Shown piece by piece: positions 1-64,000 of a DNA stretch of 64,000 bases (the first letter of the stretch is position 1; every line of letters starts with the position of its first letter). Both the position numbers and the translations under genes were made by a program. This DNA is from an uncultured Duodenibacillus sp. (GTDB lineage: Bacteria > Pseudomonadota > Gammaproteobacteria > Burkholderiales > Burkholderiaceae_F): positions 62,001 to 126,000 of the forward strand of contig CALXKM010000033.1 in NCBI GenBank assembly GCA_944388865.1. The letters are read 5' to 3'. Under the pieces are notes generated by a model that saw only the letters and a list, made by a program, of their open reading frames with translations, was not told where the DNA came from and did no database searches.

Positions 1-540
1 CTTGCAGGCGGCCCGGTGACGGTCACCGGTGTAGGCAAGGATTCTCTTCAGGGAGACATAGCCTTTGCCGATGTGCTCGAGCGCATGGGGGCAAGGGTTG
101 AAAAAACAGAAAATTCGATTACAGTGAGCCGCTCGCCCGAAGTTGCTCTTACAGGAATCGATGTGGACTGTACGATGATCCCGGATGCTGCGATGACTTT
201 TGTTCCGATGGCGCTTTCATGCACGGGAGCCGTGCGGCTTACCGGCATTGGATCCTGGCGCGTGAAGGAAACGGATCGGCTCAAGGCCATGGCATGCGAG
301 ATGCGCAAGTTTGGCGCCATTGTTAAAGAGGGCGAGGATTGGATTCTTGCTGCAAGACCGGTTGACGGTATTTGCAGCGCCGTGGTTGAGACTTACGATG
401 ATCATCGCATGGCAATGAGTCTGGCGCTGGCCGCAGCTTCAGGCGCAGAGGTTACTGTGCTTGATCCCGGCTGTACGGCCAAGACCTTTCCGACATATTT
501 TGAGCTTCTTGAGAGCTTATGCCGGCACGAGGGCGGATAG
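1..540 (+). CDS. aroA: 3-phosphoshikimate 1-carboxyvinyltransferase (EPSP synthase), C-terminal part
   Basis: This is the C-terminal 179 residues of EPSP synthase, which joins shikimate-3-phosphate and phosphoenolpyruvate in the cytoplasmic shikimate pathway. The reading frame is open from base 1, so the start lies outside the window. Family signatures visible are DSLQGDIAFADVLERMGA, the WRVKETDR motif, the YDDHRMAMS motif and a C-terminal AKTFPTYF. The usual protein is about 430 residues, so roughly the last 40% is present. It ends 177 bases before cmk, the usual neighbour order in beta- and gammaproteobacteria. The identification is secure; only the 5' end is missing. Confidence 0.95.
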   Translation, partial: LAGGPVTVTGVGKDSLQGDIAFADVLERMGARVEKTENSITVSRSPEVALTGIDVDCTMIPDAAMTFVPMALSCTGAVRLTGIGSWRVKETDRLKAMACEMRKFGAIVKEGEDWILAARPVDGICSAVVETYDDHRMAMSLALAAASGAEVTVLDPGCTAKTFPTYFELLESLCRHEGG

Positions 541-591
541 TAGGATTCGCAGAGCCACCGGCGCTCTTAAAGGCAAACTAAACGACGCGTG

Positions 592-639
592 CGTTTTTGC
601 AGGTTTTAGCCTCAAGAGGCTAACCTAGATGCAAAAGCG
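592..639 (+). other. Long hairpin in the aroA-cmk intergenic region
   Basis: Bases 592-601 pair with 630-639 (10 bp, one G-T wobble). An inner arm pairs 606-612 with 617-623 and 602-603 with 624-625 around a CAAG loop. No T-run follows, so it is not a standard intrinsic terminator. It may stabilise or process the aroA-cmk transcript, or separate the two genes. A Shine-Dalgarno-like AAAGGAGG at 659-666 follows with no start codon at a suitable distance. Confidence 0.5.
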
Positions 640-717
640 AGAGATCTATTTAACACACAAAGGAGGCGGCGCTAGCTCTCCGACGAGATTGCAGGAGTTT
701 TTTCGCGCCGAATTTTG

Positions 718-1377
718 ATGACGATTGATGTCATTGCTATTGATGGACCTACGGCAAGCGGCAAGGGAACCGTGGCCTCTTTGGTTGCTCAGCGTTTGGG
801 ATTTCATTATTTGGACAGCGGAGCGCTCTATCGGTTGTGCGCTTACGCGTGTCTCAAGCACGGCGTTGATCTTGCTGATGAGAAAGGTTGTGGGGCGGCA
901 GCAGCTGGTCTTGAACCGGTTTTTAAGGACGGCAGGATTTTTCTTGAAGGCGAAGACGTGACCGAAACGATTCGCCAGGAGGCCGTTGGAATTGCCGCCA
1001 GCAAGGTGGCGATGCTGCCTGCGGTGAGAGCTGCGCTTCTTGACGTGCAGCGTGCCGCACGCAAGGCTCCGGGACTCGTTGCTGATGGGCGAGACATGGC
1101 CAGTGTTGTTTTTCCCGATGCAAGGCTCAAGGTGTTTTTGACGGCAAGCGCTTCTGCGCGAGCGCAAAGACGCTATAAGCAGTTGATTGACAAAGGGATT
1201 TCTGCTAATCTACGCGACCTTACCCGAGATCTGACTCAGCGTGATGAGCGCGATCGTCAGAGGGCGGCAGCGCCGTGCATTCCTGCGCCTGATGCGCACT
1301 TGCTCGACAGCTCCGGCCTGACGATTGACGAGACCGTGGCAGCCGTGCTTGCATGGTGGAAGCGCCTTGCAGCATGA
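718..1377 (+). CDS. cmk: Cytidylate kinase
   Basis: Cytidylate kinase phosphorylates CMP and dCMP with ATP in pyrimidine salvage and nucleotide supply. The 219-residue product matches the family length. The P-loop GPTASGKGT is at residues 10-18, followed by LDSGALYR and the nucleotide-binding segment [13 protein letters not shown] near the middle. I chose ATG at 718; a TTG lies directly before it at 715. The nearest ribosome-binding sequence, AGGAG at 693-697, is 20 bases upstream, further than usual, so the exact start is a little uncertain. cmk sits directly before rpsA, as in many proteobacteria. Confidence 0.95.
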
Positions 1378-1529
1378 CGCGCGTTTGGTTCGGGCGAGAA
1401 AAAAGCTTTTTAATCCTGCCGGCAGCCGGGACCGGTCAGGAGTTCAACCATCAAACACCACCCCTAAGCTGAAGCTCGTAAGTGCCGAAGCCCCCGGTCG
1501 GGTGAGAACTTTTAATTTTTAAATTTTTC

Positions 1530-3215
1530 ATGTCCAACACTACCAATACCGAATCTTTTGCCCAGCTCTTCGAGGAAAGCCTCGCCAAGCAGGAAATGCG
1601 TCAGGGTGAAGTGATCACCGCCGAAGTCGTTCGCGTCGACTACAACTTCGTGGTCGTCAACGCCGGCCTGAAGTCCGAAGCCTATGTGCCCATCGAAGAA
1701 TTCAAGGATGATCGCGGCGAAGTGACCGTGGCTCCCGGCGACTTTGTCTCCGTGGCAATCGAGTCGGTTGAAAACGGCTACGGCGACACTATTTTGTCGC
1801 GCGACAAGGCCAAGCGTCTGGCTGCCTGGGCTAACCTCGAGGCAGCTCTGGAAACGGGCGAACTCGTCACCGGCACCATCACCGGCAAGGTCAAGGGCGG
1901 CCTCACCGTCATGACCAACGGCATTCGCGCCTTCCTGCCGGGTTCCCTCGTGGATACCCGTCCGGTCAAGGACACCACGCCCTACGAAGGCAAGACGCTC
2001 GAATTCAAGGTCATCAAGCTCGACCGCAAGCGCAACAACGTTGTTGTGTCTCGCCGCGCCGTTGTCGAGGCCAGCATGGGCGAAGAACGCGCCAAGCTCC
2101 TCGAAACCCTCAAGGAAGGCGCTGTCGTCAAGGGCATCGTCAAGAACATCACCGACTATGGTGCGTTCGTTGATCTCGGCGGCATTGACGGCCTGCTGCA
2201 CATCACCGATCTGGCATGGCGCCGCGTGCGTCACCCGAGCGAGGTTGTGAGCGTTGGTCAGGAAATCGAAGCCAAGGTTCTCAAGTTCGATCAGGAAAAG
2301 TGCCGCGTCTCTCTGGGCCTCAAGCAGCTCGGCGAAGATCCCTGGATCGGCATTGCCCGTCGCTACCCGCAGGGCACCCGCATCTTCGGCAAGGTTACCA
2401 ACATCACCGACTACGGTGCTTTTGTTGAAATCGAAAGCGGCATCGAAGGTCTCGTGCACGTCTCCGAAATGGATTGGACCAACAAGAACGTTGATCCCAA
2501 GAAGGTCGTGCAGCTTGGCGACGAAGTCGAAGTTATGGTTCTTGACATTGACGAAGACCGCCGCCGCATCAGCCTCGGCATGAAGCAGTGCAGAGCCAAC
2601 CCGTGGCAGGAATTCAGCCAGAGCCACAAGAAGGGCGACAAGGTCAAGGGCCAGATCAAGTCGATCACCGATTTCGGCGTGTTCATCGGTTTGCCTGGCG
2701 GCATTGACGGCCTCGTGCACCTGTCTGACCTCTCCTGGAACGAACCGGGCGAGGAGGCTGTGCGCAAGTACAAGAAGGGCGACGAAGTCGAAGCTGTTGT
2801 TCTTGCCATCGACACCGATCGTGAACGCATCAGCCTGGGCATCAAGCAGCTCGGTGGCGATCCTTTCTCTGAATTTGCCGGCCGCCACGAAAAGGGCACC
2901 ATCGTCAAGGGCACCGTCAAGAGCGTTGACGCCAAGGGCGCCGTGATTGATCTCGGCGGCGACACCGAAGGCTATCTGCGTGCTTCCGAAATCTCGGCCG
3001 AGCGCGTTGAAGATGCTACGACCAAGCTCGCAGTGGGCGACACCGTTGAAGCTCAGATCATCAGCGTGGATCGCAAGAATCGTTCGATCCAGCTTTCGAT
3101 CAAGGCCAAGGATGCTGCAGAAGCTCGCGAAGCGCTCGATCGCGTCAACAGCGATGCTGCCAGCGGTACCACCAACCTCGGTGCTCTGCTCAAGGCTAAG
3201 CTCGAACAGAAGTAA
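1530..3215 (+). CDS. rpsA: 30S ribosomal protein S1
   Basis: S1 is the large RNA-binding protein of the 30S subunit that helps unfold and load mRNAs. The 561-residue product carries six S1/OB-fold repeats; repeats 3 to 5 are most regular, each with an ITDYGAFV- or ITDFGVFI-like strand and a GLVH or GLLH segment. The start at 1530 is preceded by an AT-rich stretch (TTTTTAATTTTTAAATTTTTC) and no clear Shine-Dalgarno. That agrees with the family's known reliance on leader structure and autoregulation by S1. It is followed 12 bases later by ihfB. Identification is unambiguous. Confidence 0.98.
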
Positions 3216-3227
3216 TTTGGAGACTTC

Positions 3228-3539
3228 ATGCGAGCCCTGACTAAATCGGAACTGATCAGCCGTGTCTTCGAACGCCATCCGAGCCTCTCGAGTCGAGATG
3301 CCGACATGGCCGTCAACGAAGTTCTGCGAGCCATGGTCAGCGCCATGAGTCACGGCGTGAGAGTGGAAATTCGCGGGTTCGGGAGCTTCTCATTGAAGTA
3401 CCGTGAAGCCCGCGAAGGCCGCAATCCGCGTACAGGCGAGCCGGTAATGGTTCCAGCAAAGTACGTTCCGCACTTTAGAGCCGGCAAGGAAATCCGCGAT
3501 CAACTCAATGATCCGATTGAAAATAGCGCTGCCGGTTAG
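3228..3539 (+). CDS. ihfB: Integration host factor subunit beta
   Basis: The beta subunit of IHF, a DNA-bending nucleoid protein that works as a heterodimer with IhfA. The 103-residue product has the IHF/HU fold: MRALTKSELISRV at the start, then VEIRGFGSFS, and the DNA-contacting arm GRNPRTGEPVMVP, ending with FRAGKEIRDQLN. GGAGA at about 3219 precedes the ATG. It follows rpsA closely and is probably cotranscribed. The transcript should stop at the terminator at 3593-3622. The lapAB genes often found next in related genomes are absent; an IS lies there instead. Confidence 0.96.
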   Translation: MRALTKSELISRVFERHPSLSSRDADMAVNEVLRAMVSAMSHGVRVEIRGFGSFSLKYREAREGRNPRTGEPVMVPAKYVPHFRAGKEIRDQLNDPIENSAAG

Positions 3540-3562
3540 GCTGTGAGCCGAACCAGTATTGT

Positions 3563-3622
3563 TGCGCCTGACTCCAAGGCACTTTAATTTCGAAACCCGA
3601 CCTTTTGCGAGGCCGGGTTTTT
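3563..3622 (+). repeat. Left copy of 60-bp direct repeat flanking the IS
   Basis: These 60 bases recur exactly at 5619-5678, immediately outside the two ends of the IS at 3623-5618. The base after each copy is also C, which on the left is the first base of the IS. The repeat includes the whole ihfB terminator. Its position fits a long target-site duplication, which is a documented habit of IS1634-type elements. Confidence 0.85.
3593..3622 (+). terminator. Intrinsic terminator of ihfB
   Basis: AAACCCG at 3593-3599 pairs with CGGGTTT at 3614-3620, with an inner CC/GG extension after one mismatch. The 3' arm runs into a five-T tract. It lies 54 bases after the ihfB stop codon and is the expected end of the rpsA-ihfB transcript. 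Confidence 0.8.
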
Positions 3623-5618
3623 CCCGACTTTTTCACATGAAAATTGACTGATCCCTTGCTGGCCAAGGCTTTGCAGGGGATTTATTTTTCATCTAGCGTA
3701 GCCACTATGTAGCACAATATGATATAATGCACTTGTCAGATTTCCGGATCCTGTCATGTCGCGCAACGTCAGCATCATTTCCTGCAAAGGTTACAAATAC
3801 ATCCGCGTCTGCGAGAGTTACCGCAACGCTCAAGGACAACCGCGCTCCAAAGTCATTGAAAATCATGGGCGACTGGATGCGGCTTTGGCCAAAGATCCTG
3901 ACTATGTTGTCAAACTCAAAGAACGAGTCGCCCGAGAAAATGAGGCGGCTCGAGCAGCCCGATTCAAAGCTCTCGAAGACGATGCGCAAACCCGCATTCG
4001 TCGTCTGCAGAAAACCGCCGGCGGCGAGCCCGATTACAGCTGCGTCAAGCCGCTCAATATCGGCGCAGCCTTAATTCGCCAGGTTTGGAAGGATCTGGCT
4101 TTGCCGCAGGTGTTTCGTTATCTGCAAAGCAAGTCAAAGATTGAATACTCCTACGACAAAGCGGCTTTTCTCTTATCTTCCGAGCGCATTCTTCATCCGG
4201 GCAGCAAGCGCAACACCTTTTACGGGCGTGACAGAAGCATTGTTCCGTTTGATGAGATCTCCGACATCAATGTCATCTATCGCGTTCTCGATCGCTTGTC
4301 TCAAGACAAGGCCAACATCGTCCGTCACCTCAATCGAGAAATCAACAAGCGGCTCAATCGAACCGTTACCGCCGCGTTTTACGATGTCACCACCTATGCC
4401 TTTGAGAGCCGCAACGCCGACGAGCTTCGCAATTTCGGATTGAGCAAGGATCACAAGGTCAACGAAGTACAGGTCGTTCTCGGATTGGTCATGGACGAGT
4501 ACGGCATTCCCATTGATTACGACTTGTTTGAGGGAAGCACATCGGAGTTCGGAACGATGCTGCCGATGATTAAACGCATTCGGCACGACTATGACCTTAA
4601 GAAGTTGGTTGTGGTGGCAGACAGAGGACTGAATTCCAACGAAAATTTGCAGCAGCTCAGAGACCTGCAATGTGATTTTGTAATAGCCCAGAAAATCAAG
4701 AACTGTGCCGAGGAACAACAGGCAATCGTTCTTGACAGTGCTAATTGGCAGTCTGTGCTGACCGATGATGACGGCGTTGTCATCAGCTACAAGACGCTGG
4801 ACGTGAAAAAGGAAATCTACGAAACAAAGATCAGTCCCAAAACCGGCCGCAAATACAAAGTTGGCAAGCCCATTGATGAACTCGACGTTCGCTGGATTGT
4901 TTCATATTCCCGGTCTCGGGCAAAAAAGGACAACAGCGACATTGACAGGGCTGTGGAGAAGGCACAAAAGGCGCTGGCAAACGGAACAAATTTACTCAAA
5001 GCACGCGGTTATCGAAGCTTGATCGATATTCCCAAAGGCGAAGGCACGCCCAAACTTGATCTTGAGAAAATTGCCGAAGCACGCAAATGGGCCGGTTACT
5101 ACGCCGTATGCACCAATCTCAAGACTCAGAGCTCGCAGGATGTGATGGCGATATACCGCAATCTGTGGAGAATCGAAGACTGCTTCCGGGTGAGCAAATC
5201 GATGCTTGAGACGAGGCCCTGCTTTGTGTGGACGCCGGAGCATATCCGAGGCCACTTCATGAGCTGCTACATCAGTCTCGTACTCGAGAAATACATGGTT
5301 CACGTGCTGCAGAGCCATTCGAAGGATTTCACGGCTGAAAAGATCTGCCGTGCGATGCGCACAGCAATCGTCGTTTACGACGATGATGTGCAGTATCCGC
5401 AGTATCAAAGAGCCTATGAAGCCGAAAGCGGTTTTGACGAAATGCTCCGTATCTTTGGTTTAGAACCTCCGCTGAGGCGCGAAGACAAGCGTTCCCTCTC
5501 TAAGAAACTTCGCTTGAAGGAAATTTCAGCCGGGTAGTGCTACGCAAAATGAAATCTGAAATCCGGTTTTTACCAATAACGGCAAGGGGTTTCAGAATTT
5601 CATGCTGATAAAGACGGG
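3623..5618 (+). mobile_element. IS1634-like insertion sequence, intact (1996 bp)
   Basis: The ends form an imperfect inverted repeat: the left begins CCCGACTTTTTCACATGAAA and the right, read on the opposite strand, begins CCCGTCTTTATCAGCATGAA. A second matching patch lies further in (GCGTAGCCACTA left, GCGTAGCACTA right). The element carries one transposase gene of 593 codons and no passenger gene. Perfect 60-bp direct repeats lie outside both ends. The undamaged frame and identical repeats suggest a recent insertion. The exact ends are set from the inverted repeat; one base of ambiguity exists because a C follows both repeat copies. Confidence 0.85.
3756..5537 (+). CDS. IS1634-family DDE transposase
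   Basis: Transposase of the DDE (DDE_Tnp_1 / IS4-like superfamily) type with IS1634 character. The 593-residue protein has a family N-terminus (VSIISCKGYKYIRVCESYR) and candidate catalytic residues D210 (AAFYDVTTYAFES), D289 (VVVADRGLNS) and E474 (WRIEDCFRVSKSMLE). It ends in a basic tail. A good -10-like TATAAT lies at 3723-3728, but no convincing -35 was seen. The frame is intact, so the element may be active. Codon choice is more A/T-tolerant than in neighbouring rpsA, as expected for a mobile gene. Confidence 0.93.
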   Translation: MSRNVSIISCKGYKYIRVCESYRNAQGQPRSKVIENHGRLDAALAKDPDYVVKLKERVARENEAARAARFKALEDDAQTRIRRLQKTAGGEPDYSCVKPLNIGAALIRQVWKDLALPQVFRYLQSKSKIEYSYDKAAFLLSSERILHPGSKRNTFYGRDRSIVPFDEISDINVIYRVLDRLSQDKANIVRHLNREINKRLNRTVTAAFYDVTTYAFESRNADELRNFGLSKDHKVNEVQVVLGLVMDEYGIPIDYDLFEGSTSEFGTMLPMIKRIRHDYDLKKLVVVADRGLNSNENLQQLRDLQCDFVIAQKIKNCAEEQQAIVLDSANWQSVLTDDDGVVISYKTLDVKKEIYETKISPKTGRKYKVGKPIDELDVRWIVSYSRSRAKKDNSDIDRAVEKAQKALANGTNLLKARGYRSLIDIPKGEGTPKLDLEKIAEARKWAGYYAVCTNLKTQSSQDVMAIYRNLWRIEDCFRVSKSMLETRPCFVWTPEHIRGHFMSCYISLVLEKYMVHVLQSHSKDFTAEKICRAMRTAIVVYDDDVQYPQYQRAYEAESGFDEMLRIFGLEPPLRREDKRSLSKKLRLKEISAG

Positions 5619-5678
5619 TGCGCCTGACTCCAAGGCACTTTAATTTCGAAACCCGACCTTTTGCGAGGCCGGGTTTTT
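5619..5678 (+). repeat. Right copy of 60-bp direct repeat flanking the IS
   Basis: Exact repeat of 3563-3622. It contains a second full copy of the ihfB terminator, which now lies downstream of the transposase gene and upstream of fimV. Confidence 0.85.
5649..5678 (+). terminator. Duplicated ihfB terminator downstream of the IS
   Basis: Identical to the hairpin and T-tract at 3593-3622, carried by the right direct repeat. It should stop transcripts leaving the IS before fimV, so the insertion left both neighbouring transcription units insulated. Confidence 0.75.
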
Positions 5679-5837
5679 CTATGCAGAAAACTCGTTTGGC
5701 TCAAGCCAAACAGGTTGCGGAGTCTACGGTACAATCAGCAAAATCAGCATGCGCGGCCAGACTTCTTCTGAGCCTGGTGAAAATTCTCGTCAGCATGTAG
5801 TCTGAACTGCTTATCGATTCATAGAAAAGAAATCAAA

Positions 5838-7865
5838 ATGATGCGAAAGACGTTTCTTGCGGCTGCCTTGGTGTCGGCCTTTGGCGCAGCTTCTGCTGCG
5901 GAATTGGGAGCCCTGACGGTCTATTCAAATGTTGGTGAACCGCTTGAGGCCAAGCTTGAGGTTCGAGATGTCAATCCCAAGGTTGAGCCGCTTTTGGTGC
6001 GGCTTGCTCCCTCTTCGGTCTATCAGCGCGTCGGCAAGGCCTCCAAGGTCAATACACGCGATCTGACGCTTGAGCTTGAAAGCAAGTCGCCCTATGTCGT
6101 GCGCATCAATGGAAAGAATCCGATCAGCGCTAAGGAATTTCCGCTCATCGTAGAGCTCTCCGAGGCCGGACGCATTTCCGCCAAGCTCTACACGGTGCAG
6201 CTCAGAGAAGGAACGTCCGCAGCCAAGACCGATTCGGCTTCGAGTGACCGCACAGCGCAGGCTGTTCAGAAGGCGGGTACTGTTCCGTCGGCTTCCGGTG
6301 CAGTGCCTTCTGCCGCAGCAGTTCCTGCAGCGGCCTCCGTACCTTCCGTTTCGCAAAAGTCGGTCACATCAAGAAGCGTCGAACGCGTTGATGCAAGTAC
6401 GCCTGCAGCGCCGCGCACGGCTTCTGCCGCGCCTGCCGCAAATAGACAGGTTCCGGCTGCCTCGGCTTCGGCGGCTTCGGCCGAGGCCGCAGCTCAGCGA
6501 GAACTTGAAAAGGTGCGTGCCGCTTCTGCCGCCAAACATCAGTCTGCTCCCCTTGCATCTGCCCAAACCTCAAAATCTTCCGGCAGCGTCACGCTTCCGC
6601 TTGATCCTGCCGACTACAACCTTGACGAGCCCTTTGAAGTTCGTCAGGGCATGACGATGTGGTCTATTGCCAAGCTCTACAAGCCGCGTTATCCGCAGGC
6701 TACGATGGATCAGCTGCTTGTGGCTTTTGTGCGCGACAATCCCCGTGCCTATGACGCGGGACGCGTCAACGGCGTCAAGGTCGGCGCCACGCTTCGTGCT
6801 CCCAAGGCTTCAACCGTAGAAAAAATTCCGGTCGACGACGCCTGGGCGCTGGTGCGCGTCAATCCCAATGCCAACGCGACCAAGGCGCCGGCAGGCCGCG
6901 ACTTGAAGCGTGCCCGTATGCAGATTAAAAAGCAGGCGCCAGCACTTGTTGCTCAGGTTAATGCCCGCATGGAGCGCGAAGCAAAGTCTGCGCAGGAGCG
7001 CCGCGAAGCCAAGCTTGCAGCGGAACGCGAGCGTCAGGAGCGTTTGGCTGCGCAAAAGAAGGCTGAAGAAGAAAGGGCAGCCGTTGCTGCCGCTGCTGCG
7101 GCTTCCTCGAGCGCGGCAATACCCTCCCAAACGTCAGCAGAGACGCCTGCAGCAGCCGATCCGCTTGCGCAGACGATTGCTGCAACTTCGAGCGCGCCTG
7201 CCGCGCAAGATTCGTCCGTTCAATCGCAGCAGCCCGTCGAGAGTTCGGCTGCTGTCGAGGAAAAAAACGAACAGCCCTCAGAGCCTGCTCCAGAGCAGGA
7301 AGCCCCAGCTCAGCCTGAGCAGGCTGAGGAAGAGTCTTCAAACGGCATGCTGATCGGCATCATCATTGCGCTGCTTGCTGTGGTGGGCGCTGCCGTGGTT
7401 TTCCTCAAAGTCCGCAATCGCCGTTTGCGCGACGAGGCTGCTTTGCGCACTGTGCGCTTTATGCGATCGGAGCCATCAAGCGATGAGCAGATCAAGGGAT
7501 CGGCTCAAATGGTGCAAAACCGCATGGAAGCCGATCGCGCTGCTGCACGTGGATTTAATCGTCCCGCAGCAGAGAAGCCTTTGACGCAGCCTCAGGCCCC
7601 TCAGGAGCCTAGCTTTGTTTCTGCGAACGCTGCTCCTAGATCCGATTCAGCGTTGAATGTAGCTGCGGCCTATGTGGCCGACGATGAGACAGCTCCCGTG
7701 CCAGACGTCCTCGACGTTAAGCTCACCAATGCGCGCAACTACATTGATGTTGGAGCATACGATCAGGCCATGCGTCTTCTCAACGAAGTCGATCTCGCGG
7801 GCAACCCATCGCAGAAGGCTCAGGCCCGTACGCTCATCGAACAGATTCGCGCTCAGCGCGGTTGA
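5838..7865 (+). CDS. fimV: FimV-family peptidoglycan-binding inner-membrane protein
   Basis: FimV/HubP-type polar scaffold protein, in other species linked to type IV pilus assembly and polar organisation. The 675-residue product has a signal peptide (cleavage near ASAAE), the conserved FimV N-terminal region (LGALTVYSNVGEPLEAKLEV), a LysM-like segment at about 264-325 (VRQGMTMWSIAKLY), long Ala/Ser/Gln/Glu-rich linkers, one transmembrane helix at about 503-525, and the short C-terminal FimV helical repeat at about 627-675 (NARNYIDVGAYDQAMRLLNE). The start may be either of two adjacent ATGs (5838 or 5841). truA follows 15 bases later, as in other betaproteobacteria. The middle is low complexity, so function rests on the two terminal domains. 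Confidence 0.9.
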   Translation: MMRKTFLAAALVSAFGAASAAELGALTVYSNVGEPLEAKLEVRDVNPKVEPLLVRLAPSSVYQRVGKASKVNTRDLTLELESKSPYVVRINGKNPISAKEFPLIVELSEAGRISAKLYTVQLREGTSAAKTDSASSDRTAQAVQKAGTVPSASGAVPSAAAVPAAASVPSVSQKSVTSRSVERVDASTPAAPRTASAAPAANRQVPAASASAASAEAAAQRELEKVRAASAAKHQSAPLASAQTSKSSGSVTLPLDPADYNLDEPFEVRQGMTMWSIAKLYKPRYPQATMDQLLVAFVRDNPRAYDAGRVNGVKVGATLRAPKASTVEKIPVDDAWALVRVNPNANATKAPAGRDLKRARMQIKKQAPALVAQVNARMEREAKSAQERREAKLAAERERQERLAAQKKAEEERAAVAAAAAASSSAAIPSQTSAETPAAADPLAQTIAATSSAPAAQDSSVQSQQPVESSAAVEEKNEQPSEPAPEQEAPAQPEQAEEESSNGMLIGIIIALLAVVGAAVVFLKVRNRRLRDEAALRTVRFMRSEPSSDEQIKGSAQMVQNRMEADRAAARGFNRPAAEKPLTQPQAPQEPSFVSANAAPRSDSALNVAAAYVADDETAPVPDVLDVKLTNARNYIDVGAYDQAMRLLNEVDLAGNPSQKAQARTLIEQIRAQRG

Positions 7866-7880
7866 TGCAGCATTCTTTGC

Positions 7881-8708
7881 ATGAGCCAAACGGTTTCTTT
7901 TGCAACGGCGCAGAATAATTTCTGCGCCGTTGCCTTGGGAGTGGAATACAACGGACTGCGCTATTGCGGCTGGCAGACGCAGCCTGATCAGCCGACGGTG
8001 CAGGATGCGCTGGAGCTTGCACTTAAAAAGTTCATCACCAAGCCTGTAGCCACTATCTGCGCGGGCCGCACCGACGCTGGCGTGCACGGAACGGGACAGG
8101 TTGTGAGCATTGCCGTTGATTGCGTGCGCTCCGAGTCTTCTTGGGTGCGCGGCGTCAACACGTTCCTGCCTGAGGACATCGCTGTGCGCTGGGCAAAGGT
8201 TGTTCCTGAAGATTTTTCTGCACGCTTTGATGCGCTCTCGCGCACCTACGAGTACTGGATCTGCAATGACCGTGTTCGTTCGCCTGTGATGGCCGGACGC
8301 ACCGGCTGGGTCTGGAGACCATGCGATGAGAAAATCATGCACAAAGAGGCCCAGTGTCTGGTAGGCGAACATGATTTTTCCAGTTTTCGTGCCTCTGAGT
8401 GTCAAGCAGCTACCCCTGTGCGTACGATTCACAGTCTGAGGGTTCGCCGCTTCGGACGGCTCATAGGCATTGAAATCAAAGCCAATGCCTTTTTGCAGCA
8501 CATGGTGCGCAACATCGTAGGCTCGCTCGTTTACGTCGGCATCGGTCGTGAAAAGCCGGGCTGGCTCAAGAATGTGCTTGAGGCGAGGGAGCGTGCGGCG
8601 GCTGCCCCCACGTTTGATCCCAACGGGCTTTATCTTGTGGGTGTTGAGTATCCCGCAGAACTCGGGCTGCCTGCGCGGGGCGCTTCTCCTTTTTTTGCCA
8701 TTGATTGA
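7881..8708 (+). CDS. truA: tRNA pseudouridine(38-40) synthase
   Basis: TruA isomerises uridines 38-40 in the anticodon arm of tRNAs. The 275-residue protein has the catalytic aspartate D65 in GRTDAGVHG, the early motif GVEYNGLRYCGWQTQ, and the C-terminal segment NAFLQHMVRNIVGSLVYVG. Its size is typical. It starts 15 bases after fimV and is probably read from the same transcript, although no strong ribosome-binding site precedes the ATG. The trpF-trpB-trpA genes that often follow in this lineage are absent here. Confidence 0.96.
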   Translation: MSQTVSFATAQNNFCAVALGVEYNGLRYCGWQTQPDQPTVQDALELALKKFITKPVATICAGRTDAGVHGTGQVVSIAVDCVRSESSWVRGVNTFLPEDIAVRWAKVVPEDFSARFDALSRTYEYWICNDRVRSPVMAGRTGWVWRPCDEKIMHKEAQCLVGEHDFSSFRASECQAATPVRTIHSLRVRRFGRLIGIEIKANAFLQHMVRNIVGSLVYVGIGREKPGWLKNVLEARERAAAAPTFDPNGLYLVGVEYPAELGLPARGASPFFAID

Positions 8709-8835
8709 GCCTGCGGCAGTGCGCGGCGCCATGTCGGTTTTCGATTGTTCATTCCTATTGATGCAGTAGAAAGAAAAATTTTTCTGCAACCAAATTTTTC
8801 CTCGTACAAGGCTGCATGCTTGAGGCTTCCTATAA

Positions 8836-9897
<1,062 letters not shown>

Positions 9898-10137
9898 GCG
9901 CAAGCCGGGCGAGCTTTGTTTGCATGCCTTGCGGATCGCTACAATTTGGCTGCGCCCTGCGTGGCAGGCTAGAGACAAAAGGACGCCTTGCTCTTGCTCG
10001 GTTCGAGCAAGATGCGGTGCGTCTTTTGTCCACAGAAATGATTTCGGGGCGACTTGATCAATCTTGTCCAGAGAACGTTTTTTGGAGGCGGCGCTTTTTT
10101 CTTTGCATAAGGCAGAGATGTCGAGCGCCAATTTTTT

Positions 10138-10866
10138 ATGAATGGATTTGAAGCGCTGCGTCCGCTTGCAGCCGATCTCAAGGAAAAGGCTAAGGAGCGC
10201 GAAGCGCAGAAAGAAAAAGCGCAGAAGGTGCAGGCGCGCATTGCCAAAGACACGCAGGAGTTTCTTGACACCATGCGCAAAACAGGCGTCAAAGCAGCTT
10301 CGAGTGTCAAAATTGCCCAGCATGTTGAAGAAAAAGACATTGATTTTGCCTCAGCCATGCGAAAGGCCGGCGTCGCTCCCTTGGGGGTTTCCGAGCGCGT
10401 TCAGCACAAAAAGAACGTGCGTCCCGAGCCGCGGCAGACGATTGCCGACAATGAAAGCGTGCTCGAAGAGAGCCTAAGCGACGAGCTCGACAGCATTGAG
10501 TTTTTGGAAAGCGACGACGGCAAGAGCTTTCGTCGACCGGGCATTGGGCCTGATGTGCCGCGCGACTTGAGACGAGGCCGCTGGAGCATCGTCGGACAGA
10601 TCGATCTGCACGGCATGTTTGTTGAAGAAGCCCGAATTGCTGTGGTTGATTTTCTCAAGAAGTGCCAGATGCACGAGTGGTTGTGCGTGCGCATTATTCA
10701 TGGCAAGGGCAACGGTTCGCCCGACCGTCAGTCCGTGCTGCGCGAAGTTGTTCGTCGCTGGCTCAAGCAGCGCGACGAAGTGATCGCATTTTGCGAGCCG
10801 CGTGAAAACGACGGAGGCGCTGGAGCAACGCTTGTGCGCCTGAAGCCTTTGCCGCGTAAAAAGTAG
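10138..10866 (+). CDS. Smr/MutS2-domain protein
   Basis: A 242-residue soluble protein with a C-terminal Smr domain (about 155-238). It carries the expected DLHG (IDLHGMFVEEARIAV) and HGKG (RIIHGKGNG) motifs, which in family members belong to an endonuclease that nicks nucleic acid. The N-terminal 70 residues are charged and probably coiled-coil (KEKAKEREAQKEKAQKVQ). This layout matches stand-alone Smr proteins of the YdaL/SmrA-B type found widely in proteobacteria. The start is the only suitable ATG before the conserved region, but it lacks a good ribosome-binding site. Biological role is not shown by context. Confidence 0.85.
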   Translation: MNGFEALRPLAADLKEKAKEREAQKEKAQKVQARIAKDTQEFLDTMRKTGVKAASSVKIAQHVEEKDIDFASAMRKAGVAPLGVSERVQHKKNVRPEPRQTIADNESVLEESLSDELDSIEFLESDDGKSFRRPGIGPDVPRDLRRGRWSIVGQIDLHGMFVEEARIAVVDFLKKCQMHEWLCVRIIHGKGNGSPDRQSVLREVVRRWLKQRDEVIAFCEPRENDGGAGATLVRLKPLPRKK

Positions 10867-10870
10867 AACA

Positions 10871-10914
10871 TTCGGCAAATTCCCAAAACCCACAGGTTTT
10901 GGGAAATAGCCGAA
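10871..10914 (+). terminator. Strong hairpin after the smr gene (no T-tract)
   Basis: TCCCAAAACC at 10881-10890 pairs perfectly with GGTTTTGGGA at 10895-10904 around a CACA loop. An outer arm TTCGGC (10871-10876) pairs with GCCGAA (10909-10914) across a 4x4 internal loop. It starts five bases after the stop codon. Without a T-tract it may be a processing or transcript-stabilising hairpin rather than a true terminator. Confidence 0.5.
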
Positions 10915-11285
10915 CATTCTTGCCGCTGAGCAAAATTTGCGGTCATGCTCAAGAAAGATTCCCGGTGCTTTTCTTCTGCGAGTTTCTCGATAAAAGACCA
11001 AAATTGCCGCAGATTGAAGCTGGGCATACTGCCCATGCGTCCAATATGCGGTTTTCCGACAGAGTGCGTGTTAACATCCAACGATGCTGTCGGCCTTGGA
11101 GAAGAACTTCTGAAGTCTTTGCTCAGAGGCTTCTTTCATGAGTCAGCAGCGCCTAGGCTGGAAAAAGCGTCTCTGGGAAAAAGGGCGGAGACGAGAATTC
11201 CGGTTCCACCAAATTGGACGGCGATCCCTTTTTTAATGTAAATCCAAACGCGCCGGACCGAACCTAAAACAAAGGGAAGGCTTGA
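10915..11285. other. Intergenic region upstream of the ABC importer
   Basis: About 370 bases with no convincing gene on either strand. A short inverted repeat GGGCA-TAC-TGCCC lies near 11023-11035. The region presumably holds the promoter of the importer operon, but I found no confident -35/-10 pair and no recognisable riboswitch. Confidence 0.4.
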
Positions 11286-12275
11286 ATGAAAATCAGAAAA
11301 TTTGCTGCTGCTGCGGCGGCGGTGCTTGTCATGGGTGCTCTTGCCGGCTGCGGAGATGATGCAAAAACCGATGCGGCAAAGACGAGCACAACGTCTGAGA
11401 CGACAGTGGGGCTTGTGCAGCTTGTTGAGCATCCCGCGCTTGACGAGGCCAACCGCGGCATTGTTGACGCAGTTAAGGCTCGAGGGCTGAAGGTAGCTTT
11501 TGACCAGCAAAATGCCCAGGCCGATCAATCCAATCTCGGCAACATTGCACAGCGTTTTGTGACGCAGAAATATCCTCTGATTTTCGCCATTGCTACGCCT
11601 GCGGCTCAAACTGTGGCTAATGCAACCGACAAGACGCCCATCGTGGCCACAGCCGTGACCGACTTTGTGGTTGCCAAGCTCGTTAAGTCCAACGACAAGC
11701 CCGGCACCAACGTCACTGGCTCGTCGGACTTAAATCCCGTCGCCGCGCAGCTTGATCTTATTTTGAAGATTGTTCCAAACGCCAAGCGCATCGGAACAAT
11801 CTACAACAGCTCCGAGATCAATTCTCAGTACCAGGTCGATATTCTCAAGAGCGAAATCGCCAAGCGCGGTCTGGAACTGACTGAATTGACGGTTTCCTCG
11901 GTCAATGATGTGCAGCAGACCGCTCAGAGCATGATCGGCAAGGTCGATGCCATCTATGTGCCTACCGACAACATTATTGCTTCGGCTATGCCGATTCTCA
12001 CCAAGATTACGACTCCTGCGAAGGTTCCCGTCATCAGCGGTGAGGAAGGCCCGCTCAAGGGCGGTGCTCTGGCAACAGTGGGGGTTGACTACTACAACCT
12101 TGGCCGTATCGCTGGCGAAATGGGGGCCGATATTCTTGAAGGCAAATCCAAGCCGCAGGATATGGCGATTCGCTACCAAAGCGAATTCAAGGCCAAGATC
12201 AACGAGACGGCTGCCAAGGCTTTGGGCATTGCAATTCCCGAGTCCTTGAAGGACGCCGAAGTTGTTCGCTACTAG
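11286..12275 (+). CDS. ABC transporter substrate-binding lipoprotein (ABC_sub_bind family)
   Basis: Binding component of an ABC importer. The 329-residue product has a lipoprotein signal peptide with lipobox LAGC (Cys22), then a two-lobed periplasmic-binding fold of the ABC_sub_bind type (TVGLVQLVEHPALDEANRGI; IATPAAQTVANATDKTPIV; GTIYNSSEINSQYQ). Relatives are often predicted to bind tryptophan, tyrosine or other hydrophobic amino acids; the ligand cannot be read from sequence. It is followed by the matching permease and ATPase genes. The three form one importer, although about 200 bases separate this gene from the permease. Confidence 0.88.
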   Translation: MKIRKFAAAAAAVLVMGALAGCGDDAKTDAAKTSTTSETTVGLVQLVEHPALDEANRGIVDAVKARGLKVAFDQQNAQADQSNLGNIAQRFVTQKYPLIFAIATPAAQTVANATDKTPIVATAVTDFVVAKLVKSNDKPGTNVTGSSDLNPVAAQLDLILKIVPNAKRIGTIYNSSEINSQYQVDILKSEIAKRGLELTELTVSSVNDVQQTAQSMIGKVDAIYVPTDNIIASAMPILTKITTPAKVPVISGEEGPLKGGALATVGVDYYNLGRIAGEMGADILEGKSKPQDMAIRYQSEFKAKINETAAKALGIAIPESLKDAEVVRY

Positions 12276-12472
12276 AGTGTAATCAAATAGGGTGCAGGCT
12301 TTTGTTTGAGAGCGGCGTCAAATTTATAGACGGAAGCGCTTTGTGCATAAGCTTGCGCCTTTTTGCGCATTGTTTTTCTCTTTTTCTTGCTTGAATCCTC
12401 TCGGGGTCTCTATGGACATTGCCGACGCGGCATGCGCATCGGCAGCAGAGCCCGGAGTCAGAAGTTTTTCAT

Positions 12473-13354
12473 ATGATTGACATTCTCGTGCCAACTGTTG
12501 CGCAAGGGCTCCTGTGGTCTTTGCTTGCGCTTGGCGTCTACATTACGTTTCGCGTTCTCGATATTGCTGATTTGTCCGTTGAGGGAAGCTTTCCGCTGGG
12601 GGCGGCGGTGGCGGCCACTGCGCTTGTTTCTGGTTGGGGCATTGCGGCCGCATTTCTTTTGGCGGCCGCGGCTGGCGCTCTTGCGGGCGTGGTCACCGGC
12701 ATTTTGACCACGCGGCTTCGGATCCCTGCGCTTTTGGCGGGCATTCTGACCATGATTGGTCTTTATTCCATCAATCTTCATGTGATGGGAAAGGCCAATG
12801 TTGCACTGCTTCGCGTCGATACGGTTTTTACCAAGGCCGAAGCCTTGGGGTTTAGTCCTGCAATGGCGCTTTTGGCTGCAGGCATTGCGGGTGCTTTGAT
12901 CGTCGGCTGTCTTTTGTATTGGTTTTTCGGCACCGAACTCGGCACGGCCATTCGCGCCACGGGCAGCAATTCTCAGATGGCTCGTGCGCAAGGCGTCAAT
13001 ACCGACCGCATGGTGCTTCTAGGATTGTTGATCAGCAATGCCCTGGTGGCTCTATCTGGCGCGCTCGTTGCGCAGTCCAATGGTTTTGCCGACGTCGGTA
13101 TGGGAACAGGCACGATCGTCATCGGTCTGGCCTCTGTCATTATCGGCGAGGTGCTCTTTGGGACGAGAAGCTTTAAAAATTGCCTTATTTCCGTGATTTT
13201 GGGTTCCATCGTTTATCGTCTCGTGATTGCCGTCGTGCTGCAGCTCGGCATGCCGCCCAATGATCTGAAGCTCTTTACGGCGATTTTGGTTGCTGCGGCG
13301 CTTTCTATGCCGCTCATACGCGAAAAGATCCGCAGCCGCAAGGCCCGCATCTGA
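12473..13354 (+). CDS. ABC transporter permease (branched-chain/BPD_transp_2-like)
   Basis: Membrane subunit of the importer encoded at 11286-14168. The 293-residue protein is very hydrophobic with about eight or nine predicted helices and belongs to the branched-chain amino-acid/ribose permease superfamily (GVYITFRVLDIADLSVEGSF near the start; GTELGTAIRATGSNSQMARAQG in the cytoplasmic coupling loop). I start it at ATG 12473; an upstream in-frame TTG at 12419 would add 18 hydrophilic residues that do not look like the family. The ATPase gene follows after 25 bases. Confidence 0.88.
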   Translation: MIDILVPTVAQGLLWSLLALGVYITFRVLDIADLSVEGSFPLGAAVAATALVSGWGIAAAFLLAAAAGALAGVVTGILTTRLRIPALLAGILTMIGLYSINLHVMGKANVALLRVDTVFTKAEALGFSPAMALLAAGIAGALIVGCLLYWFFGTELGTAIRATGSNSQMARAQGVNTDRMVLLGLLISNALVALSGALVAQSNGFADVGMGTGTIVIGLASVIIGEVLFGTRSFKNCLISVILGSIVYRLVIAVVLQLGMPPNDLKLFTAILVAAALSMPLIREKIRSRKARI

Positions 13355-13379
13355 CAACGTTTTTTAGAGACTGATAAAG

Positions 13380-14168
13380 ATGCTCATAGCCAAGAATATT
13401 CACAAGACTTTTTTCCCGGGCAGCGTCAATGAGAAGAAGGCGCTGCGTGGAGTCGACCTCACGCTTGAAGACGGTGATTTTGCAACCGTCATCGGATCAA
13501 ATGGTGCAGGCAAATCAACGTTTCTAAATGCTGTCGCAGGCGTTTTTCCAATTGATCAGGGCTCCATCGAAATTGACGGAGTTGATGTAACAAAGATGCC
13601 GGAACACGAGCGTGCCAAGTACATCGGCCGTGTTTTCCAGGATCCCATGAAAGGGACGGCGGCCAACATGATGATTGAGGAAAACCTTGCCATGGCCAGC
13701 CGCCGCGGCCGGTCTCAGGGGCTGTCCTGGAGCTCAAAGCCCGAGATGAACATCAAATTCAAGGCGCTGCTCGCAGAGCTTGATCTCGGACTTGAAGAGC
13801 GCATGAGTACGCACGTCGGCCTGCTCTCGGGCGGACAGCGTCAGGCCGTGACGCTTTTGATGGCCACCCTTGTGCGTCCCCATCTGCTCCTTTTGGATGA
13901 ACACACTGCTGCGCTTGATCCGAAGACAGCAGAAAAGGTGCTGGCCATTACGGACAAAATCGTCACGACCCATCAGCTGACGACGCTCATGATTACGCAC
14001 AACATGCGAGACGCGCTGCGCTTTGGCAACCGGCTCATCATGATGCATGCCGGGCGCATTGTTGTTGACGTCAAAGGCGAAGAAAAAAAGCACCTCACCG
14101 TGCCCGATCTGCTAGCTCTTTTTGAAAAGGCTGCCGGCATGGTAAGCGATGCAATGATGCTCTCCTGA
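13380..14168 (+). CDS. ABC transporter ATP-binding protein
   Basis: ATPase of the importer. In the 262-residue protein the Walker A motif GSNGAGKST is at residues 39-47, the Q-loop region is RVFQDPM, the signature LSGGQ is at 149-153, Walker B LLLLDE at 169-174, and the switch histidine in MITHNM. All catalytic elements are intact. It closes the operon and converges on an MFS gene, whose stop codon lies 21 bases away on the other strand. Confidence 0.92.
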   Translation: MLIAKNIHKTFFPGSVNEKKALRGVDLTLEDGDFATVIGSNGAGKSTFLNAVAGVFPIDQGSIEIDGVDVTKMPEHERAKYIGRVFQDPMKGTAANMMIEENLAMASRRGRSQGLSWSSKPEMNIKFKALLAELDLGLEERMSTHVGLLSGGQRQAVTLLMATLVRPHLLLLDEHTAALDPKTAEKVLAITDKIVTTHQLTTLMITHNMRDALRFGNRLIMMHAGRIVVDVKGEEKKHLTVPDLLALFEKAAGMVSDAMMLS

Positions 14169-14189
14169 GGTATTTTCCTCAGACGAGTT

Positions 14190-15362
14190 CTAAAGTTTGG
14201 ACGAGCGCGAGGCTGCAAGCCCTGCTGCCGTCCAGCAGACGACGGCAAGCGCGGCAAAGGAAAAGGCTAGGGGCCAGCTTGCGCTTTTTTCGAGTACCAT
14301 GCCGAAGGCAAGCGGCCCGAGGCCCGCGCCGATGTAGCCAAGTCCCTGGGCGAGAGCCGACATTGAGAGCATTTGCCGGGAGCCGTCAGACTTTTTAGCC
14401 ATCAGCAAAAAGGCAACCGAAAGCATGCTTCCTTGACTGATGCCAGCCGAAATGCTTGCGGGCAGCAGCCACCAGCCGCCGGCAAGCCATCCGGCAATGC
14501 CTGCTAGATACAAAACTCCAAGAATGAGGGAGGCTGCGGCTTCGCTTTTAACCGCTCTCATGAAGGCAGGGGTTAGGATCGAGGCCGGCAGCCCGCTGGC
14601 TAGAAACACGAAAAACCAAAACCCAGCTTCGTCATGCGGCAAGCCCTGTGCGCTCAGAAAGGGAGACAGCCAGGCACCTACAGTGTAGACCAAAAGAGAC
14701 TGAAGCCCCATCACGAAAACAAGCGCCCATGCTGTAGGACTTTTCAAAAGGCTCAGCATGCCTTCGTCTGTGCATCGGGCAGCGACGGCGGCTTTTGGAA
14801 CGTCGTTTGTTGCTGGCGCAAGAAGCAGCCATACTGCTGCGCCGACAAAGGCTGCGGCAGCCCAAAAAAGCATTGTTGTCGCAATGCCTCCCCCAAGCTC
14901 AGAAAGAGGTACCGAGGTCAGGCCGCCGAAAGCTCCCGAAAGACCAATGATGCCAGTGTAAAGCCCCATCATGGAGGCTGTTTTGCCTGCAAACCAGTTT
15001 TTAATAGCAACAGGCAGCATGACGTTTAAAAGCGCAATGCCTGCGCCAACCGTCAGGCTCGCCAAGAGAAAACCGTTCCAGTTCGAGCAAAGACGACCTG
15101 CTGCACCGGCAAAAAGAACCACAATGGCTGCAAGTGCCGCGGTCTTGATCCCTAAGCGGGAAGCGAGCGGCGCGGCGGCAAAGGAAAACAGTCCGAAGGC
15201 CGCAATGGGGATGGCCGCAAGCGTGCCGTACTGCGTGTAAGAAATTCCAAAAAAATCAACAATAGCTTCCGCAAGCGGACCGACGGCAGTGACCGGTCCC
15301 CGAAGAAGCATGGCGGTAAAAACAATGGCTATTGATGGAGCTAGAAGCGAGCGCGCGGACAT
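14190..15362 (-). CDS. MFS transporter, CynX/NimT-like
   Basis: A 390-residue major facilitator protein with about 12 transmembrane helices. The N-terminal half (AMLLRGPVTAVGPLAEAI, then PLASRLGIKTAALAAI) resembles the CynX/NimT cyanate and 2-nitroimidazole transporter group. The substrate is unknown. The start is ATG on the minus strand at 15362. It is a lone gene, convergent with the ABC ATPase and divergent from the DUF3100 gene, with a 464-base gap between the two starts. Confidence 0.85.
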   Translation of the reverse strand: MSARSLLAPSIAIVFTAMLLRGPVTAVGPLAEAIVDFFGISYTQYGTLAAIPIAAFGLFSFAAAPLASRLGIKTAALAAIVVLFAGAAGRLCSNWNGFLLASLTVGAGIALLNVMLPVAIKNWFAGKTASMMGLYTGIIGLSGAFGGLTSVPLSELGGGIATTMLFWAAAAFVGAAVWLLLAPATNDVPKAAVAARCTDEGMLSLLKSPTAWALVFVMGLQSLLVYTVGAWLSPFLSAQGLPHDEAGFWFFVFLASGLPASILTPAFMRAVKSEAAASLILGVLYLAGIAGWLAGGWWLLPASISAGISQGSMLSVAFLLMAKKSDGSRQMLSMSALAQGLGYIGAGLGPLAFGMVLEKSASWPLAFSFAALAVVCWTAAGLAASRSSKL

Positions 15363-15826
15363 CTATCGGCAAAAAAATGAAAAACACAATGTCCGACAGT
15401 GTAGGCGTGTTTTTTAAAAGAAATGAGTTTTTGTTGTGTTTGCAATACTGTACGTCTGAATTTCTTCAAGGATGCAGCAAAATGGCCTTGCGGCAAGCAA
15501 AAAACAAATGAGCATGAAAATATGAGGAACATGCATTAAGGCAAAAGCACTATGGTCCGTGATTAAGATCAAAATCGTCGGACTTTGCCTAACGAAGTTT
15601 GAGAGTTTTCCGTGCTGCGTGCTAGTGTGGCAAAGTGTAGGTCAACAAAGGCCGGCTTTTTGTTTCGGGCGAGGCGCTCTGTCTGCTCCTGGCAAAAAGA
15701 TCAACAATAACGGCTTCCGTGCTCTTTGGTTTGTTTCTGCAATTGGCCTTGACCCAGCATGCAGAGCAAGGCCGAAGGCCTCGGCCGGAGCACTTTTCGG
15801 TGTTCGTCAAACAAAGGAAATAAGAA
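15363..15826. other. 464-bp divergent intergenic region
   Basis: Lies between the MFS gene (minus) and the DUF3100 gene (plus) and should hold both promoters. It contains the FNR-like site at 15559-15572. I see no gene, no RNA fold that I recognise, and no confident core promoter. Confidence 0.4.
15559..15572 (+). promoter_or_regulatory. Candidate FNR/CRP-family site
   Basis: GTGATTAAGATCAA differs from the FNR consensus TTGAT-N4-ATCAA only at the first base. It lies 255 bases before the DUF3100 gene and 196 bases from the divergent MFS gene. An Fnr protein is encoded at 39740-40558. A single match of this kind can occur by chance. Confidence 0.4.
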
Positions 15827-16609
15827 ATGGACCTGATAAAGAATTTCAAACTGCACGCTTTGGCGTTGGTCGTCGTGATCATCGCTGAGTGGATCGGCGT
15901 CATTCGATTCGGCTTGGTCATGTTCCTGCCGCTTTTCTATGCTCTGGTGATTGGCGGCATTATCAGCTATCCCTCCTTCAAGATCATGAAGTTGCCCGAA
16001 ATGGATCGTGCAGCTCGCGTGCTTTCGGTGGGCATGTTGATTTTGGTAACGAAAATCGGTTTGGGCATCGGTCCTAATCTTCAAATGCTTGCCAATTCCT
16101 CGCTGGCCTTGTTGGTGCAGGAGTTTGGGCACTTCTTCGGAACACTGATTTTTGGTCTGCCTGTGGCATTTTTGGTCGGCATGAAGCGCGAGGCCATCGG
16201 CGCGTGCTACTCGATTGACCGCGAACCCAACATCGCAATTATTGCCGAGCGCTATGGGCTTGATTCTCCTGAAGGTCGCGGTGTTATGGGCATGTATATC
16301 TGCGGCACGGTGTTCGGCGCTTTGTGGGTGTCGATTCTGGCTGGCGTGATCGCTCAGATGGGCATCTTCCATCCGCATTCCCTTGCCATGGGCGCGGGCA
16401 TCGGCAGCGCCTCGATGATGGCTGCCTCAACTGCCTCGATTGTGGCCACACACCCCGAATGGGCTGAAACCGTTCAGGCCTACGCGGCTGCGGCCAACCT
16501 TTTGACGACGGTGTTTGGCATTTACTTTGCACTCTTCATTTCGCTTCCGGTGACAGTCAAGGTCTACGAGTGGCTCGACTCGCTGCGCGGCAACAAGTCG
16601 GCGGCCTGA
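15827..16609 (+). CDS. DUF3100-family membrane protein
   Basis: A 260-residue integral membrane protein of the DUF3100 family, which has no assigned reaction. It has about seven hydrophobic helices and a conserved-looking loop GMKREAIGACYSIDREPNIAII between helices. AAAGGA at 15813-15818 gives a well-spaced ribosome-binding site. The next two genes are a small membrane protein and an M20 amidohydrolase on the same strand. The setting suggests a transporter or channel for the hydrolase substrate or product, but that is inference from neighbourhood only. Confidence 0.8.
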   Translation: MDLIKNFKLHALALVVVIIAEWIGVIRFGLVMFLPLFYALVIGGIISYPSFKIMKLPEMDRAARVLSVGMLILVTKIGLGIGPNLQMLANSSLALLVQEFGHFFGTLIFGLPVAFLVGMKREAIGACYSIDREPNIAIIAERYGLDSPEGRGVMGMYICGTVFGALWVSILAGVIAQMGIFHPHSLAMGAGIGSASMMAASTASIVATHPEWAETVQAYAAAANLLTTVFGIYFALFISLPVTVKVYEWLDSLRGNKSAA

Positions 16610-16674
16610 TGCGCTGTGCCGACATCCTGCAAACGAAGTGAAACTTAAGAAACAAAAGCAAAGGATATTGAATC

Positions 16675-17142
16675 ATGTTTATGCAGATTTTTGAAAAAAT
16701 GAAGGACATGGTGTTCATTCTTCTGGTCACCGGATTCTTCAGCTGGATTGCCAACATCATCAACATCAATCCTCCGCTTGCTTCGAGCGCCGTCGGCGTG
16801 TTCGTGCTTGTGGTGTTGGCCAGCATCGGCATTTTCCTTTCGATGGTGCCGGTCTTAAACAAGCTTCCCATGGTGTTTTGGGTCTCCATTGTGGCCGTTG
16901 TCGTCTCTGTGCCCGGATTCCCGGGCGGCGCCTTCGTCATGGAGCACACCAACAACGTGAGCTTTTTGGCTTTGACGACGCCTCTTTTGGCGTATGCAGG
17001 TCTTTCCATCGGCAAGGATATGGAAGCCTTCAAGCGCTTGTCTTGGCGCATCGTCCCCGTGGCGCTTGCCGTTGCTGCGGGCAGCTTCATTTGTGCAACG
17101 ATTCTTGCTGAATTTATGCTGCACCTTGAAGGCGTGTTCTAA
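16675..17142 (+). CDS. Small five-helix membrane protein, partner of DUF3100
   Basis: A 155-residue hydrophobic protein with about five predicted transmembrane helices and little outside the membrane. AAGGA at 16661-16665 precedes the ATG by nine bases. I do not recognise a named domain. It lies 65 bases after the DUF3100 gene and probably forms a two-subunit membrane complex with it, equivalent to a longer single-chain transporter in other organisms. That equivalence should be tested by homology search. The glycine/proline stretch VPGFPGGAFVMEHTNN in the middle may be part of a substrate path. Confidence 0.75.
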   Translation: MFMQIFEKMKDMVFILLVTGFFSWIANIININPPLASSAVGVFVLVVLASIGIFLSMVPVLNKLPMVFWVSIVAVVVSVPGFPGGAFVMEHTNNVSFLALTTPLLAYAGLSIGKDMEAFKRLSWRIVPVALAVAAGSFICATILAEFMLHLEGVF

Positions 17143-17167
17143 GATACGACTCTGTAGTCATCAGAAT

Positions 17168-17218
17168 TCCCCCGCAAGTTCCTTTTTATGAGGATGGTTC
17201 GGGGGAGGTCGTTTTTTT
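17168..17218 (+). terminator. Hairpin with T-tract between the membrane protein and M20 genes
   Basis: TCCCCCG at 17168-17174 pairs with CGGGGGA at 17200-17206 over a 25-base loop, followed by GGTCG and seven Ts (17212-17218). It could end the DUF3100 transcript or attenuate reading into the M20 gene, which begins 19 bases later. The long loop makes it less certain. Confidence 0.45.
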
Positions 17219-17236
17219 CTTTTGGAATTTTTTGCC

Positions 17237-18553
17237 ATGACCAAGGAAGAACTCAAGGCGCGGGTGCATGAAGCACTGCGTGCGCGCCGCGCCGACATCA
17301 AGGCAGTTGCTGAAAACATCTTTTCCGAACCGGAGCTGGGCTTTAAGGAGACCAAGACCTCGGCGAAGGTGCAAAAGGAATTTGAAAAGCTCGGTCTTAG
17401 CTTTCAGACCGGATGGGGCATCACGGGCGTGAAGGCTCGCATGAAGGGCAGAAAGAGCCTCAAGACGGTTGCGCTTTTGGGTGAACTTGATGCCATCGTC
17501 TGCCGCGACCACCCGCATGCTGATCCGGCAACGGGCGCAGCGCACTGCTGCGGACACTTCATTCAGATTGCCAATATGCTTGCTGTGGGCATGGCCTTTA
17601 AAGACGCCGGCATCATGAATGAGCTCGACGGTGATTTGGTGCTTTTCGCTGTGCCTGCAGAAGAGTATGTCGAAATCGACTACCGCAACAAACTGCGCGA
17701 GGCGGGCAAGCTGCGCTATCTCGGCGGCAAGCAGCAGCTCATTGCCGAAGGGGCCTTCGATGATGTAGACATGGCCATGCAGATGCATGCCAACCCCACC
17801 GACAATCCCAACGGATACTTTGATGTGGGTGCCAGCAGCAACGGCTTCATCGGCAAGCTGATGACGTATCGCGGCAGAGCCGCGCACGCCGCAGGCGCTC
17901 CCGACAAGGGCGTCAACGCACTCAATGCCGCCATGCTCGGCGTCATGGGCGTCAATGCCATCCGCGAACGCTTCCGCGATTCGGACTACGTGCGCTTTCA
18001 TCCGATCATCAATTCGGGCGGCGATCTGGTCAACGTCATTCCGGATTACGTCACGATGGAAAGCTACACGCGTGCCGCAACCGTTGAAGCTTTAAAGCGC
18101 TACAACACCGACATCAACCGCGCGCTCAAGGCCGGTGCCGATGCGGTCGGAGCGACTTGCGAAATCAAAGACCTTCCGGGATATTTGCCTCTGCGCCCCG
18201 ACGTTGAAATGCGCAATCTGCTGCGCGCCAATGCTGAAGCTGTCTTTGGCGCAGAGAATGTGGGACTGGCCGAGCACAGCGCGGGATCAACCGAAATGGG
18301 CGACGTCTCGCATCTGATTCCGGTTGTGCATCCCTGGGTGGGGTGCGCTTCAGGCGTTCTGCACGGAGCTGATTTCTGCCTCAACAACGAGGAGGTTGCT
18401 TATCAAAAGACGCCTGAGGTGCTTGCTTCGACGATCATTGATTTGCTCTACTCTGAAGCCGCTGAGGCTCAGCGCATCTGCGCGGCCTTCAAGCCCGTGC
18501 TTAATCGTCAGACGTATTGCGAATTTCAGGATGCGATTGCTCAAGGCAAATAA
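17237..18553 (+). CDS. M20 family metallo-amidohydrolase (AbgB-like)
   Basis: A 438-residue zinc-dependent amidohydrolase of peptidase family M20, closest in style to AbgB/p-aminobenzoyl-glutamate hydrolase and related amidohydrolases. Visible family features are IFSEPELGFKETKTS, the metal-site region CRDHPHADPATGAAHCCGH, the PAEEYVEIDY segment (catalytic and metal acidic residues), and the dimerisation-domain motif GRAAHAAGAPDKGVNAL. I chose ATG 17237; a TTG at 17222 is 13 bases from a GGGGGAGG and is an alternative adding five residues. It follows the DUF3100 pair, suggesting coupled transport and cleavage of an amide such as an acyl-amino acid. Confidence 0.85.
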   Translation: MTKEELKARVHEALRARRADIKAVAENIFSEPELGFKETKTSAKVQKEFEKLGLSFQTGWGITGVKARMKGRKSLKTVALLGELDAIVCRDHPHADPATGAAHCCGHFIQIANMLAVGMAFKDAGIMNELDGDLVLFAVPAEEYVEIDYRNKLREAGKLRYLGGKQQLIAEGAFDDVDMAMQMHANPTDNPNGYFDVGASSNGFIGKLMTYRGRAAHAAGAPDKGVNALNAAMLGVMGVNAIRERFRDSDYVRFHPIINSGGDLVNVIPDYVTMESYTRAATVEALKRYNTDINRALKAGADAVGATCEIKDLPGYLPLRPDVEMRNLLRANAEAVFGAENVGLAEHSAGSTEMGDVSHLIPVVHPWVGCASGVLHGADFCLNNEEVAYQKTPEVLASTIIDLLYSEAAEAQRICAAFKPVLNRQTYCEFQDAIAQGK

Positions 18554-18589
18554 TCTGACTTTTGCGTAGACTAGCGCAGAAATAAAAAC

Positions 18590-18632
18590 AAAAGCGCCGC
18601 TGTTCGGATCAGACCGGACGGCGGCGCTTTGC
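18590..18632. terminator. Long GC-rich hairpin after the M20 gene
   Basis: AAAGCGCCGC at 18591-18600 pairs perfectly with GCGGCGCTTT at 18621-18630, with an inner arm GTTCGG/CCGGAC. On the plus strand the T-run is short; on the minus strand the 3' arm runs into a T-rich tail. It is a likely end for the M20 transcript. Confidence 0.6.
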
Positions 18633-18899
18633 ATCAATGAGCCCAGAAGATGAAAAAAAATTTTCTTAGAAAAAGCTTGAAGTAAAAAGACAAGTCGTTG
18701 TCTACCACCCGTGGGGGGTATTGGCAATATTAAGGCACGATTAAGATTTCGCTTCAGATTGATGTCGTCCAAGAGCTTAGGGCTCAGGTCGATATGCAAA
18801 TCACCCAATTTACAGCAAAGCTTCTCGCGGCTGTTTAGCTAAGACCCCAGAGAATCGAGGCAGATAGGCAGCGCAGAGGTTTTAATCAGGGGAAAAAAG
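18633..18899. other. Leader region of the cytochrome/flavoprotein operon
   Basis: No gene seen. An imperfect inverted repeat, CCACCC...GGGGGG, lies near 18702-18718. TTGATGTCGTCCAA near 18759 matches the FNR consensus at only eight of ten defined bases and I do not call it a site. AGGGG at 18888-18892 is the ribosome-binding site of the cytochrome gene. Confidence 0.35.
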
Positions 18900-19253
18900 A
18901 TGAAATTTTCAACGAAGACAGTTCTGGGAGCGCTGATGGCTTCCGTCTGCATTGCTGCCGCGCCGGCTTTTGCTCAGGCTCCTGCGGCGCCTCACGGCTC
19001 TCATGCAAAGCTTGCCTGCACGACGTGTCATGCTGGTCAGAAGACGATGACGGCTCCTGATCAGAAGGTTTGCCTGCAGTGCCATGTTTCCTATGAAGCG
19101 CTTGCCAAGAAGACGGCTGGCGACAAGTACAATCCGCATGATTCGCACATGGGCCGCATTCAGTGCTCGGCCTGCCACAGCATGCATCAGAAGAGCCACT
19201 ATGTTTGCCGCGACTGCCATGCAATCGCCGACCGCAAGTTCAAGGGAGAATAA
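18900..19253 (+). CDS. Small tetraheme cytochrome c (flavocytochrome c heme-domain type)
   Basis: A 117-residue periplasmic electron-transfer protein. It has a signal peptide (cleavage after AFAQ, about residue 26) and four CxxCH heme-binding motifs at residues 40-44, 58-62, 89-93 and 103-107, with extra histidines available as distal ligands. The spacing resembles the tetraheme domain fused to fumarate reductases of Shewanella type, but here it is a separate chain. The flavoprotein gene starts two bases after its stop codon, so the two are translationally linked and very probably form one periplasmic reductase. The electron donor to the hemes is not encoded nearby. Confidence 0.92.
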   Translation: MKFSTKTVLGALMASVCIAAAPAFAQAPAAPHGSHAKLACTTCHAGQKTMTAPDQKVCLQCHVSYEALAKKTAGDKYNPHDSHMGRIQCSACHSMHQKSHYVCRDCHAIADRKFKGE

Positions 19254-19255
19254 TC

Positions 19256-20803
19256 ATGGCCGTCCAGAATCTTTCCCGTCGTAAGTTTTTAGGTTCTGCC
19301 GCTGCTGCAACCGCAGCTGCGGTGGGTTCTGTTCCTGCCTTTGCCGCATCGAACTCTGTTGCCGCTCCCGCCAAGTGGGACGAAACGGTTGATGTTGTCG
19401 TGTGCGGCGCCGGCGGCGCTGGCTTGATGGCAGCCTGTCAGGTTGTCGACAAGGGAGGCAAGGTTGCCGTGGTCGACAAGTCCTACAGCCCGTATCATTC
19501 CGCCACGCGCATGTGCGGCGGTCTCTTTACGGCCTATGGCACCAAGATTCAAAAGCGCGAAGGCGCCAAGGATTCCTGGCAGGATTTTGCTCGCGACATC
19601 ATGGTTTACGGCAACTACATGAGCCTAAAGGAACCCGTCGAACTCTTTGCCAAGCATTCCGGCGAAGCCTTCGACTGGCTCGAAGACCATGGCCTGGCAG
19701 CTCACCACCTGGAAAAATATGCCGGCCATAGCAACCTGCGCGCCATTCGTCAGGAGAGCTATCAGGGCGTTGACTACATTGACGTGCTCACCAAGGAAGC
19801 TGACAAACGCAAGATCAAGATCCATGCCGGCACGCCTCTGACGCGTATTTATTTCGATGCCGAGAAGAACCAGGTGACGGGTATTGAAGCCACCAGCCTT
19901 GACACCGGCAAGAAGATCAACATTCGTGCAACGCGCGGCGTGATTCTCGCTACGGGCGGCATCACGGGTACGCCCGAGTCGCTTGACTTCTGGGTTCCCT
20001 CCGTTGCCGGAAAGGGCGTCTCAATCGGCTGCTCGGCCAATGACGGCACCGCCATGCGCATTGCCGTGCGCGACGTCGGCGTTCCGCTCTCGCACATGCA
20101 GTACATTGCTTCCTATCCCTGCGGCATCGTGGTCAACGGCCGCAATGGTCCGTACTGCCGCTTCTGGTACTTCACCAATGCCGGCGGCATTTTGATCAAC
20201 AAGAACGGCAAGCGCTTTGTGACCGAGCAGGAAGGCATCTGCCACATCACGCCGCATCTGGCGATGAATCCCGAAGGCTGGCACATCGTCTTCATGGACA
20301 AGCGCATCTACGACGAAACTCGCAAGCACTACAAGGTGGGCGCTCTGATTGGTCTGCCCGCTTGGAACGACGAGCGCGTTGAAGAAGAATTCAAGCTTGG
20401 AAAGAATCTCTTCAGAGCCAACTCGATTGCGGAGTTCTGCAAGCTCTCGGGCGTTGATGAAAAGGGTCTGCGCGAACAGATCAAGACCTGGAACGAAGCT
20501 GTTGCCAAGAAGAGCGACCTGCAGTTTGGCCGTACGAACTTCACGCAGCCGATCGACGAAAAGGGCCCGTTCTACGGCATCAAGATGTTCCCGTGGAACA
20601 ACCTCTCCTGCGGCGGCTTCCGCGTGACCGATCGTCTGGAAGTGCTCGGCTGGGATCTCAAGCCTGTGAAGGGCCTGTATGCCGCCGGCGAAACGGTGGC
20701 AGGCGTTCACGGCGCCTTCTACTGCGGCGGCAATGCCTGCGGCTTTGCGCACACTTCCGGCTACATGGCCGGTCAGATTGCCATGGGCCGCAAGGACGTC
20801 TAA
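19256..20803 (+). CDS. Tat-exported FAD-dependent oxidoreductase, fumarate reductase/urocanate reductase-like
   Basis: A 515-residue periplasmic flavoprotein of the FAD_binding_2 (flavocytochrome c) family. It has a twin-arginine signal SRRKFLG at residues 7-13, the dinucleotide motif GAGGAG at 51-56, and family segments TRGVILATGGITG, GGILINKNGKRFVTEQ and the C-terminal FYCGGNACGFAHTSGYMAGQ. Family members reduce fumarate, urocanate, methacrylate or related enoates with electrons from c-type hemes; the acceptor here cannot be assigned. ATG at 19256 lies two bases after the tetraheme cytochrome gene. Together they look like a split flavocytochrome c used in anaerobic respiration. Confidence 0.9.
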   Translation: MAVQNLSRRKFLGSAAAATAAAVGSVPAFAASNSVAAPAKWDETVDVVVCGAGGAGLMAACQVVDKGGKVAVVDKSYSPYHSATRMCGGLFTAYGTKIQKREGAKDSWQDFARDIMVYGNYMSLKEPVELFAKHSGEAFDWLEDHGLAAHHLEKYAGHSNLRAIRQESYQGVDYIDVLTKEADKRKIKIHAGTPLTRIYFDAEKNQVTGIEATSLDTGKKINIRATRGVILATGGITGTPESLDFWVPSVAGKGVSIGCSANDGTAMRIAVRDVGVPLSHMQYIASYPCGIVVNGRNGPYCRFWYFTNAGGILINKNGKRFVTEQEGICHITPHLAMNPEGWHIVFMDKRIYDETRKHYKVGALIGLPAWNDERVEEEFKLGKNLFRANSIAEFCKLSGVDEKGLREQIKTWNEAVAKKSDLQFGRTNFTQPIDEKGPFYGIKMFPWNNLSCGGFRVTDRLEVLGWDLKPVKGLYAAGETVAGVHGAFYCGGNACGFAHTSGYMAGQIAMGRKDV

Positions 20804-20812
20804 GCAAACGAC

Positions 20813-20919
20813 CAAGGGGGGGGGCGCAAGGCGTGCCCCCTTGCTGAAAGCACCTGCTTGTACAAGGCCGGTATGTTTGATTTCTCAAACTGCTGCAGCC
20901 CTGTCGGCAGGTGTTTTTT
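20813..20919 (+). terminator. Tandem hairpins ending the cytochrome/flavoprotein operon
   Basis: CAAGGGGG at 20813-20820 pairs with CCCCCTTG at 20836-20843; the left arm is part of a run of nine Gs (20816-20824). A second pair, CACCTGC at 20851-20857 with GCAGGTG at 20907-20913, runs into six Ts (20914-20919). The second has a long loop, so confidence is moderate. Confidence 0.45.
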
Positions 20920-20966
20920 CGGACTTTAAAAGCGTCTGGCTTTGCGGCTGTGTGGTTTGTGACCCG

Positions 20967-21725
20967 CTATTGGGCGAAGTAGCCCCAAATCGTCTTGACA
21001 AAGAGCAGGCACAAAACGGAAATAATGATGGGGCGCACGATTTTGGCGCCGTTTTTGACCACGAGACTTGCTCCTATGTAGTGGCCTGCGATGCCAAACA
21101 AGCCGGCGACAAGACCAAGCGTCCAGCTGACTTGTCCGGCCGCAGCAAAGGTTGCCAGCGCCGCCGAGCCGCAAGCAAGATTGGCTGCTTTCATTTGGCC
21201 AGCGGCGTTGCGAACGTCAAGTCCGGCAAAAACTGTGAAGGAAATCAAAAGGAAGGTGCCGGCGCCAGGTCCGTAAAAGCCGTCGTAGGCGCCGCAAGCC
21301 AATGCGCAAGCGCCGAGAATGAGCATGCGGCGAGAGCGCTTCATGGGGCGGTCGGCTGCGTCGGTATTTTTGCCTCGCAGCACGATGCCCGCGACAACAG
21401 GCAGCAGTACGAGCAGGATGATTTTGAAGATGTCTGCGGGCAGTGCGAGCGCAAGCGAAGCTCCGCCTATGCTGCCGACAAAGGCTGCCAGCACAGGAGC
21501 AGGCGCAATCTTCCAGTCGACGAAGCCGCTTTGCGCAAGCTTCCAGGTCGAAACCGCCATGCCGAGCGTGCTCGAGAGTTTGTTGGTGCCGATGGCCAGA
21601 TGCGGCGGCAGCCCGGCAATCAGATACGCAGGCAGCGCAATGAGGCCTCCGCCGCCGGCAATCGCATCAACAAGACCGCCCAGAAAAACCAAAGGACAAA
21701 CGACAAGCAGTGCGGAAAGATCCAT
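20967..21725 (-). CDS. TauE/SafE-family membrane transporter
   Basis: A 252-residue membrane protein of the TauE/SafE (DUF81) family, whose members are sulfite, sulfonate or related organic-anion exporters. It has about eight helices, with the family repeats PLVFLGGLVDAIAGGGGLIALP near the N-terminus and ACGAYDGFYGPGAGTFLLIS in the second half. I chose ATG at 21725 because the conserved region starts there; the open frame continues upstream into the tRNA gene, which cannot be coding. It stands alone, converging on the flavoprotein operon. The substrate is unknown. Confidence 0.88.
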   Translation of the reverse strand: MDLSALLVVCPLVFLGGLVDAIAGGGGLIALPAYLIAGLPPHLAIGTNKLSSTLGMAVSTWKLAQSGFVDWKIAPAPVLAAFVGSIGGASLALALPADIFKIILLVLLPVVAGIVLRGKNTDAADRPMKRSRRMLILGACALACGAYDGFYGPGAGTFLLISFTVFAGLDVRNAAGQMKAANLACGSAALATFAAAGQVSWTLGLVAGLFGIAGHYIGASLVVKNGAKIVRPIIISVLCLLFVKTIWGYFAQ

Positions 21726-21812
21726 GAGACGTAGGAGCAGATTACAGGGTGCGCCTTGAAAAAGAGTCTGCTCGTCAATATTTTGCAACTTCAGCAGACC
21801 GTCACTAAGAGG

Positions 21813-21841
21813 CAAAAATAAAGGCCTCCCGTAGGAAGCCT
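21813..21841 (-). terminator. Terminator of the tRNA-Arg gene
   Basis: Read on the minus strand, AGGCTTCC and GGAGGCCT pair around a TACG loop and are followed by TTATTTTT. It lies ten bases after the tRNA 3' end and is a good intrinsic terminator. Confidence 0.75.
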
Positions 21842-21850
21842 CATATTTAT

Positions 21851-21927
21851 TGGTGCGCCAGGCAGGATTCGAACCCACGACCCCCTGGTTCGTAGCCAGG
21901 TACTCTATCCAACTGAGCTACTGGCGC
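21851..21927 (-). tRNA. tRNA-Arg (anticodon ACG)
   Basis: On the minus strand a full 77-base cloverleaf can be drawn. The acceptor GCGCCAG pairs with CTGGCGC, followed by discriminator A and an encoded CCA. The D-arm begins AGCTCAGTTGGATAGAGT, the anticodon stem CCTGG/CCAGG holds loop CTACGAA with anticodon ACG, and the T-arm contains GGTTCGAATCC. The first anticodon A is expected to be converted to inosine, reading CGU, CGC and CGA. Confidence 0.97.
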
Positions 21928-21994
21928 ACATCTCCGAAACAGACAATCATTATATTTATGAGGAAAAATTTTTGCAAGAGATTTTTGAAAAAAA

Positions 21995-22900
21995 TTAACA
22001 GCAAACGCTTTTGGCAATCTCAATGGCACGATCACGTACGACGCTAGGTGTTGTTTTGTCCCAGACCATGGAAAGTTCAATGCAAGGCTTCACGTCGGTA
22101 AGGCGTACGGCAACAACGGATTCCGGCAGCAGCGTTGCAAAAAATTCCGGCACAAGAGCGAGTCCTTGTCCGCAGCTTGCGTACGCAATTTGCTGCATTG
22201 TGGAGGTAACTTCGTGGCGCACACGCGGAGAAAAGCCGTGCTCAATGCAAAGAGCGGTGAGTCTGTCGACGTAGCGCACGGAGATGTCTCGCCCGGGAAA
22301 AACCCAGTTCTCCTCTGCAAGAGAAGAAAGCGAGACAGTTTTGCATTGTCCTAGCCGATGACTGCGAGAAGCAACAACGACGGGAGCCTCGCGTGTGAGC
22401 ACAAGCTTGCCCCAGGGCGAATTTTGCGGCTCAGGGATATAGCCGATGGCTAGAGCAGCAGGATTTTGACGCAGCTCGTCGGCAATGTTGACGGAGTCAA
22501 TTTCTTTGGCAAAAATCGAAAAAGAAGCCTCAATGGACTGCAGCTTTTCTCGAAATTTCGGTACCCAGCTCAGCATGGCCTCGTGTACCGAAGCTATCGT
22601 GATGAGCGCACGATGTCCGTTTTGAACCTGCTTGACGGCAAATTCAAGCTCCTGAGCACGATAAACGAAACGCATGATCTCCGGCAACAGCGCCACTGCT
22701 TCCGGTGTGGCCTTGACGCCGCGGGGACTTCGCTCAAGAAGACGCAGCTTGAGTCGGGATTCGAGTTCGTCGATTTGAGCCGCAAGCGGCGGCTGCGACA
22801 TGTTGAGCCTGCGTGCAGCGCTGCGAAAACTTTTTTCTTGCAGTACGACGGCAACAAGCAGCAGTTGGCGTACCAGACGGTAGTCAAAGCGATTGAGCAT
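21995..22900 (-). CDS. LysR-family transcriptional regulator
   Basis: A 301-residue LysR regulator. The N-terminal winged helix-turn-helix reads FRSAARRLNMSQPPLAAQIDELE at about residues 25-47, followed by an effector-binding domain from about residue 90. It is divergent from a LysE-family exporter gene. A 21-bp near-palindrome at 22918-22938 lies 18 bases before its start codon. This is the classic LysR arrangement of autoregulation plus control of the divergent gene, so the exporter is its probable target. The effector is unknown, perhaps an amino acid. Confidence 0.92.
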   Translation of the reverse strand: MLNRFDYRLVRQLLLVAVVLQEKSFRSAARRLNMSQPPLAAQIDELESRLKLRLLERSPRGVKATPEAVALLPEIMRFVYRAQELEFAVKQVQNGHRALITIASVHEAMLSWVPKFREKLQSIEASFSIFAKEIDSVNIADELRQNPAALAIGYIPEPQNSPWGKLVLTREAPVVVASRSHRLGQCKTVSLSSLAEENWVFPGRDISVRYVDRLTALCIEHGFSPRVRHEVTSTMQQIAYASCGQGLALVPEFFATLLPESVVAVRLTDVKPCIELSMVWDKTTPSVVRDRAIEIAKSVCC

Positions 22901-22917
22901 AAAAGGAAGATTTCACT

Positions 22918-22938
22918 GTGATATGAAATTCGTATCAC
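22918..22938. promoter_or_regulatory. Palindromic LysR operator candidate
   Basis: GTGATA and TATCAC arms flank an A/T-rich centre (TGAAATTCG). Eighteen of the 21 positions obey the dyad symmetry. The site has the T-N11-A form typical of LysR binding sites and lies between the divergent LysR and LysE-type genes. Confidence 0.65.
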
Positions 22939-23035
22939 TCGATTGATCTGGCTTTTATTATATTGTGCACATCTTGGTTTGAGCAGCACGGCGAGCTCTT
23001 TTGTTCGAGAGGTCCCGCGCAGAGGCGATATCAAA

Positions 23036-23674
23036 ATGCAAAACCTTTGGATGTATTTTTTGGTCGTGCTTGCAACATGTCTGACGCCCGGCGCAGGCGT
23101 GCTCATGACGGTGAGCAACGCTTTTCGCTACGGCGTGCGGCATGCCTTCGTCTCGCCCATCGGAAATGCATTCGGAGTTCTTTGCATGTCTGTTGTTTCG
23201 GCCACGGGTTTGGGCGGCATTATTACGGCAACGCCAAGTCTTTTTTTCGGCATGCAGGCGTTGGGGGCGCTGGTGCTTATTTATTTCGGCTTCAAGAGTT
23301 GGCGGGCGAAAAGTCTGGACTTGAGCCTTGCAGCGCAAACCGCCGCCAATCGATCGCATCAGGAAAGCTCAATTTTTTTGGGAGCGGCTTCATTGCAGGT
23401 GACAAATCCTATGCTGCTCGTGTTTCTCATTTCGCTGATGCCCCCTTTTGTTGATCCCCACGCTGATTACGTCAGTACGATGACTGTTTTGATCGGCATG
23501 CTGGTGGGAACCTGTTTGGTCGTGCATCTTTTTTATAGTTATACAGCATGCCTTGCCGGGCGTTTTCTCAAAGGTGCGCGCTTCGGATGGTGGCTCAATC
23601 GCATCAGCGCGGTGCTCTTTTGGCTGATTGCTGCCGGTGTTGCAGCTTCAATGATCGAAAAATTTGCGGCTTGA
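23036..23674 (+). CDS. LysE/RhtB-family exporter
   Basis: A 212-residue membrane protein with about six helices, of the LysE/RhtB amino-acid exporter family. Conserved features include the early CLTPGAGVLMTVSNAFRYGVRHAF segment, the LVLIYFGFKSWRA segment and VTNPMLLVFLISLMPPFV. I chose ATG at 23036, since the family begins there and no signal is lost; an upstream in-frame start would add 31 polar residues. The divergent LysR gene is its likely regulator. Substrate not determinable, but the family exports homoserine, threonine, lysine and similar compounds. Confidence 0.88.
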   Translation: MQNLWMYFLVVLATCLTPGAGVLMTVSNAFRYGVRHAFVSPIGNAFGVLCMSVVSATGLGGIITATPSLFFGMQALGALVLIYFGFKSWRAKSLDLSLAAQTAANRSHQESSIFLGAASLQVTNPMLLVFLISLMPPFVDPHADYVSTMTVLIGMLVGTCLVVHLFYSYTACLAGRFLKGARFGWWLNRISAVLFWLIAAGVAASMIEKFAA

Positions 23675-23726
23675 TGCTGAACTTGGTTTTCAGACAAGCC
23701 GCGCTTTTGGCGACGGATAAAAAATA

Positions 23727-23760
23727 AAAAGGAGGATCCGCTGTACTGGAACCTCCTTTT
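23727..23760. terminator. Bidirectional terminator between lysE-type gene and gltX
   Basis: AAAAGGAGG at 23727-23735 pairs with CCTCCTTTT at 23752-23760, with an inner TCC/GGA extension after one mismatch. A-rich and T-rich flanks allow it to act in both directions, which fits the convergent genes on either side. Confidence 0.8.
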
Positions 23761-23783
23761 GGCCTCAAAATGAGTGCATTAGC

Positions 23784-25187
23784 TTAAGCGGCCATTTCAA
23801 GTCCTGAGGCAATGCGCTCGAGTACGACTTTCTTGCCGAAGAGTTCAAGCGTCTTGTCAATCTGCGGCGTTCTATCCGCATTGCAGACCAACACGCGAAG
23901 CGGCGTAGCAACAGGGCCCATCTTGATGTTCTGGGCCTGCATGACGCTCTTGATGGCTTCGTAGATCTTCGGAGCCGTAAAGTCTTCAAGCGGCTCAATG
24001 GCTGCGGCAAAAGCCTTGATGGCGGCAAGGTTTTCGCCTTCAAGGGCGGCCTTGAAGGCTTGAGGATCGCGCTCGAGAGGCTTGTAGAAGAAAAGCGCTT
24101 GATCGGCAAGGACTTCAAGCGTGGCCGAGCGAGTCTTGAGCAGACCGCAAACGCCGACGAGATCCGGACCGCCTTCGACGAGGCCTCCGCGTTTTTCAAT
24201 GCGCGCGCGCACCAGCTTGGCCAAGCGCGCATCGTCGGCTTCCTTCATGTACTGGGCGTTGAGCCACTCAAATTTCTTGAAGTCCAGACGTGCTGCTGCG
24301 CGCGAGCAGTCGCCAAGCTCAAAGACTTCAGCAAGCTCTTCGCGGCTGAACTTTTCCATGTTGCCGTGTCCCCAGCCCAGACGCGCGAGGTAGTTGAAGA
24401 CCGCTTCCGGCAAAAAGCCCTGCGCTTCGTACTCCATCACGGAAACGGAGCCGTGGCGCTTGGAGAGCTTCTGTCCATCGGGACCGTTGATGAGCGGCAG
24501 ATGGGCAAACACTGGCACTTCGGCTCCGAGCGCTTTGTAGAGGTTGATCTGACGGGGCGTGTTGTTGATGTGGTCGGCGCCGCGAATGACGTGGCTTACC
24601 TTCATGTCCCAGTCATCGACCACGACGGCGAAGTTGTACGTCGGGATGCCGTCGCGCATGATGATTAGATCGTCAAGCTCGCGGTTGGAGATCGTGATCG
24701 TGCCGTAGACCGCATCGTGCCAGGTGACTTCGCCATCGTCCGGGTTGCGGAAGCGAATGACGGGATTGACGCCTTCGGGAATGGGCTTGCCCTGGCAGTT
24801 TTCAGGGCGCCAGCGACCGTCGTAGCGAGGCTTGAGGCCTGCTTTGCGCTGAGCTTCGCGCATTTCATCGAGCTCTTCGGGAGTTGCATAGCACTTGTAG
24901 GCACGGCCGTCGGCGAGCATCTGATCGACCACTTCGCGGTAGCGTTCAAGGCGATCCATCTGGTAGATGGGACCTTCATCGTAGTCAAGATTGAGCCACT
25001 TCATCGAGTCGAGAATGACTTGCGTGGCTTCTTGGGTAGAACGCTTCTGGTCGGTGTCTTCAATGCGAAGCAGGAATTTGCCGCCAAGGTGGCGGGCAAC
25101 GGCCCAGCAATAAATTGCCGTTCGGGCAGTTCCCAGGTGCATCATGCCCGTGGGAGAGGGTGCAATGCGAGTGCGGATTTCTTTCAT
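23784..25187 (-). CDS. gltX: Glutamate--tRNA ligase
   Basis: Class I aminoacyl-tRNA synthetase that charges tRNA-Glu. The 467-residue protein has the HIGH-type motif PSPTGMMHLG at about residues 10-19 and the KLSKR motif at 240-244. RIEDTDQKRS and IRGADHINNTPRQ are typical of bacterial GluRS. The zinc-type cysteine cluster known from some GluRS proteins is not complete here (one Cys at KCYAT and one in RPENCQG). It is a single-gene unit on the minus strand ending at a bidirectional terminator. Confidence 0.95.
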   Translation of the reverse strand: MKEIRTRIAPSPTGMMHLGTARTAIYCWAVARHLGGKFLLRIEDTDQKRSTQEATQVILDSMKWLNLDYDEGPIYQMDRLERYREVVDQMLADGRAYKCYATPEELDEMREAQRKAGLKPRYDGRWRPENCQGKPIPEGVNPVIRFRNPDDGEVTWHDAVYGTITISNRELDDLIIMRDGIPTYNFAVVVDDWDMKVSHVIRGADHINNTPRQINLYKALGAEVPVFAHLPLINGPDGQKLSKRHGSVSVMEYEAQGFLPEAVFNYLARLGWGHGNMEKFSREELAEVFELGDCSRAAARLDFKKFEWLNAQYMKEADDARLAKLVRARIEKRGGLVEGGPDLVGVCGLLKTRSATLEVLADQALFFYKPLERDPQAFKAALEGENLAAIKAFAAAIEPLEDFTAPKIYEAIKSVMQAQNIKMGPVATPLRVLVCNADRTPQIDKTLELFGKKVVLERIASGLEMAA

Positions 25188-25311
25188 TTCGATACTGTGC
25201 GCCGGGATTTTCCAGCTAAAGGGAACCAGCGCTTAAAGCCAAAATCAAAGCGGCAATTGTAAGCCATACGAAGCTTGGCGGCCAAAAAGCGCTGTCGGCG
25301 ACAAGACGCTC

Positions 25312-25359
25312 AGACAAAAATCAACCCGCATGCTCGAAGCTCGGGCGCACGCGGGTTGA
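25312..25359 (-). terminator. Terminator of metQ
   Basis: On the minus strand TCAACCCGC and GCGGGTTGA (25351-25359 with 25321-25329) form a 9-bp stem, followed by TTTTTGTCT. A second small hairpin, AGGCTCG/CGAGCCT, lies just before it at 25362-25378. Confidence 0.75.
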
Positions 25360-25402
25360 CGAGGCTCGAATCGAGCCTATTGGAAAGACTTCAGACGAAC
25401 CG

Positions 25403-26185
25403 CTACCAGACCGGCACGACGCCGCCCTGATACGTGTCAATCATGAATTTCTTGACCTTGTCGCTTCTAAGCGCCTTGATCAGAGCCTGCACGCCGGGAT
25501 CGTTTTCATCTCCTTGACGGGCGGCTACGACGACAGCATAGGGACTGTCTTTATCCTCAAGATAGATCGAGTCCTTGACTGGGTTGAGGCCCACGCCGAT
25601 GGCGTAGTTGGAATTTACGACGGCAAGCTCGACGTCGTCGATTGTGCGCGGCACCTGAGCGGCTTCAACTTCAGTAAAGCGAAGCTTCTTGGGATTGTCG
25701 GCAATGTCAAGGACGGTGGCTGTGGCGCCGGAGCCGTCCTTGAGCTTAATGAGGCCAGCGCTTTGCAAAAGCAGCAGGGCGCGTCCGCCGTTGGCCGGGT
25801 CATTGGGAATGGAGACGTGAGCGCCTTCGGGAAGATCCTTGATGTTTTTGACCTTCTTTGAATAGGCTGCCATCGGGAGAATATGAATGGGCGCGACGCT
25901 GGCAATTCTCAGACGACGGTTTTTGACCGCATCATCCAAAAACGGCTTGTGCTGGTAGTAGTTGGCGTTCACTTCGCCGGCATCAAGGGCGATGTTGGGA
26001 CTGACGAAATCGGAAAACTCCACGACTTTGAGATCAAAGCCCTGACTTTTAAGGTCAGGCGCGATCAGCCGCAGAATGTCGCCGTGAGGCACGGGCGTGG
26101 CTGCAACGGTAAGCGTCTGGGCTGCGGCCGCTGCGCTGGCAGCAAACAACACGGCTGCGGCAGCGCTGAGGATGAAATTTTTCAT
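25403..26185 (-). CDS. metQ: MetQ/NlpA-family substrate-binding protein
   Basis: Periplasmic binding protein of the NlpA/MetQ family, which normally delivers D- or L-methionine to the MetNI importer. The 260-residue product shows VAATPVPHGDILRL, DFVSPNIALDAGEVNANYYQHKPFLD and YAIGVGLNPVKDSIYLEDKDSPY. Its signal peptide ends AAAAAQ without a lipobox cysteine, so it should be a soluble periplasmic protein rather than a lipoprotein. No metN or metI lies next to it. The ligand assignment is by family only. Confidence 0.85.
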   Translation of the reverse strand: MKNFILSAAAAVLFAASAAAAAQTLTVAATPVPHGDILRLIAPDLKSQGFDLKVVEFSDFVSPNIALDAGEVNANYYQHKPFLDDAVKNRRLRIASVAPIHILPMAAYSKKVKNIKDLPEGAHVSIPNDPANGGRALLLLQSAGLIKLKDGSGATATVLDIADNPKKLRFTEVEAAQVPRTIDDVELAVVNSNYAIGVGLNPVKDSIYLEDKDSPYAVVVAARQGDENDPGVQALIKALRSDKVKKFMIDTYQGGVVPVW

Positions 26186-26360
26186 AACTACTCCCTAAAG
26201 GTTTTTGACTCAAGGAAATGCGGCAGCTTCTTTTTTGAAGGAGGGAATGCATTTTTTTTTTTTCGAGCTGTACGCGGGTCTGGAAAATATAGCCGACAGG
26301 GAGCGGCCTTGTTGGAGAATTTTGCGCTGTTTATGAGGTATTACGGGAGCAATGCGAAAA

Positions 26361-26402
26361 AAAAGCCCGAAAGGTTAATTCGAAGAACCTTTTCGGGCTT
26401 TT
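26361..26402 (-). terminator. Terminator of purB
   Basis: A long stem: AAAAGCCCGAAA and GGTT pair with AACC, one bulged T, and TTTCGGGCTTTT. The loop is about nine bases. It lies 52 bases past the purB stop codon on the minus strand and has A/T runs on both sides. Confidence 0.85.
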
Positions 26403-26453
26403 GCGCGGATAAACGAGTCTGATTGATGCAGGCTGCGAGTTTGCTTTAGTTTT

Positions 26454-28278
<1,825 letters not shown>

Positions 28279-28947
28279 ATGTTAGGTAAGACTTTATTTG
28301 CATCCGCCGCTTCTGTTGCCGTGTTTGGTCTGTGCGCAGCCTCGATGCCGGCCATGGCTCAGAAAGCTCCGAGACCCGCACCTGCACCTGAAGCCAGTGC
28401 CGTGATGGCCGATGTTCAGGACGATTACCGTGCCATGGGCAAAGAGCTTGGACTCAAGGGTGATCAGCAGGCAGCGTTTGACCGCTATGCTCAGGCCGTC
28501 GCTAAGGCTCAGGCCGATCATGCGCAGTGGCATGAGGCTAACCAGCCTCCGCGCCGCGGCGATCGTCAGGCTCGCGTCAAGCACCGCGCCGACCACGAAC
28601 AGTTCCGTGCGCAGCAGTTTGAGGCTCTTGCCGGCGCTCGCGCCGAACTCATCAAGGGACTCAATGCCGATCAGGTCGCATTGCTCGATGAGATGGAAGA
28701 CGGCTATCGCTTCGCGCCCGCTCCCGGCCCGCGTCGCGGTCCCGGCTTTGGACCTGGTCCGAGAGGCCCGCGTGCCGACGGCTATTGGGGTCCGCATCAT
28801 CGCTGGGCCGGTTGGGGCCCGCACTGGGACGGGTATGGTCCGCGGCATCACCACCGTGGTCCTGGCTGCGCCTGGGGCGCAGGATACGGTCCGGGATATG
28901 GCCCGGGATATGGTCCCGGCTGCGGTTGGGGATGCCCGTGGCGTTGA
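28279..28947 (+). CDS. Periplasmic LTXXQ-like (Spy/CpxP/ZraP-type) protein with Gly/Pro/His-rich tail
   Basis: A 222-residue exported protein. The signal peptide ends at AMAQ (about residue 27). The middle (40-140) is helical and has LTXXQ-like motifs (LGLKGDQQAAFDRY and LNADQVALLDEM), as in Spy/CpxP/ZraP periplasmic stress proteins. The last 75 residues are rich in Gly, Pro, His, Tyr and Trp, ending in a GYGP repeat and GCGWGCPWR with two cysteines. The His-rich tail suggests metal binding. AAAGGAG at 28265-28271 sets the start. Role inferred: periplasmic chaperone or metal-stress protein. Confidence 0.65.
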   Translation: MLGKTLFASAASVAVFGLCAASMPAMAQKAPRPAPAPEASAVMADVQDDYRAMGKELGLKGDQQAAFDRYAQAVAKAQADHAQWHEANQPPRRGDRQARVKHRADHEQFRAQQFEALAGARAELIKGLNADQVALLDEMEDGYRFAPAPGPRRGPGFGPGPRGPRADGYWGPHHRWAGWGPHWDGYGPRHHHRGPGCAWGAGYGPGYGPGYGPGCGWGCPWR

Positions 28948-29178
28948 TTGCATAGCGCAGCATTTCGAGGCAACGCTCCGTAAGTCCTAAAATAGAAACG
29001 AAGGTCTTTGGATGCGCAGTCTCAGTGCTCAGCACATAAAGAAAGCGCTGCAGCACGCATGATTTGCGCGGCAAAGTCGGCTTGAGTCAGCTTGAGTCGG
29101 TTTTGCCGCGTCTGTGCATCCGGTTCTCACGATTTTCTTTTTTTTTGCGACTACGGCGACGATGGATGCGTTCGATTT

Positions 29179-30249
29179 ATGAGAAGTTTTCAGGATATCC
29201 TCACTGAGCCTTTGTTTGACGATACAGCTCCTCCGCATGCGCCGGTTCAGGCGCAGCCGCCTTCGCGCGAGCTTGTTCGTCTGGGCGAAAAGCTCCCCCG
29301 AGGGATATACCTGGGTACTTCAAGTTGGAATTTTCCCGGCTGGCGGGGCATTGTCTGGGCCCCGATGAGCGGCACGAAGACGCTTGCACGCGATGGTCTT
29401 GCCGCTTACAGCAGCTATCCGATTTTCAAAACAACAGGCATTGACCGAGCTTACTATCGGCCGCTGACGGCGGCACAATATCGCGCATTTGCCGATCAGG
29501 TGCCGGAAGATTTTCGCTTTCTTGTGAAAGCCCCGCAGCGCGTGACCGACTACGCCGTTAGAGATGATCGCGGGCGCGCCATCGGCCGCAATCCTGACTA
29601 TCTGAATCTGCAGCTTTTGCAGGAGCAGTTCGTCTGGCCTGCCGTTGAGGGGTTGGGCAAGAAGATCGGGGCTCTTGTGCTGGAGCTTTCTCCGATCCCG
29701 CGTGAGGACATCTCAGACATCAATAAAAAACATGCGCAAATTGACAGGCTCGGCGCTTTTGCGCATGCTCTTCCTACCGAGGCGCTCGAAGGCGAAAGGC
29801 TTCTTTTTGCCCTTGAAATGCGCACCCGTTCGCTTTTGACCCGCCGCTACGTCAAGGCCATCGGCGACAGTGCCGTCAGACCAGTGGTGTCGCTTCATCC
29901 CTCAATGCCAAGCATCATGCGACAGACCGAGATGGTGCATTATCTTGATGCTCCGGATGTCGACAGCGGTCCTTGGAAGCTTAGGGGCGACATCGTCATT
30001 CGCTGGTCTCTTGCCGCCAACGGCACCTATCAGGGACTCAGACGCCAGTGGCATCCCTTCAACGTCCTGCGCGAGCCCGACATGGTGACGCGCGAGGGCA
30101 TCGTATGGCTTCTGAACCTTGCCGCCAAAAGCGGCGTAAGAGCCTATGTGGTGGCCAATAATAAGGCAGAGGGCTGTGCGCCACTAACGATGCAGGCTAT
30201 TGCCGAGAGCCTCACAGGCTATCGGATGAAGACTCCTGAACAAGCATAG
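29179..30249 (+). CDS. DUF72-family protein (YecE-like), extended
   Basis: A 356-residue protein of the DUF72 family, a TIM-barrel-like group without an established reaction. The motif IYLGTSSWNFPGWRGIVW (about 40-60) and later segments FLVKAPQRVTDY and VKAIGDSAVRPVVS support this. It is clearly longer than common DUF72 proteins (about 240-290 residues), with extra sequence at both ends. I chose ATG 29179; an upstream in-frame start would add 29 residues of unlikely composition. It converges on the nitroreductase gene. Confidence 0.75.
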   Translation: MRSFQDILTEPLFDDTAPPHAPVQAQPPSRELVRLGEKLPRGIYLGTSSWNFPGWRGIVWAPMSGTKTLARDGLAAYSSYPIFKTTGIDRAYYRPLTAAQYRAFADQVPEDFRFLVKAPQRVTDYAVRDDRGRAIGRNPDYLNLQLLQEQFVWPAVEGLGKKIGALVLELSPIPREDISDINKKHAQIDRLGAFAHALPTEALEGERLLFALEMRTRSLLTRRYVKAIGDSAVRPVVSLHPSMPSIMRQTEMVHYLDAPDVDSGPWKLRGDIVIRWSLAANGTYQGLRRQWHPFNVLREPDMVTREGIVWLLNLAAKSGVRAYVVANNKAEGCAPLTMQAIAESLTGYRMKTPEQA

Positions 30250-30291
30250 TGCGCACGAGCCTTTGCCGCGAAGGCGATTTCGAGCTGCAAA

Positions 30292-30888
30292 TCAAGGCCG
30301 CATTGCATTCGCGCAGCTTTTCCATGACGAGAGCACCGGTGCACGGTCTTCTACTGCAGGTTGCGGAGCATCCGGACTAGGCGTTCCGATGGTGATCCAG
30401 GCGACAAGCTTTTCTGTTTTGTCTTGACAAAAGGCGCTCTGCAAGCCGGCGTCAGCCAGCAGCGACCCCGATAAAACGATGCCGCCAAAGCCTGCTGCGG
30501 CGAGCGCCTGCATGAATTGCCCGAGTGCGGCTCCGGCCGTGAGCAGCGCTTCAAGGGATCTTTGCTCGTCTAAGAGCGTTCTGCGCACGATGAATGCAAC
30601 AATCATCGGGCCTTTGAAGGCCTTGGAGCGCGCTTTGGCCGCTTTCTCTTCATCTGCGCCGAGGCTTTCTGCAGCTTGCTCGTAGAGACGGGCGAGTTCG
30701 CCTCGATCCTCGTCTTCAATGACGACAAAGCGGTAGGGCGTCGATTGGTTGTGATCAGGCACTCGCATTGCTGTCTGCACGAGTTTCGAGAGCTCCTCTT
30801 TGTTTGGCGCAGGAGCGCAGAGATGCTTTGGCTTGAGACTGCGGCGGCTGGCGAGCGCCTGCAGAACGATTTCCTTTGTATTGCCCAT
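30292..30888 (-). CDS. Nitroreductase-family FMN oxidoreductase (YdjA-like)
   Basis: A 198-residue flavoprotein of the nitroreductase family. SRRSLKPKHLCAPAPNKEEL and MRVPDHNQSTPYRFVVIED near the N-terminus are the FMN-binding signatures typical of the YdjA branch, and AAGFGGIVLSGSLL lies near the C-terminus. Substrate unknown. ATG 30888 chosen over a TTG three codons earlier. It lies alone on the minus strand between DUF72 and the thioesterase gene. Confidence 0.85.
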   Translation of the reverse strand: MGNTKEIVLQALASRRSLKPKHLCAPAPNKEELSKLVQTAMRVPDHNQSTPYRFVVIEDEDRGELARLYEQAAESLGADEEKAAKARSKAFKGPMIVAFIVRRTLLDEQRSLEALLTAGAALGQFMQALAAAGFGGIVLSGSLLADAGLQSAFCQDKTEKLVAWITIGTPSPDAPQPAVEDRAPVLSSWKSCANAMRP

Positions 30889-31037
30889 AGAAAACAAATG
30901 ATGATTGTTAAGGAAGCTTTAGTCTAACTTTTGACTCTCTAAAAAGCTCAAGCGTGCTGGGCTTTTCCTCAGTATCGCCGCAAAAGAGCGCGCGCTAAAC
31001 TTGTCGAACTGATTTTTGAATTTTAGTAGGCAGTCCC

Positions 31038-31484
31038 ATGCACAAGTTTTTTGAGGTTCCTGTTCTTATTCGTTTTGCCCATTGCGATCCTGCCGGCATT
31101 GTCTTTCATCCGCAGTACTTCACGATCTTCAACGGAGTTGTCGAAGACTTCTTTCGTGAAGTGGTGCATATTCCGTTTATGGAGCTCTTCAGACATGGCG
31201 TAGGACTGCCAGTGGCCGGCATTCGCTGCGACTTCGTCAATCCGAGCCGTCCGGGCGACGAGTGCGTAGCAAGACTCTGGGTTGAACGCTTGGGCAGAAC
31301 TTCGGTGCGGCTTGCGATGGTGCTTGTCTGTGCAGGGCAGGAAAGACTGCGCATGGCCGAGACGATGGTCTGCGTCAAAGTTGACGGTGCATTGAGTCCT
31401 GCCGAGATCCCGCAGCATCTCAGGGAAGCTATGGAGCCTTATACGGCAGGACCTGAGGAAGAAAAACTCGCACTTCGCGCCTAG
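31038..31484 (+). CDS. Acyl-CoA thioesterase, YbgC/4-hydroxybenzoyl-CoA thioesterase family
   Basis: A 148-residue hotdog-fold thioesterase. The family motif RFAHCDPAGIVFHPQYF carries the catalytic aspartate D17, and the rest follows the 4HBT pattern (FVNPSRPGDECVARLWVERLGRTSV). It hydrolyses short acyl-CoA or aryl-CoA esters; the preferred substrate is unknown. No tol-pal genes follow, so a Tol-Pal link is not supported here. It converges on murI, leaving nine bases between the stop codons. Confidence 0.88.
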   Translation: MHKFFEVPVLIRFAHCDPAGIVFHPQYFTIFNGVVEDFFREVVHIPFMELFRHGVGLPVAGIRCDFVNPSRPGDECVARLWVERLGRTSVRLAMVLVCAGQERLRMAETMVCVKVDGALSPAEIPQHLREAMEPYTAGPEEEKLALRA

Positions 31485-31493
31485 AAGAAAAGA

Positions 31494-32312
31494 CTACGCC
31501 GCAAGTTCGTCAATGCTTGCTGCCTGCGGCCACAGACGCAGCAATACGTCCGTGTGTTCTTCGGCTTTTTTGATGAAGAATTTTTCTTTGGGCGAGTTGT
31601 TGTGCATTCTTAGCGCATTGATATTGACGAGACGCGCGTGCGCAACATTTGCGACGGCTGGCCCAGGTTCAATGAGCTCGACTTCGGGGCCGAGGATGTC
31701 GCGCAGAACTTCAGACAAAAACGGGTAGTGCGTGCAGCCGAGCACAAGCTTGTCGATGCCGGCCTTTTGCATGGGGGCAAGATACTTTTGCGCCAGAGCT
31801 CGCGTCTGGGGGCCGGTGAAGTCGCCTTTTTCAACGCACTCCATCAGTCCCGGGGCGCCGGTGGAAATAATGCGCACATTGTGCCCGAAACGTTCAAGCA
31901 AATGCCGGTAGCGACTGCTTTGAATGGTGCCGTTGGTGGCAAGTACGCCGATGGCGTGCGAGCGGCTATGCACTGAGGCGGGCTTGACGGCGGGTTCAAT
32001 GCCGACAATCGGCAGAGCAAACTCGTTGCGAAGCGCATCCGCGGCAAGCGCTGTTGCCGTATTACAGGCCAAAACGATCATCTTGACCCGCATGCTGATT
32101 AAAAACCCACAGATGGCGCGACAGCGCTCAAGCACAAAGGCTTGCGTCTTGTCGCCCCAGGGGGCATTGCCGCAGTCGGCGCAGTAGACGAAGTCTTCAA
32201 AGGCAAGCTTTGCTCTGAGCGCTTTTAAGACTGAGATGCCGCCTAATCCTGAGTCCAGAACGCCTACGGGCGACGAACAAAGCAGCGTTTGCCTTGATGC
32301 CGAAAATTCCAT
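31494..32312 (-). CDS. murI: Glutamate racemase
   Basis: MurI makes D-glutamate for peptidoglycan. The 272-residue product has the two catalytic cysteines in VLACNTATA and LGCTHYPFL, plus the GVLDSGLGGISVL and YCADCGNAPWGDK motifs. ATG 32312 is chosen; a TTG six codons upstream is also in frame. It is the last gene of a minus-strand run purC-purE-purK-tsaC-murI with short gaps (14 bases from tsaC), so it is probably cotranscribed. Confidence 0.94.
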   Translation of the reverse strand: MEFSASRQTLLCSSPVGVLDSGLGGISVLKALRAKLAFEDFVYCADCGNAPWGDKTQAFVLERCRAICGFLISMRVKMIVLACNTATALAADALRNEFALPIVGIEPAVKPASVHSRSHAIGVLATNGTIQSSRYRHLLERFGHNVRIISTGAPGLMECVEKGDFTGPQTRALAQKYLAPMQKAGIDKLVLGCTHYPFLSEVLRDILGPEVELIEPGPAVANVAHARLVNINALRMHNNSPKEKFFIKKAEEHTDVLLRLWPQAASIDELAA

Positions 32313-32326
32313 GGTTTGGGCAGCTC

Positions 32327-33325
32327 TCAAGCGTCCTTGTCGGCAGCTGCGCGTCCTAATCTGTCGTTGACCGCCGCCCAGTCGGCCGTCTGCGGAGGTT
32401 CTTCAACGAGAATGCGCGTGCAGCGTGCTTTGTCGAGCTGATGCAGCGCCTCGTAGAGCATGTGTGCATAGCCTTGAGGTGAAGCAGGCGAGGACAGAAA
32501 AAAGGGTACGTTCGGGTGAGCTTTTCTGGGGTCGAAGGAGGCCATGACGGCAACGGGCTGCGAGGCGAGCTCTTCGAGTCGCTTCTCAAGCAGATCCCTT
32601 TTGATGATTTCGAGCTTGGTGTTGGGCGCGTAGTGGCTTTTCAGTCGTCCGGAAGCGCGCGGCGCATCGCTTCCGGCATCAGGAACAGAACACCCGAGCA
32701 CTTCTTCGAGCATGGCGCGGGTAATGGCGCCGTGGCGCAAAATCTCAGGCCGCGAGCCCGAAAGATTGATGATGGTCGACTCAACGCCGACCTCGCAGGT
32801 GCCGCCGTCTAAAATGTAGTCGAGCTTTCCCGTCGGCTTGACGCCTAAATCTTCGCGCACATGCGCTGCGCAGGTCGGACTGATGTGCCCGAAGGTATTG
32901 GCCGAAGGGGCAGTGAGTCCCTTGTGTCCGGCGCCAGCAAAGCGCTCTAAGAGCGCATGCGTCCATGGGTGCGAGGGACAGCGAATGGCAACAGAATCCT
33001 GACCTCCGGTAACGAAGCTGCCGCAGCGGTCGGCTTTGGGAAGAACCATCGTCAGCGGCCCGGGCCAGAAGGCGCGGGCCAGATCAAGCGCCTGCTGCGG
33101 CACGACCGAAGCCCAAAAAGGCAGAGCCTCGGCACTGGCAACGTGCACGATCAGCGGGTGATTGGTCGGACGCGATTTGACGGCAAACGTTCTTAGAACC
33201 GCTTCGCGATTGTCGGCATCGGCCGCCAGGCCATAGACTGTTTCGGTCGGAATGGCCACAAGGCCGCCAGCCTGCAGCACTGCGCAGGCTTCTTCAAGCG
33301 CTTTTTCATCAATGCGCGGATACAT
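32327..33325 (-). CDS. tsaC: L-threonylcarbamoyladenylate synthase (Sua5/TsaC2 type)
   Basis: Makes threonylcarbamoyl-AMP from threonine, bicarbonate and ATP for the tRNA modification t6A. The 332-residue length shows the long Sua5 form: a YrdC domain (GGLVAIPTETVYGLAADA; KSRPTNHPLIVHV; GLTAPSANTFGHISP) followed by a C-terminal Sua5 domain after about residue 215 (RASGRLKSHYAPNT). Its partner tsaD is also in this window (56631-57707). It lies 19 bases after purK in the minus-strand operon. Confidence 0.93.
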   Translation of the reverse strand: MYPRIDEKALEEACAVLQAGGLVAIPTETVYGLAADADNREAVLRTFAVKSRPTNHPLIVHVASAEALPFWASVVPQQALDLARAFWPGPLTMVLPKADRCGSFVTGGQDSVAIRCPSHPWTHALLERFAGAGHKGLTAPSANTFGHISPTCAAHVREDLGVKPTGKLDYILDGGTCEVGVESTIINLSGSRPEILRHGAITRAMLEEVLGCSVPDAGSDAPRASGRLKSHYAPNTKLEIIKRDLLEKRLEELASQPVAVMASFDPRKAHPNVPFFLSSPASPQGYAHMLYEALHQLDKARCTRILVEEPPQTADWAAVNDRLGRAAADKDA

Positions 33326-33344
33326 GACTGACCTTCGTTTGGGC

Positions 33345-34514
33345 TTACCAGGGCTGCGGCAGACCGAGCACGGCGGCTGCAGCCTTGGCGCGCTCGAGAG
33401 CCTCGTTTACAGTTTTTCCGATCACCGTCAGATGCCCCATCTTGCGGGCGCGGCGGGCTTCTTTTTTGCCATAAAGATGCAGTTTGACTCCAGGCAGCGC
33501 CAGCACCTCGTCCCAGGCTGGCTCGCGTTTGCTGCCATTTTCGTCAAACCACGCGTCGCCTAGAATGTTGAGCATCACAGCCGGCGAAACAAGCGTCGTT
33601 TCGCCGAGCGGCATGCCCGTCATGGCCCTTACTTGCTCTTCAAACTGGCTGGTTTCACAAGCTTCGATGGTGGCGTGTCCTGAGTTATGCGGGCGAGGAG
33701 CCATTTCGTTGGCAACCACGGAGCCGTCTTCGAGCACGAAAAATTCAATGCACAGCACGCCCTGATACTGCAAAGCACGGGCAATGTCAGCGGCGTAAGC
33801 GCGGGCTTTGCTGCTGACGGCTTCATCAATGCGTGCGGGAATCACGGTTTGCGCAAGGATTCCGTTGCGGTGGTGGTTTTCGCACACCGGGAAGGTCACG
33901 GTCTGCCCGTCGAGTCCGCGGCAGACGATGACAGAGACTTCGTTGGCCAGAGCCAGACGTTTTTCCAGAATGCAGAACTTTTCGCCCATGCTCTTGAAGG
34001 CGCGGCGCGCTTCATCCTTGTCGGCGACCACGGCTTGTCCCTTGCCGTCGTAGCCAAGACGCGTCGTCTTGAGAATGCCCGGAAAAAGCGTCTCATCGAG
34101 ATTGTCGATGTCTTCGATGCTAAGCACTGCAGCGTGCGGCGCAACCGGAACGCCTGCGACTTTTTCCAAAAACGTCTTCTCATCAAGGCGGTCCTGCGCA
34201 ATGGAAACCGCGTGTGAGGCTGGGGCTGTCAAACACCCGGCTTGAGCCAAGGTTGAAAGCGACTGGGCAGGGACGTTTTCAAATTCGGTCGTCACGGCTG
34301 CCGTCATTTGGCAGAGAGCCTTGAGCGCTTGGGCATCGGTATAGCCCGCGTCGATGTGCATGGCGCAGACTTCGCTTGCCGGGCATTGACCCCTTTCAAG
34401 AACAACGACCTCGTAGCCCATGCGGGCTGCGGCTTGTGCAAACATGCGGCCAAGCTGGCCGCCGCCCATCAGGCCGAGCACGGAGCCTGGCATCAACGGA
34501 AAGGATGCTTTCAT
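33345..34514 (-). CDS. purK: N5-carboxyaminoimidazole ribonucleotide synthase
   Basis: ATP-grasp enzyme that joins bicarbonate to AIR, giving N5-CAIR. The 389-residue protein has GLMGGGQLGRMFAQAA at the N-terminus, TTRLGYDGKGQAVV in the ATP-binding region, and ENEMAPRPHNSGHATIEAC near the active site, all PurK signatures. It stands 41 bases after purE, its functional partner. Together with purC and purE this supplies three consecutive steps of purine synthesis. Confidence 0.96.
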   Translation of the reverse strand: MKASFPLMPGSVLGLMGGGQLGRMFAQAAARMGYEVVVLERGQCPASEVCAMHIDAGYTDAQALKALCQMTAAVTTEFENVPAQSLSTLAQAGCLTAPASHAVSIAQDRLDEKTFLEKVAGVPVAPHAAVLSIEDIDNLDETLFPGILKTTRLGYDGKGQAVVADKDEARRAFKSMGEKFCILEKRLALANEVSVIVCRGLDGQTVTFPVCENHHRNGILAQTVIPARIDEAVSSKARAYAADIARALQYQGVLCIEFFVLEDGSVVANEMAPRPHNSGHATIEACETSQFEEQVRAMTGMPLGETTLVSPAVMLNILGDAWFDENGSKREPAWDEVLALPGVKLHLYGKKEARRARKMGHLTVIGKTVNEALERAKAAAAVLGLPQPW

Positions 34515-34555
34515 AAAAGGAAAAACTTCGAAGTTTCAGTGCGTTGAGGAAAAAA

Positions 34556-35062
34556 TCAAGCCGCCGGCGGCAATTCCATGGCGCGAGCCTTAGCATTTTG
34601 AGCCCGGCGGAATTGCACGAGCTTTTCATAGAGCGTCTGATCAGTTACGGCAAGAATCGAGACGGCGTAAAGGGCCGCGTTGGCCGCTCCGGCCTCGCCA
34701 ATGGCAAAGGTTGCCACAGGCACGCCCTTGGGCATCTGCACGATGGAGTGCAGACTGTCGACGCCGCGCAGGTATTTCGATGGAATGGGTACGCCGAGCA
34801 CCGGCACGACGCACTTGGCAGCGAGCATGCCGGGCAGGTGGGCTGCGCCGCCGGCCCCGGCAATGATGCAGGCCAAACCACGATCCTTGGCCGATTCGGC
34901 ATAGGCAAACATTTCATCGGGCATGCGGTGAGCGCTGACGACTTTAGCCTCGTAGGCAATGCCGAATTCTTCAAGAACAGCCACGGCATTTTGCATGACG
35001 GCCCAGTCTGAATTCGAGCCCATGACGACGCCTACCAAGGGTTTTTGATCACATTGAGTCAT
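34556..35062 (-). CDS. purE: N5-carboxyaminoimidazole ribonucleotide mutase
   Basis: PurE converts N5-CAIR to CAIR. The 168-residue class I enzyme shows [24 protein letters not shown] and [14 protein letters not shown], with the catalytic histidine in SAHRMP. I chose ATG 35062; the frame extends nine codons further up with no support. It follows purC after 126 bases, which contain an 8-bp inverted repeat (35149-35156 with 35163-35170), and precedes purK. Confidence 0.95.
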
Positions 35063-35188
35063 AAAAAATCCTGCTCGAAAAAAAAGCAAGACCGGCGAGG
35101 ATTACACGAGTCCGGCTGCTGCCGGCTTGCATCCGCGCCAGCCGCACGGGTTCCGCACACGGGCGGAACCGGGAGCTAAAAAATGATG

Positions 35189-36079
35189 TCAGGCAACGTC
35201 CGTGCCAGTGAGGCGCACGAGAGCTTCACGGTACTTGGCGCTTGTCTTTTCAAGAATCTCTTCAGGGGGAATCGGAGCCGGCGGCGTCTTGTTCCAATCC
35301 TGAGTCTCGAGCCAGTCGCGCACGAACTGCTTGTCAAAGCTCGGCGGCGACATTCCCACGTTGTACTGATCGGCAGGCCAAAAGCGCGAGCTGTCGGGGG
35401 TGAGCACCTCATCCATCAGGCACACGCGCCCGTTTTCATCAAGACCGAACTCAAACTTGGTGTCGGCAATGATGATGCCGCGCGTGGCAGCGTACTCGGC
35501 AGCGCGCTTGTAGAGCGTGAGCGTCAAGTCGCGGATCTGGGTTGCGATATCTTCACCGTACATTTCGCAGACTTTCTCGAATGTGACGTTTTCATCGTGC
35601 ACGCCCACTTCGGCCTTGGCTGCCGGCGTAAAGATGGGCTCGGGGAGCTTTTCGGCCTGCTTGAGACCTGCGGGCAATTCAATGCCGCAGACTTTGCCGG
35701 TGGCTTGATAATCCTTCCAGCCGCCGCCGATGATGTAGCCGCGGGCGACGCATTCGACAAGGATGGGCTTTAAGCGCTTGACGACCATTGCGCGGCCACG
35801 CACCTGATCGGCTTCTTCGGGGGCGACGACGCTTTCGGGGTCAATGCCCGTGAGCTGCGTGGGCATGTCGCCGGCAAGCTTATCGAACCAGAACTTGGTG
35901 AGCGCCGTGAGCACCTTTCCCTTATAGGGGATGGGCACGCTTAGGATCACGTCAAAGGCGCTGATGCGATCGGTGGCGATCATCAACAGCTTGTCGTCTC
36001 CGACGGCATAGCATTCGCGAACCTTGCCGCGGTACACGAGCGGCAGGCTCTTGATGGAGGTTTCCATAAGTCCGGACAT
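35189..36079 (-). CDS. purC: Phosphoribosylaminoimidazole-succinocarboxamide synthase
   Basis: SAICAR synthase. The 296-residue protein is of the longer form seen in many bacteria and yeast-like PurC. Motifs: [28 protein letters not shown] for nucleotide binding, [34 protein letters not shown] and [17 protein letters not shown]-type ribosome-binding site precedes ATG 36079. It heads the purC-purE-purK-tsaC-murI run, 90 bases after dgkA. Confidence 0.96.
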
Positions 36080-36169
36080 GAAAGACTCCCTCTGATTCCT
36101 AAAGTGGTGAAAATTAAGCTTATTGATTGTAAGGCTTTTGAAGCGCAGCGACTAGAGTCGAACGCATCT

Positions 36170-36559
36170 TCAGACAAAGGCGTGATAAAAAAGCACTGCC
36201 CAGCAGACAGCGGCAGCAAAAAGCGAAAAAAGCACGGCGCAGCTGCCGACATCCTTGGCATATTTTGACAATGGATGAATCTCAAGACCGATGCGGTCAA
36301 TGGCCGCTTCAATGCCTGAATTCAAAAGTTCGGTCACGAGCACGAAGACAACCGAAACAAACGCGATGAGCTTGAGAGCGACATCGGCTTCAATAAATAA
36401 AAGAGTTGCCGAGAGGACGGCGCCGAGCACGCATTCTTGTCTAAAGGCGTCTTCATTTTTAAAAGCTGCGCGAAAGCCAGCGGCGGAATAGCCCGCGGCA
36501 TTAATGAGGCGTCTGAGTCCCGTTTTTCCCTTCAGTTCGGAGGCGTCTTTGGCTGACAT
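36170..36559 (-). CDS. dgkA: Diacylglycerol kinase
   Basis: Small integral-membrane kinase that phosphorylates diacylglycerol in phospholipid recycling. The 129-residue protein has three hydrophobic helices and the family catalytic motif ELLNSGIEAAIDRIG, followed by KYAKDVGSCAVLFSL. I start it at ATG 36559, which gives the normal family length; a longer frame upstream runs into the fba terminator. It sits between fba and purC on the minus strand. Confidence 0.94.
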   Translation of the reverse strand: MSAKDASELKGKTGLRRLINAAGYSAAGFRAAFKNEDAFRQECVLGAVLSATLLFIEADVALKLIAFVSVVFVLVTELLNSGIEAAIDRIGLEIHPLSKYAKDVGSCAVLFSLFAAAVCWAVLFYHAFV

Positions 36560-36584
36560 GGCGGTGAGTCTGCAAAAGCAAAAG

Positions 36585-36630
36585 TAAAGAAATGAGCCCG
36601 AAGAACAGGCTTGCAGTATTCTTCGGGCCT
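36585..36630 (-). terminator. Terminator of the fructose-bisphosphate aldolase gene
   Basis: GCCCGAAGAA at 36596-36605 pairs with TTCTTCGGGC at 36619-36628. On the minus strand the stem is followed by a T-rich stretch (ATTTCTTTACTTTTG). It should separate fba from dgkA and the purine genes. Confidence 0.7.
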
Positions 36631-36678
36631 CAAAGAGCGCGGGCGCGCTCTGAGCCAGAGGCGCCCACAAGAAGTCTT

Positions 36679-37743
36679 TTAGATGACCTTCTGGCTCAGT
36701 TCGCCGCTTGCATAGCGCTCGGCCATGACGGTGAGCGCCAAAGGCTTGATGCGCGCGCCCTGGCCCTCGCAGCCGAATTCAAGATAGCGCTTTTTGCACA
36801 GTTCGTAGGCAGCCTGACGGGCCTTCTTGAGGTAGTCGCGCGGATCAAACTTGCTCGGATTTTCGACGAGAAAGCGCCGGATGGCCGCCGTCATGGCAAG
36901 ACGGATGTCGGTGTCGATGTTGACCTTGCGCACGCCGTGCTTGATGGCTTCCTGAATTTCAGAAACGGGCACGCCGTAGGTTTCGCGCATGTCGCCGCCG
37001 AATTCGCGAATTTCAGCAAGATATTCCTGCGGCACGGAGCTCGAGCCGTGCATCACGAGATGCGTGTTGGGAAGACGTTCGTGAATTTCCTTGACGCGGG
37101 AAATGGAAAGAATGTCGCCGGTGGGCTTGCGCGTGAACTTGTAGGCGCCGTGGCTTGTGCCGATGGCAATAGCCAAAGCATCAAGCTGCGTGGCGCGCAC
37201 GAATTCAGCGGCTTGATCAGGATCGGTGAGCAGCTGCTCGCGCGTCATCGTGCTGTCGGTGCCGTGGCCGTCTTCCTTGTCGCCCTTCATGGTTTCAAGC
37301 GAACCGAGACAGCCCAGCTCGCCCTCGACGGAAACGCCGATGCAGTGAGCATTTTCCACCACGCGGCGCGTGACGTCAACGTTGTAGTCGTAGCTGGCAA
37401 TGGTTTTGCCGTCGCTCATAAGAGAGCCGTCCATCATTACCGAAGAAAAACCCATGCGCATGGCAATCTGGCAGACGGCAGGGCTCTGACCGTGGTCCTG
37501 ATGCATGCATACCGGCACATCGGGCCAGGTTTCAACGGCAGCCTCAATCATGTGGCGCAGAAAATCCTGGCCGGCGTACTTGCGCGCTCCGGCGCTGGCT
37601 TGCATGATCACGGGCGCGCCGACTTCGGCGGCTGCGGTCATGATGGCTTGAACCTGTTCGATATTGTTGACGTTGAAAGCGGGAACGCCGTACCCGTTTT
37701 CAGCTGCATGATCAAGCAGCTGGCGCATGCTGACGAGAGCCAT
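36679..37743 (-). CDS. fbaA: Fructose-bisphosphate aldolase, class II
   Basis: Zinc-dependent aldolase of glycolysis and gluconeogenesis. The 354-residue protein has the metal motif MHQDHG, followed by [31 protein letters not shown] and VMHGSSSVP, typical of class II enzymes of the Calvin-cycle (CbbA) type. ATG 37743 with a GGAG seven bases upstream is chosen over a longer in-frame start. Its position before the pur cluster matches other Burkholderiales. Confidence 0.95.
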
Positions 37744-38018
37744 AGATATCTCCGCGTGTAGGAAACTGGTGTTTTTAAATGCTCGGACAAAAACGAAAAA
37801 CGCGCGCAAAAACCCCGCAGCCGTCGCCGCGAACGTTGTCTCGAAGCCGACAGCGCAAAGAGCTGCTTCTCTTTTAGATGCAAAAAAGAGTGCCGCAAAA
37901 AAGCGCGCTTTTCCGGATCGTTGAGCGCAATTCTACCGCCTGATTTCTTTTGGGTTTGAAAGAGCGCTGTGCATTTTTTCCCGAATGCGGACGTTGAGAG
38001 AGTTCTCAATGAGCCTTG

Positions 38019-39500
38019 TCAGCGCCTGAGGTCTTCCTTTGCTCTCGCGTGCGAGACGTAAAGGGCAAGAGCCGACAGAGAAATGCCGGCTAAAAAGAGG
38101 CCGACCGTGGTTGCCGCCCAAAAGCCTGCTGCACCGTAGGGGCCGCCGAAGGATTCAGCAGAAAAGCCAAGGTAGTAGCCGCCTCCGAGGCCCACGCACC
38201 ACAGCAGCACCCCGTACATGATCATCGGCACAACCGTGACGCGGTAGCCTCTGAGAGCGAAATTGCTCACCGATTGACAGGCATCGGTGACGTGGTAGAT
38301 GACGCCGAAAATCAAAAGCGAAGCGGCAAGCTTCTGCACGGCGGCGTCCGGCGTATAAAGGCTGACGAGTTGGTCGCGGAAAATGTATAACAAGAGCGCA
38401 TTGGTTGCCGTGATCATGACGGCGCATTTGAGCGTGCGCACCGTAATGACTCGCGCGAGATCCTTAAAGCCCGCTCCCAGACATTGCGACACCAGAACGC
38501 ATACCGCAATGGCAAGCGACAGCGGCACTTGATAGAGCGTGGCGGTGATGTTGCCCACAATTTGGTGGGCGGCTACGTCTATCGTGCCGATGCGCGAAAT
38601 GAAGATCGCCATGAGGGTAAACGAGCTCACCTCAAAGAAAATCGTCAGTCCTATCGGAACGCCGAGCTTGAGCTGCGCGGCGATTGCCTTGATTTGCGGC
38701 CAGAAGAATCTCTCAGGCCGCATGGCGTCGTAGAAGCTGTCAAATCGCCAAATGAGGTAGTAGGCCAGAAGCGCAATCCAGGAATTGACGCTCATGGCGA
38801 CGGCGGCGCCTGCGCCGCCCATGGCGGGAAAGCCGCACCAGCCGTACATGAAAAGAAGATTTAATGGGGCCTTTGAAGCCAAAAGCGCAAGCGAGATGTA
38901 CATTGACACGCGCGGCCTGTTGATGGCTGCGTTGAGCGCGATGAAGCAGCGCATGATCACCGCCGCGGGCAGTCCCCAGGCGCTGGCGTAGAAAAATTCG
39001 CGGCTCATCTCGGCAACCGTTCCGGACACTCCCCCGAATTCAATCCAGAAATCGGTCTGCAGAATCAAAACCACGGCAATGACGGCAAGCACCAGCGCAA
39101 GCCACAGCGACTGGCTGAGCTCAAAGCCGATCAGGTTGAGCTTGCGTGCGCCGAAGTGATGCCCGGCAATAGGGCTCAGTCCCTGCAGGATGCCGACTAA
39201 ACCAAAAAGAACCATGACGCTCGTGGCGCCGCCTAAGGCGACCACGGCCAGATGTTCGGCGCCAAGGCGTCCGGCCATGATGGTGTCGATCGTGGCCGCG
39301 CCCATGATGGCGAGGTTGGCTACGAATAAGGGCGTGGCAAGCTTAAAAAGCGCACCGAGGCTGACGTCGGGGGCTGCCGCGTGATGCGGCCGCGCCAGAA
39401 GCGCTTCGTCGGGCTCGGAGGCTTGCTTTTCTTGGGCCGCAGGCTCAATGAAGTTGTCTTTGGCCTTTTGGCTTGCGTTTGCGGGTTCTTTCTGGCTCAT
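38019..39500 (-). CDS. MATE-family multidrug efflux transporter (NorM-like)
   Basis: A 493-residue membrane protein with a soluble N-terminal extension of about 45 residues and about 12 transmembrane helices. Features include LFKLATPLFVANLAIMGAATIDTIMAGRLGAEHLA in the first helices and the internal repeat of two six-helix halves (LKLGVPIGLTIFFEVSSF starts the second). MATE proteins export cationic compounds with Na+ or H+. Substrate unknown. It stands alone between fba and fnr; an imperfect palindrome CTTGACGTTTTGTTCAAG at 39611-39628 lies upstream. Confidence 0.9.
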   Translation of the reverse strand: MSQKEPANASQKAKDNFIEPAAQEKQASEPDEALLARPHHAAAPDVSLGALFKLATPLFVANLAIMGAATIDTIMAGRLGAEHLAVVALGGATSVMVLFGLVGILQGLSPIAGHHFGARKLNLIGFELSQSLWLALVLAVIAVVLILQTDFWIEFGGVSGTVAEMSREFFYASAWGLPAAVIMRCFIALNAAINRPRVSMYISLALLASKAPLNLLFMYGWCGFPAMGGAGAAVAMSVNSWIALLAYYLIWRFDSFYDAMRPERFFWPQIKAIAAQLKLGVPIGLTIFFEVSSFTLMAIFISRIGTIDVAAHQIVGNITATLYQVPLSLAIAVCVLVSQCLGAGFKDLARVITVRTLKCAVMITATNALLLYIFRDQLVSLYTPDAAVQKLAASLLIFGVIYHVTDACQSVSNFALRGYRVTVVPMIMYGVLLWCVGLGGGYYLGFSAESFGGPYGAAGFWAATTVGLFLAGISLSALALYVSHARAKEDLRR

Positions 39501-39673
39501 TGTGGCACCAAAAATTCTTTGCTCTCTTTTTATGAGCGGCGAAAATCATCTTTTTTTGATGTTCGCTCAGGTCGTCGTTTTTGTGTTCTTCTCGATTGTA
39601 GATGGACTTGCTTGACGTTTTGTTCAAGTGTTCGGCTCAATTGTGATGGACAAAACGGCAAGAGCATCAAGCC

Positions 39674-39709
39674 AAGAAAAAAGGGAAGCCTTTTTTGTTT
39701 GGCCTCCCT
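39674..39709 (-). terminator. Terminator of fnr
   Basis: On the minus strand AGGGAGGCC and GGCTTCCCT pair with one mismatch and are followed by a run of Ts (TTTTTTCTT). It lies 31 bases after the fnr stop codon. Confidence 0.75.
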
Positions 39710-39739
39710 GGTTTTTGAACTTGTCGCGACGGCTGCTTT

Positions 39740-40558
39740 TTAGTTCTCGTCGCTTAAAAGCTCGTTGATGTCGTGCTTTTCGGGAGCAATCGGCACGACG
39801 TTGTCTTTGCCTGCATCGTGATGCTGGTAGGCTTGACCGCTCACGATGGCGCGCAGTCCTTCGAAGTCCATGATCTGCACGTGCTTTTGGTTGACGATGA
39901 TGAGATTGTCGTGAGAAAAGCGCGACAGCACGCGGCTGACGGTCTCAAGCTTCAGACCGAGGTAGCTGCCGATCTCGGCGCGCGTCATGCGAAGCACGAA
40001 TTCGCTGCGCGAGTAGCCGCGCTGCTCAAAGCGCTGCGAGAGATTCAAAATGAAGGCGGCAAGGCGCTCTTCGGCGTGCATTGATCCAAGCAGCAGCATT
40101 ACGCCGTTTTGACGCACGATTTCCATCGAGAGCAGCCGCTGAAAGTGCAGGCTCATGGCATGCATGCTTTGGTTGACTTCAAGAAGCTTCTGGTAGGGCA
40201 GCAGGCATACTTCGGTGTCTTCGAGCGCAATCAAGTCGCTCGAATAGACCATGCCGGCCAGACCGTCGAGGCCGACGATGTCGCCCGACATGTGAAAGCT
40301 CGTGACCTGTTCGCGGCCATCGGAACTCATGACGGCGCTTTTCAAAAACCCCAGACGAATCGCATAGAGCGCTTCAAACTTGTCGCCGGCGCGATAGAGC
40401 GCTTCGCCTCGCTTGATGCGCTTGCGGGTGCTGACAAGCTCTTCGAGTCTTTCGATTTCCTTCAGACTCAGTCCGAGCGGCAGGCACAGTTCCCGCAGAT
40501 TGCAGTTCGAACAGGCCACGCGCAAAGTGGCCATGTTGATGTTGGGGTTGTTCATCAT
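39740..40558 (-). CDS. fnr: Oxygen-sensing transcriptional regulator Fnr
   Basis: Crp/Fnr-family regulator that senses oxygen with a [4Fe-4S] cluster. In the 272-residue protein C16, C19, C25 and C118 match the four cluster ligands of E. coli FNR with a constant offset of four. The DNA-binding helix reads EIGSYLGLKLETVSRVLSRF near residue 200, including the E..SR pattern that reads TTGAT half-sites. It has a C-terminal tail of about 30 residues after the usual end. It is divergent from hemN, whose promoter carries a matching FNR box. Confidence 0.95.
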   Translation of the reverse strand: MMNNPNINMATLRVACSNCNLRELCLPLGLSLKEIERLEELVSTRKRIKRGEALYRAGDKFEALYAIRLGFLKSAVMSSDGREQVTSFHMSGDIVGLDGLAGMVYSSDLIALEDTEVCLLPYQKLLEVNQSMHAMSLHFQRLLSMEIVRQNGVMLLLGSMHAEERLAAFILNLSQRFEQRGYSRSEFVLRMTRAEIGSYLGLKLETVSRVLSRFSHDNLIIVNQKHVQIMDFEGLRAIVSGQAYQHHDAGKDNVVPIAPEKHDINELLSDEN

Positions 40559-40782
40559 AAATTTCAGCCTCGCAAAGCTGCATCGTCACAGTCTCCGGCG
40601 GCTTGCTCGCTTTGGGGCAGAGGATGATCGGCCGCAGCCGATAATTGTGAAATAATCTTGCCCGTTTAAACTGCTCGCGCAACCGCACTGTCGATATGAA
40701 CGACCGCAGAGCTCATCGCAAAGGGGCAAGCCCGACAACGGCAAAGCTCGTAAGGTTCATGCTCAAATGACAGCTGGAAAAC

Positions 40783-40796
40783 TTGACAAGGATCAA
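40783..40796 (+). promoter_or_regulatory. FNR box upstream of hemN
   Basis: TTGACAAGGATCAA matches the FNR consensus TTGAT-N4-ATCAA at nine of ten defined positions. It lies 72 bases before the hemN start codon. If it acts as an activator site centred at -41.5, transcription would begin near 40831. hemN is a common FNR-type target in proteobacteria. Confidence 0.8.
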
Positions 40797-40867
40797 TGTT
40801 TTTCCAAATTCGAGCGAATCATATCAGTTGGTTTGTGTTTTGTCATAGAAATAGGGGTTACATACAC

Positions 40868-42268
40868 ATGCTCAATCCGGCTACCAGCGGCGTCGAACTG
40901 CCTGACGACGCGCTTTTAAAAAAGTTCGACGTTCCCGCGCCGCGCTATACGTCTTATCCGACGGCCGATCGCTTTCATGCGGGCTATACGGCCTCTGACT
41001 ACGAGGCAGCGCTTGCGGGTCGCGGCTCGGCTCCCAAAAAGACGGGCTTGTCGCTGTACTGCCATATTCCGTTTTGCAACGACGTTTGCTTTTACTGCGG
41101 CTGCAACAAGATCGTCACGCGCGATCATGAGCGTTCTGCTCAATATATGCGCGTCATGCTCGAAGAGGCCGATCTGGTCGGTGAAAAGCTCACCGGCAGC
41201 CGCACGCTCGAGCAGCTGCACTGGGGCGGCGGTACGCCGACCTTCCTGACCGATGATGAAATTCTCTTTCTGATGGGAGAGATTCAAAAACGCTTTCCCT
41301 TTGAGGCCGACGGAGAATTTTCCATTGAGGTCGATCCCCGAAGCTGTCCCGTGAGCAAGGTAAAGACTCTCAAGCAGGCAGGCTTTAACCGCATGAGTCT
41401 CGGCGTGCAGGACTTCAACCCTGAGGTTCAAAAGGCCGTCAACCGCATCCAGCCTCTCGAGATGACCCGCGAGGTGCTCGAGTCTGCGCGAGCCGAAGGC
41501 TTTGAGTCGATCAACATGGATCTCATCTATGGCCTGCCCAAGCAGACGCGAGAAAGCTTCAAGCGCACGATTGAGCAGGTCATCGAATTGAGTCCCGACA
41601 GAATCGCGCTTTATCACTACGCGCACTTGCCCAACATCTTCAAGCCGCAGCGGCGCATCATCCCGGCCGATCTGCCCAACGCCGAGGAGCGCGTCAACAT
41701 CATGTTCGACTCGATTCGCACGCTCACGGCAAACGGCTACCGCTACATCGGCATGGATCACTTCGCCAAGGAAGACGACGAACTTTCCATTGCTCAGGTC
41801 AACGGGACGATTCAGCGCAACTTCCAGGGCTACTCGACGCGAGCCGAGTGCGACATGGTGGCTCTTGGGGCAAGCTCGATTTCGTTTGTCGACGGCAACT
41901 ACGCCTGCAATCCGCGCGAAATCGAGCCTTACTACGAGGCGATTCGCGCCGGACGCCTGGCAACCTGCCGCGGCTTTAAGCTCAACGACGACGACAAGCT
42001 GCGCCGCGCGGTGATCATGACCATCATGTGCCGCTTTGAGCTTGACAAGCGTGAAATCGAAGCCGAGTTCGGCATCAATTTCGACGAGACCTTCGCGCAT
42101 GAACTCAAAAAGCTTCAGGCCTATGCAAAGCATGAGCTCGTGGAACTCACGCCCGAAAAAATTACGGTAAGCGCCAAGGGCAAGATTTTTGTGCGCGCCG
42201 TGGCCATGCAGTTTGACCGCTATTTACGCGAATCGGATCGTGCAGGCGGTTATTCAAAGATTGCTTGA
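40868..42268 (+). CDS. hemN: Oxygen-independent coproporphyrinogen III oxidase
   Basis: Radical-SAM enzyme that decarboxylates coproporphyrinogen III in heme synthesis without oxygen. In the 466-residue protein the cluster motif CNDVCFYC has C70, C74 and C77, followed by GCNKI; upstream PAPRYTSYPTADRF is characteristic of true HemN, as is YRYIGMDHFAK. ATG 40868 is chosen because the family begins close to it and AGGGG lies upstream. An FNR box at 40783-40796 predicts induction without oxygen. Confidence 0.95.
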   Translation: MLNPATSGVELPDDALLKKFDVPAPRYTSYPTADRFHAGYTASDYEAALAGRGSAPKKTGLSLYCHIPFCNDVCFYCGCNKIVTRDHERSAQYMRVMLEEADLVGEKLTGSRTLEQLHWGGGTPTFLTDDEILFLMGEIQKRFPFEADGEFSIEVDPRSCPVSKVKTLKQAGFNRMSLGVQDFNPEVQKAVNRIQPLEMTREVLESARAEGFESINMDLIYGLPKQTRESFKRTIEQVIELSPDRIALYHYAHLPNIFKPQRRIIPADLPNAEERVNIMFDSIRTLTANGYRYIGMDHFAKEDDELSIAQVNGTIQRNFQGYSTRAECDMVALGASSISFVDGNYACNPREIEPYYEAIRAGRLATCRGFKLNDDDKLRRAVIMTIMCRFELDKREIEAEFGINFDETFAHELKKLQAYAKHELVELTPEKITVSAKGKIFVRAVAMQFDRYLRESDRAGGYSKIA

Positions 42269-42332
42269 TGCCTGCTTGCGCTCGGGCAGAGATTCAAAAA
42301 GACAGCATTTTGCATTGCGCAAAAGCTCAGAC

Positions 42333-42386
42333 GGCTCCCGCGCCTGCTTCGGATTTAGAGTCCGATGCAGGCGCGTTTCGGGAGCC
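42333..42386 (+). terminator. Very stable hairpin after hemN
   Basis: GGCTCCCG (42333-42340) and CGCCTGC (42341-42347) pair with GCAGGCG (42367-42373) and CGGGAGCC (42379-42386); an inner TCGGA/TCCGA closes the loop. It is followed by the T-rich stretch TTTGCTTTTGTT. It lies 64 bases after the hemN stop codon. Confidence 0.65.
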
Positions 42387-42469
42387 GGTTTGCTTTTGTT
42401 GCGGCCTATTGCTAGTCTGAAGGCGCGTTGCCGTTGCTTCTTTTTTTTCGCAGCGCGTGTATTTCGATT

Positions 42470-44032
42470 ATGCAGACGACACCAAGCTTTTACTGGCACG
42501 ATTATGAAACTTTCGGTCTAAACCGCCGTACGGACCGACCGGCGCAATTTGCCGGCTTGCGCACGACGATGGATTTTGAGCCCATGGGCGAGACCGACGT
42601 CTGGTACGCTAGGCCCGCGCTTGACTACCTGCCGCAGCCCGAAGCATGCCTTGTCACCGGCATTACGCCTCAGGAGGCGTTCAAAAAAGGCATGCCTGAG
42701 GCCGAGTTTGCCTCCAGAATCTATGAGAGGTTCAATACGCCCGGCACTATTGTCGTGGGCTACAACAATCTGCGCTTTGACGACGAAGTCACCCGCGCCA
42801 TGTTTTGGCGCAATCTCTACGACATGTACGCGCATCAGTACAAAAACGGCTGCTCGCGCTGGGATCTGTTTCCCTTTGTGCTCGCCGTCTGGGCCTTGAG
42901 AGATGAGGGCATCAACTGGCCGCTGCGCGAGACTTCCGATCCTGAAAAGGCAAAGCTTGTGAGTTTTCGGCTCGAAAAGCTCACCGAAGCCAACGGCATC
43001 GAACACGATCATGCGCACGATGCCGCAAGCGACGTTTCCGCTACGGCGGCGCTGGCAAAGTTTCTTGCCGCAAAGGTCCCGAAACTGTGGCGCTGGGCGC
43101 TCGAGCACCGCAGCAAAGAGCATGTGACGACAACGCTCGAAAGCGGCCGACCCTGCGTCTGGGTGACGAGCACGGCAGGCCAAAAGGCGGGTTTTCTGCG
43201 CTTTCCCATGCCGGTTGCGGTCAATCCGGGAAACCGCAATGAGTACATCGTTTGGGATTGCAGAAGCGATCCGTCGGTTCTGCTTGGGTTGTCCGTTGAA
43301 GAAATTGCAAGGCGGGCCTTTGGGCCGCGGTCAGGTTTGGAGGAAAATGAAGAGCGGCTGTCTCTTTCCAGACTGCGGGTCAATACGTCTCCATTTGTCT
43401 GTGGAGATCTTCGCACCATCAACGCTCGCGTGCAGTCGCGCTTTGACATTGACCTTGAGCAGATCGTCGCCAATGGAGAAAAGCTCACCGAAATTGCGCA
43501 TCTGCTCACAGGTCCCGTGCTTGAGGCGCTGAGTCTCGTGCAGGGCGATGAAGAAGAGCGCCGGCAGACTGCAGCAGAGCCCCTTGACTGTGATTTGGCC
43601 ATGTATGCCGGAGGCTTCATCAACGAGGCCGACAAGAGTCTCATGCGCGACGTGCATGCTATGACTGCTCAGACCATGGCCGAGCGTGCGCACGAAGGGC
43701 GGATTAATTTTGATGATCCACGGCTAAACGCTGTGTTTTTCCGCATGCGCGCCAGAAGCTGGCCTGAATTTCTTGATTTCGAAGAAAAAGCGCGTTTCCA
43801 ATCGCATTGCCGCGCTGTGCTTGAGGGAATAGCTTCGGGAAGCGGCGGCATTGAAAAGTATTTTGAAGACATTGACGCCAAAGCCGAAGAAATTGCGGAG
43901 CTCGTTGAAGCCGGCCGTCTTTCTGAGGAGCGCGCCGAGCGCATGGAGCAGGTTCTTCACGCGCTCTACGACTGGGGTGAACATGTCGCGCAGTGCGTTG
44001 AGAATCTCGATGCAGCGGCCGATGAGCAGTAA
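42470..44032 (+). CDS. sbcB: Exodeoxyribonuclease I
   Basis: Single-strand-specific 3'-5' exonuclease used in recombination and mismatch repair. The 520-residue protein begins with the DEDD motif I (FYWHDYETFG), has GYNNLRFDDEV as motif II, and DHAHDAASDVSATAALA as motif III with the catalytic histidine. The C-terminal half is the ExoI-specific region. ATG 42470 is preferred; an in-frame upstream start adds 14 hydrophobic residues. It follows the hemN hairpin and precedes the dehydrogenase gene by 80 bases. Confidence 0.94.
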   Translation: MQTTPSFYWHDYETFGLNRRTDRPAQFAGLRTTMDFEPMGETDVWYARPALDYLPQPEACLVTGITPQEAFKKGMPEAEFASRIYERFNTPGTIVVGYNNLRFDDEVTRAMFWRNLYDMYAHQYKNGCSRWDLFPFVLAVWALRDEGINWPLRETSDPEKAKLVSFRLEKLTEANGIEHDHAHDAASDVSATAALAKFLAAKVPKLWRWALEHRSKEHVTTTLESGRPCVWVTSTAGQKAGFLRFPMPVAVNPGNRNEYIVWDCRSDPSVLLGLSVEEIARRAFGPRSGLEENEERLSLSRLRVNTSPFVCGDLRTINARVQSRFDIDLEQIVANGEKLTEIAHLLTGPVLEALSLVQGDEEERRQTAAEPLDCDLAMYAGGFINEADKSLMRDVHAMTAQTMAERAHEGRINFDDPRLNAVFFRMRARSWPEFLDFEEKARFQSHCRAVLEGIASGSGGIEKYFEDIDAKAEEIAELVEAGRLSEERAERMEQVLHALYDWGEHVAQCVENLDAAADEQ

Positions 44033-44112
44033 CGCCGGCGGCATAAGGCACAACCTGAGCTCTCAGAGCGTGACGGCCTTTGACGCAGGCTCTCAAAAAG
44101 GAGGATTATCTT

Positions 44113-45012
44113 ATGAGCAAAACTGAGCAAGTGCGCAAAGTCGCCTTTTTGGGGCTTGGCGTCATGGGTTACCCGATGGCGGGCCATCTGGTCAAGGCCG
44201 GTCACGATGTGACGGTCTATAACCGTACGCAGGCAAAGGCGCAGAAGTGGGCCGAGCAGTACGGCGCACGATGGGCGGCAACGCCGGCGCAGGCCGCTAA
44301 GGACTGCGACATTGTTTTTGCCTGCGTGGGCGAAGATAAGGATCTGCGCGAGGTTGTGCTCGGCGAAAACGGGGCGCTCGCCGGCATGAAGCCCGGTGCC
44401 GTCTTTGTCGACCACACGACCGACTCGGCCGATATTGCCCGTGAAATGGGCAAACTTTTTGCTGAGCGCGGCATGGCTTTTCTCGATGCGCCTGTCTCAG
44501 GCGGGCAGGCTGGAGCCGAAAACGGCGTTCTGACTGTGATGGTCGGCGGCGATGAAAAGGTTTTCGAGGATGCCGCCGACGTCATTGCTGCTTATGCCTG
44601 TTCTGTAACGCGCGTAGGGGACGCAGGCTGCGGACAACTTGCCAAGATGGTCAATCAGATCTGCATTGCGGGCGTCGTGCAGGGGCTTTCAGAGGCCGTG
44701 GCCTTTGGCTTGAATGCCGGCTTGGACATGAAGCTTGTGCTGCCCGTGCTTGAAAAGGGCGCCGCAGGAAGCTGGCAGATGAAGGCGCGCGGCGCGACCA
44801 TGGTCGACAACGAGTTTGACTTTGGCTTTGCCGTCGACTGGATGCGCAAGGATTTGGGCATTGCGCTTGCCGAAGCCAAGCGCAATGGCTCCGTGCTTCC
44901 TCTGACGGCGGTGGTCGATCAGTTCTACGGCGATGTGCAGCGCTTGGGCGGAAGCAGGTTTGATACTTCTTCGCTCATCACGCGTCTGCCAAGACCAACG
45001 TCGAAGAAGTAG
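44113..45012 (+). CDS. 3-hydroxyisobutyrate/tartronate-semialdehyde dehydrogenase family protein
   Basis: A 299-residue NAD(P)-dependent beta-hydroxyacid dehydrogenase. The Rossmann motif VAFLGLGVMGYPMAGHLVKAGHDVTVYNRT starts near residue 10. The substrate motif DAPVSGGQAGAENGVLTVMVGG is near 120, and the catalytic lysine is expected in GCGQLAKMVNQ. AAGGAGG at 44098-44104 fixes ATG 44113. The family includes GarR/GlxR, MmsB and YihU types; the specific substrate cannot be told. A terminator follows at 45040-45071, so it is probably not part of the feo unit. Confidence 0.85.
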   Translation: MSKTEQVRKVAFLGLGVMGYPMAGHLVKAGHDVTVYNRTQAKAQKWAEQYGARWAATPAQAAKDCDIVFACVGEDKDLREVVLGENGALAGMKPGAVFVDHTTDSADIAREMGKLFAERGMAFLDAPVSGGQAGAENGVLTVMVGGDEKVFEDAADVIAAYACSVTRVGDAGCGQLAKMVNQICIAGVVQGLSEAVAFGLNAGLDMKLVLPVLEKGAAGSWQMKARGATMVDNEFDFGFAVDWMRKDLGIALAEAKRNGSVLPLTAVVDQFYGDVQRLGGSRFDTSSLITRLPRPTSKK

Positions 45013-45039
45013 AAAAGCTTTCATCCTTGTTTTTCAGAG

Positions 45040-45071
45040 CCGGATCGGGCAAGTGCCTTGGTCCGGTTTTT
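45040..45071 (+). terminator. Terminator of the hydroxyacid dehydrogenase gene
   Basis: CCGGATC at 45040-45046 pairs with GGTCCGG at 45060-45066 (one G-T wobble), with an inner GGC/GCC arm, followed by TTTTTC. It insulates the dehydrogenase gene from the feo promoter region. Confidence 0.75.
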
Positions 45072-45180
45072 CATTGGGCGGGCATTGCCTGCATTGCGTC
45101 ACGCCGATGCAGGCTGAGCGGACCCGACTGAGCACTTTTCGAAAGCAGACAGTCGAGCTGATGGAGCATTCTTGAATTGT
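45072..45180. other. Upstream part of the feo control region
   Basis: About 110 bases after the dehydrogenase terminator and before the first Fur-like box. I see no gene or clear signal here. Together with the three boxes it makes up the roughly 400-base feo leader. Confidence 0.35.
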
Positions 45181-45199
45181 TATGAGAATCGTTCTGATT
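45181..45199. promoter_or_regulatory. Fur-like box 1 upstream of feo
   Basis: TATGAGAATCGTTCTGATT: a TGAGAA/TTCTGA dyad around TCG, one mismatch from symmetric. It resembles the GAGAAT-ATTCTC core of proteobacterial Fur sites. Confidence 0.65.
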
Positions 45200-45218
45200 T
45201 GCGTTTAGTCAATAGTTT

Positions 45219-45237
45219 GTTAGAAATCGTTCTCATT
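45219..45237. promoter_or_regulatory. Fur-like box 2 upstream of feo
   Basis: TTTAGAAATCGTTCTCATT-type sequence, with a perfect right half (TTCTCA) and a weaker left half. It is centred 38 bases after box 1, nearly the same core as box 1, ATCGTTCT. Confidence 0.55.
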
Positions 45238-45325
45238 TGCAGCTTGTTGGTAAGAGAAAAAATTACTTATAAATCAGACCATTCAAGGGAAACTTCAACG
45301 GGAGAAGTTATCTTTTTGCGCGTTG

Positions 45326-45348
45326 ATATTGAGAATAGTTCTCATTAT
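45326..45348. promoter_or_regulatory. Fur-like box 3 upstream of feo
   Basis: The core TGAGAATAGTTCTCA is a perfect 6-3-6 palindrome inside an ATAT...ATAT frame. It is the best of the three sites and lies 72 bases before the feoA start codon, so binding would block transcription or clearance of RNA polymerase. Confidence 0.75.
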
Positions 45349-45419
45349 ATTGCGCAATGAAAAAGCGGATGGGGCATGGCGTCCAGAGCTTTTGGCAACT
45401 CAAAGGAAACGGAAAAACG

Positions 45420-45659
45420 ATGACTTCCATCGAACGCAGGATACGCAAGCTCACCGAACTCAAAATCAATGAACCGGCCGTCGTGGCCAAAATCAAGCTC
45501 GAACGCAACGAAGCAGGCCGCCTTGATGAGCTCGGATTGCATATCGGTTCGGCCGTGCGCGTGCTTGCCGGCAACCTTAACGAGAGCATTCTCATTGCGG
45601 TCGGAGACGGCCGCATCGGCGTCAATTACGACGTGGCGCAAAAGATTTACGTCTACTGA
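45420..45659 (+). CDS. FeoA-family protein (first copy)
   Basis: A 79-residue SH3-like FeoA protein, a cytoplasmic partner of the FeoB ferrous-iron channel. Typical features are LTELKINEPAVVAKI, LDELGLHIGSAVRVL and GRIGVNYDVAQKIYV. I start it at ATG 45420 with AAAGGA upstream; an earlier in-frame ATG at 45357 would add 21 residues without family support. It lies just after the Fur-like boxes and 28 bases before a second feoA gene. Confidence 0.88.
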   Translation: MTSIERRIRKLTELKINEPAVVAKIKLERNEAGRLDELGLHIGSAVRVLAGNLNESILIAVGDGRIGVNYDVAQKIYVY

Positions 45660-45687
45660 TTCAAGTTCAAGAAAGGGAAATGCACAA

Positions 45688-45915
45688 ATGCTTCTGAAAG
45701 ACCTTCAACCCGGAGCAAAGGGAACGATTAAGGGCTACAGCAAGTCCGCAGGCGAATATCGTCGCCGGCTGCTGATGTTGGGCGCAACGCCCGGCACCGC
45801 TTTTGAAGTGGTGCGTGTGGCGCCTTTGGGCGACCCGGTGGAAATTCGCGTGCGCGGCAGCTTCATCAGCGTCAGAAAGGATGAAGCGGCCATTATGGAA
45901 GTAAGCACGAACTAA
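45688..45915 (+). CDS. feoA: FeoA-family protein (second copy)
   Basis: A 75-residue FeoA protein that differs clearly from the first copy. It has the classic pattern LLKDLQPGAKGTIKGY, RRRLLMLGATPGTAFEVVRVAPLGDPVEIRVRG and ends with ISVRKDEAAIMEV. It is the closer match to canonical FeoA, which supports GTP-dependent iron transport by FeoB. Two unlike FeoA genes before one feoB suggests two separate roles in the complex. FeoB starts 76 bases later. Confidence 0.92.
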   Translation: MLLKDLQPGAKGTIKGYSKSAGEYRRRLLMLGATPGTAFEVVRVAPLGDPVEIRVRGSFISVRKDEAAIMEVSTN

Positions 45916-45991
45916 AGGACTTTCGCGAGCAGGATTTCAGAAAGAAAGACAAAAGATCTTCAAACCATTGGAAAACAACGGAACATTCAAA

Positions 45992-48349
45992 ATGAGCAAG
46001 AACATCATCTGCATCGTCGGCAATCCGAACTGCGGAAAGACGACGCTCTTTAATGCGCTCACGGGATCGCGACAGGAAGTCGGCAACTGGCCGGGCGTCA
46101 CCGTCGACAAAAAAGTCGGCCGCTATAGTTTTGAGAACGACGATATTGAAATCGTCGACTTGCCGGGCATCTATTCAATTACGCCGGCTTCGCACTCGGG
46201 CGAAGATGAGCGTATTGCCCGCGACTACATCCTCACGGGTGAAGCTCAAGCCGTCATCAATATCGTTGACGCCTCCAACCTTGAGCGCAATTTGTACCTC
46301 ACCACGCAGCTGATTGAGATGCGCGTGCCGATGATGGTTGTGGTCAATATGCTCGATATTGCGCAGTCGCACAAGATGCGCGTTGATCTCGAGGAGCTTG
46401 AGCGCGAGCTCGGCTGCCCGGTGGTGGGCGTTGTGGCTGCTCGTGAGCAGGGCATCAAAAATCTCAAAAAGCGAATCAATGCTTTCTTGAAAGCTCCTGC
46501 CGTGCCGCCGGAGGCCACGGAATTTGATCCACGCATCAGCAAGGCCGCGCGCGAGATTGAAGCGCGTCTTGAGGACATGAAGATCGAGCACGCCGGCTGG
46601 TATGCACTTCAGATTCTTGAAGCCGCCCCCGGCATTGAAGACAAGCTCCCGGACGGGACTATGCGGAAGTTGGCTGATGTGCTCGAGCCCTTCAACGAAG
46701 CTTTTGAGGGAGATGCCGACATCGCCATTGCCGACGGCCGCTATCGGTTCGTGAGCTCGATTGCGCAAAAAGTCATTGTGCGCGAAGGCGAAATGTCTGT
46801 GACGATGACCGACAAGATCGATCGCGTCGTGCTCAATCGCTGGCTGGGCTTGCCGATCTTTCTTGCCGTCATGTACGTCATGTTCTTGTTTACGCAGAAT
46901 TTCGGCGCAGCCTTCATTGATTTCTTTGATATTTTGTTCGGCGGCATTTTCGTCGACGGCTTCGGGCGTCTTCTTGACTCAATGGGCTCGCCCGAATGGC
47001 TGCGCGTGATTCTTGCCGACAGCATCGGCGGCGGCATTCAGACGATTTCGACTTTTGTGCCGCCCGTTTTCTTTTTGTTTTTGTTCTTGGCCGTGCTTGA
47101 AGACTCGGGCTACATGGCCCGCGCTGCTTTCGTGATGGATCGTCTGATGCGCGCGCTCGGACTGCCCGGCAAGGCTTTCGTGCCGCTTTTGGTAGGCTTT
47201 GGCTGCGGCGTGCCTGCCATCATGGCTACGCGTACGATGGATCGCGCGGTCGACCGCATCATCACCATTCTCATGGCTCCCTTCATGTCCTGCGGAGCGA
47301 GACTGCCGGTGTATGTGCTTTTTGCAACGGCATTTTTCCCGCACAACGGACAAAACCTGGTCTTTGGCATTTATCTCATCGGCATTCTGGCTGCGATCTT
47401 GACGGGCTTTTTGGTCAAGAAGTACGTGCTGCCGGGCGAGGCAGCGGCCTTTGTGATGGAAATTCCGCCATATCACATTCCGACGTTTAAGGGCGTGATG
47501 CTGCGCACATGGGATCGACTGAAGGCTTTCGTGAGCCGCGCCGGCCGTGTAATCGTTGTGATCGTGGCAGTGCTGTGCTTTCTCAATTCCTGGGGAACGG
47601 ACGGCAGCTTCGGCAATGAAGACACCGATCACTCGGTTCTTTCAGAAATCGGCAAGACCATTGCTCCGGTTCTTGAACCGATGGGCGTGACGCAGGAAAA
47701 CTGGCCCGCGGCTGTGGGCATCTTCACGGGCGTGCTCGCCAAGGAAGCTGTTGTGGGCACGATGAATTCGCTCTATGAGGCCATGGCCCGCACGGAAAAT
47801 GAAAAGGCAGGCGTAGCCGCTCCTGCTCAAGAAGAGGAAGCCGATGAAGGTTGGTCGTTGGGCGCCATCATGGCTGAGGCCGGTCAGTCAATTGTCGACA
47901 ATCTTGCGGGCATGGCCTCGGCCTTCACCGATCCTCTGGGCGTGCGCGTCGGCGACTTGTCTGATACCGCAGCCGCTGCCGAAGAGCAGGGCGTGGCCAT
48001 CGATTCCATTGCCGTCATGCAAAAGCTGTTCGGCTCTCAGCTTGCAGCATTTGCTTATCTGATGATGGTGCTCTTGTATCTGCCTTGCGTAGCAGCCATC
48101 GCAGCTGTCTATCGAGAAGCCGGTGCAGCCTGGACGCTTTTTCTGGCGGCCTGGACGACGGTGCTGGGCTACTCGGCGGCAACGATTGTCTATCGCGTGG
48201 GCACTTTTGCGCAGGATCCTCTTTATGCAACAGTCTCGATTGTCGTTTCGGTGGGACTGCTCGCTGGTCTGCTTGCCTTCATGCGCAATTGGGTGAGCAA
48301 AAACCGCGGCAAAGGTCCGCGCATCATCCCGATTGTGGCTCGTGCCTGA
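45992..48349 (+). CDS. feoB: Ferrous iron transport protein B
   Basis: GTP-driven Fe2+ uptake protein of the inner membrane. The 785-residue protein has an N-terminal G domain (P-loop GNPNCGKTT at 10-18; DLPGIYS; NMLD), a helical spacer domain, and the membrane region with two Gate motifs including GFGCGVPAIMATRTMD. A loop of about 80 residues between the last helices is rich in Ala and Glu. ATG 45992 is preferred over an upstream TTG at 45968. It ends in the feo unit with a strong terminator and no feoC is visible. Confidence 0.96.
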   Translation: MSKNIICIVGNPNCGKTTLFNALTGSRQEVGNWPGVTVDKKVGRYSFENDDIEIVDLPGIYSITPASHSGEDERIARDYILTGEAQAVINIVDASNLERNLYLTTQLIEMRVPMMVVVNMLDIAQSHKMRVDLEELERELGCPVVGVVAAREQGIKNLKKRINAFLKAPAVPPEATEFDPRISKAAREIEARLEDMKIEHAGWYALQILEAAPGIEDKLPDGTMRKLADVLEPFNEAFEGDADIAIADGRYRFVSSIAQKVIVREGEMSVTMTDKIDRVVLNRWLGLPIFLAVMYVMFLFTQNFGAAFIDFFDILFGGIFVDGFGRLLDSMGSPEWLRVILADSIGGGIQTISTFVPPVFFLFLFLAVLEDSGYMARAAFVMDRLMRALGLPGKAFVPLLVGFGCGVPAIMATRTMDRAVDRIITILMAPFMSCGARLPVYVLFATAFFPHNGQNLVFGIYLIGILAAILTGFLVKKYVLPGEAAAFVMEIPPYHIPTFKGVMLRTWDRLKAFVSRAGRVIVVIVAVLCFLNSWGTDGSFGNEDTDHSVLSEIGKTIAPVLEPMGVTQENWPAAVGIFTGVLAKEAVVGTMNSLYEAMARTENEKAGVAAPAQEEEADEGWSLGAIMAEAGQSIVDNLAGMASAFTDPLGVRVGDLSDTAAAAEEQGVAIDSIAVMQKLFGSQLAAFAYLMMVLLYLPCVAAIAAVYREAGAAWTLFLAAWTTVLGYSAATIVYRVGTFAQDPLYATVSIVVSVGLLAGLLAFMRNWVSKNRGKGPRIIPIVARA

Positions 48350-48375
48350 TTTGAGCTCAACAAGCTCACTGAAAA

Positions 48376-48420
48376 AAATTCCCCGGAAGACGGCATGTTT
48401 TTTCCGGGGAATTTCTTTCT
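48376..48420 (+). terminator. Terminator of the feo operon
   Basis: AAATTCCCCGG at 48376-48386 pairs with CCGGGGAATTT at 48404-48414, followed by CTTTCT. A-rich sequence on the other side would let it work in reverse too. Confidence 0.8.
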
Positions 48421-48597
48421 GGTGAGTTGATGGTGTGGCTGTGTGCGCGCTACAGCAAACTGCTTACATTGTCTGACGCAGGTGAAAAGCACTGCTTTGC
48501 ATTTGCCTGATCTCGGCACGTTTTGCACGATAATCAAAAAATGCGCGCCGCAGGGCTTTTCTTTTTTCGCATGCGGCATCAACACAGGAAAACAAAC

Positions 48598-49914
48598 ATG
48601 GACTCACTCATCCGCAACTGCGCCTCCATCAACGAACTGCTTGCGCGCTACGGCGTCAAGTTCGGCATCTACAAAAACGGGGCCTTTCATGAGCAGCTGT
48701 TTCCCTTTGATCCCATGCCGCGCATCATTGAAGCCAGACAGTGGGTCGAACTTTCTGCGGGGCTCGGGCAGCGGGTGCGGGCGCTCAATGCATTCTTGCT
48801 TGACATCTACGGCAAAAAGCAAATCGTGCGCGACGGCGTCGTGCCCGAGGAGTTTGTGTTTTCCTCTTCGGGCTTTTTGCGTGCATGCGACGGCCTGACG
48901 CCTCCGGCGGGTGTTTATGCGCACATCGCAGGCATTGACCTTGTGCAGGCCCTTGACAAGACCTGGTACGTGCTCGAAGACAATCTGCGCATTCCTTCGG
49001 GCGCATCCTATCCGCTCATCGCGCGTGAGATCTGCCGCAGAGCCTCGCCGCAGACCTTCAGAAGCGCAGGCATTCTGGAAAATCGCACCTATCCGGCCAT
49101 GCTTTCGCGCATGATGAAAAGCGTGGCGGCCGAGGGCATTTGCGTGATCATGACGCCGGGCCGCTACAATGCCGCCTTTTTTGAACACAGCTATTTGTCG
49201 GAAAAAACGGGCTTTGCTCTTGCCACCAACGAAGACCTCTTCGTTGAGGGAAATAAGCTCTATTTTCGCGACTGCGCCAAGGGACGCGTGCGCGTGGGCG
49301 CCGTGTACCGGCGCATTTCGGATGAATATTTGGATCCTTTGACGTTTCTTCCCGAAAGCCTCATCGGCGTGCCCGGCATCATGGATGCCTATCGGGCCGG
49401 AAATGTTGCCATCATCAACGCTCCGGGCAACGGCGTGGCCGACGATAAGGGCATTTACTACTTCGTGCCGAAAATGGTGGAGTACTACCTCGGTGAAAAA
49501 GCGATTTTGAAAAATGCTCCCACCTATCTGCCGTTTTATGAAGCAGACCGCGAGTATGTGCTCGATAATCTGCACAAGCTCGTGATCAAGGATGTGGCCG
49601 AAGCCGGAGGCTACGGTGTGGTCTTTGGAAGAGACATGACGGCCGATGAACTTGAGGGCTGGCGGCAGAGAATTCTCGCTGAGCCCCGTCGATTCATCGT
49701 GCAGGAAGTGATCGACTTCATTGATCTGCCGATAATTGAGGGCGCTCAAACCGTCTGCCGCAAGGCAGATTTGCGCGCTTTCGTACTCACGGGAGCCGAC
49801 GGCGTCGAGGTGTGGCCAAGCGGTTTGACGCGTTTTTCACGCGTTGCCGACAGCTTCGTGGTCAATTCGTCTCAAGGCGGCGGCTTTAAGGATACCTGGG
49901 TGAAGGCGGCCTAA
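48598..49914 (+). CDS. Circularly permuted ATP-grasp protein
   Basis: A 438-residue protein of the circularly permuted ATP-grasp family (CP_ATPgrasp type). Visible features are DGLTPPAGVYAHIAGIDLVQ, TWYVLEDNLRIPSGASYPL, PGIMDAYRAGNVAIINAPGNG, IKDVAEAGGYGVVFG and the C-terminal VVNSSQGGGFKDTWV. The family is predicted to form amide bonds using ATP, with no settled substrate. ATG 48598 is chosen from the family start and an AGGA upstream. It heads a five-gene run with alpha-E, transglutaminase and two M14-like proteins. The first three commonly occur together in bacteria. Confidence 0.9.
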   Translation: MDSLIRNCASINELLARYGVKFGIYKNGAFHEQLFPFDPMPRIIEARQWVELSAGLGQRVRALNAFLLDIYGKKQIVRDGVVPEEFVFSSSGFLRACDGLTPPAGVYAHIAGIDLVQALDKTWYVLEDNLRIPSGASYPLIAREICRRASPQTFRSAGILENRTYPAMLSRMMKSVAAEGICVIMTPGRYNAAFFEHSYLSEKTGFALATNEDLFVEGNKLYFRDCAKGRVRVGAVYRRISDEYLDPLTFLPESLIGVPGIMDAYRAGNVAIINAPGNGVADDKGIYYFVPKMVEYYLGEKAILKNAPTYLPFYEADREYVLDNLHKLVIKDVAEAGGYGVVFGRDMTADELEGWRQRILAEPRRFIVQEVIDFIDLPIIEGAQTVCRKADLRAFVLTGADGVEVWPSGLTRFSRVADSFVVNSSQGGGFKDTWVKAA

Positions 49915-50007
49915 GGCGCTTGCGGCTGATCTGTGCGGCTCTTTTCGCAAGAGCTGCCTGCGCACATGTCTTGAGCAGTCCAAAAACGCAAACACGGAAA
50001 AATTTTC

Positions 50008-50694
50008 ATGAAGTCTATGCAAGTCTCAACGGCCATTTCCGCCGAACAAGCTGATCGTCTCTACTGGCTGGGGCGCTATGTCGAGCGCGTGTACTCAACG
50101 CTGCGCCTTTTTAACCTTTCAATTGACCGCATGATCGACAAAGACGGAGAGGACTACGTCGAATTCTGCCGGCGGCTCGCCATTCCGTCGGACATCTACG
50201 CAGATGCCGACGATTTTCAGAGCCGCTACCTTTTTGATCCCTCCAATCCTGACTCGATCTATTCGAATCTTTCGCGTGCTTACGACAACGCGATTGTTCT
50301 TAGAAACTTCATCACGACCGAGACGATGGCCTACATTCAGCTTGCTCTTGACCGCCTCGAGCAGGGAGCGGTGGCCGATTCGGCATTTCTTGAAACGCAG
50401 CGCGTGGCCGACTGGCTGCTGGCGTTTTGGGGCTCGGTTGATGACCGCGTGGCCGATGTTGAGCGCCGCGACCTTCTGAAGGTCGGCAAATACTCCGAAC
50501 GTTTGGATCTTTTGATCCGTCTTGATGTTCCGGAATATGCCGTTGATGCACTGCTGCCGAGGCTTTTGTCGCATACTAAGCGTGTTGAGCCGCTGTTAAA
50601 CGGCGAGGTGCTCGCGCAGCTTCGCAGCTTGTCGGAGGCGGGCATGGAACAAAATCGCGCGCAACTCCTTAAACTTGTGAACCTTTTGCATTAA
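50008..50694 (+). CDS. Alpha-E domain protein (DUF403)
   Basis: A 228-residue all-helical protein of the alpha-E family. The signature lies at the start (EQADRLYWLGRYVERVYSTLRLFNLSIDRM). Alpha-E proteins are known only as partners of circularly permuted ATP-grasp and transglutaminase proteins; no reaction is established. It is shorter than many relatives (about 310 residues). It follows the ATP-grasp gene after 93 bases and precedes the transglutaminase gene by 22 bases. Confidence 0.88.
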   Translation: MKSMQVSTAISAEQADRLYWLGRYVERVYSTLRLFNLSIDRMIDKDGEDYVEFCRRLAIPSDIYADADDFQSRYLFDPSNPDSIYSNLSRAYDNAIVLRNFITTETMAYIQLALDRLEQGAVADSAFLETQRVADWLLAFWGSVDDRVADVERRDLLKVGKYSERLDLLIRLDVPEYAVDALLPRLLSHTKRVEPLLNGEVLAQLRSLSEAGMEQNRAQLLKLVNLLH

Positions 50695-50716
50695 CAGGCG
50701 TTTTTAGGAGCAAGCT

Positions 50717-51496
50717 TTGAAGTATCGCTATGCCCTCAGCACGGTGTTCGAATTTTCCGAGCCTGTGACGGGTCACGTCTTTCGCATTCGTCCGGTGCCG
50801 GCGCAGCTGCCCGGACAGAACGTCATCGAAACGCATTTGGTCACAAGTCCCATGCTGCCGCTGGCCTGTACCGAGGACAGCGTGCTGGGAAATTTGACAT
50901 GGACTGGCCGCATCGATGAGCCGCATGGTTCTTTTACGATTGCCTCCAAGGGCATCGTTGAGAGCGTTGATGCGCTCGAAAATGATATGCCGCCCGCACC
51001 GTACTTTGTCTACAGCACGGCTTTGACGCGTCCGGGAAAGAAAATCCTAGAGTTTTGGGAAAGCCTTAGGCCGCAGCTTGGCTTTGACGTCGAGCAGAAG
51101 GCTCTGCAGCTCATGCACGCCGTGCACCAGAGTTTTGAATACCGGCCGGGTGTGACAGGCACGCGAACAACTGCCGAAGATGCCATGACTTTAGGAGCTG
51201 GCGTTTGTCAAGACTATTCTCACGTCTTGATTGCCTTGCTGCGGCTTGCCGGCATTCCTGCGCTTTATGTGGCCGGCCTTGTGCATGGAACGGGAGCTAC
51301 GCATGCCTGGGTGCACGCTTGGGTGAAAAACCGCTGGCTTGCCCTTGATCCCACGCATGATTGTCCGGCGCATGAGGCGTATGTTGCGCTTGCGCGCGGG
51401 TGCGATTTTCAGGACGCAGCACTTGAGCGAGGAGTCTTTCTCGGCGGTGCCTCTCAAACGATAAAAACTCAGGCTGGTGTTGAGCCTATTGAATAA
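50717..51496 (+). CDS. Transglutaminase-like cysteine peptidase/ligase
   Basis: A 259-residue protein with an N-terminal beta-sheet domain (bacterial transglutaminase-like N region) and a catalytic core. C164 in GAGVCQDYSH, H196 in ATHAWVHAW and D211 in LDPTHD form the papain-like triad. The start is TTG at 50717, with AGGAG (50706-50710) six bases upstream; no suitable ATG exists near the conserved start. It is third in the ATP-grasp operon and may cleave or cross-link the product. Confidence 0.9.
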   Translation: MKYRYALSTVFEFSEPVTGHVFRIRPVPAQLPGQNVIETHLVTSPMLPLACTEDSVLGNLTWTGRIDEPHGSFTIASKGIVESVDALENDMPPAPYFVYSTALTRPGKKILEFWESLRPQLGFDVEQKALQLMHAVHQSFEYRPGVTGTRTTAEDAMTLGAGVCQDYSHVLIALLRLAGIPALYVAGLVHGTGATHAWVHAWVKNRWLALDPTHDCPAHEAYVALARGCDFQDAALERGVFLGGASQTIKTQAGVEPIE

Positions 51497-51501
51497 GAAA
51501 A

Positions 51502-52470
51502 ATGCTCAAACACGTCGTATCCATTCATATGCCGGTCGCCGAAAAGATGGTGATCCGAAAAAATCGCGTGCTCCCGCAGGGCTTCACAGAAGAAGAGGCG
51601 GCAAGCCGCAGACTTCCTCGCATTTGCGTAGCAACCGGAACGCATGGCGATGAGCTCGAAGGACAGTATGTGTGCTGGCGGCTTAACCGCATCCTTGCAG
51701 AAAATCCCCAGCATGTTTCCGGCGTCGTCGATATCTATCCGGCCATCAACCCCTTGGGGATTGATTCGATCACGCGCGGCATTCCTCGCTTTGATCTGGA
51801 TATGAACCGCATTTTTCCCGGAGATGCGAGGGGGACGACCGAAGAAGCAATCGCAGCCAGAATCATTGCGGACATGAAAGGTGCATCCTGTGCGGTGGAC
51901 ATTCACGCCTCAAACATTTTTCTGCGCGAGATTCCGCAGGTGCGCGTCAATGTCAATACGGCCGACAAGCTGCTTCCTTTGGCGCGTGAACTCAATTGCG
52001 ATTTCATTTGGGTGCATGCGGCCGCAACCGTGCTCGAGAGCACGCTTGCCTGGTCGCTCAACAAGATCGGCGTGCCTTGTCTGGTGATTGAAGCCGGCGT
52101 CGGTATGCGCATTACGCAGGACTATGGAGAAAGAATCACGGCAGGACTGCTGCGGCTGATGAAGCGTCTGGGCATCTGGAGCGGTCCGGTGTCCGAGGTG
52201 ACAGAACCGATTGTTTCCACCGACGGACGCGTGGGGTTCGTCAACGCCAACAGTCCGGGCATCTTCATTCCCAAGGTCGAGCACTGGATGAACATTCATC
52301 AGGGGCAGACGCTGGGACTCATTACAAATCCGGCCGACGGCGGCGTTCTCGAAGAGGTCAAAAGTCCCTGCAACGGACTGGTCTTTACTCTGCGCGAATA
52401 TCCCGTCGTCAATCCCGGCTCGCTCGTGGCGCGCGTTCTTGACGTCGACTCCAAGGAGGGCGCAAAGTGA
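51502..52470 (+). CDS. AstE/AspA-family M14-like metallohydrolase, intact site
   Basis: A 322-residue zinc amidohydrolase of the succinylglutamate desuccinylase/aspartoacylase family. The metal ligands are H48 and E51 in TGTHGDE and H135 in VDIHAS; N102-R103 in LDMNRIFPG and the catalytic-type E197 in VIEAG are also present. It starts five bases after the transglutaminase stop codon and overlaps the next gene by four bases. Members remove acyl groups from amino acids or peptides. Here context points to the ATP-grasp product as substrate, which is inference. Confidence 0.88.
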   Translation: MLKHVVSIHMPVAEKMVIRKNRVLPQGFTEEEAASRRLPRICVATGTHGDELEGQYVCWRLNRILAENPQHVSGVVDIYPAINPLGIDSITRGIPRFDLDMNRIFPGDARGTTEEAIAARIIADMKGASCAVDIHASNIFLREIPQVRVNVNTADKLLPLARELNCDFIWVHAAATVLESTLAWSLNKIGVPCLVIEAGVGMRITQDYGERITAGLLRLMKRLGIWSGPVSEVTEPIVSTDGRVGFVNANSPGIFIPKVEHWMNIHQGQTLGLITNPADGGVLEEVKSPCNGLVFTLREYPVVNPGSLVARVLDVDSKEGAK

Positions 52471-53405
52471 AGAAAGTCAAGATTTTTGAGATGCCCTCGC
52501 TTTACCGTGAGCCGCTTGAAATCACTGGATATCGCTTCGGCAGGGGAGAAAAAAGCGCAGCCGTGGTCGGCGCCATGCGCGGCAATGAAATTCAGCAGCT
52601 CTACATCTGCTCGCAGCTCGTGCGCAAGCTCAAGGCAATCGAGGCCGAAGGAGGCGTTCGCGAGGGCGCTTCCATTGAAGTCATCCCGTGCGTCAATCCC
52701 TATTCGGTCAATATCGGCAAGCGCTTTTGGGCGATGGACGACACCGACATCAACCGCATGTTCCCAGGCTACGATCAGGGAGAGACGACGCAGCGCATTG
52801 CAGCCGGCCTTTTCAAACATCTCGAAGGCTGGAAGTGGGGCGTGCACTTTGCGTCGTTTTATTTAAGAGGCGACTTTGTTCCTCATGTGCGCATGATGCA
52901 GACCGACTTCGGCGACCCTCAAGCGGCCATGGACTTCGGTCTGCCTTTTGTGTTCGTGCGCAAGCCTTCGCCGATGGATACAACGACGCTCAACTACAAC
53001 TGGCAGATTTGGGATACGCGCGCTTATACGATTTTTACGAGCCAAACGAATCATATCGATCAGACATCGGCCGATATTGCCGTCAATGCCGTGCTGCGCT
53101 TTCTCGTCAAAAGAGGCCTTATCGACTATCGCATTGACGGAGGCCGCGTGCCGGAAATGCTCCATGAGTCCTGGATTGCCTCCGTGCACGCCGGCGCGGC
53201 AGGCATCTTCAGGCGCCTGATGGCTCCGGGAGCCCAAGCGCACAAGGGCGAGTTGATGGGCGAAATCATTGATCCCTGCGAAGGACATGTGCTGCGCGAG
53301 ATTGAGGCGCCCTGCGACGGTCTGATCTTTTTTGCCTGCCATGACGCTCTGGTGATGCAGCGCCAGATTCTTTTCGGCGTCATCAAGGATTTTCACGCGG
53401 GTTAG
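52467..53405 (+). CDS. AstE/AspA-family M14-like protein with altered active site
   Basis: A 312-residue paralogue of the previous gene. It starts at GTG 52467, overlapping the upstream stop by four bases (GTGA), with AAGGAGG at 52453-52459. In the aligned zinc motif the first His is replaced: AMRGNE has R38 where the neighbour has H48, while E41 and H127 remain. The catalytic Glu in VIEAG is replaced by R165 in VFVRKP. It keeps the fold features DTDINRMFPG. It is probably a pseudoenzyme or regulatory partner of the first protein, perhaps in a heterodimer. Confidence 0.85.
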   Translation: MKKVKIFEMPSLYREPLEITGYRFGRGEKSAAVVGAMRGNEIQQLYICSQLVRKLKAIEAEGGVREGASIEVIPCVNPYSVNIGKRFWAMDDTDINRMFPGYDQGETTQRIAAGLFKHLEGWKWGVHFASFYLRGDFVPHVRMMQTDFGDPQAAMDFGLPFVFVRKPSPMDTTTLNYNWQIWDTRAYTIFTSQTNHIDQTSADIAVNAVLRFLVKRGLIDYRIDGGRVPEMLHESWIASVHAGAAGIFRRLMAPGAQAHKGELMGEIIDPCEGHVLREIEAPCDGLIFFACHDALVMQRQILFGVIKDFHAG

Positions 53406-53671
53406 GCGAGGCGATAAGCGAAGGCGCCGCACCAATTGTTTTTTGATCCATCAGCCGGCAAGTTTTGTGACTTGTCCGGCTGAAATTTTCCGACTCCTTT
53501 TCCGATCTCCATTTCGGCGATTTTTTGTCGCTTTTTCTTTCCAGTCTTTCTGCCGGCCGTACGTTGCATGAAGCGTTGAGCCGCATTTCAAAGTCATTTG
53601 AAGCATCCGTTGAGAGCGCGTCCGAGGCTGCCCGCTCGACATATGACTACTACAACAGAGGGATATCAAAC
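53406..53671. other. Upstream part of the nrd control region
   Basis: No gene seen. CCGGCAAGTTTTGTGACTTGTCCGG near 53454-53478 is an imperfect inverted repeat that may help end the M14 operon. The rest has no clear signal. The NrdR-like boxes follow. Confidence 0.4.
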
Positions 53672-53687
53672 ATACAAAATGTTGTGT
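53672..53687. promoter_or_regulatory. NrdR-like box 1
   Basis: ATACAAAATGTTGTGT resembles the NrdR box ACACAATATATTGTGT at 13 of 16 positions. It lies 32 bases from box 2, close to three helical turns, as usual for paired NrdR boxes. Confidence 0.65.
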
Positions 53688-53703
53688 ATAGTCACGTGAC
53701 GAT

Positions 53704-53719
53704 TCACAAAATATAGGTT
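53704..53719. promoter_or_regulatory. NrdR-like box 2
   Basis: TCACAAAATATAGGTT agrees with the NrdR consensus at 11 of 16 positions. It lies seven bases before the nrdA start codon, so binding would directly block the gene. Confidence 0.55.
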
Positions 53720-53726
53720 TCTTGTT

Positions 53727-55502
53727 ATGACCATCAAGATGGACTTCTCTCGAGACGCGCTCTTTGATGAGCTTGGATTGGTGCGTCTTCGCGAAAGCTA
53801 CATGCGTCCTGAAGAAAATAGTCCTCAGGAGCGTCTTGCCTTCGTTGCCCAGTCGTTTGCAAGCGACGATGAGCACGCGCAGCGCATCTATGACTATGCA
53901 AGCCGCCAGTGGCTGAGCTTTTCAACGCCCGTGCTTTCGTTCGGGCGCATGAAGCGCGGGCTTCCCGTGAGCTGCTTTCTGAGCTACATGCACGACAGCG
54001 CCGAGGGACTTTTGCAGACGCTCACCGAAGTGAACTGCTTGTCGATGCTCGGAGGCGGCGTGGGCATTCATCTGGGCATTCGCAGCGCTGATGAAAAAAG
54101 CGTCGGCGTCATGCCGCACCTCAAGGTCTACGACGCTGCATGCCTGGCGTATCGCCAGGGAACGACCAGACGCGGATCCTATGCGGCCTTTTTGTCGATT
54201 GATCACCCGGACATTTTGCAGTTCATCGAAATGAGAAAGCCTACGGGCGATCAGAACATGCGCACCTTGAATCTGCATCACGGCATCAACGTCACCGATG
54301 CGTTCATGCGCAAGATTGAGCAAAGCATGCTCGATCGCGATGCCGACGATTCCTGGCCGCTCATTGATCCGCACTCGGGCAAAGTCGTTGAGACGGCAAG
54401 CGCCAGAGACATCTGGCAGCGCATTCTGGAGCTTCGCATGCAGACGGGAGAGCCGTATCTGGTCTTTACGGATACGGCAAGCCGTGCGCTGCCTTCTTGG
54501 CTTAAGGCGCAGGGGCTCAAAATCAACGGCTCGAACCTGTGCACGGAAATCTTTCTGCCGACCAACGAAGACCGCACGGCGGTGTGCTGCCTAAGTTCGG
54601 TCAATCTCGAGCACTATGACGAGTGGAAGAGCGAGCCGCGTTTTATCGACGACGTCATGGAATTTCTGGACAATGTATTGCAGTATTTCATTGACCATGC
54701 GCCCGAGACCATCATTCGCGCCCGCCGTTCGGCCGAGCGCGAGCGCTCCGTCGGTTTGGGCGCCATGGGGCTGCATGCCTACTTCCAGAAAAAGGGCATT
54801 CCTTTTGACTGCGCGCTGGCCAAATCAATCAACAAGCAGATTTTTGCGCACATTCAAAAATGCTGCGCTGCGACCGATGCGAGGCTGTGCGCTCTGAGGG
54901 GACCGTGCCCGGACGCCAAGGCTGACGGCATTGAGCGTCGGTTTTCTCACTGGATGGCTGTTGCGCCCAATGCTTCCTCAAGCCTGATTTGCGGCAACAC
55001 CAGTCCTTCAATTGAGCCGCGGCGCGCCAACGTATACCGACAAGACACGATCTCGGGCGCGCATATTGTGAAAAACCGCTTCCTTGTCGAAGTGCTCGAA
55101 AAGCTCGGCATGAATACCGATGAAGTCTGGGCCGACATCATCGCGCATGACGGCAGCGTGCAGCACCTGGAGGCAATTCCCAGACAAACGCGCGACGTCT
55201 TTAAGACCGCCCAGGAACTCGATCAGCGCTGGATCATCGAGCTTGCCGCCGATCGACAGCAGTTCATCGACCAGGGACAATCGGTCAATCTCTTTTTCCC
55301 TGCCGACGTCTCGATTGCTTATCTGCATGCCTGTCATTTCCTGGCCTGGAAGAAAGGCTTGAAGTCGCTTTACTACTGCCGTAGCGACAAGCTGCGCAAA
55401 GCCGATCGCGTCGGCGTAGCCCTTGAGAGACACCGCATTGAGGAAGACATCAACATGCGCGAGGTGCTCGAAGACAGCACCTGTCTGGCCTGCGAAGGCT
55501 GA
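53727..55502 (+). CDS. nrdA: Ribonucleoside-diphosphate reductase subunit alpha, short form without ATP-cone
   Basis: Class I ribonucleotide reductase large subunit. At 591 residues it is much shorter than E. coli NrdA (761) and lacks the N-terminal ATP-cone that senses ATP/dATP. The catalytic set is complete: C83 (PVSCFLSY), N270, C272 and E274 (SNLCTEI), C287 (AVCCLSS), the YY pair in LKSLYYCRS, and a C-terminal redox pair C586 and C589 (CLAC). The first 30 residues begin directly at the catalytic domain. It is followed by nrdB after 27 bases. Confidence 0.92.
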   Translation: MTIKMDFSRDALFDELGLVRLRESYMRPEENSPQERLAFVAQSFASDDEHAQRIYDYASRQWLSFSTPVLSFGRMKRGLPVSCFLSYMHDSAEGLLQTLTEVNCLSMLGGGVGIHLGIRSADEKSVGVMPHLKVYDAACLAYRQGTTRRGSYAAFLSIDHPDILQFIEMRKPTGDQNMRTLNLHHGINVTDAFMRKIEQSMLDRDADDSWPLIDPHSGKVVETASARDIWQRILELRMQTGEPYLVFTDTASRALPSWLKAQGLKINGSNLCTEIFLPTNEDRTAVCCLSSVNLEHYDEWKSEPRFIDDVMEFLDNVLQYFIDHAPETIIRARRSAERERSVGLGAMGLHAYFQKKGIPFDCALAKSINKQIFAHIQKCCAATDARLCALRGPCPDAKADGIERRFSHWMAVAPNASSSLICGNTSPSIEPRRANVYRQDTISGAHIVKNRFLVEVLEKLGMNTDEVWADIIAHDGSVQHLEAIPRQTRDVFKTAQELDQRWIIELAADRQQFIDQGQSVNLFFPADVSIAYLHACHFLAWKKGLKSLYYCRSDKLRKADRVGVALERHRIEEDINMREVLEDSTCLACEG

Positions 55503-55529
55503 TTGCCGCAATTCTGGAGAAAGTTTTTT

Positions 55530-56549
55530 ATGAGCAACGCAAAGGACAAAACGCTGCTGACGCAAACGCGCGACTACTACAAGCCTTTTGCATACCCTTG
55601 GGCTTATGAGGCCTTCATGCAAAGCGAGCAGATGCATTGGCTGTGGACCGAGGTGCCGATGGTCGAAGACGTCAAGGACTGGCGCAATCGGCTCACCGAA
55701 TCAGAGCGGGATTTCCTTACCAAGGTTTTCCGTTTTTTCACGCAGGGCGACATTGATGTGAGCGCTGCCTACGTCTACACCTATCTGCCGGCGTTTCCGC
55801 AGCCGGAGGTGCGCATGATGCTCTCGAGCTTTGCCGCGCGTGAGGCCGTGCACATTGCTGCCTATTCGCACCTCATCGAAACGCTGGGCATGCCCGAGGC
55901 GATCTACAACGAGTTTTTGCAGTATCAGGCCATGGCCGACAAGCATGAATACTTCCATGGCTTAAGACTCAACGACAATGAGAGCATTGCGGCAAAGATG
56001 GCGGCTTTTTCGGGCTTTACGGAGGGTATGCAGCTTTTTTCGAGCTTCGTGATGCTGCTTAACTTCACCCGCAACGGCACGATGCGCGGCATGGGGCAGA
56101 TCATTGCCTGGTCGATCAACGATGAGACGCTGCACACGGAATCCATGATCAAGCTTTTCCGAGAGTACATTGCGCAAAACAGCGATCTTTGGACCGATGC
56201 GCTCAAGCGCGAGATCTACACCATTGCCGAGAAGATGGTGGAACTCGAAGACCGCTTCATTGAGCTTGCCTTCGGCGTGCACGAGATGCAAAAGCTTTCG
56301 CCCGACGACGTAAAGTCATACATCCGCTACATCGCCGATCGAAGGCTCACGGCAATGGGAATGAAGGCGATTTTCGGCGTTGCTAAAAATCCGCTTCCCT
56401 GGGTTGATGCGATGCTGGGCGTGACGCACACGAACTTTTTTGAAAACCGCGTTGTGGACTACGCCAAGGGCGCTTTAAGCGGCGATTGGGCCGATGTCTG
56501 GGGGCGTGCATCGGACGATTTTGCCCTTACGCCGCCAAAGGCGCAGTAG
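55530..56549 (+). CDS. nrdB: Ribonucleoside-diphosphate reductase subunit beta
   Basis: Radical-generating subunit that works with NrdA. In the 339-residue protein D74, E105, H108, E165, E199 and H202 fit the di-metal site and Y112 the radical tyrosine (EAVHIAAYS). The acidic C-terminal tail ending near ASDDFALTP should dock to NrdA. ATG 55530 with GGAGA upstream is chosen. There is no ATP-cone on this subunit either, so the usual dATP brake seems absent from both chains. Confidence 0.94.
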   Translation: MSNAKDKTLLTQTRDYYKPFAYPWAYEAFMQSEQMHWLWTEVPMVEDVKDWRNRLTESERDFLTKVFRFFTQGDIDVSAAYVYTYLPAFPQPEVRMMLSSFAAREAVHIAAYSHLIETLGMPEAIYNEFLQYQAMADKHEYFHGLRLNDNESIAAKMAAFSGFTEGMQLFSSFVMLLNFTRNGTMRGMGQIIAWSINDETLHTESMIKLFREYIAQNSDLWTDALKREIYTIAEKMVELEDRFIELAFGVHEMQKLSPDDVKSYIRYIADRRLTAMGMKAIFGVAKNPLPWVDAMLGVTHTNFFENRVVDYAKGALSGDWADVWGRASDDFALTPPKAQ

Positions 56550-56630
56550 CTCTGCGCGCTGCGTGCACCAGAGATTCGAGCAGGCTCGTGCACTTCAAGA
56601 GGCAAACTCAAGCGCCTTCGCTTTGCCCGA

Positions 56631-57707
56631 TTAATGGTTTCGATGAGCCTGACGCGGATCGACGGCGTCAGGCGCCGCAGCCTGAGAAAGCGTCCAGCGG
56701 GGCTTGGCCGAAAAGCTCCAGCGCTTTTTGGCTGCTTCAAACTCTGCCGGAGACATTTGCATGAGCCTCGTCATGCCGGCAACGGCAATCATCGCGCCGT
56801 TGTCAGTGCAAAGGGCCATGGGCGGAAAGAATACTTCTGCCCGTCGTCTGCGGCAGGCTTCGATGAGAGCAGCGCGCAGCTGCTTGTTGGCCGAGACGCC
56901 GCCGGCGACGACAACGCGCTTGATGCCTGTTGTTTTGATGGCTTTAATTGTCTTTGCAACGAGGACGTCGACGACAGCGTCAACAAAGCCTCGGGCAAGA
57001 TTGCATCTGAAAGCGTGATCGGTTTTGTCCGCAGCATTGTTGACTGCCGTGAGCACAGCCGTCTTTAATCCCGAAAAGCTCATGTCGAGGTTGGGTGAGT
57101 GCAGCATGGGGCGTGGAAGCTCTACGGCGCCCGGCGTTCCTTCTTCAGCGAGTCGGCTGACGGCGGGACCCCCCGGGTAGCACTCGCCCAGAAGCTGAGC
57201 TGTTTTGTCAAACGCTTCTCCTGCGGCATCGTCAAGCGTTTCGCCAAGCAGCTCGTATTTGCCGAAAGCCTCCACTTTCATGAACTGCGTGTGTCCGCCG
57301 CTCACTAAAAGCGCAATAAAGGGAAATTCAGGAGCAGGGTCTGCCAGCCGTGCGGAAAGCAGGTGCCCTTCAAGGTGATGCACTCCGACGACGGGAATGT
57401 TGAGCGCGTAGCCTATGGCATGGGCAACAGAGGCGCCCACGAGAAGTGCGCCGGCAAGGCCGGGGCCTTCCGTGACGGCGATTGCATTGATGTCTTTTTT
57501 GGCAACGCCTGCTTTTTCAAGAACCTGATCGGCAAGAACCAGCACGCGGCGAATATGATCGCGGCTGGCAAGTTCGGGCACCACGCCGCCGTAGGCGCGG
57601 TGCATGTCAATCTGGGTGTGAATGGCGTGCGCAAGAAGCCCCTTTTCGCTGTCGATCAGGGCTACTCCCGTTTCGTCGCACGAACTCTCAATGCCAAGGA
57701 CTTTCAT
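56631..57707 (-). CDS. tsaD: tRNA N6-adenosine threonylcarbamoyltransferase
   Basis: TsaD transfers the threonylcarbamoyl group to A37 of tRNAs reading ANN codons. The 358-residue protein has the ASKHA-fold start [19 protein letters not shown], the metal ligands H111 and H115 in HHLEGH, and LVSGGHTQF plus [10 protein letters not shown]. The C-terminal tail of about 20 residues past the fold is unconserved. With tsaC at 32-33 kb, two t6A genes are in this window. It converges on nrdB. Confidence 0.96.
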
Positions 57708-57751
57708 TGAAAAAAGCTAAAAAAACATCAAAGGCTCGAATTTTAGCCTGC

Positions 57752-58303
57752 CTACCTTCTGGGCGGCGGAGGCGGTCTTAAGCCGGGGCCGGGCCTCGGC
57801 GGAGGCGGTCGGAAACCGGGAGCAGGCCTCGGCGGAGGCGGCGGTCCCCATAGAGGGCCGTAAAAGCCTGGACCCATCATCCAGAACATGTCGTAGTCCA
57901 TGCTGCGAAGTTCGAGTTCCGTTCGCAGCTGAGCTTCTCGGATCTTGGCTCGCATCAGCGCGTTTTGCAAGTCTTTTTCGAGGTCAGGGGCGCCGCTCGG
58001 TCTGTCGAATTTGAGTACATAGCTCATTGAATCGCCGCAGAGGATGATTGGATTGGGCGAAGAGACGCTCGCGCCCGAGGGCCACTTGTAGGTGACGCCC
58101 ATGATTCTTGCGCAACCGTCAATGTCGCGGGTGCTGTCGAGGGCGTCATTGGAAAACTGTACGGAAACGGGCGTGATGCCATAGACGCGGCCGTCAGCCG
58201 TGGTGACAGTTGCGCCTTCAATGTCGCTGGTGAATGTGACGGTCGTCGTGCAGCCGCAAAGCAGGGCGCCGACGGCGGCAAGTGCAAAAAGCTGACTGCG
58301 CAT
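57752..58303 (-). CDS. Lipoprotein with proline-rich C-terminus
   Basis: A 183-residue lipoprotein; the lipobox LCGC puts the lipidated cysteine at residue 18. The domain after it (TVTFTSDIEGATVTTADGRVYGITPVSVQFSND) resembles PEGA-like surface domains. The last 35 residues are almost only Pro, Gly, Arg and Phe, made by a near-tandem DNA repeat at about 57760-57845. Such tails often reach the cell wall. I do not recognise a named family. It is divergent from the DMT exporter. Confidence 0.7.
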   Translation of the reverse strand: MRSQLFALAAVGALLCGCTTTVTFTSDIEGATVTTADGRVYGITPVSVQFSNDALDSTRDIDGCARIMGVTYKWPSGASVSSPNPIILCGDSMSYVLKFDRPSGAPDLEKDLQNALMRAKIREAQLRTELELRSMDYDMFWMMGPGFYGPLWGPPPPPRPAPGFRPPPPRPGPGLRPPPPPRR

Positions 58304-58480
58304 GACAGGTTCCTCAAAAGACTGAAGTCCGGGACTTCTTTTGTTGATTCTACAGCCGCAAAAGCGACTCGATGAGAAAGCGGGCAGCCGTTTTTTTATT
58401 GTTCGGACAGCGCCTTCGGATGCGCTTTGCGGCGTAACATGCGCAAGTGCGCATGGTCAAATTTCTTTTGTTGGTGCGTC

Positions 58481-59416
58481 ATGCTTTCTTATCGCAATCT
58501 ATCAGTTCGTCAAGCAACGCTCATTGGCCTTTTTGCGCCTGTCTGCTGGGGTATGAGCGTGAGCCTTGTGCGCGGCATTGCCGAAGGCTTCGGCATGGCG
58601 CAGGGCCAGTTTTTGCTTTATTGCGTTGCCACGGTCTGCGTTTATCTGATCGTTCGCTTTCCAAACTTCAAGAAAATGGATCGCCGATACCTTTGGATCG
58701 GCATTCCGACGGCCAATCTCAGTTCGCTCTCGTTTTGTCTGGCGATTTTCACATCAAGCGGAGGCGCCCAGACCATGGAAGTCGGCATGGTCAATTACCT
58801 GTGGCCGTCGCTTACTATTCTTTTTGCCGTGCTTTTCAATAAAGTGCGCACTCGCTGGTGGCTCTATCCTGGACTTGTCGTGGCGTTTGCCGGAATCGTG
58901 ATGATTCTGAGCGGCGACAAAGGATTTTCTTTGGCTGAGTTTGCCGGCCGGTTTGCTCAAAACCCGATTTCATACATTTTTGCTTTGACGGCAGCTGTGA
59001 CTTGGGCTGGGTATTCGAGCATGACCCGTGCTTGGGGAGGGACGAGCAATCCAACCACGATAATTTTTTTGATTGATACGGCAATTTTCGGCCTCTTCTG
59101 GCTTTTGGGAATTGGCTCGGTGCCGGTTGCAGCCAGTGCGCATGGTTTGATGAGCGTTGTTTTCGGGGGCTTTGCCGTGGGCGTGGCATATGCTGCATGG
59201 ACGCTCGGGATGAGCCGCGGCAGCATCACCATACTGGCGGCGGCTTCGTACTTCACGCCGGTGCTGTCCTGCTTGTTTGCAACATTTTGGATTGATGCAC
59301 AGCTCGATTCCGGTTTTTGGTCCGGCGTGGCGCTGGTTGTGGCCGGCTCTCTTTTGTGCTGGGATGCAACCGGACGCGGCATGAAGGCAAAACAACGTCA
59401 TGAAAAGACCGCTTGA
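58481..59416 (+). CDS. DMT-family (EamA) exporter, YddG-like
   Basis: A 311-residue membrane protein with ten predicted helices in two EamA repeats. The N-terminal half (GLFAPVCWGMSVSLVRGIAEGFG; GGAQTMEVGMVNYLWPSLTILF) resembles YddG, the aromatic amino-acid exporter. YddG-like specificity is a guess from resemblance. ATG 58481 is chosen as the first start giving a normal N-terminus; the frame continues 18 codons upstream with no support. Confidence 0.85.
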   Translation: MLSYRNLSVRQATLIGLFAPVCWGMSVSLVRGIAEGFGMAQGQFLLYCVATVCVYLIVRFPNFKKMDRRYLWIGIPTANLSSLSFCLAIFTSSGGAQTMEVGMVNYLWPSLTILFAVLFNKVRTRWWLYPGLVVAFAGIVMILSGDKGFSLAEFAGRFAQNPISYIFALTAAVTWAGYSSMTRAWGGTSNPTTIIFLIDTAIFGLFWLLGIGSVPVAASAHGLMSVVFGGFAVGVAYAAWTLGMSRGSITILAAASYFTPVLSCLFATFWIDAQLDSGFWSGVALVVAGSLLCWDATGRGMKAKQRHEKTA

Positions 59417-59649
59417 AGGAGCGCTACTTTTGTACGTTGTATGCCAATCGCTGAAGACTTTAGTTTTTTCGAACCATCGAATTTTCCTTGCACCTTCTCG
59501 TTTCTAGGGTGTTTGGCCTAGGCTGACTTTTTGTTGCTGTGGCATACTGCAAATACTGTGCTCTGCCCAATGGCTTCGGGCAGAAAGTGCAGATAGAGCA
59601 TTAAAAAAGAAGCCCGATTCGAATAACAAACATATTTGGAACAAACCCC

Positions 59650-61071
59650 ATGTCTAAGACTCTCTACGACAAACTCTGGGATGAGCACGTGGTCCAGGCC
59701 GAGGAAGACGGCACCACAACGCTTTACATTGACCGTCACCTGATTCACGAGGTGACGAGCCCGCAGGCGTTTGAGGGGCTCAGACTAGCCGGCCGCAAGC
59801 CCTGGCGCATCACTTCCGTGGTGGCTACGGCCGACCACAACACTCCCACTACCGGCTGGGAAAAAGGCATGGACGGCATAACCGATCCGATTGCCCGTCT
59901 GCAGGTGGAGACGCTCAACAAAAACATCGCCGAATTTGGCTGCGCAGCCTATTTCCCGTTTATGAGCAAGGGGCAGGGCGTGATCCACGTCATGGGCCCC
60001 GAAGAAGGCGCAACGCTGCCCGGCATGACGGTGGTTTGCGGCGACAGCCATACCTCCACGCACGGCGCATGCGCCGCGCTTGCTTTCGGCATCGGCACCT
60101 CTGAAGTCGAGCATGTGCTTGCTACGCAGACGCTGCTGACCAAAAAGAATAAGAACATGCTCGTCAAGGTTGAGGGCAAGCTTGCTGCCGGCGTGACCGG
60201 CAAGGATATTGCACTTGCCGTGATCGGCAAGATCGGCACGGCCGGAGGCACGGGCTGCACGATTGAGTTTGCGGGCTCTGCGGTTCGCGAACTGTCGATG
60301 GAAGGCCGCATGACGCTGTGCAATATGGCCATTGAAGCCGGTGCTCGTTCCGGTCTTGTGGCTGTAGACGAAAAGACGATCGAATACATGCGCGGCCGCC
60401 CGCTGGCTCCTAAGGGCGCAGATTGGGATAAGGCCGTTGAGTACTGGAAGACGCTCGTCAGCGACCCGGATGCGCACTACGACGTCGTCGTCGAACTCAA
60501 TGCCGCCGAGATCATTCCGATGGTGACCTGGGGAACGTCTCCTGAAATGGTGACGAACATTGAGGGCACGGTGCCTGATCCCGAAAAGCAGCTTGATCCG
60601 GTCAAGCGCGAAGGCTGGGAAAGAGCACTTCGCTACATGGGACTTGAGCCAGGCACGAAGATGACCGACATCAAGCCCTCGCATGTCTTTATCGGCTCGT
60701 GCACCAATTCGCGCATTGAAGATCTGCGCATGGCCGCCTACGTCGTCAAGAAGCTCGGCCGCAAAGTTGCGCCGACGATTGCTCAGGCTCTCGTCGTTCC
60801 TGGTTCCGGCCTTGTGAAGCAGCAGGCAGAATCCGAGGGACTCGACAAGATCTTTACGGCTGCTGGCTTTGAGTGGAGAGAGCCTGGCTGCTCGATGTGT
60901 CTTGCAATGAATGCCGACCGCATTGGTCCGGGAGACCGCTGTGCGTCGACATCAAACCGCAACTTTGAAGGACGTCAGGGCAAGGGCGGCCGTACGCATT
61001 TGGTGAGCCCCGCAATGGCTGCGGCTGCCGCTGTGGAAGGACACTTTGTGGATGTCCGCAAGCTTTTTTAA
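59650..61071 (+). CDS. leuC: 3-isopropylmalate dehydratase large subunit
   Basis: Aconitase-family enzyme that moves the hydroxyl in leucine synthesis, as a heterodimer with LeuD. The 473-residue protein has cluster cysteines C351 (GSCTNSR), C414 and C417 (GCSMCLAMN), and the motifs [30 protein letters not shown] and [19 protein letters not shown]. It heads leuC-leuD-leuB-asd. A 6-bp hairpin CTGCCC/GGGCAG lies at 59563-59583 in the 233-base leader. I could not find a convincing leucine-rich leader peptide. Confidence 0.97.
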
Positions 61072-61107
61072 TTCGGATTGCAAAAGTTAAGTGGGAAGAT
61101 ATTCAAA

Positions 61108-61761
61108 ATGGAAAAATTTACCGTACATACCGGACTTGTGGTTCCTCTTGACCGCAGCAATGTCGATACTGATGCGATCATCCCCAAGCAGTTCTTGAAG
61201 TCCATCTACCGCACGGGCTACGGTCCCAATGCGTTTGATGAATGGCGCTACCTCGATAAGGGCGAGCCTGGCATGGACAACTCCAAGCGCCCCATCAACC
61301 CGGATTTCGTGTTGAATTTTCCACGCTATCAGGGCGCGACCATCTTGCTCGCCCGCAAGAATTTCGGCTGCGGCTCTTCGCGCGAACATGCGCCATGGGC
61401 ATTGATGCAGTACGGTTTTCGAGCCGTGATTGCCCCAAGCTTTGCCGATATTTTCTACAACAATTCGCTCAAAAACGGATTGCTTCCTGTTGTGCTCCCT
61501 GAGCTTGTCATTGATCGTTTGTTTGACGCCTGCAATGCCAATGAGGGCTATAAGCTCACGGTCGATCTTGACCGTCAGCTTGTGGTTGAACCCGACGGCA
61601 CTTCGACGCCCTTTGAAGTGGCGGCGTTCCGTCGCTGGGCGCTGATGAACGGCTACGACGACATCGGCATTACGCTGTCGACGCGTCAGGACAAGATCCG
61701 TGCCTTTGAGCAGCAGCGCTTGGCGCAAAAGCCCTGGCTCAATCCGGTGCTTGAGCAGTGA
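61108..61761 (+). CDS. leuD: 3-isopropylmalate dehydratase small subunit
   Basis: Swivelling-domain partner of LeuC. The 217-residue protein shows [24 protein letters not shown] and the active-site segment [32 protein letters not shown], both typical. ATG 61108 is preferred over an in-frame start ten codons upstream. It lies 36 bases after leuC and 38 before leuB. Confidence 0.97.
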
Positions 61762-61799
61762 GAAAAAAGTTTCAGAAAATTTTTTAAAGAGAAACAGTT

Positions 61800-62876
61800 A
61801 TGACGCACAAGATTGCAGTTTTGCCCGGCGACGGCATCGGCACGGAGATCGTTGATCAGGCCGTTAAGGTGCTCAATGCTCTGGGTGAAGATTTCGAAAT
61901 GGAATTTGCCGATGTCGGCGGCGTTGCCTATGCGCACCATGGGCATCCGTTGCCCGAGTCCACTCTCAACTTGGCAAAAGCCGCAGATGCAGTGCTCTTT
62001 GGCGCTGTGGGCGACTTCAAGTACGACAATCTGGAGCGCTCTTTGCGCCCGGAACAGGCGATTTTGGGTTTGAGAAAAGCTCTTGGGCTTTTTGCCAACC
62101 TGCGCCCTGCCAAGTGCTTTGCAGAGCTTACCTCGGCGTCGACGCTGCGCCCTGAGGTGGTGAGCGGCCTTGATCTTCTCATCGTGCGCGAACTTACTGG
62201 AGACATTTATTTCGGCACGCCCCGCGGCCGCCGTACAGCTCCCGACGGACATTTCCCTGGAGCGCCGGAAGCCTTTGACACGATGCGCTATACGGTGCCT
62301 GAGGTCGAGCGAATTGCGCGCGTGGCTTTTGAGGCAGCGCGCAAGCGCAGAAATAAGGTGACGAGCGTCGACAAGGCTAACGTTCTTGAAACGAGCCAGT
62401 TGTGGCGCGATACAGTCATTGAGGTCGCCAAGGATTATCCCGACGTGACGCTCGAACACATGTATGTGGACAATGCCGCCATGCAGCTTGTTCGTGCTCC
62501 TAAGGCGCTTGACGTTGTGCTCACGGGCAACATTTTCGGCGACATCCTCTCGGACGAAGCCTCAATGCTCACGGGCTCCATCGGCATGCTCGCCTCGGCA
62601 AGCTTAAACGACAAGAAGCAGGGGCTCTATGAGCCCTCTCACGGTTCGGCTCCTGACATCGCCGGCAAGAATATTGCCAATCCGCTTGCGACGATTCTCT
62701 CGGCGGCGATGATGATTCGCTACAGCTTCGACATGAACGAGCAGGCTGACCGCATTGAAGCAGCCGTGCAGAAGGTGCTCTCTGCGGGCGTGCGCACGGG
62801 CGACATCATGAGCGAGGGCTGCCGCAAGGTTTCGTGCTCGGAAATGGGCGACGCTGTTGTGGCCGCGCTCGCTTAA
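61800..62876 (+). CDS. leuB: 3-isopropylmalate dehydrogenase
   Basis: NAD-dependent oxidative decarboxylase of leucine synthesis. The 358-residue protein has [36 protein letters not shown] and the family signature [26 protein letters not shown], with [17 protein letters not shown] near the end. All substrate and metal residues appear in place. It is followed after 200 bases by asd. Confidence 0.97.
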
Positions 62877-63076
62877 GTCTTTGACGCAGGCTTCGGCAGG
62901 GCTTGCCGAAGCCGCAGCCGTCAGCTGGCGTTGTACAGGAGCCCGAAGAGTCGAGCTCACTGCAAACCGGCTTTTGCGGCTGAATTTAAAAGCCCGCAGC
63001 TGGCGCGACAAGCCGGCGCTCAAAAACAAAAGAAAGCAACCAGGTTAACCACTTCAAAACAGGTGAGGTACTTCCT

Positions 63077-64000
63077 ATGATTCTCGGTATGGTCGGCTGG
63101 CGCGGCATGGTCGGTAGCGTTCTGATGGGACGCATGCTCGAAGAAAATGATTTTGCCTGTGTCGACAAGACGATTTTCTTTTCGACCTCGGCAGCCGGCA
63201 GCAAGGCTCCTGAGGTGCGCGGTGCAGACCCCGTTCTTGCAGATGCAATGAGCGTGGATGCTCTGGCCGCATGCGACGTCATCATCTCTTGCCAGGGCGG
63301 CGACTACACCAAGGCAATGCACCCGAAGCTTCGAGAGTCGGGCTGGAAGGGGTATTGGATTGACGCGGCCTCTGCGCTTCGCATGCAGGACGATGCCGTT
63401 ATTGTTCTTGATCCCGTCAATCGCGCGGTGATTGATAAGAGTCTCAAGGAAGGCGTGCTCGACTACATCGGAGGCAACTGCACGGTGTCCTTGATGCTCA
63501 TGGCCATGGACGGCCTCATCAAGGCTGATCTGGTTGAATGGGTGAGCTCCATGACGTATCAGGCTGCTAGCGGCGCAGGTGCTCAGAACATGCGCGAGCT
63601 TTTGGCTCAGATGGGCTATCTGAATGCGGCCGTAAGCGACGAACTTTCTGATCCTCGTTCGGCCATTCTCGACATTGACCGCAAGGTCACCGATGCTTTG
63701 CATGCGCCTGACTTCCCGAAGGCGGCTTTTGGTCAGCCTTTGGCTGGCTCGCTTATTGCCTGGATTGACAAGGATCTCGGCAACGGACAGAGTCGTGAAG
63801 AATGGAAGGGCGGAGCTGAGGCCAACAAGATCCTGGGGCTGCCCGCCATGGGCAATCCCGGCTCGCTCATTGTCGAAGGTCTGTGCGTGCGCGTGGGCGC
63901 CATGCGCTGCCACAGCCAGGCACTTACCATCAAGCTCAAGAAGGATGTGAGCTGCGAAGAAATTGAAGATCTGCTTGATAATGCCAACGAATGGGCTTAC
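63077..64000 (+). CDS. asd: Aspartate-semialdehyde dehydrogenase, 3' end beyond window
   Basis: Enzyme of the lysine, methionine and threonine pathway that reduces aspartyl phosphate. The visible 308 residues begin [20 protein letters not shown], an NADP-binding motif typical of the E. coli-type Asd. The catalytic C135 lies in [10 protein letters not shown], and H-rich and substrate segments follow ([28 protein letters not shown]). GAGG at 63065-63068 precedes ATG 63077 by eight bases. The frame is still open at base 64000; the full protein is usually about 370 residues. Confidence 0.96.

Follow-up and report, generated by a model that had tools for sequence, protein, structure and literature searches.

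Organization of the locus

The 64-kb window, by which we mean the whole 64,000-nucleotide stretch of uncultured Duodenibacillus sp. DNA that was analyzed, contains five open reading frames on the same strand (Table 1). Gaps of 93, 22, 5 and -4 nt separate them, and these gaps, like the gene coordinates, are exactly those given in a first-pass annotation of this DNA. The 4-nt overlap between the two M14 genes is likely to reflect translational coupling; the distance between M14a and M14b was -4 in 48 of 93 loci and lay between -23 and +23 in all 93, with start positions chosen by script. From spacing and conserved gene order we infer a single transcript for the five genes. Counts of promoter patterns (3 versus 2.7 in shuffled sequences) and terminator patterns (9 versus 7.0) were not above expectation, no sigma54-like site was found just upstream of the operon at two or fewer mismatches, and the whole window held 95 sigma54-like matches against 98 in shuffles. 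There was no conserved sixth gene, the commonest other neighbor cluster occurring in 15 of 80 loci.

Table 1. Genes and features of the five-gene operon, with positions counted from the first letter of the window.
Feature	Positions	Strand	Basis
Circularly permuted ATP-grasp ligase gene	48598..49914	+	PF14403, E 3.4e-138; PDB 3n6x, E 9.6e-117
Short-type alpha-E gene (228 aa)	50008..50694	+	PF04168, 84.6 bits; profile comparison
Transglutaminase-like cysteine enzyme gene	50717..51496	+	PF01841 and PF08379
M14a, AstE/AspA-type zinc amidohydrolase gene	51502..52470	+	PF24827, 72.4 bits; residue counts
M14b, AstE/AspA-type paralog gene	52467..53405	+	PF24827, 40.2 bits; lacks zinc His ligands and catalytic Glu
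4-nt overlap, M14a stop and M14b start	52467..52470	+	

The ATP-grasp, alpha-E and transglutaminase trio

The prediction that the first three genes specify an amide-bond-forming set is borne out by family membership. The ATP-grasp protein matches the Pfam model CP_ATPgrasp_2 at 461 bits, and the only solved ATP-grasp structure that it matched, 3n6x, is labeled a putative glutathionylspermidine synthase. The alpha-E protein exceeds its Pfam cut-off, yet the match spans just model positions 6-164 of 294, and in a profile comparison the protein aligns to long alpha-E over the first ~172 residues alone. The transglutaminase-like protein combines Bact_transglu_N and Transglut_core domains and retains C164, H196 and D211, which are at least 97% conserved across 79 rows and which we take to be the catalytic triad.

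In a quick, unrooted tree of ATP-grasp proteins (68 rows, a chosen subset), the short-type rows separated from all classical rows with an SH-aLRT of 100, and the ATP-grasp of genome G313, whose pair-bearing trio belongs to a long-alpha-E operon, fell among the classical rows. The group called Clostridia in this tree includes locus L032, although its title names Duodenibacillus (Sutterellaceae); L032 and L158 stem from one contig, which was thus counted twice.

One M14 protein with and one without the catalytic residues

The first-pass annotation described two tandem M14-like amidohydrolases. Both proteins do belong to the AstE_AspA_cat family, with scores above its cut-off of 25 (Table 1), and this description stands for M14a. 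Its active site is complete in the window (H48, E51, N102, R103, H135 and E197), and the corresponding columns are nearly invariant (H48 in 96/97 rows; E51, H135 and E197 in 97/97 each), the catalytic Glu being present in 98 of 98 rows when one further pair is counted. Residue counts drew on 96 distinct rows for each of M14a and M14b. Judged from its gene sequences, M14a is under purifying selection, and its residues make it the likely active member of the pair.

The description fails for M14b, which in the window lacks both zinc His ligands and the catalytic Glu. Counting one further pair, the Glu is absent from all 99 M14b rows; the first zinc His is replaced by Arg and the second is missing in 94 of 98 rows each, and both ligands and the Glu are absent from 94/94 gut-type rows. 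The N and R of the NR motif are kept in 98/98 rows, and M14b has conserved motifs of its own (RGNE, RFWAMD, DINRMFPG and GETTQRIA). When the two window proteins are aligned only to each other, H128 of M14b can be shifted into register with the second zinc ligand. The large alignment places it two columns away, where Gln occupies 80 of 98 rows, and H128 is therefore not a conserved ligand. Decay into a pseudogene is ruled out by these conserved blocks and by dN/dS values that indicate purifying selection: of seven pairs, six gave 0.02-0.21 and one was saturated. M14b, on these residue patterns, is probably a non-catalytic subunit.

All M14a rows split cleanly from all M14b rows (100/100) in a tree of 52 rows, and gut M14b branched first in a quick tree of 85 rows with a very distant outgroup, both trees being chosen subsets. 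A single duplication giving M14a and M14b is the simplest reading, though not a proven one; the trees are unrooted and came with long-branch warnings. The second M14 gene of genome G978 had the M14a profile as its best match (162 bits) and was assigned to M14b by position, residues and tree. Among the alignments, A2 omits locus L008, A3 comprises the window and 47 of the 80 loci, and A4 comprises the window and 46 loci.

Distribution of the five-gene order

The M14 pair beside the trio is not confined to this genome. The five-gene order was found in 14 of 67 genomes of the host family, which are all 14 family genomes carrying the pair, in 63 of the 80 loci kept from a GTDB scan of genome contigs (mostly Clostridia), and in four more distant genomes, from lineages that carry long alpha-E. 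It was likewise present in six of the seven alpha-E-positive genomes of a sample taken around G393, the locus of the seventh being truncated at a contig edge. M14a and M14b adjoin each other in 80/80 loci and 14/14 family genomes; in one genome, G047, a short-type trio stands with no M14 pair. Many Clostridia share the operon with some Sutterellaceae and with a small number of distant relatives, and the quick ATP-grasp tree makes its transfer from Clostridia to Sutterellaceae likely.

Several other accounts of the locus were set aside. Chance adjacency of the five genes is excluded by their fixed order across many genomes. Plasmid carriage is unsupported (the four matches to plasmids are weak, at 22-24% identity), as is phage carriage: five "Bacteriophage sp." records matched, and the two inspected look chromosomal by eye from their ORFs. 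A role in anti-phage defense is also unsupported, with PADLOC models assigning the five proteins to no families.

Comparison with the Anbu operon and other systems

The closest published system, which goes unmentioned in the first-pass annotation, is the Anbu operon. It consists of ATP-grasp, alphaE, transglutaminase and Anbu genes (PMC5666114 and PMC6376114), Anbu being a proteasome-like Ntn-hydrolase. The two operons share the three trio families and a hydrolase gene inside the operon, and many classical loci also begin with ATP-grasp and then alpha-E. They differ in that the present operon carries M14a and M14b instead of an Anbu gene and that the gut-type pair operon carries a short alpha-E. 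In addition, an NtrC/sigma54-dependent operon of the trio has been published for B. cenocepacia, whereas no sigma54-like site was seen just upstream of the present operon.

The Anbu profile matched none of 106 pair loci (the window and 105 others) but did match 34 of the 60 control loci, and 7 of these 34 had supplied sequences for the profile. A PF00227 search of this genome returned HslV alone, with the reservation that the scores of true Anbu proteins with PF00227, 22.2 and 16.4 bits, do not reach the cut-off of that model. Within the host family, 12 of 18 long-alpha-E genomes have Anbu next to their trio, part of the remaining loci being short contigs; the M14 pair occurs in 0 of 19 long-alpha-E trio loci and in 14 of 15 short-alpha-E genomes. 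Strict mutual exclusion is nevertheless refuted by G313, where one trio with Anbu and another with the M14 pair lie at separate loci.

M14a shares the HxxE, NR, DxH and Glu features of the AstE/AspA/DoeB deacylases of M14, and its solved relatives are 3cdx, 2qj8 and DoeB (6twl/6twm). The present system differs from these in its tandem partner without catalytic residues, and the score against the DoeB model (40.4 bits) falls far under the cut-off of 402.7. A further possible likeness is to glutathionylspermidine synthetase/amidase, which joins an ATP-grasp synthetase with a cysteine amidase and both makes and breaks one amide. Here, however, the functions lie in separate genes accompanied by an alpha-E and a zinc amidase pair, and the cysteine enzyme is of the transglutaminase family rather than the CHAP family of glutathionylspermidine amidase.

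Discussion

The genes of the trio stand in fixed order before a pair made up of one paralog with an intact predicted active site and one without. As asked of the first-pass combination, whether it is new, the answer is twofold: trio and M14 pair are widely found together, and the literature searched, which did not extend to the survey of Iyer et al. 2009, yielded no description of the M14-pair variant. The five-gene operon is a variant of the Anbu-type trio operon without prior description in that literature.

On balance, the operon is probably a counterpart of the Anbu operon, with the M14 pair in the hydrolase slot. The ATP-grasp enzyme would convert a carboxylate to an acyl-phosphate and join it to an amine, assisted by alpha-E, and the transglutaminase-like Cys-His-Asp enzyme would cleave or transfer an amide. 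M14a, as a zinc amidase, would hydrolyze an amide beside a free carboxylate gripped by N102-R103, thereby filling the product-release role proposed for Anbu. The pairing of the genes leads us to infer an M14a/M14b heteromer, in which the M14b subunit would be non-catalytic and may bind a carboxylate or have a regulatory part. In M14b of the gut type, the place of zinc could be taken by an invariant Arg-Glu pair, R38 and E41. Judging by the relatives of solved structure, the substrate may be a small N-acyl amino acid or isopeptide and not a protein. PMC6376114 reports neither peptidase activity of Anbu nor any specific association between the proteins of its operon and describes the operon hypotheses as unconfirmed, so that even the model system is unproven.

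Alternatively, the M14 pair could be an independent two-subunit amidase that scavenges and degrades an N-acyl amino acid or a peptide from outside and just travels with the trio, a reading that we hold to be unlikely but worth weighing. Eight of the 80 loci carry the pair only and have at least 6 kb of upstream sequence (L063, L069, L070, L080, L091, L095, L109 and L111), and none of the six genomes checked, those of L063, L080, L091, L095, L109 and L111, has a CP-ATP-grasp over the cut-off (that of L109 has one match, at 19.7 bits, below it). Hence the substrate of M14a need not be a trio product, which weakens the earlier proposal of a self-contained synthesis and hydrolysis module. In the 85-row tree, pair-only rows are also scattered among trio-bearing rows, forcing at least three changes for M14a and two for M14b. 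Against this, the five-gene order is fixed in the family genomes, the sample around G393 and the distant long-alpha-E lineages, and the transglutaminase and M14a genes lie 25 nt or less apart in 53 of 79 loci (starts again chosen by script).

It is improbable, in our estimate, that M14b has rebuilt its pocket and gained a new activity that needs no zinc. Its many conserved polar residues (R38, N40, E41, D91, D94, N96, R97, H140, D171, N176, N178 and Q180) and strong purifying selection would fit such an activity; however, the defining residues of M14 chemistry are gone, and all five M14b relatives in which zinc ligands are still present already lack the Glu, which suggests that catalysis was lost step by step and not exchanged for another activity. 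That both M14 proteins are active amidohydrolases adding a de-acylation step, as first proposed, is very improbable: family scores agree with it and the conserved operon does include a hydrolase, but the residues of M14b, lacking Glu and zinc His, contradict it at sequence level.

A broader and more tentative reading, which we consider possible rather than probable, is that the operon represents a widespread second class of Anbu-type peptide/amide conjugation system. A two-subunit zinc amidase with a dedicated pseudoenzyme would replace the proteasome-like peptidase, the Glu having been lost before the lineages split, the zinc site of the gut branch rebuilt around Arg-Glu, and the system passed from gut Clostridia to Sutterellaceae.

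In summary, M14a, whose family of N-acyl amino acid deacylases is better understood, offers an easier handle on the role of the trio; the substrate of M14a may reveal the bond that the trio makes. The M14 pair also provides a natural series of enzyme-to-pseudoenzyme decay within a conserved gene pair.

Results

The operon comprises, in order, genes for a circularly permuted (CP) ATP-grasp protein, a short alpha-E protein, a transglutaminase-like (TG) protein with Bact_transglu_N that retains Cys-His-Asp, and two AstE/AspA-type proteins, M14a and M14b, with a FeoB gene upstream and ribonucleotide reductase genes downstream. The gene positions and the gaps of 93, 22, 5 and -4 bases reported in the first-pass annotation were confirmed. 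Instead of the 93-base gap between ATP-grasp and alpha-E, most relatives have an overlap of about 19 bases (50 of 76, with starts chosen by script). Elsewhere in the window, a DDE_Tnp_1 transposase gene lies between two direct repeats, each of which contains, by eye, a terminator-like hairpin; long variable target repeats are presumably a feature of the IS1634 family.

Positions of the operon and other features in window numbering (window = G000:C33:62001-126000, from a genome of 2.49 Mb)
Feature	Position	Strand	Remark
Five-gene operon	48598..53405		
Gap between ATP-grasp and alpha-E	49915-50007		
M14a	51502..52470	+	zinc-enzyme residues complete
M14b	52467..53405	+	paralogue without catalytic residues
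DDE_Tnp_1 transposase gene	3756-5537		
Region bounded by two perfect direct repeats	3563-5679		61 nt each

In f1, a set of 67 genomes from the family that includes the window genome, the full order was found in 14. M14b matches occurred in 15 genomes, 14 after setting aside a weak one (G057, 3.7e-4), and strong M14a matches occurred in the same 14, with weaker ones in G057 and G061; ATP-grasp, alpha-E, TG, M14a and M14b stand in order in every pair genome, that of the window and 13 others. In the class sample (n = 321), 98 genomes matched at E <= 0.001, mostly partially and weakly, and 1e-30 was reached by the window, G369 and G313 only. Across the phylum (n = 398), eight matches reached E <= 1e-15: the window, G1068 with the full set of five, and six M14 genes standing singly, which have complete active sites and no trio match within the 15 kb fetched.

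In published work, the ATP-grasp, alphaE and transglutaminase genes share an operon with the gene for a proteasome-like Ntn-hydrolase, Anbu (PMC5666114; PMC6376114); the ATP-grasp of this classical operon is reported to release orthophosphate, and the same study found neither peptidase activity of Anbu nor specific interaction among the operon proteins (PMC6376114). Under our own division of alpha-E by score and coverage, 33 of the 67 f1 genomes carry the gene, 18 of the long and 15 of the short type. Twelve of the 18 long-type genomes have Anbu next to the trio, and the M14 pair was found in none of 19 fetched f1 long-type loci, several of them short contigs; the pair is present in 14 of the 15 short-type genomes (Fisher p 1.8e-8, kinship ignored). 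The exception, L153 from genome G047, has a short-type trio with a Fic-family gene after TG, in a genome without an M14a or M14b match. A further class sample held alpha-E in 83 of 294 genomes. Long-type loci were fetched from 40 of these, 40 loci in all, and had Anbu nearby in 22, the pair in none and a single M14a-like gene in one (L200).

An Anbu gene in f1 was confirmed by its match to solved Anbu chains (E 4e-93), and a profile built from seven such genes matched none of 106 pair loci, window included, and 34 of 60 control loci (the 19, the 40 and an HslV locus, itself unmatched). G313 carries an Anbu trio and a pair trio at separate loci. A PF00227 search of the window genome returned HslV alone, but genuine Anbu proteins score just 22.2 and 16.4 bits with this model, so for this genome Anbu is cleared from the operon and the 64-kb window only. 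Five classical Anbu loci (L141, L143, L144, L145 and L146) have a second ATP-grasp frame of about 850 aa that also matches alpha-E, together with a very long TG-matching ORF.

A scan of 84,980 species genomes gave at least 595 pattern matches and at least 552 confirmed relatives, of which the best 80 were analysed. By title, nearly all of these 80 are Clostridia or other Firmicutes; one Duodenibacillus and one contig filed under Methanomethylophilaceae are also included. Among these best 80 of at least 552, M14a adjoins M14b in every locus and all five genes stand in order in 63 (in seven of these, two ORFs match the same gene), three contigs begin inside the operon and hence lack ATP-grasp, and 14 loci hold the pair only. 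In six of those 14 the contig begins no more than 1.5 kb upstream of the pair, and the other eight extend 6 kb or more upstream; no CP-ATP-grasp exceeded the cut-off in the six genomes searched from these eight, and the same search was positive in both trio-bearing genomes tried (those of L089 and L085). Such pairs weigh against the earlier proposal of a self-contained make-and-break module. In the class sample of G393, the Ruminococcus flavefaciens genome of L089, alpha-E occurred in 7 of 291 genomes, always of the short type, six with all five genes and one cut by a contig end; in its phylum, 6 of 398 reached E <= 1e-20, all with the five-gene order.

L085, labelled as a Methanomethylophilaceae archaeon, carries the whole operon and groups among Clostridia rows, and is either a misbinned contig or a transfer into an archaeon. 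The M14 pair also occurs in two 'Bacteriophage sp.' records, L240 and L241 (MT835471.1 and MT835514.1), where the ORFs around it appear by eye to be chromosomal (nusB-, recN- and glpK-like); these are probably bacterial contigs that were deposited as phage.

In a quick ATP-grasp tree without bootstrap, short-type and classical rows split at an SH-aLRT of 100, and G313 falls with the latter. The Sutterellaceae rows, L032 included and G047 excepted, form one clade (98) inside the Clostridia rows, a placement consistent with transfer of the operon from Clostridia to Sutterellaceae. The rows of G013, from the genus of the window, and L032, a Duodenibacillus MAG contig, are identical.

Alignment to solved relatives places the M14a family residues at H48, E51, N102, R103, H135 and E197 (window numbering), which we take to be catalytic. 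Across 97 M14a rows (96 distinct), E51, N102, H135 and E197 are present in 97 and H48 and R103 in 96. Of 98 M14b rows (96 distinct), 94 have Arg at the position of the first His and 4 keep the His; 94 lack the second His and all 98 lack the Glu, and the E51, N102 and R103 positions are retained in all 98. Zinc ligands persist in five M14b proteins, four from five-gene operons with long alpha-E (G313, G978, G999 and G1068) and one from a pair without an adjoining trio (G369, whose contig has CP-ATP-grasp matches some 15 kb from the pair). Since all five have Gln, Met or Val for the catalytic Glu (in the further pair of G1068, M14a has Glu and M14b has Val), M14b of the gut branch, which lacks the zinc ligands, reads as a stepwise loss, Glu first and the zinc site later.

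Decay of M14b into a pseudogene is ruled out by pairwise dN/dS, which was 0.02-0.21 for six of the seven pairs compared (the other was saturated at synonymous sites), and by long conserved blocks peculiar to M14b. A careful tree of 52 rows, unrooted and with long branches flagged, split 26/26 M14a from 26/26 M14b at 100/100, for which one old duplication would be the simplest reading.

Discussion

No description of the trio with the M14 pair was recognised in the literature searched, a scope without Iyer et al. 2009, the survey likeliest to mention this variant. With a reservation for that reason, we regard the arrangement as a new form of an already known trio operon.

A trio operon of B. cenocepacia is described as NtrC/sigma54-dependent (PMC5491218), which suggests a link of the classical type with nitrogen metabolism. 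The window operon differs in that no sigma54-like site was found just upstream of it.

Gene content, gene order, residues and selection are what the sequences show; substrate, pathway direction and heteromer are inferred. For the ATP-grasp superfamily, PMC6376114 describes formation of an acyl-phosphate and then an amide. This chemistry, the Cys-His-Asp of the TG protein and the presence of the N-acyl amino acid deacylase DoeB among the solved relatives of M14a suggest that the trio may act on a small molecule to form an amide or isopeptide, and that M14a, possibly in a heteromer with M14b as its non-catalytic partner, would cleave an amide beside a carboxylate.
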